DNA from: a virus
IMG/VR virus record: IMGVR_UViG_3300005525_000955
Span: 1-22,308 of that record
Strand: one strand, 5' to 3'
DNA: 22,308 nucleotides
This document shows positions 1 to 22,308 of the stretch, piece after piece. Position 1 is the first letter of the stretch. Each line of letters begins with the position of its first letter. The translations under genes were made by a program, and so were the position numbers. Under the pieces are notes generated by a model. The model was not told the origin of the DNA and did no database searches. It saw nothing but the letters and a program-made list of their open reading frames with translations.

Positions 1-2
1 AA

Positions 3-1379
3 GCCCCTGAAGCCCCACCGGTCCAAGCCCCTCCGGTCACGGCCAAGAAGCCTGAAGCCCCACCGGTCCAAGCCCCACCGGTCACGGCCAAGAAGCCTGA
101 AGCCCCACCGGTGCAAGTCCCTCCGGTCACGGCCACGGTGAAAGCCCCTGAAGCCCCACCGGTCCAAGCCCTTCCGGTCACGGCCAAGAAGCCTGAAGCC
201 CCACCGGTCCAAGTCCCACCGGCAGCCCTTTCGGAAGATACAAAGGAGTATGCTGGAAGTATCAAAGAGCTTGCTGGAAGTATCAAAGAGCCTGCTGGAA
301 GTATCAAAGATCCCGCCGGAAGTATCAAAGAGCCGCTTGATCGCATTGCCCACAACACAAATCCGGCCAACTTGGACAAGCAAGCGGACAAGATCGTGGA
401 CGGCTTGCAGGGGGACGCACAGCCCAAGCCCGAATCCAGACCAAAAGCCCCTGAGATCCAACCCGTCCAAGCCCCCAAGGGTGGATCCAAGGCCCCGGAG
501 AAGCCTGACCCTCGAATACCAGCCCCAAAGATAAAGCCCCAAGCTCAAACCGAGACCGTTACTAAAGGGGTGCAAACCGAAGTTGCGGCGGCGCGAGCCG
601 TAGCTACAACCGAAGCCACAGCCGGGGCCGCAGTCGCGACGGAAGCCACCGCCGTCGCGGCCACCGAGACAGCGGCCGCGCTTGGTGAAGTGGCGGCAGT
701 ATCTTCAGGGGCCGTCGCATCTTTGGGAGCCGTGGCCGTGGCGGCGGCCCCCGTAGCCATTGCCTTGGTGGCCGTAGGTGCAGCGGCCTACAAAATGGTC
801 GAAGTGTTCAAGCAAGTATGGAACACAGCCCGGGAGCAACAACAAGACCTAGTAAGCTATTCCGATGCTATTGCAATTCAACAAGCCGAGACCCAAGTTC
901 GGCGAGAAATGCGAATGGTTGAGCGGGCAAACGAACTAGGCGATCGATTGGCGAGAGTGGGCGAAGCCCAAGATCGAAACGACGAAGCTTGGCAAAAGCT
1001 TTCCGATGCGATCGATGACATTTTGATTCGAAACTTGGAAACCATTTTACCATTGATCGAAGTGGTTACCGCCGGAGTGAATCAAGTGGCCGAAGGCGTA
1101 GAGTTAGCCAACGCCACCGGCCAATTGATCAACGCCACACTACGGGATTGGCTTCAGTTGGGCGGAACCGAAGCCGAGCAAGACAGGGCCTACTATGAAG
1201 CCGAAGCCCTTTTCAAAAAGAAATGGGACGCATTTTTCACGGCGGATCAAAGATCAAAAGAAGACAGTAGGTTTATGAACGATCCAATGCTTCAAGCTTT
1301 GAACAACGCTTGGGGCCAGAATAAGCCGATTGACCCTAAAGACATAGCCAACATGGTCGCACAAGTGAGGGCCTTATAA
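3..1379 (+). CDS. Tape-measure-like tail protein, C-terminal part (5' end outside window)
   Basis: The frame is open from the window edge, so the true start is upstream; the GTG at 111 is only a valine codon inside a repeat. The visible 458 residues begin with a Pro-rich 15-residue repeat, then four copies of a 7-residue repeat (AGSIKEP-like), an Ala/Thr/Val-rich stretch, and a hydrophobic segment near visible residues 236-264. A charged helical region follows, with ILIRNLETILPLIEVV near its middle. Low-complexity repeats, a hydrophobic Ala-rich segment and long helices fit a phage tail tape-measure protein, which sets tail length and enters the host envelope on injection. The stop overlaps the next start by 1 nt (TAATG). 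No enzymatic motif is seen. A different repeat-rich virion protein is possible. Confidence 0.55.
   Translation, partial: APEAPPVQAPPVTAKKPEAPPVQAPPVTAKKPEAPPVQVPPVTATVKAPEAPPVQALPVTAKKPEAPPVQVPPAALSEDTKEYAGSIKELAGSIKEPAGSIKDPAGSIKEPLDRIAHNTNPANLDKQADKIVDGLQGDAQPKPESRPKAPEIQPVQAPKGGSKAPEKPDPRIPAPKIKPQAQTETVTKGVQTEVAAARAVATTEATAGAAVATEATAVAATETAAALGEVAAVSSGAVASLGAVAVAAAPVAIALVAVGAAAYKMVEVFKQVWNTAREQQQDLVSYSDAIAIQQAETQVRREMRMVERANELGDRLARVGEAQDRNDEAWQKLSDAIDDILIRNLETILPLIEVVTAGVNQVAEGVELANATGQLINATLRDWLQLGGTEAEQDRAYYEAEALFKKKWDAFFTADQRSKEDSRFMNDPMLQALNNAWGQNKPIDPKDIANMVAQVRAL
6..221 (+). repeat. 45-bp tandem repeat coding a Pro-rich 15-residue unit
   Basis: Units start at 6, 51, 96, 147 and 192. 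The peptide unit is PEAPPVQAPPVTAKK. Unit 3 is two codons longer (TVKA variant) and unit 5 is incomplete. The array continues up to the window's left edge, so the total copy number is unknown. The DNA is nearly identical between units, so copy number could change by slippage or recombination without breaking the frame. Confidence 0.9.
252..335 (+). repeat. 21-bp tandem repeat, four copies
   Basis: Copies begin at 252, 273, 294 and 315. Each encodes a heptad of the form AGSIKEP, with L or D changes. The heptad length would suit a coiled coil or an extended helical spacer. It is a second, unrelated array just after the Pro-rich one in the same protein. Confidence 0.9.
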
Positions 1380-3055
1380 TGAACGGCCTTCCCGACGTTT
1401 TGAATTACAACAACGTGGCTCTGGGTATCGGATCCAAGCGGAATATCTCGATCGATATGGTGATGACCCCGGACGGAAGACAAGTCCAACATCATAGGCT
1501 AACCGTTTCCGTTGAAGCCGTTATTGCCGTAGAAATTTCCCAAAGCATGGAAGACATAAAGGCCAAGCTTTCCAAGCCGGGCCAGCATCTTTACATTGAG
1601 AATTGCGGGTTCGGTAATGCGCTCAGCATAGGCGGGACTTCGGGGGAGCCGGACTTAATGGGTGGCCCGTTCCCTAAGCTATTAAAATTTGAGCCCATGG
1701 CGGCATCGACGCAAAGCACCGCCATAATTGTAAACTGGCAAGTGGAAGCCAATATATTCATTGAAACTGAGGATGAAAACAACGTCGGGGATTTTCTTTC
1801 ATTCACGTATTCTACATCCTACGAAATAGACGAAAGTGGTTGGTCCACACGAACCACCAAGGGGAAACTAACAGTACGTAAAGAGTTTGATGGCCCGAAC
1901 AGAATCAATCATAACGCCGATCGATACCGGGATGAGATTCGAATTACGAAGCCCGAGGGTTTTTCCCGGAAGCAAAGCTACGAACTCAGTGAAGACAAAG
2001 CCACGCTAAGTTTTTCATTCACGGATTCCCAGATCAAGACCCGACAACCTTACCCGCCGGGCATAGTGTCAATTCGATGCACCCATAGAGCAAGACGGAC
2101 CCGGTCCCAGCTATCGACCACTTACAACACAATTTCATTTCAGTGTGAAGTGGCGGCGGATCAACCAACGGTACAGTCTTGGTTCACTTTTCAATCCATT
2201 GTGGGTAAAAGACTTCAGCATACGAAAGCTAACGGGGGAAAGTATCTCATCGAAGACATCGAAGTAGAAGAAGACATTTTCGGGACTTCTTTTTCTGCTT
2301 CGGTCACCTACAGAACGCTTTCCGAAGTGGCTGAATGGTTGTATGTATCGGGCATCTTCCAGGCCCTTTATTTAACATGGGCCCCCTGGGAACAAACGAT
2401 GCACAACCTTGAGACCGAAAGGGGCATCGCAAACCTTGTTTCAAGGGCGAGGGAGCAAGACCGGCTAGTCAACAGGGAAAATCAAGAACTTCCCGAAATC
2501 GAAGACTTGCATTTACCAGAAATCAACCCACTTACACCCCCGGGGACGCCTTTCTGTAACGAGCTACCGACGCCGGAAGCTAGTTGGCTTCACTTTGAGT
2601 CCTCTATTTTTGTTGACCGGGAAGGTACCGATCAAGACTTTTGGCTTCCGGTGGGGCCTCAAATGATCGAAGATGGGAAAGTTAATTTGAACGAGCTAAC
2701 CGGGGTGGGAAGAAATCCGAGCCGAACCGAGACAAAGCCTATACTTTCCTACAATTCCGGATTGGCCACGAAGCTTATTTTTCAGGGTCAAGCTCTTCGG
2801 GTAGGTTACGAGATACCACAACCAAAACTTGAATTGCCGGGCGTAAAGCTTAGCCCGGTGAAACAAAAGATGGTTCCTATATTTTTGGGTATCTTCTATT
2901 GCCAACCCGTTTTCGGGCTCAAGTGGGAGTTGCACTACCAAGCTAGTGATTTACCACCCGGGTTAAAACCGGGAATCAACACCGATGGCACTTATCGAGG
3001 CGGGTCAAGTGTCCCCGGATCTAGTTCGAACCCCCCGCCACCTAATAACCCATAG
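1379..3055 (+). CDS. Tail/baseplate-associated virion protein (uncharacterised, 558 aa)
   Basis: ATG at 1379 overlaps the upstream TAA. The protein looks beta-rich, has no signal peptide or membrane segment, and ends in a Gly/Ser/Pro/Asn tail (GGSSVPGSSSNPPPPNNP). The N-terminal stretch TPDGRQVQHHRLTVSVEA and the central FGTSFSASVTYRTLS are segments I recall from uncharacterised virion proteins of planctomycete-type prophages; this memory has not been checked by a search. In siphophages the slot after the tape measure usually holds distal-tail or tail-hub proteins, so a tail-tip role is the best inference. The 12-nt gap to the next gene carries a GAAAGG ribosome-binding site. No catalytic motif was found. 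Confidence 0.6.
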   Translation: MNGLPDVLNYNNVALGIGSKRNISIDMVMTPDGRQVQHHRLTVSVEAVIAVEISQSMEDIKAKLSKPGQHLYIENCGFGNALSIGGTSGEPDLMGGPFPKLLKFEPMAASTQSTAIIVNWQVEANIFIETEDENNVGDFLSFTYSTSYEIDESGWSTRTTKGKLTVRKEFDGPNRINHNADRYRDEIRITKPEGFSRKQSYELSEDKATLSFSFTDSQIKTRQPYPPGIVSIRCTHRARRTRSQLSTTYNTISFQCEVAADQPTVQSWFTFQSIVGKRLQHTKANGGKYLIEDIEVEEDIFGTSFSASVTYRTLSEVAEWLYVSGIFQALYLTWAPWEQTMHNLETERGIANLVSRAREQDRLVNRENQELPEIEDLHLPEINPLTPPGTPFCNELPTPEASWLHFESSIFVDREGTDQDFWLPVGPQMIEDGKVNLNELTGVGRNPSRTETKPILSYNSGLATKLIFQGQALRVGYEIPQPKLELPGVKLSPVKQKMVPIFLGIFYCQPVFGLKWELHYQASDLPPGLKPGINTDGTYRGGSSVPGSSSNPPPPNNP

Positions 3056-3067
3056 AAAGGCACAGCC

Positions 3068-3409
3068 ATGGGAAAGATCGAAGTCCGAGACGACAGCATC
3101 GAAGTTCTTATCAAGAGGCAAAGTGAGCCCCCAAATTCGGTGGCGGTTGACTTGCTGGAACTCCGAATGCTTGTTGAAGAACTCGAAGCAAAGCATCCAA
3201 TGAAGCGCGAAAAGGGGATGGTATACGCTACCCGAGAATTTTTGAGGGATCTTGCCACGCAATTGAAAGAGATTGGGGTGGAAGGCGCTACGCCATCCAT
3301 GGCATTTCAACTTTGGTCCAAGCTTTCAGAAGCCGTGGAAGCCCTAAAAAAAAACACGCTCGAAGAGCAACCCTTTGCCGAGAGTACGGAATCAACGCCT
3401 TCGAGTTGA
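3068..3409 (+). CDS. Small virion-assembly protein, zero-frame product (possible tail assembly chaperone)
   Basis: This 113-residue acidic helical protein starts at ATG 3068 after GAAAGG. Its last codons cross a run of nine A's (3346-3354) read as CTA AAA AAA AAC, after which the zero frame gives a short low-complexity tail (NTLEEQPFAESTESTPSS). The -1 frame is open from the A run to 3615 and reads as ordinary protein. A short product plus a longer frameshift product is the classic arrangement of phage tail assembly chaperones (lambda gpG/gpGT). Those genes normally precede the tape measure, whereas here the pair follows it, so the chaperone role is tentative. The reading frame itself is well supported. 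Confidence 0.75.
   Translation: MGKIEVRDDSIEVLIKRQSEPPNSVAVDLLELRMLVEELEAKHPMKREKGMVYATREFLRDLATQLKEIGVEGATPSMAFQLWSKLSEAVEALKKNTLEEQPFAESTESTPSS
3346..3355 (+). promoter_or_regulatory. Candidate -1 ribosomal frameshift slippery site (A9C)
   Basis: Zero-frame codons are CTA AAA AAA AAC, which contain the heptamers A_AAA_AAA and A_AAA_AAC. A -1 slip here moves the ribosome from the 3068 frame to the frame ending at 3615. A fused product of about 182 residues would result. A frameshift by sequencing or replication error in the homopolymer is the alternative. Confidence 0.6.
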
Positions 3410-3615
3410 CCGCCTGTCAAGTTATCGCACTGGAGGAGAATCTACCTAGGTTCAAGGCCCTCGATGACATCGCCAAAGGAAACTATGACCCCACCAACCA
3501 TTCCGAGGTGTATCGGCTTTGGTTGGTGGCCTACGAGGACGAAGACCAAGCACGTCGAGCCCAGTCCCAAGCCGTCCAAAACCTAATCGACAAAACTTGC
3601 GGGAAGCTTCCATGA
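3355..3615 (+). CDS. -1 frame extension of the 3068 gene (frameshift product C-terminus)
   Basis: The open frame runs from the slippery site to TGA 3613-3615. It encodes about 86 residues, including REYGINAFELTACQVIALEE and YRLWLVAYEDEDQARRAQSQ. It has no ATG; the only starts are TTG codons (3313, 3406) without a convincing ribosome-binding site, although TTG 3406 overlaps the upstream stop as TTGA and could be coupled. The composition is that of a real helical protein. The stop overlaps the portal ATG by 4 nt (ATGA). The preferred reading is translation by -1 frameshifting from the 3068 gene. The alternative is one ancestral gene broken by an indel in the A run. Confidence 0.65.
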   Translation, partial: HARRATLCREYGINAFELTACQVIALEENLPRFKALDDIAKGNYDPTNHSEVYRLWLVAYEDEDQARRAQSQAVQNLIDKTCGKLP

Positions 3616-6600
3616 CCCTGAACACGAACAAACGACCGGCCAAGACTAGGGGCTATCAACCGCTTCAATCGTGGTGGCTTCGGCGGCATCAAAAGCTTCC
3701 ACTACTGACCTTCCCAATCATCGAAATGATCCTTTGCGATGAGACAATCCAAATTGGATTAGCGGCAAGGCGGGCAGTCCTTCAGGGCGTCGAGTTCGGG
3801 TACGACAAGAACGGCACTTGGACCCCCGGGGTGCAATGCTCCAACGCCATGGTGGGCGAATGGGTGCTTCGTCAAGTCAAGAAGCTTTGGTCCTGCGCTA
3901 TCGAACATATTGCAAGCGCTCAAGTGTATGGATGGGCGGGCATGGAGGTGGTATGGGAGCGGTCCCCCGAAACCAACCTTTGGGAAGTGTCGGGGATCGA
4001 AGAACGTCACGCAAACGATACCAGGGTGATCATCGGTGGCGACACCGGGCGACCATGCGGGGTTCGATTTTTGAAGGTCAAGGGGGCCGAGAACGGATAC
4101 TTGGATCTTCACTTCCCCGAATCGTTTTTTCACGCTTACAACCCCAACCCTGGAGAATGGTACGGTCATACTGTTTTGCATGGTTCCTATCGATCTTGGG
4201 CGGACAAGCACCTAGACGGCGGGGCGGTCGACGTGCGAAGGCTCTTCATGCACAAAGATGCCTATGGTGGGGCCGATTTGACCTATCCCGAAGGATCGAC
4301 CGACATCGGGACAGTGGACAATCCCTTGGAAGTGCCAAACCGGGAGCTAGCCCGGGAAATTGTCGAGCAGATTGAAGCGGGTGGAGTGACAACCACCCCC
4401 GCCCAGTACGACGACCGAGGGAACCCACTTTGGAAATTGACGCGGGCAACAGTCCCATCGAATCCGTCCCATATCCTGCAATACCCAGGGGACCTAGATG
4501 GGGAAATGCTTCGGGGCATATTTGTCCCTGATGGGGTCCTCAAGGCCGATGATACGGGATCCTGGCAAGGGAGGCTGATTCCCATGGGGATCCTCTACGC
4601 GAACTTAGACCCATGGGTTGGATCCATCCTTCGGGACATGCGAGAACAAATCTTGGAACCTGGGATCCTCAACAACTGGGGCCAAGCGATCCCGTTTGTG
4701 TTGGAGCATCAGCCTTTGGCCGATCAAGCTCTGGAGCAGCAGAAGCAACAACAACCACAACAGGCAATAGATAAAAATAGCATCATGGACATGCTCAAGG
4801 GCACTGACCCGGGCAACGACGACGGATTTGAAGATGGGCTTGAAGAAGATCCGAACCGGAACCAAGACCCGACCAAGATGGGTCTACTTGACCCCGTGGC
4901 AGCCGTGGGGGAAGGCGTATTGAGCGCGGCGGGCATTGTTGCGGCGGCAAAAGCCGCGATGAAATCAAAACGAATGGGGTGGGTGCCATACAAAGGTGAC
5001 CGTGGCGGTCGGGGGTGGCGAAATGCCGATACCAACGAAGTTCGATATCAAGAAGACCGCCCTATAGACTTAGGTGTCTCGACGCTTCGCAAAGAAACCC
5101 GGAATCCAATACTGGGTAGGCACGAAAGCAAAATTGAATACGCCGACCAAAAAGCCGATCCGATTAAGCCCCCGAAAAAACCGATCACTTTGAAAAAAGA
5201 TGGAGAGGCTATGGATCGGGCCCAAGTCATGGCCGATATTCTTCAATCGCTTTACGGGAACGAAGCCGAATCACTATTCGACAAAATTTTCGGGGCCAAA
5301 GTCAAAAGATTGGCTTCTTGGAACTCGATTGACCACCCCCGTGGTCCAGATGGCCGGTTTATCGAAAAGAACAGCCCGGAAGCGGTAGCGGCAGCAAGGG
5401 GGGTTATTGTCGAAACACTCAAGCAAGCCCGGACTCCCGGGACCTTGAAGAAAGTGACCGAACATCTTTCCATTTTGACTTCATCCCAACTGAGAGACAT
5501 CCAACGAGAGCATGGAATCAAAGCCGGTGGGGCTAAAGCTGAGTTGGTTCAAAAAATCGCCGATAGACTTCACGGAAAACCCGGTCAAAGCGATGAAGAC
5601 GCTAACCCAAACCGAGAAGACGGTACGCCAAAAGCCCCAAGCAATGAAGACGTGTTTACAGTACCCACCGCAAGCCTGAAAGTGGATCCAAGCCGGTTTC
5701 AATACAAGGTGAAGGACATTGGCGAGGAGGGTGTTACCAACGAGCTAAAGGGGGTATCGAAGTGGAACCCCGAGCTAGCCGGATCTTTGCTTGTGTGGCG
5801 GGACCCTAAAGATGGTCAAGATTATGTAGTTAACGGCCACCACAGGCACCACCTAGCCAAGAGGCTTGGGGCCGACAAGCTGAACGTCCGGTATATCAAC
5901 GCGGCGGACCACGTCGAAGCGAGGGCCCGTGGCGCACTGGCAAACATTGCCGAAGGCCGAGGGTCTGCGATCGATGCAGCTAAGTATCTCAAAGATTCAA
6001 AGCAGACGGTAGAACACCTGAAGGATGCGGGCGTAAGCATGTCCGGAAAAGTGGCCGCCGACGCGGCTATCTTGAAGGACCTATCCAATAAGCCTTTCCA
6101 GATGGTCACCGAAGGCCGCTTGGAAGAGTCCAAAGCCTTGGCCGTGGCCAAGCACCTAAAGGACCATGGGCTTCAAGAAAAGCTCTTCAAGAAGCTAGAG
6201 GACCGGGAGGAAGAGGGTAAGGAGTGGTCGACCCGTGAGATTGAAACAGCGGCCAAGAAGATGGCCAGCGCTGGTAAGTACGTCGAAAAGGGGCAAGACC
6301 TATTCGGGTCCTTCGAGGAAGAGCATTCGACATTTGACCAAGAAGTGGAGTTGGAAAGCCATGTAAGCCGGATGCTCCAGCAGGAGGCCAACGACTATCG
6401 AGCCGTCGCGAACAAACGCCGGGCGGACCGAGTGGCCGACGCGGGCAACGTGTTGGCAGTCGATGAAAACGCCATTCGGGCCAACCAAGCCGATAACGCG
6501 ATAAGCGAATTTGATCGAGAGTCCCGGCTACGCGGGGACGTGTCCGACGCTATCCAGTCCTTTGCTGGCGAATATGCCAAGGCTACCAACAAAAAGCAAA

Positions 6601-7598
6601 AGGACGAAATCAAGTCCCAGGTACTAGGGGCCATTAGGGCCTTGATCGGGGTACCAAAAGAAGGCGACCGAAACCCGAGTACGGGCATGGTTTACCGGGG
6701 AGGGCAATGGCTACGGGATGGCGAGACCAGAAAGACGATCGAAAAGGCCACGTTAAGCGAAGCGGAGCGCGATTGGCCCCAAAAGCGTATCAACTACTTG
6801 AAGCAGTACGGAAAGAGCGATTCCAACGGTGATTTACGCCACGTCGTACTTAATACGGACGATTGGCGGCCCGAGTTCAAACAGTACGTCGGGACCAACG
6901 CGGCGGACGTTCACGAAGCTTCAAGCTACTTGAATAAGAAAATGTATGATGAGGCCTTGCAAAAATTAAAGGGCAAGGGTAATAACAAATTGATGATTCT
7001 TGCGGGTGGTGGGGGGTCCGGGAAAGGGACCTACACCAAGCGGCGGAACGATATGGACCAATATCCGTTGGTATTGGATCAGGCTTCCGATAGATACCAC
7101 AAGCTGGAAGAAAAAATCAACGACGCCATCAAAAACGGCTACACCCCCGAGCATATATTCGTCGATCGACCAGTACGGGGGGCTTTTGAAGGGATCGTTG
7201 GCCGTGCGATGAATGCGTACAAGAGGGGCGAAACTCCACGGACCGTGCCCTTGGCAATTGCTTTGGAAGCAAATCTCGGGGCCCGGAAGGCTACCTTGGA
7301 GCTACTTCAAAAGCGTCCGGACGTTTATTTCGAAGTGTTTGACAATACGGGCGAAACCGAAGAGTCCCGTAGGACCATTAACGATAGGAACCAAGCGGCC
7401 CAACATCTTCAACGGCGGATAGCCGAAGAGGATGCAGGCCGGGAGGGCATACTAGATACGTGGCGAAAAAAGATAGCGGACCGCGTATTGGCGGGGGAAA
7501 TCCCGGACCATATTGCCGAAGGGTTCTTCCCCGATGAAGATTTTGTGACCAAGGTTAGAGCGGGTAACTTCCGTAAAGAAAGTGAAGGTGTGGCATGA
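3612..7598 (+). CDS. Portal protein fused to SAP-like, ParB-like and zeta-kinase-like domains
   Basis: The start at ATG 3612 overlaps the preceding TGA, giving 1328 residues. Residues 1 to about 373 resemble Mu gp29/DUF935-type portals, which form the dodecameric DNA channel of the capsid; segments such as FPESFFHAYNPNPGEWYGH, VDVRRLFMHKDAYGGADL and VPNRELAREIVEQ support this. Then come a Gln-rich linker (about 375-387), a WVPYKGDRGGRGW motif (about 457), DHPRGPDGRF (574) with a SAP/Rho-N-like helix-loop-helix (about 617-655), and a ParB-like core with NGHHR at 741-745. A long charged helical part follows, then a P-loop domain with Walker A GGGGSGKGT (about 1132-1140, K1138), resembling zeta-toxin kinases. 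Portals are usually 400-550 residues, so this is an extreme extension. The portal call is fairly sure and the domain calls are by motif. Delivery of the extra domains into the host is inference. Confidence 0.8.
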   Translation: MTLNTNKRPAKTRGYQPLQSWWLRRHQKLPLLTFPIIEMILCDETIQIGLAARRAVLQGVEFGYDKNGTWTPGVQCSNAMVGEWVLRQVKKLWSCAIEHIASAQVYGWAGMEVVWERSPETNLWEVSGIEERHANDTRVIIGGDTGRPCGVRFLKVKGAENGYLDLHFPESFFHAYNPNPGEWYGHTVLHGSYRSWADKHLDGGAVDVRRLFMHKDAYGGADLTYPEGSTDIGTVDNPLEVPNRELAREIVEQIEAGGVTTTPAQYDDRGNPLWKLTRATVPSNPSHILQYPGDLDGEMLRGIFVPDGVLKADDTGSWQGRLIPMGILYANLDPWVGSILRDMREQILEPGILNNWGQAIPFVLEHQPLADQALEQQKQQQPQQAIDKNSIMDMLKGTDPGNDDGFEDGLEEDPNRNQDPTKMGLLDPVAAVGEGVLSAAGIVAAAKAAMKSKRMGWVPYKGDRGGRGWRNADTNEVRYQEDRPIDLGVSTLRKETRNPILGRHESKIEYADQKADPIKPPKKPITLKKDGEAMDRAQVMADILQSLYGNEAESLFDKIFGAKVKRLASWNSIDHPRGPDGRFIEKNSPEAVAAARGVIVETLKQARTPGTLKKVTEHLSILTSSQLRDIQREHGIKAGGAKAELVQKIADRLHGKPGQSDEDANPNREDGTPKAPSNEDVFTVPTASLKVDPSRFQYKVKDIGEEGVTNELKGVSKWNPELAGSLLVWRDPKDGQDYVVNGHHRHHLAKRLGADKLNVRYINAADHVEARARGALANIAEGRGSAIDAAKYLKDSKQTVEHLKDAGVSMSGKVAADAAILKDLSNKPFQMVTEGRLEESKALAVAKHLKDHGLQEKLFKKLEDREEEGKEWSTREIETAAKKMASAGKYVEKGQDLFGSFEEEHSTFDQEVELESHVSRMLQQEANDYRAVANKRRADRVADAGNVLAVDENAIRANQADNAISEFDRESRLRGDVSDAIQSFAGEYAKATNKKQKDEIKSQVLGAIRALIGVPKEGDRNPSTGMVYRGGQWLRDGETRKTIEKATLSEAERDWPQKRINYLKQYGKSDSNGDLRHVVLNTDDWRPEFKQYVGTNAADVHEASSYLNKKMYDEALQKLKGKGNNKLMILAGGGGSGKGTYTKRRNDMDQYPLVLDQASDRYHKLEEKINDAIKNGYTPEHIFVDRPVRGAFEGIVGRAMNAYKRGETPRTVPLAIALEANLGARKATLELLQKRPDVYFEVFDNTGETEESRRTINDRNQAAQHLQRRIAEEDAGREGILDTWRKKIADRVLAGEIPDHIAEGFFPDEDFVTKVRAGNFRKESEGVA

Positions 7599-10192
7599 GT
7601 GTAGATTTGCAAGATAGGGGGCTTTTCCCCCTATCGACCAAAGACGGACATACCCCCGCGATGCAAGCGCGGGTGGATGCTTTCGTCTTGGATGAACTGC
7701 TAGAGAAGCGAGAAAATGGAGTACAGCTATCAGACTACCAGCTAGCGTACTTGGCCGAGCTATTGGCCAAAGAAAAGATTCGAGAAGAGCAAGCCCGGAA
7801 TAGCGGGTGGGATCCGGACCCTCATACCGATGCCTTCTTGGCAAAGGAAGAAGCGGCCCTCAAGGTCGAACCCACCACCACCACCACCACCACCACCACC
7901 GAGACGGAAGAGGACGAAGAGCCAAGCCCATGGGCGATGAGTCCCGAGCGGGCTGCGGCGGTGGCCAAGGCTCACAGGGATTCGATGAAGATGGCCAAGC
8001 CAATTGATCTTGGTGGTCCAAACAGAATGGGGCTGGTGGCCCCCGACGAGGATCCAGACAACGACCAAAAAAAAGCTGAACTGATTGCCGAGGTCCTTAC
8101 GGGCCTTTTTGGCAATCAAGCCGAGGGATACTTCGACAGTGTCTTTGGGGCCCAGCGCATGGCCTCTTGGAATGCCCTTGACCACCCCCGTGGTCCAGAT
8201 GGCAGATTTATAGAAAGGAATAGCCCGGAAGCGGTAGCGGCAGCCGAAAGGCACGTTAAAGAGGCCCTTTATGGCCACCGAAGCCCAGAGAAGTTAAAAA
8301 AGATCATAGAGGGGCTTTCGATTCTTAGCGTGAAGCAAATCAGGGATCTAAAAAAGAGGTACAGCCTTTCAGCGGCGGGCCATACCAAGCAAGCCCTGAT
8401 TGACAAGATTGCGGACCGGTTGGATCGGGGACGTCGCGAAGACGAACCAAAGGAAGAGCCCGACAATACAAAGGGGCCGAGATTCATTCGGAACCTAGCT
8501 GCCGAAGCCATCCGGGAAGTACTCCCTACGATGGACAAGCACGAAGAGTTTTTAGAGGGTAAGAGATTCCTACCTAGTGAGTATTTTCTTTCGAAGATGG
8601 GCCTTAGAGGCAGCGAACCCGAGCAAGTCATGGAAGTATTCCATGCGAAGCTCAAGGAGCATGGAATACCCTACCCGGACGCCACGGCGGTTAAGACCAC
8701 GGAAGAGCTTCTCAAAGAACAGACGGACAAATACCAAAAGGATTACGACGACGCATATAGCTTCGCGCGGGCAAACTACAAGAAGCCCCCACCTTTGGTA
8801 TCCATGACCTTACGGCAATACATGGCGGTTGAATCCCTACGCTTAAAGGCCCAGCTTGAAGCGGACTTTGTCAAGATTCACAAGTTCAAAGACCTTGTCC
8901 AAGCTTCGATCGATGGAGATTCCGAAGCAGCCAAGAAGCTTGATGCAGGGGCTTGGAAGAGGGGGAACAATCTAGCGAGTAAGTACACAGACCTACGGAG
9001 CGGCGGCGGTATCGACCTTGAGTCGGCGATTAACGGGCTTGAAAGACAGCAAGAGGAACTGCAAGAGCGGCTGAGTGACCCGTATCGAAGTCGTCACATT
9101 TTAGAGGGTCACTTCAACTTACTGAGGGAGAAGATAGTTCCGTACCACAAGGCCCTCATTAGCCACATCGAAGCGGGTGGGACACTCACTAAAGAACAAC
9201 TCTTGGAAAACCGGTACGAGACATGGGTACCAAAGAAGCAACTCAATGCCCTTTTGACCGAAGATGCGATTTCGTTACGCAACACGTACATGGAAAAGGG
9301 TGGTTATGGCTTCCACGCCATGGTAGTGTCCGAAGCCTTGAAGGCCGCCCAACCTAAATTCGAGAAGGCCAGGGGATCCTTGGACGTCAGCTTGAAAGTC
9401 CAAAATGAAAACCTTGACAAATGGGCCGCCGAAGAGACGGCACTAAAACCAGAGTACGACGAGATAAAAAGCAGGCTTGAAAGCTTGGGTAACAACCCCT
9501 ATTTCTTCGGGGAAGCCGAAGAGTTAAAAGTTAAGCTTAGGACCGTGGGCTTGAAGCGGAAAGAGAATTTTGAAAACATGATACGAGCCCAAGCGGAACG
9601 GCGAGATATGGTACTCAATGCCTTTTTCCCGGATCGCGATGGGGACGGAAAACTAAGCTTTGACCCTGATAAGAGATTCCCTAAAAATCATGAAGTTAAT
9701 AAGGGTATCCACGCATCCACGGAATCGGCCCTGCGATTCCTCAATAGGGTGGTGAGTTCATCCCACGGGGCAATCGAAGCCCAACCGATGTTGGCTACGG
9801 ACGGGCGGGCCTTTGCGATGGGGAACAGTATAGCGCTCCACCCTGGTACCGTTACTCCCCGGGTAGTGGTCCACGAATTCGGCCACGTCTTGGAATCTCA
9901 GCATAACGATTCTCTAGGTGAGCTATCGAAAGCTTGGGCACAATCGCGGATAGCGAACCATGAGGGGCCGGACGGGGAGACAAAACATTTAGGCCCCGAG
10001 TATGAGCCTGATGAAGTGGCGGCCAAGGATGGATTTAAGAGTCCCTACACGGGGAAGTTTTACCCGGGCCCCGCTAGTGAAGTATTGCCGATGGGGTTAC
10101 AAGCATTGTTCTTGGACCCCTACGAGTTCTATAGAGACGACCCGGAACTTTTTCGTTATACGGTGTCGGTATTGAAAGGGTGGATTCTATGA
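7595..10192 (+). CDS. Polyvalent virion protein with SAP-like module and C-terminal zincin metallopeptidase
   Basis: ATG 7595 overlaps the portal stop by 4 nt; 865 residues. A nine-Thr run lies at 94-102. A module at about 158-278 is paralogous to portal residues 533-655 (GN-AE-FD-FGA, ASWN, DHPRGPDGRFIE, SAP-like tail). A Lys/Glu-rich helical region follows to about 690, then an EF-hand-like loop DRDGDGKLS near 680-688. The C-terminal domain has VVVHEFGHVLESQ with the zinc motif HEFGH at 760-764, and a later SEVLPMG whose Glu could be the third zinc ligand. HExxH zincins are recurrent components of phage polyvalent and head-maturation proteins. It may process virion proteins or act in the host after injection; neither can be chosen from sequence. 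A strong hairpin lies within its first codons. Confidence 0.75.
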   Translation: MSVDLQDRGLFPLSTKDGHTPAMQARVDAFVLDELLEKRENGVQLSDYQLAYLAELLAKEKIREEQARNSGWDPDPHTDAFLAKEEAALKVEPTTTTTTTTTETEEDEEPSPWAMSPERAAAVAKAHRDSMKMAKPIDLGGPNRMGLVAPDEDPDNDQKKAELIAEVLTGLFGNQAEGYFDSVFGAQRMASWNALDHPRGPDGRFIERNSPEAVAAAERHVKEALYGHRSPEKLKKIIEGLSILSVKQIRDLKKRYSLSAAGHTKQALIDKIADRLDRGRREDEPKEEPDNTKGPRFIRNLAAEAIREVLPTMDKHEEFLEGKRFLPSEYFLSKMGLRGSEPEQVMEVFHAKLKEHGIPYPDATAVKTTEELLKEQTDKYQKDYDDAYSFARANYKKPPPLVSMTLRQYMAVESLRLKAQLEADFVKIHKFKDLVQASIDGDSEAAKKLDAGAWKRGNNLASKYTDLRSGGGIDLESAINGLERQQEELQERLSDPYRSRHILEGHFNLLREKIVPYHKALISHIEAGGTLTKEQLLENRYETWVPKKQLNALLTEDAISLRNTYMEKGGYGFHAMVVSEALKAAQPKFEKARGSLDVSLKVQNENLDKWAAEETALKPEYDEIKSRLESLGNNPYFFGEAEELKVKLRTVGLKRKENFENMIRAQAERRDMVLNAFFPDRDGDGKLSFDPDKRFPKNHEVNKGIHASTESALRFLNRVVSSSHGAIEAQPMLATDGRAFAMGNSIALHPGTVTPRVVVHEFGHVLESQHNDSLGELSKAWAQSRIANHEGPDGETKHLGPEYEPDEVAAKDGFKSPYTGKFYPGPASEVLPMGLQALFLDPYEFYRDDPELFRYTVSVLKGWIL
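7613..7635 (+). promoter_or_regulatory. Strong hairpin at the start of the metallopeptidase gene
   Basis: A perfect 9-bp stem, GATAGGGGG (7613-7621) with CCCCCTATC (7627-7635), encloses the loop CTTTT. It begins 18 nt after ATG 7595, within the ribosome footprint. In mRNA it could lower translation of the metallopeptidase relative to the portal, or stall the ribosome. Confidence 0.6.
7874..7900 (+). repeat. (ACC)9 microsatellite coding nine threonines
   Basis: Nine uninterrupted ACC codons follow a CCC codon and precede GAG. Pure codon identity, rather than mixed Thr codons, points to slippage expansion. It forms a flexible Thr linker before an acidic stretch (ETEEDEEPSP). Confidence 0.95.
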
Positions 10193-10452
10193 GCGGGCGG
10201 ATAGTTGCGTATTTGGAAACGAAGGGCGGGGACTTGATCACGTTGAATTTATCCGATGAACGCGGGTACTTTTGGGCAAGCGAAAAGGAGGGCCTTGCAG
10301 AAAAGGCCGAATCAGCGGTCCCCGTTTCAGACCTAGAGACCGTTTCAGGCGGGTACCCCCCAGCCAACGCCATAGACCGATTGCGGGAAGCTTTTGGCGG
10401 GCACTCCGGTGTTGTTAGTTTGCCCCCGTTCACTCCCGGAATTGTCTACTGA
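10189..10452 (+). CDS. Small hypothetical protein between metallopeptidase and MuF genes
   Basis: The ATG at 10189 is preferred to the upstream GTG at 10180 because AAAGGG (10175-10180) lies 8 nt before it and it overlaps the preceding stop as ATGA. The 87-residue product begins MSGRIVAYLETKGGDLITLN, looks beta-rich at the N-terminus and has no membrane segment. Its stop overlaps the MuF start by 1 nt (TGATG). The tight coupling between two virion genes suggests a structural or assembly role. I do not recognise the family. Confidence 0.6.
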   Translation: MSGRIVAYLETKGGDLITLNLSDERGYFWASEKEGLAEKAESAVPVSDLETVSGGYPPANAIDRLREAFGGHSGVVSLPPFTPGIVY

Positions 10453-11480
10453 TGAGCGACGTTACCAACAAGCAACTTGATCGCATCGTTGGCAAGAGCT
10501 TGATCGGGATCGAATCGGCCGCGCAGACTTCCCGCTTGCGATTGATTCGGACGGCTTGGAAATACCGGTATGAGCCGTTCCGGTTTCTTCAGTCCTTGTT
10601 AATGCGACCCTTGACGAAATTCACATCTTTCATGATGGACCATCTTACGGATGCCTACTTGGCTTCGTGGATATCGGGGATGGACTACTTGGCCAAGCTA
10701 TTCCCGCCGTGGCTAGCCGAAGAGTTTCGGACCGGGATCCGGGGCAAACCCCCTAAGAAGCCACCGGGCCCCCCGTGGCCGCGTTTCACGTTCTACGAGG
10801 AAGACGACAGGGACTTACGCTTCCCGCTCATTGAAGAGGCAGCCAAGAGGCTTGCAGACCGTCAGATAATGACTCGGAGTCAATGGGACTCGGCGGCCAA
10901 GGAAGCTCGGGAGCAAGCTTTTTTCGTTACGGCGGACATTAGCATCGAAACTATCGACACAATTCGAAACGCGATGGTTTACGACTTGGACGAAGGGACG
11001 AGCCTCAAGAGCTTTACCAAGACGGTGGAGGAGGCCCTAGGGGGAAGTCCGATCGGCCCGGGCCATCTTGAGAACGTCTACCGAACAAACGTCCAAGCGG
11101 CCTTCCGCGACGGTCGGGAGACGTTGGCTTCAGACCCGATTGTTTCGGCGGTATTCCCCTACCAAGCCTATGACGCCATCCATGACGCCCGCGCCCGCCA
11201 TGATCACTTGGCCCTGGAGGGCTTGGGGCTTGACGGCACGAACATCTATCGGCGCGATGATCCGATATGGGACAACTTCACCCCGCCGTGGGATTACAAT
11301 TGCCGGTGTGGAGTCAATCTCATGACCTTGGAAGCGGCAGCAAGAGCCGGGGTACGTGAAGCCCAAGAGTGGGTGAAGACAGGGAAGCCACCGGCCCGCC
11401 CTGAGTTTCGCTTTGCGGAAGTGATGCGAGAAGTTACCCCCGTCCCTAACTTCGGATCCAGGGGGGTTGTTTATGCCTGA
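10452..11480 (+). CDS. MuF-like minor head protein (phage Mu gpF / SPP1 gp7 family)
   Basis: This 342-residue protein has the C-terminal hallmarks of the MuF family. They are NVYRTNVQAAFRDGRE near residue 207, an Asp/His-containing stretch (DARARHDHLALEGL), a YRRDDPIWDNFTPPWDYNC segment, and a CRC motif near residue 284. MuF proteins bind the portal inside the procapsid and are needed for head morphogenesis or DNA release; many carry fused effector domains. Here the MuF protein itself is of ordinary length, and the extra domains sit instead in the portal and metallopeptidase genes upstream. It overlaps the next gene by 8 nt. Confidence 0.9.
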   Translation: MSDVTNKQLDRIVGKSLIGIESAAQTSRLRLIRTAWKYRYEPFRFLQSLLMRPLTKFTSFMMDHLTDAYLASWISGMDYLAKLFPPWLAEEFRTGIRGKPPKKPPGPPWPRFTFYEEDDRDLRFPLIEEAAKRLADRQIMTRSQWDSAAKEAREQAFFVTADISIETIDTIRNAMVYDLDEGTSLKSFTKTVEEALGGSPIGPGHLENVYRTNVQAAFRDGRETLASDPIVSAVFPYQAYDAIHDARARHDHLALEGLGLDGTNIYRRDDPIWDNFTPPWDYNCRCGVNLMTLEAAARAGVREAQEWVKTGKPPARPEFRFAEVMREVTPVPNFGSRGVVYA

Positions 11481-12981
11481 CCCCGTTGGGATCTATTTCA
11501 AACTGCAAGCGGTCAAGACCACAGCACCGGCCAAGACGGTTGACTTCCCTATCTACCAAGCGACAAATCGGGCCCAGTACAACTACGTCAAGCTTGTTCG
11601 GAGCGGACCCCACGAAATTCAATTTGTGGTGAGCCATGAAGACGCTGCTACTCTCATGGCAAAAAAATACGAGGGGTCGTTGGAAGCCCATATCTTTGAT
11701 AACTCTCGGGTGGCCGACGGTGGGACCGCCGTAGACATTCGGATCTTCCCTTTGATTCCGTGGCGGGCCGAGTTTATCACGGAAAGAGTGGCCAAGGTCA
11801 TTTTCAAGCTTGGCGTGGGTGGCAACAGTGTCCAAGATTGGGTGGACGACGTTTGGGATGCTTCGGGCTTCGTAGAGTTGACTGATGAAGTCGTAGCCAC
11901 AGCACCTATACCCCCAAACGTATTTCAGGAATTTTTGTTCACGGGGGTTATTCAGGTCGACAGTTACAACAATTGGGCCGGAGCGGATCTACACTCCGAC
12001 GTCACTCCAACTGTCAAGGAATCCGCTTCGGTCGGATTGCACAACTTCCGCCGACCAGCGACGAAATGGCAAATGCTTCGAGTCTATGAAGCCCTTTGTG
12101 GAGTGGTCTATTGGTGGGATACCGAAGACCGAACAATCCACATGGTTTTGGCCGACGAAGATCAACCAGACCTAGACACGTTCAAAGATCCTAAGTACTT
12201 GATTGAGGACTTTCCAAACCTAGAAAACAAACAGCCAAAAGTCCTTTTCAATTCCAGCAACTACTATTTCCGGAATTCTTTAGTCGACGGTAAGTTTGCC
12301 AATTTTCCGTTCCGAAAAATCAACCCAAACCTAGGCCTAACCGTCCCAGACTTGTATCAATTCTCGGACCCAGCAGCTTTCCAATTTCACTATTCTAGTT
12401 TGATACTCGGGCAATTGGTTATCGAAAGCCTCTCGGGCGGTGGGGTGGCATCTTCACAGCAGTTGATCGATGACCATGCAGCCACTTGGGAAAGAGCAAT
12501 CAGAGCCGCAAAACGAACCTATGCGGCATACAACCGAGCGTCCAAGCGGACCGATTGGTATAGGTTGAAAGGGTTCCACGACGTTTCCTTGGGCGCTGAA
12601 GTGGCTTCGGTGACCTACAAAAACCAAAGCACTTTGGTGGACTTCCGGGACGATCGGCTTCCGGTGTGGCCGAGTTTAGCCACTCTTGCGGCGCAAACCT
12701 TTTCGCTTGTGTCGGTCGTCATCCAAGTCAAATATCCGGTTGGAACCGGAAACCCGACGTTTTTAGGTCAAGCCACAGCACCCCATAGTGGAGCATGGTC
12801 CCCTTCGCGGGCTTTGGGTTACACGGGCAACGCTTTCGCCTTTTCTACGGCAATTGAAATTGAAGACTCGCTCAATCTGTTCCCTTGGTTGGACGTTGGG
12901 GACCGCGTACTATGCGTTTGGGATGGCAGCCGGGCCGTGATCATTCAATCCGAGTTATCCGCAGACGTGGAGCTTCAGTAA
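11473..12981 (+). CDS. Uncharacterised virion protein (502 aa)
   Basis: ATG 11473, just after a GGGGGG stretch, is chosen over the TTG at 11467. It overlaps the MuF stop by 8 nt, and the stop TAA abuts the next ATG. The protein is mainly beta-rich, without signal peptide or membrane segment, and contains SHEDAATLMAKKY, VIQVDSYNNWAGADLHSDV, ALCGVVYWWDTEDRTIHMVL and RTDWYRLKGFHDVSLGAEVA. The layout (short beta domains, a Trp-rich middle, a late helical linker QLIDDHAATWERAIRAAKRT) recalls tail-hub or baseplate proteins, but no named family is recognised. Position in the coupled virion operon is the main evidence for a structural role. Confidence 0.6.
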   Translation: MPDPVGIYFKLQAVKTTAPAKTVDFPIYQATNRAQYNYVKLVRSGPHEIQFVVSHEDAATLMAKKYEGSLEAHIFDNSRVADGGTAVDIRIFPLIPWRAEFITERVAKVIFKLGVGGNSVQDWVDDVWDASGFVELTDEVVATAPIPPNVFQEFLFTGVIQVDSYNNWAGADLHSDVTPTVKESASVGLHNFRRPATKWQMLRVYEALCGVVYWWDTEDRTIHMVLADEDQPDLDTFKDPKYLIEDFPNLENKQPKVLFNSSNYYFRNSLVDGKFANFPFRKINPNLGLTVPDLYQFSDPAAFQFHYSSLILGQLVIESLSGGGVASSQQLIDDHAATWERAIRAAKRTYAAYNRASKRTDWYRLKGFHDVSLGAEVASVTYKNQSTLVDFRDDRLPVWPSLATLAAQTFSLVSVVIQVKYPVGTGNPTFLGQATAPHSGAWSPSRALGYTGNAFAFSTAIEIEDSLNLFPWLDVGDRVLCVWDGSRAVIIQSELSADVELQ

Positions 12982-15018
12982 ATGTCGGACCATCGGCCCA
13001 GGATGAAGCCGAAGTTCGCGTCGCGATCGATTCGAATGGGTGTTCTCAAGCCTGAAACGCCAGTGGGGACGCAAAAAGTTTGGGGCGGAACAGAAGTTTT
13101 CCAGTCCCTACCATATCAAGGTTACCCTTCGCCAGCTACGGACTTCGTTCCGGGCGCTGGTCGGTACTATGATTCCTTTTCGCCCACCTATGTAACAGGG
13201 AAAGTTTTTATCGAATGCGTACGGCAATCCAATTCACAACTTAGGGAGACCATCTTAGGGGCAGACATTCAACGGTTCACGGATCTCGGCGGGCTTGTGT
13301 TTTCATGGAGTCCATCCGCTTCATCAACGGGAAGCGTAGATTTTTGGAACCGATCTTCCACCCCGATAGGAACCATTGAAATACTGAAAGATATTCGTAA
13401 TTTTGATACTCCGATTAGCGAGCTTTCAGTACCCGATGCGGACCAAAACGGCACCCCTCAAGGTCGCTATTGGGCCGAGACATGGGAAGACCGTTGGGGG
13501 GACTACACCAACACCACCACGCTTCACAGGTTTCAATTCTCTTGCAGCATTGGGCTATCGTCCGCCACCAATGTTCTAGCGCCGAGAGTAGGGTTTCGAA
13601 GTTCCGGGTATCGAAAACGTATGGCTTGGTTCGATTTGGCCAACGGGATCAAGCTTCTTTCGATGGAAGCGGCCACTAAATTCATACTTCACACTACCGT
13701 CAACCTTTGGGAGCGAAACCGCCAATGGGAACGGTTTCCCAGTACAGGCATCCCCCACGTTCTTCGTGAAGGCGAATCCGCTACACAGTACTTGGCGGAC
13801 TATAACTGGGGCCCAAATCTACCCGCAGGGGCAGTATTCCCAACGTGGGTTGACGGAGCTTTTCCGCCGTCGGCTCAAAAGACTTTTTTGGACAGCTTTA
13901 AGGCGGCTTTTGTCGACAACGACACGGCCACGATGACAACCTTGGCAACGCAAGCTTTACAAAGGTCGGTAGCCCTTGGACCCGTAGAAGCTTTCCCGAC
14001 TCAGTCCCGCTACCACCTTCATCGGATGCGGTTCCCGTGCCCTCAGCCAACCTATGAAGGATCGCCACCGAGGGACATCGGCCTAACTTGGATGCAGTTA
14101 CCCAGAAGGATCGAACATAGGCCGCCCGACACTTGGACCCTAATCAACACCATAGACAAAATACACACTCAAAGCTCTCCAGAAGATCGAGTAGTCACTT
14201 ACCCAAATGCAGGAAACGAAAGTCTAGTTGAACGGGATTTTCAATCTCCCTCGCTTGTTTATGACGTCGCTATCAGGGGCGTCCGAGCCAATGAAGGTCA
14301 AGGCCTTGGAACAGAACAAGAGATAGGGACGGGGTTTCCCCATCCCACGGTACCCGTAGAGGCGTTTTCGCAAACGCTACGAACAGCGCGCGACGAATAC
14401 CGGACCTACTCTCGAACGGCGGCCCCGGCGATGCTTGTGGACCCCTTGCCAAACGTGGTGAGATGGATCCAAGAGGGTTCAACCCGGGTTATACCAACCT
14501 CGATTCTCCCTCTAAGCGGGACAGGGACCTACGAGCCAGTGAGTTATAGGTCTCGATTGAATAAAATACTTGGAAGCACTGGAATGGTTAGCGGAACATC
14601 GCCAATCGACCAGATACATCTAGGTTTACCCGACACGGGCCCGTATTACTTAAACCCCAGGTATGTTCCATCGGGCCTAGTAGTGGAGGGATGGATTGGG
14701 GGGCAACAAAAGCCAACCGCCCCAGACCGGTCATTTACGTTGTTGCCGGGGCAACATTTTATTCCCTATGCACCCTTTGAATTCCCGATTTCCCCGACAA
14801 TCATCAACCCTTTCTTGTATCGAAAAATGCGATCTACAAGCGGATCTTCGCCACTTCCTGAAGGACTTGTGGAACTGTTTTTTGATCGCCCTCAGCAAAG
14901 ATTCATTTTGTTTATTCGCCAAGGTTGGTCCGGCTCTTTCGATTTTCAATACAAGATCCCGGGCTTCTACGCCATTTCCGAGCCGATTACGATCACGGTG
15001 TCTATCCCAGAAGTCTAG
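12982..15018 (+). CDS. Uncharacterised virion protein (678 aa), last gene of the virion operon
   Basis: ATG 12982 follows directly on the preceding stop. The sequence is rich in Pro, Ser, Thr, Tyr and Trp with little predicted coiled coil, suggesting an extended beta-structured protein such as a tail, fibre-associated or decoration protein. There are no collagen repeats, hydrolase motifs or membrane segments. It ends ITVSIPEV, and its last 17 nt overlap the 3' end of the convergent integrase gene, so no terminator separates the two. It shares no obvious motif with its neighbour, though the two lie in one translationally coupled pair. Function is unknown. Confidence 0.6.
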   Translation: MSDHRPRMKPKFASRSIRMGVLKPETPVGTQKVWGGTEVFQSLPYQGYPSPATDFVPGAGRYYDSFSPTYVTGKVFIECVRQSNSQLRETILGADIQRFTDLGGLVFSWSPSASSTGSVDFWNRSSTPIGTIEILKDIRNFDTPISELSVPDADQNGTPQGRYWAETWEDRWGDYTNTTTLHRFQFSCSIGLSSATNVLAPRVGFRSSGYRKRMAWFDLANGIKLLSMEAATKFILHTTVNLWERNRQWERFPSTGIPHVLREGESATQYLADYNWGPNLPAGAVFPTWVDGAFPPSAQKTFLDSFKAAFVDNDTATMTTLATQALQRSVALGPVEAFPTQSRYHLHRMRFPCPQPTYEGSPPRDIGLTWMQLPRRIEHRPPDTWTLINTIDKIHTQSSPEDRVVTYPNAGNESLVERDFQSPSLVYDVAIRGVRANEGQGLGTEQEIGTGFPHPTVPVEAFSQTLRTARDEYRTYSRTAAPAMLVDPLPNVVRWIQEGSTRVIPTSILPLSGTGTYEPVSYRSRLNKILGSTGMVSGTSPIDQIHLGLPDTGPYYLNPRYVPSGLVVEGWIGGQQKPTAPDRSFTLLPGQHFIPYAPFEFPISPTIINPFLYRKMRSTSGSSPLPEGLVELFFDRPQQRFILFIRQGWSGSFDFQYKIPGFYAISEPITITVSIPEV

Positions 15019-15868
15019 GTGGGAGCCTTCCAGCCCGAATAGATCGCGAATCGATATAACTTGCCCTGACGGTCCGAGTTCCGCCGACGTGACCCAAAGA
15101 CTCAGCGGCGGCGTGTTCGCCTTCGGCCTCATAGATGGCCGTGGCGTGAGTCTTGCGCAGGGTCCCGAGCCCTTGACCCCGCGACCGCCGAAACCCGCTT
15201 AGGGAAGCCGTCGAAAACAAAAGCAACTCCAGTTTGCGCATACCACCTTTTCCTAGTGGAAAAACCCTGGAACGGGTGGGCCTCTCGATTCTCAACAGGC
15301 TTTGAATCGAGTCTGTTGAGAGTACGGCCGTGTGGGGCTTGTGGGTTTTGTGTTGAGTGATAATGACGCGGCTGGATTCCAAATCGACATCGTCCCATCG
15401 CAGCATTCGTAAATCGGTCGGCCTTAGCCCAGTGTCGTATCCCACTTGGATCCAAGCTACTAGAAGATCGGACCGCAAAAGGCCCATTTTCAATTTTCCT
15501 TCCACCCTGGAAGCCGATTCCAGAAGGGTGGAAACTTGGTTAGATGACCATGCTCGAACCGGACGCCGATCAATTTTCGGAGACCGAAGCTTTCGAATGT
15601 CGAACGGAGGGCAAAGGCCCTCAGACACCGCAAAATTCCAAAGCCGGGTCAAACTGACTCGGTAATTTCGAACCGTAGTTCCCGTAAGTCCTTTGGCTTT
15701 GAGCGCGGCCAAAAATTGATTCACACAATCCACGGTCAAATCGTGAACTTCGGCTTCTCTTCCGAGATACCCCCCGAACTTTTCTAAAGCCCGGCCATAT
15801 TGGGCCAGCGTACAGGGTTCAAGTTCCACTTCTACTGAAAGGCGGTTCAATAAATGCTTCACCATCAT
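15002..15868 (-). CDS. int: Tyrosine recombinase (phage integrase)
   Basis: The 288-residue protein has an N-terminal SAM-like core-binding domain (about 15-90) and a C-terminal catalytic domain. The catalytic residues visible are R149 (TGLRPTDLRML), K174 (QHKTHKPH), R238 (LRKTHAT), H260 (LGHVGG) and the nucleophile Y271 (ASYID). The His of the usual HxxR box is replaced by Gly235 (GTLR). No arm-binding N-terminal domain is obvious. The gene runs away from a tRNA-Asp fragment about 100 bp upstream, the standard int-attP arrangement, and an excisionase-like gene lies beyond the att site. It should catalyse site-specific integration and excision at a host tRNA-Asp gene. ATGs at 15868 and 15865 are both possible starts. 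Confidence 0.92.
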   Translation of the reverse strand: MMVKHLLNRLSVEVELEPCTLAQYGRALEKFGGYLGREAEVHDLTVDCVNQFLAALKAKGLTGTTVRNYRVSLTRLWNFAVSEGLCPPFDIRKLRSPKIDRRPVRAWSSNQVSTLLESASRVEGKLKMGLLRSDLLVAWIQVGYDTGLRPTDLRMLRWDDVDLESSRVIITQHKTHKPHTAVLSTDSIQSLLRIERPTRSRVFPLGKGGMRKLELLLFSTASLSGFRRSRGQGLGTLRKTHATAIYEAEGEHAAAESLGHVGGTRTVRASYIDSRSIRAGRLPPRLLG

Positions 15869-15970
15869 AACTTTTTTCAGGTCGCGGGCGCGCCTTCGAA
15901 CCTATCAAAGTAGCTATGCTTCGTGCGGGATCAAGCATTTCCTTCGCATTCCTATGCCCGAAACTGGGTT

Positions 15971-16018
15971 ACCGGACTGTCGATCCGGAGGTTGCGGGTT
16001 CGAGCCCCGTCGACCTCG
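15971..16018 (+). other. attP core: 3' fragment of tRNA-Asp (anticodon GUC)
   Basis: The anticodon stem CCGGA (15972-15976) pairs with TCCGG (15984-15988) around the loop CTGTCGA, giving anticodon GTC at 15979-15981. A T-arm follows: GCGGG, loop TTCGAGC, CCCGT, at 15994-16010. The 3' acceptor strand is CGACCTC (16011-16017) with discriminator G at 16018. The partner GAGGTCG and a canonical D-arm are absent upstream, so this is not a whole tRNA gene. A 3' tRNA fragment between an integrase gene and an excisionase-like gene is what an attP identical to a tRNA-borne attB looks like; integration would rebuild the tRNA. Confidence 0.85.
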
Positions 16019-16020
16019 CT

Positions 16021-16086
16021 AGAAGAAACGTCTTGGGAATTGGCTTTCCGTTTTGAGTCAGTTTCCACCCCAAGGCGTTTTCTTCT
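16021..16086 (+). repeat. Long imperfect inverted repeat just after the att core (possible tRNA terminator)
   Basis: The left arm AGAAGAAACGTCTTGGG (16021-16037) is complementary to CCCAAGGCGTTTTCTTCT (16069-16086) with one G-U pair and one bulged base; the loop is 31 nt. It starts 2 nt after the tRNA 3' end and the right arm is T-rich. It could terminate transcription of the rebuilt tRNA after integration, or it could be a pair of recombination-protein arm sites. Confidence 0.6.
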
Positions 16087-16114
16087 TGCTCCAGTTCTTG
16101 CGATAAAGCATAAT
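16086..16114 (+). promoter_or_regulatory. Candidate promoter of the excisionase-like gene
   Basis: TTGCTC (16086-16091) and CATAAT (16109-16114) are separated by 17 bp, and the spacer contains the 14-bp repeat at 16093-16106. The predicted start lies about 7 nt downstream, close to the start codon. Motif matching by eye only. Confidence 0.35.
16093..16106 (+). repeat. 14-bp direct repeat, copy 1 (candidate operator)
   Basis: AGTTCTTGCGATAA occurs here and again at 16352-16365, exactly matching, flanking the excisionase-like gene. It lies inside a candidate promoter spacer. Candidate binding site for Xis, Int or a repressor. Confidence 0.6.
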
Positions 16115-16129
16115 TAGGGGATGCGAGTA

Positions 16130-16333
16130 ATGCTAGAAAAAAGTTGGATCACAGCAAGCGAAGCGGCGGCCATCGTAGGTTGTACGTCCTCGCGCATTCG
16201 CGCATTGTGCAAAGATTCCATTCTAAAGGCTGAAAAAATCGGGCCCCGAGTTTGGCTTGTGGACCGTCAGGCCGCCGAAAAACTAGCCGCAAATCCCGCA
16301 AAAACAGGCCGACCCCGGAAAAATAGAAAATAA
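16130..16333 (+). CDS. Excisionase-like small HTH DNA-binding protein
   Basis: The second ATG (16130) is preferred to 16121 because AGGGG abuts 16121 directly but lies 9 nt before 16130; this gives 67 residues. The sequence WITASEAAAIVGCTSSRIRA, then LKAEKIGPRVWLVDRQAAEK, is the winged-helix pattern of MerR-like excisionase DNA-binding proteins. A basic tail (KTGRPRKNRK) follows. Xis proteins bend DNA beside attP and steer the integrase towards excision; many also regulate transcription. It lies just beyond the att core, opposite the integrase gene. Identical 14-bp repeats on both sides are candidate targets for this protein. Confidence 0.8.
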   Translation: MLEKSWITASEAAAIVGCTSSRIRALCKDSILKAEKIGPRVWLVDRQAAEKLAANPAKTGRPRKNRK

Positions 16334-16346
16334 CCCTCAACGGGGC

Positions 16347-16375
16347 TTGCGAGTTCTTGCGATAACGATTAAACT
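16347..16375 (+). promoter_or_regulatory. Candidate promoter towards the csrA-like gene
   Basis: TTGCGA (16347-16352) and TAAACT (16370-16375) are 17 bp apart, with the second 14-bp repeat overlapping -35 and spacer. Its layout matches the candidate promoter at 16086, which strengthens the case slightly. It would read into the leader of the csrA-like gene. Confidence 0.3.
16352..16365 (+). repeat. 14-bp direct repeat, copy 2 (candidate operator)
   Basis: AGTTCTTGCGATAA, identical to 16093-16106 and in the same orientation, 259 bp downstream. Its position relative to the candidate -35 and -10 resembles that of copy 1, so one regulator could control both transcripts. Confidence 0.6.
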
Positions 16376-16578
16376 CCCAATACCGGCAAGCGAAGTTCTG
16401 TAGCCCGAATCGGGCAAGGTGTTTGCTTGTGATCCCGTGTGATCAATCCGGTTGGTAAGTGGGTCACTTGGAAGGCGTGGAAACCGACCAAGTGGCTTGA
16501 TGCAAAACGGCTTCTAGGACGTTCTCGTCCGACGGCCACTTTGTGGTTTTAGTGTCGCATTGCGACGAAGGGGCTACC
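16376..16578 (+). promoter_or_regulatory. Hairpin-rich leader of the csrA-like gene
   Basis: About 200 nt without a gene. It holds a 13-bp palindrome GCCCGAATCGGGC (16403-16415) and two TGTGATC boxes one helical turn apart (16428-16434, 16438-16444). A short hairpin AAGTG/CACTT (16457-16469) competes with a longer stem GTCACTTGG (16463-16471) with CCAAGTGGC (16488-16496), whose loop contains GGA-type sequence. Further hairpins are GGACG/CGTCC (16517-16530) and GTCGC/GCGAC (16554-16566), the last 1 nt before the AAGGGG ribosome-binding site. This could be a regulated or self-binding CsrA leader; the pairings are seen, the function is inferred. Confidence 0.45.
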
Positions 16579-16959
16579 ATGCTCGTTCTTTCCCGCCGGG
16601 TAGGCGGATCTTTTTCTATTGGTGACGAAGTGACCGTCACCCTTGTTTCAGCCAAGTCGGGGAGTGCCAAGATCGGCATCGAAGCCCCCAGGAGTTGGCA
16701 AATTGTCCGAGATGACGCGAAGCGGAGTGATCCGGTCAAGCGAATTGATTCCGGGGTCCGGGCGGATAAAGAGGCTATGGCCTTTCGTCTGCTTGAGCAT
16801 GTATTTGCTTCCACCCTTGTGCTTCAGCCCTTCTCGGAAACTTACGACCAAGCTTTGGTTCGAAGTGAAGTTTGGTCGCGGGTGAAAGCCTTCTTTCACA
16901 ACGAGTTGCTGGAGCAGATGGCCCGCGAAGCCTCGATGACCGTGGAAGGAGGTGGTTGA
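16579..16959 (+). CDS. csrA: CsrA/RsmA-like RNA-binding regulator with C-terminal extension
   Basis: ATG 16579 follows AAGGGG (16568-16573). Residues 1-47 match CsrA closely: MLVLSRRVGGSFSIGDEVTV, then KIGIEAPRSWQIVRDD. The RNA-binding positions L4, R6 and the Arg equivalent to E. coli R44 are present. CsrA dimers bind GGA motifs near ribosome-binding sites and control translation or mRNA decay. Cellular CsrA is about 60-75 residues; this one has 126, with an added helical part (SETYDQALVRSEVWSRVKAF) of unknown role. Phage-borne CsrA could reprogramme host translation during infection or regulate phage mRNAs. The stop at 16957-16959 abuts the next ATG. Confidence 0.85.
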   Translation: MLVLSRRVGGSFSIGDEVTVTLVSAKSGSAKIGIEAPRSWQIVRDDAKRSDPVKRIDSGVRADKEAMAFRLLEHVFASTLVLQPFSETYDQALVRSEVWSRVKAFFHNELLEQMAREASMTVEGGG

Positions 16960-17142
16960 ATGACGTGGGACGAAATTTTCCAAAACGTCTTCGATCGAGT
17001 TCTTGAAGAGGACTTGCAAAAAGACCTCGAAGCCGAGATTGAGCAATCGGAGTACGACAACCGCGCGACTGACGACGCCATTGAGCGACGTCAAGAGTTC
17101 GACCGGGACCAGAGTTCCAATTTGGGAGGGGCTCAATCGTGA
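16960..17142 (+). CDS. Small acidic hypothetical protein
   Basis: ATG 16960 has one of the best Shine-Dalgarno sites in the window (AAGGAGG at 16946-16952), so the 60-residue product is probably real and well translated. It is highly charged and helical (FDRVLEEDLQKDLEAEIEQS), without Cys or membrane segments. The gene directly follows the csrA-like gene and overlaps the next gene by 4 nt (GTGA). Small acidic early phage proteins often bind host factors, but nothing here identifies a target. Not recognised. Confidence 0.65.
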   Translation: MTWDEIFQNVFDRVLEEDLQKDLEAEIEQSEYDNRATDDAIERRQEFDRDQSSNLGGAQS

Positions 17143-17393
17143 TTACTAAGCGAGTGGCAGTCCTTTCCGCCATCGTATGCGGCTTGATCGTATGCGGCTT
17201 GATCGTATGCAGCCCGAAGGTGTGTGATTGCTGCCGGGTTTGTAGCGACCATTGTAGTCCTCTCTCCACCGTATTCGGCGATGCCTGCACTCATGCGCCG
17301 GGCTGTTGCCAGTGCAAGAACTGTAAATGTAAGTGCTTCGCGCCGGTGGAAGTACCACAAAGGTTACGTCGGAACCAAGGTTCCGACGAGTGA
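17139..17393 (+). CDS. Cys-rich mini-protein with N-terminal hydrophobic segment
   Basis: GTG 17139 overlaps the upstream TGA and follows GGGAGGGG (17124-17131). The 84-residue product starts with a basic, hydrophobic leader (MITKRVAVLSAIVCGLIVCG), like a signal peptide or membrane anchor. It then becomes extremely Cys-rich (CDCCRVCSDHC; CCQCKNCKCKCF), with 15 Cys in total. The Cys after the hydrophobic segment lacks a good lipobox. Disulfides or metal binding at the envelope are possible roles. Part of the leader is encoded by a 15-bp tandem repeat, and the 3' end overlaps a terminator-like hairpin. An overlapping frame (17224-17412) is open but less convincing. Moderately sure it is a gene; function unknown. 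Confidence 0.5.
   Translation: MITKRVAVLSAIVCGLIVCGLIVCSPKVCDCCRVCSDHCSPLSTVFGDACTHAPGCCQCKNCKCKCFAPVEVPQRLRRNQGSDE
17172..17216 (+). repeat. 15-bp tandem repeat inside the Cys-rich gene
   Basis: Units ATCGTATGCGGCTTG start at 17172 and 17187 and are identical; a third at 17202 has three mismatches. They encode IVCGL, IVCGL and IVCSP, lengthening the hydrophobic leader. Expansion by slippage would change leader length in steps of five residues. Confidence 0.9.
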
Positions 17394-17404
17394 TTTTCAT
17401 TTTC
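17367..17404 (+). terminator. Candidate intrinsic terminator
   Basis: Arms CGTCGGAACC (17367-17376) and GGTTCCGACG (17379-17388) form a 9 to 10-bp GC-rich stem with almost no loop, followed by a T-rich stretch (17391-17404, broken by GA and CA). It overlaps the last codons of the Cys-rich gene and precedes the replication operon. It may end the csrA-like operon. Confidence 0.55.
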
Positions 17405-17424
17405 AAAATTAGGAGAAAAGCAAA

Positions 17425-17805
17425 ATGCAAGTGTCAGTGAATGCGGACGAGTTGGGCGGAGCCCCGGCAGAAGTTCAAGCTTGGTTCCTGGGTCAAATGG
17501 GCTTTGCGGCCAAGACGGATCCGGCGGCAAAGCAGTCGATGCCAACCCCAGTAGAAACGAAGCCGGTGGTCTCGGTGGCCGCCACGGCGGTGGCTTCCGT
17601 CGCCACCGATGCCCAGGCAGAAGAGACAAAAAAGCCCCCGGAGACGACGGCGGAAGAGTTGCTTCAACGCGCCGTCGAATTCGTGGAGGCCAAAGGGCAA
17701 GCGGCCTTGGTGCCGATCCTGAAACGGATGGGAATCCCCAACGTGAAGGGTTGCCCATCCGACAAAAGGGCGGCCCTCTTTGCGGAGATGGCCATTCATG
17801 GGTAG
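17425..17805 (+). CDS. Small phage protein at the head of the replication operon
   Basis: ATG 17425 follows AGGAG (17411-17415). The 126-residue product has a short N-terminal region, an Ala/Val/Thr/Pro linker (about 40-72), and a helical C-terminal domain (EELLQRAVEFVEAKGQAALV, then KRMGIPNVKGCPSDKRAALF). Short proteins with this tail pattern commonly precede DUF2800-DUF2815-polymerase clusters in phages; some databases label them loosely as rRNA biogenesis-like, which I would not adopt. It overlaps the next gene by 8 nt. A role in the replication complex is inferred from position only. Confidence 0.65.
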   Translation: MQVSVNADELGGAPAEVQAWFLGQMGFAAKTDPAAKQSMPTPVETKPVVSVAATAVASVATDAQAEETKKPPETTAEELLQRAVEFVEAKGQAALVPILKRMGIPNVKGCPSDKRAALFAEMAIHG

Positions 17806-18901
17806 TCACAGCCGTCTAAGCCCATCGGCTTCGGACCGATGGCTTTCATGCCCTGGGTCTCTTTTGGTCGAAGCAGAGGAACAACCGCCTTCGTCCTACG
17901 CGGCTCAGGGGACCGTGGCCCACTCTATCGCGTCTACGTGCTGGCTTACCGGCGCGGACCCGGAGGGGTTTCTTGGCCGAGTGTACGAGCAAGACTGCTT
18001 CACCGTCGAAGTGGATCAAGAGATGGTGGATGGCGTGAGGCTCTACCTTGGGGTTTTGGAACGTGAGGGGGTCCACGAAGTGGAATCCCGGGTCGATCAT
18101 TCGGAGATTGACGACCTGGGTGGAACGATCGATGCCGTGGGGCAAGCCCATATCTTTGATTTGAAGTATGGGGCCGGGGTCATGGTGGACGCCGAGCAGA
18201 ACACCCAACTTGGTTGCTATGCGCTTTTGTATTGCGACAAGTACCACGGGGGGAATCTCGTTGACGTTGAAGTCACGATTGTTCAGCCAAGGGCTTACGA
18301 TCCGGACGACGTGGTCCGGACATGGACGGCTTCGACAGAGTGGCTTGCAGACCTGAAGGAAAGGATCCTTCGGATTGTCGAAGAAGCCCCGTCACAATTG
18401 AACGCGGGGGACCATTGCCGTTGGTGCCCGCATCGGCATCAGTGCCCGCAGTTGTACGAGATGACCCTGTTGACGGCTCAAAGGGAGTTCAAGGCCCCGG
18501 AGATGGACCCGGGAACGGCGGCCAAGATCCTTGCCCAAAAGGATGCCATCAAAGTTTTCATGGATGCGGTGGAAGAGTGGGCCCATGGGCAGATGGAAAA
18601 GGGGGTTGAAGTCCCAGGGTTCAAGCTTGTCAACGTCTTCGGAAATCGACGCTACAGCGTGGATGAAGCGACGATTGAAAGAAAGTGTAAGTCCGCAGGC
18701 TTTGGCAAGAAAAGGATTTACAAGTCGACCATCTTGAGCCCGGCTCAGTTGGAAAAGGTTGTAGGCAAAGACCTAGTGACCTCGTTGGTTGAGCGACCAC
18801 ACACCGGGACCACCGTGGTGCCGGTTTCGGATAAGCGCGAAGCGGTCAAGCGATTGGCTGCTTCGGACGAGTTTTCAAATATCTCTTTATCAGTGGAGTA
18901 G
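17798..18901 (+). CDS. DUF2800 family PD-(D/E)XK nuclease-like protein
   Basis: ATG 17798 is chosen over TTG 17780: it overlaps the previous stop by 8 nt and has GGAG upstream; 367 residues. The N-terminus LSPSASDRWLSCPGS, then QGTVAHSIAS, is typical of DUF2800. The core GGTIDAVGQAHIFDLKYGAG gives the nuclease acids D112, D121 and K123, followed by a Gln motif region (QNTQLGCYALL). A Cys cluster (GDHCRWCPHRHQCPQL) could, with the N-terminal Cys, hold an iron-sulfur cluster as in Cas4/AddB-type nucleases. The family is found beside DUF2815 and phage family A polymerases, where it probably acts as a recombination or end-processing nuclease. The molecular role is not established. Confidence 0.88.
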   Translation: MGSHSRLSPSASDRWLSCPGSLLVEAEEQPPSSYAAQGTVAHSIASTCWLTGADPEGFLGRVYEQDCFTVEVDQEMVDGVRLYLGVLEREGVHEVESRVDHSEIDDLGGTIDAVGQAHIFDLKYGAGVMVDAEQNTQLGCYALLYCDKYHGGNLVDVEVTIVQPRAYDPDDVVRTWTASTEWLADLKERILRIVEEAPSQLNAGDHCRWCPHRHQCPQLYEMTLLTAQREFKAPEMDPGTAAKILAQKDAIKVFMDAVEEWAHGQMEKGVEVPGFKLVNVFGNRRYSVDEATIERKCKSAGFGKKRIYKSTILSPAQLEKVVGKDLVTSLVERPHTGTTVVPVSDKREAVKRLAASDEFSNISLSVE

Positions 18902-18907
18902 GATTTT

Positions 18908-19483
18908 ATGAGTGCAGTACAGCAAACTTCAACCCGAGTTGTGACCCCGATCGCGCGTTTGAGCTATCCGTATTTGTTCAAGCCCTCGAAGCCAATGGCG
19001 GACGGGGGCGAAGCAAAGTTCCAATGCGAATTGATCTTTACGAAGGAGGCGGATCTTTCGGGATTGAAGAAGGCGGTCAATCAAGCGGCGGTGGCCAAGT
19101 GGGGGTCGAACATCCCCAAGAACTTGAAGAGTCCATTTCGATCGGGTGACAAAGACCGAGAGGGCAAAGACGGTTATGAGGGGGCCATCTTCATTGGGGC
19201 CCGATCAAAGGACAAGCCCGGGGTTGTGATCGGCCAAGACCGATTGCCATGCACCAATGAAAGCGACGTTTACGGAGGTTGCTACGTGATTTGCAGCGTG
19301 ACGGCCTTTGCCTATGACACTTCGGGCAACAAGGGCGTATCTTTCGCGCTGAACAACGTGTGGAAGGTGCGAGACGGTGATCCGTTTGGGAACCGTAGAG
19401 CAGCAGACGAAGAGTTTTCGACGGTTCAAGTGGACGTTGATTCATTTGGTGACACAAGCTTTGACGTCGACGTCTTTGGCTAA
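18908..19483 (+). CDS. DUF2815 family ssDNA-binding-like protein
   Basis: ATG 18908 follows GGAGTAGGA by a short spacing, 6 nt after the DUF2800 stop. The 191-residue protein opens with a beta-rich domain (VVTPIARLSYPYLFKPSKPM, then GEAKFQCELIFTKEADLSGL). It contains FRSGDKDREGKDGYEGAIFI and FALNNVWKVRDGDPFGNRRA, segments characteristic of DUF2815, and ends in an acidic tail rich in Asp (VDVDSFGDTSFDVDVFG). An acidic C-terminus is usual for ssDNA-binding proteins that recruit partners, and the family has been compared with T7 gp2.5. It probably coats ssDNA for the polymerase encoded downstream. The tRNA-like element starts 5 nt after its stop. Confidence 0.88.
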   Translation: MSAVQQTSTRVVTPIARLSYPYLFKPSKPMADGGEAKFQCELIFTKEADLSGLKKAVNQAAVAKWGSNIPKNLKSPFRSGDKDREGKDGYEGAIFIGARSKDKPGVVIGQDRLPCTNESDVYGGCYVICSVTAFAYDTSGNKGVSFALNNVWKVRDGDPFGNRRAADEEFSTVQVDVDSFGDTSFDVDVFG

Positions 19484-19487
19484 CCGC

Positions 19488-19550
19488 AGGACCGGGGCCA
19501 ATGGTGGCCGTGGGCAATAGCCCACCGGGTTCGATTCCCGCAACGGTCCT
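19488..19550 (+). ncRNA. tRNA-like cloverleaf without a normal anticodon loop
   Basis: Four helices fold in tRNA order. They are a 7-bp acceptor-like stem AGGACCG (19488-19494) with CGGTCCT (19544-19550); a D-like arm GGCC/GGCC (19496-19509) with loop AATGGT; an anticodon-like hairpin GTGGGC/GCCCAC (19510-19525) with only four loop bases; and a T-arm CGGG, TTCGATT, CCCG (19526-19540). Length is 63 nt, with no variable loop and no usable anticodon, so it cannot be an ordinary tRNA. It fills the gap between the DUF2815 stop and the polymerase start and is followed by TTTATT. It may be an RNA-processing signal, a tRNA mimic, a degenerate tRNA, or a terminator. Confidence 0.55.
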
Positions 19551-19569
19551 TTTATTCGAAAGGACGCGC

Positions 19570-21684
19570 ATGTTTACGATTGACTTTGAAACAAGGTCCC
19601 GAGTGGATCTTTCCGATTGCGGGGCAAGCGTCTACGCGCAAAGCCCCTCCACGGAAATCCTTTGCCTAGCCTACTGGGATGGGAATCCGAAGACCGAAGT
19701 AGGGTTGTGGATCTACGGTGAACCGGCACCGATAGAGCTTCTGGAAGCTATAGAAGCCGGGGAATTGATCGAAGCCCACAATGCTGGCTTCGAGCGGCAG
19801 ATATGGCGGTGGATATGCCACGAACGCTTTGGGTGGCCTGACGTCCCCTTCGATCAATGGCGATGCACTTTAGCGGCGTGTTCGGCTCTTGGGCTCCCAA
19901 GATCCTTGGCCGACGCAGCGGCAGCACTTGGATTACCGATCAAGAAGGACACCGAAGGGCGAAAGGTGATGCTTCGGCTCTGCAAGCCGCTTCCGTCAGG
20001 GCAATTCGACAACGAACGCCATCGGCGGTTACGTCTTTACGATTACTGCAAACAAGATGTACGGGCCGAAGTGGCTTTGAGCCGAGCAATTCCGCCACTC
20101 GAAGGCCGAGAGTTGAAGTTGTGGCAGTTGGACCAGAGGATCAATCTCCGAGGCATCCCAGTCGACGTCCATGGGGTGCGTGACGCGCTCGAAGTGTTAG
20201 AGAGTCATTTAGAGGATTGCGAGTCGAGGCTTGCCAAGCTGACTGGTGGGGCCGTCAAGACACCGAAACAAGTCTCGGCAATGCGGCAATGGATTCTTGA
20301 TCGAACCGGGAAAGTGATCCCTGACTTGACGGCGGAAACGGTTCGGGTGTGGTTGGCCAAGGATATCCACGACGACGTGGCCGAAGTGCTTCAAATTCGG
20401 CAAGACACGGCCTTGGCATCGACGGCCAAGCTGAAGGCAATAGCCCAGCGTGTTGACCGGGACGGGCGAGTCCGGGGGAACTTGGTCTACCACGGGGCGG
20501 CCACGGGAAGATGGGCCGGGGCTGGGATCCAGATTCAGAACTTCCCCCGAGGGACCCTGAGCCCCAAGGAAATCGAGTTGGTTCACCGGCTCATTGCATC
20601 GCGGGATTCTGGGGTGTTTTCGCTTTTGTTCGGTTCGCCCATGGCGGCCTTGAGCAGTTCTCTGCGCTCCTTCGTCCGGGCCGAGCAGGGAAAGAAGCTT
20701 TTGGCTTGCGACTTCGCGGCCATTGAAGCCCGGGTTTTGGCTTGGTTGGCGGGAGAGCAAGAACTACTCGACACTTTTTCCGGCGGCGACGACGTCTACA
20801 AAGCCATGGCGGCCAAGATTTATTCGGTGGACGTGAGCGAAGTTACCAAGGTCCAACGGCACGTCGGCAAGACGGCGATCCTTGGACTTGGGTATGGCAT
20901 GGGGGCTCGGGCCTTCCGCGATGCTTGCGAGATGATGGCCAAGGTTACGTTGGATATGAAGATGGCCAACTTGGTGGTGAAGACCTATAGGCAAGCCAAC
21001 CCCGCAATCAAAAATTTCTGGTCCAACCTGAATGCGGCTTGCATAGAAGCGATTCGCAGCAAAGAGCCTTATCGATGCGGCCTTCTGGAAGTGACCTGCT
21101 CCGACGGTTGGCTTCGGATCGAATTGCCGAGCGGACGCAAGCTTCACTATAGAAGCCCAAAGCTTGTGCAAGTGCTGGCCCCTTGGTCCGACGGATACAC
21201 GGGCATCATCTACGGGAAGGCCGAGGACCGGACTCGATTCGAAGACATGGGGATCGAGCTTGGGGAACACAAAGGGACCCGCTTTGAAGATTGCACAGTA
21301 CCAACGCGGGTGGCAGCTTTAGCGTCAGGCCTTTTGTTTATGGAGCTTGAGCGGATGGACCCTATCTACATCGACCAGATTGAATACATGGCGGTCGATA
21401 GCACAACACGGAAATGGTCACCGACACGGACCTACGGCGGAAAACTGGTTGAGAACGTCACCCAGGCCGTGGCAAGGGACTTCCTTGCCGAAGCAATGCT
21501 CCGGGTGGAATCGAGGGGATACGCGATCATCGCCACGATTCACGACGAGATTCTAAGCGAAGTTTTCGACGAGCCAGATTGGAACTTGATGGAGTTTGAA
21601 AGCTTGATGCGGGCCGTCCCTACGTGGGGGCAGGGTTGCCCGATCGCGGTCGAAGGTTTTGTTGCCGAAAGGTACCGGAAATGA
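19570..21684 (+). CDS. Family A DNA polymerase with 3'-5' exonuclease domain (phage replicative)
   Basis: ATG 19570 follows AAAGGA (19559-19564). The in-frame ATG at 19501 would extend 23 residues into the tRNA-like element and lacks a ribosome-binding site. The 704-residue protein starts with a DnaQ-type exonuclease: D5 and E7 (IDFETRS), AHNAGFERQIW, and Y159/D163 (YCKQD). The polymerase domain has motif A with D381 and E386 (ACDFAAIEARVLAWLAGE), motif B with R430, K434 and Y442 (RHVGKTAILGLGYGMG), and motif C HDE at 658-660. All catalytic residues are present, so it should be an active proofreading replicase. Its stop overlaps the VRR-NUC start (ATGA). Confidence 0.95.
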   Translation: MFTIDFETRSRVDLSDCGASVYAQSPSTEILCLAYWDGNPKTEVGLWIYGEPAPIELLEAIEAGELIEAHNAGFERQIWRWICHERFGWPDVPFDQWRCTLAACSALGLPRSLADAAAALGLPIKKDTEGRKVMLRLCKPLPSGQFDNERHRRLRLYDYCKQDVRAEVALSRAIPPLEGRELKLWQLDQRINLRGIPVDVHGVRDALEVLESHLEDCESRLAKLTGGAVKTPKQVSAMRQWILDRTGKVIPDLTAETVRVWLAKDIHDDVAEVLQIRQDTALASTAKLKAIAQRVDRDGRVRGNLVYHGAATGRWAGAGIQIQNFPRGTLSPKEIELVHRLIASRDSGVFSLLFGSPMAALSSSLRSFVRAEQGKKLLACDFAAIEARVLAWLAGEQELLDTFSGGDDVYKAMAAKIYSVDVSEVTKVQRHVGKTAILGLGYGMGARAFRDACEMMAKVTLDMKMANLVVKTYRQANPAIKNFWSNLNAACIEAIRSKEPYRCGLLEVTCSDGWLRIELPSGRKLHYRSPKLVQVLAPWSDGYTGIIYGKAEDRTRFEDMGIELGEHKGTRFEDCTVPTRVAALASGLLFMELERMDPIYIDQIEYMAVDSTTRKWSPTRTYGGKLVENVTQAVARDFLAEAMLRVESRGYAIIATIHDEILSEVFDEPDWNLMEFESLMRAVPTWGQGCPIAVEGFVAERYRK

Positions 21685-21968
21685 CGGAAGCCGACATTGA
21701 AAAAGCCTTCGTGGCCTTTGCAGAGTCCAAGGGGTGCCATGCGCTGAAGCTTCGAATCGATGGCAAGAACGGGTTCCCAGATAGGACGGTACTTACACCC
21801 CGAGGGGTGTTCTTCATTGAATTTAAGGCCCCTGGGGGGAAGCTTCGGCCTGCTCAAGAGGAATGGATAGAACGGCTCCGAAAGCTTGGCTTTTATGTGG
21901 CCGTTATTGATAGCGTGGCGGTGGCCGAATGGACCCTTAACACAGTATTGAAAGCGAATGACAAGTGA
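21681..21968 (+). CDS. VRR-NUC domain nuclease
   Basis: ATG 21681 overlaps the polymerase stop by 4 nt; 95 residues. The VRR-NUC signature is complete: GFPDRTVL with D34, a beta-hairpin, then FIEFKAPGGKLRPAQ with E47 and K49, and the closing GFYVAVIDSV. Stand-alone phage VRR-NUC proteins of about 90-100 residues are Holliday-junction-resolvase-like members of the PD-(D/E)XK superfamily and may act on branched DNA, as FAN1 does. Coupling to the polymerase gene supports a role in resolving replication or recombination intermediates. It is followed with a 4-nt overlap by a Trp-rich small protein. Confidence 0.93.
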   Translation: MTEADIEKAFVAFAESKGCHALKLRIDGKNGFPDRTVLTPRGVFFIEFKAPGGKLRPAQEEWIERLRKLGFYVAVIDSVAVAEWTLNTVLKANDK

Positions 21969-22282
21969 AAGAGTGGTTTATCAAGGTGAGCGAATGCCGC
22001 AAAGCAGAGGCCGAACACAAACGGAACAATCCGACAGCGGGAGACTACTGGTGGTCGGATCATTTTTGCCCGGTGTTGGTTGTATTGGCAGTTGTAAAAG
22101 ATTTTGTCACAGTGTGCCGCAAAACAAAGGCTGTTGGCGACCACCATTGGACTTGGGATTTGACCCAGCCGGAGCTTATGAGTCGATCGGATTTTGTAGC
22201 AATGCTGAAACATGGTCGGTTCGGTGGAGATCACTCATGGGCCGCAAGAGAGTTTGAGCGTGGGTCTGTTTCGTCCACCTAG
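21965..22282 (+). CDS. Trp-rich small phage protein
   Basis: GTG 21965 overlaps the VRR-NUC stop as GTGA, giving 105 residues. Distinct segments are GDYWWSDHFCPVLVVLAVVK, a TVCRKTKAV strand, HHWTWDL and MSRSDFVAML, with a C-terminal WAAREFERG. The pattern (paired Trp, a short beta core, WTWDL) is one I recall from small uncharacterised phage proteins near replication genes; I cannot name a function. A second frame from ATG 21958 is also open to 22257 but has an irregular composition and no recognisable pattern. The last 26 nt of the window after this gene show no feature. Confidence 0.6.
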   Translation: MKEWFIKVSECRKAEAEHKRNNPTAGDYWWSDHFCPVLVVLAVVKDFVTVCRKTKAVGDHHWTWDLTQPELMSRSDFVAMLKHGRFGGDHSWAAREFERGSVSST

Positions 22283-22308
22283 CCCCTACCCATCACCCAG
22301 CGGCGGGG

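Follow-up and report, generated by a model that had tools for sequence, protein, structure and literature searches.

RNase P cleaves model substrates composed of an acceptor stem, a T stem and a T loop; it contacts the T-loop elbow, and the distance from the T loop to the 5′ end is for this enzyme a conserved 12 bp (PMC11143913). In the synthetic minimal substrates AT1 and pATSer (PMC11143913, PMC12710915) a stacked 12-bp acceptor/T stem capped by a T loop is kept, the rest of the tRNA being removed or replaced. Among phage RNAs, the C4 antisense RNA of P1/P7 and M3 RNA are processed by RNase P (listed in PMC11143913). In mitochondrial tRNA punctuation, functional tRNAs with anticodons lie between coding genes, and RNase P and RNase Z cut them out. 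The Cluster K mycobacteriophages carry SAS/ESAS, a repeated intergenic leader (inverted repeat plus Shine-Dalgarno sequence, SD) before many starts (PMC3203893). Plant viruses mimic tRNAs with 3′ tRNA-like structures, which are terminal, pseudoknotted, CCA-ending and belong to RNA viruses.

The element described here occupies positions 19488-19550 (+ strand, 63 nt) of the IMG/VR virus record IMGVR_UViG_3300005525_000955 (22,308 bases; the window, meaning the whole stretch of DNA that was analyzed). Its shape places it in a widespread class of very small tRNA mimics that have no anticodon and are found between genes of many unrelated phages; they are here dubbed mini-tRNAs. Like the synthetic RNase P substrates the class has the stacked acceptor/T stem and the T-loop cap, but it is natural, intergenic and usually without encoded CCA, and the window element has in addition a D-like arm and a third hairpin. 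With the mitochondrial tRNAs the phage elements share the tRNA shape, the position between coding genes and, as we infer, the excision by RNase P and RNase Z, whereas they have no anticodon. SAS/ESAS is without a tRNA-like element; TM4, which has SAS/ESAS, scans negative, and in the window no repeat of this type (13-bp start-associated, 17-bp inverted repeats) was seen by eye. C4 and M3 are individual regulatory RNAs rather than an element that recurs from gene to gene and has a T loop and a D-loop GG, and the mini-tRNAs, in contrast to the plant virus structures, are internal in phage mRNA. There are thus precedents for tRNA punctuation, for RNase P model substrates and for tRNA mimicry by viruses, and it is the mini-tRNA class itself that is apparently undescribed: no description was found in Rfam 15 or in the open literature, a coverage that mostly excludes subscription papers and preprints.

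The Element Between the SSB and Polymerase Genes

The gene upstream of the element (18908..19483, + strand; ORF list) encodes a DUF2815/Enc34-like ssDNA-binding protein (SSB) of 191 aa (Pfam PF10991, E 4e-43) and the downstream gene (19570..21684, +) a family-A DNA polymerase of 704 aa (PF00476, E 1e-31), the equivalent ATG being the start in distant relatives. The two Pfam matches bear out the location given in an earlier note, which had been made from the letters of the sequence. The pair is preceded by a DUF2800 nuclease-like gene and followed by a VRR-NUC gene. The earlier note also had the element fitting exactly into the intergenic gap, which is not the case: it begins 4 nt past the TAA of the SSB gene and leaves 19 nt to the polymerase ATG (19570), and the polymerase SD, AAAGGA (19559..19564, +), follows about 8-9 nt behind it. 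This placement between co-directional genes, shortly past a stop codon and ahead of an SD, is that of the class. A stem-loop between element and SD is absent in the window (8 nt there), as it is in the loci L053, L211 and L231.

The predicted fold has four helices in tRNA order, with a minimum free energy of −36.1 kcal/mol for the 63-mer as compared to −25.0 ± 3.0 kcal/mol for dinucleotide shuffles (z −3.7), none of the 200 shuffles being as good. The reverse strand folds equally well, and the T loop and the D-loop GG can be read only on the + strand. The acceptor stem, described before as a perfect 7-bp helix, is one: its 5′ strand AGGACCG (19488..19494, +) pairs with the 3′ strand CGGTCCT (19544..19550, +), for which the alternative-pairing analysis finds the polymerase SD as a second partner. 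Equally as described, the D-like arm GGCC-AATGGT-GGCC (19496..19509, +) has a GG in its loop, and the anticodon-arm position is taken by a hairpin without a triplet, GTGGGC-AATA-GCCCAC (19510..19525, +; 6 bp, 4-nt loop), next to which there is no variable loop either. The T arm CGGG-TTCGATT-CCCG (19526..19540, +) has the T-loop motif common to the class; it had been called textbook, which holds for the TTCGATT loop but not for the arm, since the T stem is only 4 bp long, its fifth position being C.C, and CAA precedes the acceptor strand. This linker (19541..19543, +) forms the C.C mismatch and an AA bulge, so that T stem and acceptor amount to 4 + 7 pairs and to 12 layers only if the AA is bulged. 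Bulges of 1-2 nt at this junction also occur in other members, e.g., L284 and L265.

The element is not a canonical tRNA: it has a 4-nt loop instead of a 7-nt anticodon loop, ARAGORN called 0 tRNA genes there, and no Rfam 15 family, the tRNA family included, was reported at its gathering threshold. A permissive Rfam scan gave tRNA-Sec (RF01852) with 25.8 bits, below the gathering cut-off of 47; from both Rfam families the element differs in having neither a standard anticodon arm nor a variable loop.

Conservation in Related Viruses

The homologue search via the SSB protein yielded one close relative only, IMGVR_UViG_3300034103_001915 (L003/L004/L051, hereafter L004), with 88% amino acid identity in DUF2815 and 83% in the polymerase. 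Its element is identical to that of the window in 60 of 63 positions, a degree of conservation that 3.7% of the other 63-nt windows in the aligned region also reach. The three changes, a C-G to U-G in the D stem, an A to G in the D-like loop and one base in the loop of the third hairpin, all keep the fold; acceptor stem and third stem are invariant, and the SD is again AAAGGA. Since the third codon positions flanking the element are only 56-62% identical, the element is constrained as RNA; it is real and conserved. The earlier note had named a covariance model of the same gap in related phages as a check. What was found is one close homologue that keeps the fold, but with no compensatory change, the C-G to U-G being the only change in a pair.

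A coding function of the stretch was considered because the polymerase frame is open through it, yet in distant relatives the gene begins at the downstream ATG, and the two L004 changes that fall within this frame affect the putative start codon and one amino acid. That third positions vary freely elsewhere, unlike in the frame through the element, also counts against the coding reading.

Among 39 polymerase loci the element is otherwise absent, distant polymerase relatives included. About ten related phages (L007, L009, L012, L026, L028, L035 and others) have an intrinsic terminator in the same SSB-polymerase gap, from which it seems that the two genes need some kind of separation at this place.

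A Wider Class of Mini-tRNAs in Phages

Viral contigs were searched for a D-loop-like TGGTGG(CC) followed by GGTTCGANTCC at a spacing closer than in a real tRNA, and the flanks were then given an acceptor-stem score, with shuffled flanks as control. A score of at least 16 was reached by 48% of the viral TGGTGGCC matches (2.4% after shuffling) and by 17% of the short-gap set (2% after shuffling), whereas bacterial genome contigs showed no excess with the same pattern (2% versus 3.2%). After removal of the tRNAs called by ARAGORN, 98 elements remained in the viral loci where 20.6 were expected, as compared to 1 versus 0.6 in the genome control. False positives that were taken out are the variable arms of Leu and Ser tRNAs (L141, L219) and tRNAs with TGGTGG in the anticodon stem (L052, L059, L066); L226, which lies inside an ORF, and the doubtful L197 were left out of the examples.

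The members are mostly 39-66 nt long, which makes them the smallest natural tRNA mimics known to us. Each is made up of an acceptor stem, a D-like hairpin or bulge with a GG in it, and a T arm GGUUCGANUCC; the anticodon arm is much reduced or missing altogether, and most members are without encoded CCA. The window element has the same acceptor stem, GG-bearing D-like arm and GGUUCGANUCC T arm without an anticodon; by shape, its third hairpin is missing from most relatives. In L182 (45 nt, no anticodon arm) the element reads GGAGTGC-GGTC-TGGT-GGCC-TA-TCGGG-TTCGATT-CCCGA-GCACTCC, and in L516 (42 nt) the D loop has shrunk to a bulge. T stem and acceptor together make 12 layers in 52 of the 98 elements and in 22% of the shuffled ones, the comparison that matters because the scorer restricts the possible stem lengths; combinations of 5+7, 6+6 and 7+5 compensate one another. 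The class examples tested were not matched to known families by ARAGORN and Rfam, except for one copy in L284, which ARAGORN called an undetermined tRNA.

A covariance model (R1) was built from seven sequences, and its 52 best matches gave the alignment A4. In A4, whose counts lean towards the modeled structure because it was fitted to that structure and its sequences were partly picked for acceptor pairing, 92% of the cells are paired, both sides change at 12 of 15 pairs, and the covariation score is 0.745; shuffling gives 0.166, and sliding the partners gives no more than 0.144. The independent checks are the genome-contig control and the mycobacteriophages Fowlmouth and Cuke. A two-arm model, R2, has 0 matches at E ≤ 0.01 in the window or in L004; the window element is out of its reach because the extra 16-nt third hairpin is not in the model. 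Membership of the window element is therefore claimed not from covariance models but from shape, placement and the Fowlmouth/Cuke comparison given below. In L286 about ten R1 matches lie between 7380 and 9037 (+) at a spacing of about 120 nt, with no ARAGORN tRNA among them; a tandem array of tRNA-like elements is possible there.

The number of copies in one phage can reach about a dozen; most of them lie from gene to gene, and a hairpin and a ribosome-binding site often come next. In L305, a 60.5-kb record with 10 R2 copies, about nine genes in a row are arranged as stop codon, 39-47-nt element, hairpin, SD and ATG. L299, L284, L341, L255 and L211 have a similar layout with 2-4 copies, the leader hairpin not being present in all of them; a test for this hairpin at 16 loci gave a moderate result, 6 having p ≤ 0.05. 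ORF-based placement statistics over all loci are noisy, as many spurious GC-rich ORFs overlap the elements, and the statement on placement therefore rests on annotated Fowlmouth and Cuke and on loci read by hand.

A BLAST search among named phages found no relatives of L262, L254, L272, L315 and L211. Members are present in unannotated gaps of Lactobacillus phage phiPYB5 and Clostridioides phage phiC2. In phiPYB5 (L475, 1867-2135) three elements with T arms stand in a row ahead of the terminase small subunit, and Lactobacillus phage LFP01 (L477) has a degenerate element at a comparable place. On the minus strand of L060 (at 6998 of the reversed locus) a 57-nt anticodon-less element has CTGACA-16-TACAAT upstream and TCCA after the acceptor, and from this sequence context it may be a free-standing gene.

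The Mycobacteriophages Fowlmouth and Cuke

Fowlmouth (NC_048734) and Cuke (NC_048696) are cultured mycobacteriophages with complete genomes, in which most gaps of 80-120 nt contain an element. The scanner found 13 coding-strand matches in Fowlmouth and 15 in Cuke, including one and two ordinary tRNAs, respectively, and no matches on the opposite strand of either. R2, which had been trained without the two phages, found 18 matches across both, every one on the coding strand, and gave 0 in TM4. Rfam 15 matched only the annotated ordinary tRNAs in Fowlmouth and Cuke. An element usually follows the stop codon by 8-10 nt and precedes the start by 42-53 nt, with a leader hairpin of 7-9 bp and an SD of the GGATGG type after the element.

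The two phages also connect the three-hairpin and two-arm forms. Between genes 50 and 51 of Fowlmouth there is a 64-nt element with three hairpins, which like the window element carries AATGGT; in the orthologous gap of Cuke (flanking proteins 80% and 52% identical) the third hairpin is lost and a 42-nt two-arm element is left, with a compensatory change of the acceptor from GCCCAC/GTGGGC in Fowlmouth to GCTCAC/GTGAGC in Cuke. In another orthologous pair neither phage has lost the third hairpin, and the changes are compensatory. The third hairpin is thus optional within the class, and since the 64-nt and the 42-nt form share one orthologous gap, the form seen in the window is tied to the class.

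Annotated genes 43 and 47 of Fowlmouth (L624, 10943-11080 and 11840-12115) overlap tRNA-like elements; gene 43 is perhaps spurious, and the annotated start of gene 47 seems to lie too far upstream.

Possible Functions

We incline to the view that the window element is a minimal processing site for RNase P and RNase Z that separates neighboring messages. Excision by one or both enzymes is favored because the class keeps the features that RNase P and RNase Z read on a precursor tRNA, namely the stacked acceptor/T stem of about 12 bp, the T loop and the D-loop GG that would lock the elbow, and drops the anticodon arm, which is read by the ribosome and the synthetases. Within the polycistronic phage mRNA, just past the stop codon, RNase P would cut at the 5′ edge of the element and/or RNase Z at its 3′ edge, so that the mRNA of the abundant ssDNA-binding protein and that of the polymerase would differ in stability and have separate ends. 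Where a stem-loop lies ahead of the SD, as in many relatives, it would at once close the new 5′ end and so protect it; the window does not have this stem-loop. The wider proposal is that viruses of bacteria have a general tRNA-punctuation system, in which purpose-built mini-tRNAs divide up the polycistronic mRNAs of phages whose hosts are unrelated, and of which the window has a three-hairpin variant. This is quite conceivable but put forward tentatively; RNase P and RNase Z would in that case excise the mini-tRNAs gene by gene, leaving 5′ ends capped by stem-loops. Recruitment of the two enzymes had already been suggested in the earlier note, and among its suggestions this one is best supported, by the intergenic placement, the 12-bp helix and the hairpin plus SD of many relatives, all of which is, however, comparative anatomy. 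Against it speak that the pairs of the window element show no compensatory change in their one close homologue, that window and L004 escape R2, that the CAA linker and the 4-bp T stem fit the 12-bp ruler only with a bulged AA, that an encoded CCA, which helps E. coli RNase P, is missing in most members, and that the downstream hairpin in the window and the element in distant polymerase relatives are lacking.

If the proposal is right, the host tRNA maturation serves phages as an mRNA-processing machine, many unannotated phage gaps of 80-120 nt are explained, and annotators gain a missing RNA class. The long-standing question of unequal gene levels within one phage operon would then be testable in M. 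smegmatis with Fowlmouth and Cuke.

The fold could also act mechanically, without any tRNA enzyme, by pausing or weak termination, as a barrier to exonucleases or by blocking ribosome run-through, and in this way uncouple SSB and polymerase. The terminators that replace the element in the same gap of related phages and the position of the elements close behind stop codons agree with such an insulator or attenuator, which we nevertheless regard as rather unlikely, because it leaves unexplained why T loop, D-loop GG and a constant 12-bp helix are kept while the stem sequences change freely. A terminator, one of the earlier suggestions, fits the window sequence poorly: only UUUU follows a stem that spans 50 nt, and the scan of the gap for an intrinsic terminator (short GC hairpin, then U run) gave none. 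The suggestion that the element is a worn-down tRNA is not supported. Phages often carry tRNAs, and the T and D motifs are tRNA-like, but a decaying captured gene with no present function is disfavored as highly improbable in view of the 60/63 conservation against 56-62% at third positions, the strong class-wide covariation, the recurrence in unrelated phages and the many gene-to-gene copies in several of them.

Two further explanations assign the element a regulatory task. An excised mini-tRNA might accumulate and act in trans as a decoy, either for EF-Tu, for an enzyme that modifies tRNAs or for a defense nuclease of the host that is directed at tRNAs. The earlier note had likewise suggested a tRNA mimic that binds a host enzyme, which may also apply. 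The elbow is intact, as is the T arm, and the sigma70-like promoter spacing directly upstream of the L060 element together with its encoded TCCA (by eye) suggests at least one free-standing gene; yet most copies are without CCA, and many copies per genome with divergent stems, mostly in tight operon gaps, suit a role in cis better, which makes the decoy improbable. Alternatively, the acceptor 3′ strand could pair either with the 5′ strand, leaving the SD free, or with the SD, switching the polymerase off, the choice being tuned by a bound protein. In nearest-neighbor folding of the window gap the acceptor stem has a probability of 0.80 and the SD hairpin one of 0.19, and L004 is predicted to favor the SD hairpin (−41.7 versus −38.8 kcal/mol, nearest-neighbor energies that exclude tertiary contacts), so that there is room for a translational switch. 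We consider it quite improbable all the same, since the alternative pairing loses strength from one relative to the other (from −10.8 to −7.0) and other members show no pairing with the SD but have a leader hairpin apart from the element.

Further Observations on the Window

An ORF at 16543-16959 (+) has a CsrA-like sequence, MLVLSRRVGGSFSIGDEVTVTLVSAKSGSAKIGI, near its N terminus. The 1359-aa ORF at 3519-7598 (+) combines a weak Mu-portal-like match, below the Pfam cut-off, with a C-terminal Zeta-toxin-like domain. At 15971-16019 (+) the window contains the 3′ half of a tRNA-Asp (anticodon arm with GTC, T arm and acceptor 3′ strand), which adjoins a tyrosine integrase gene (15002-15868, −); it is probably the core of the attachment site and as such a clue to the host.
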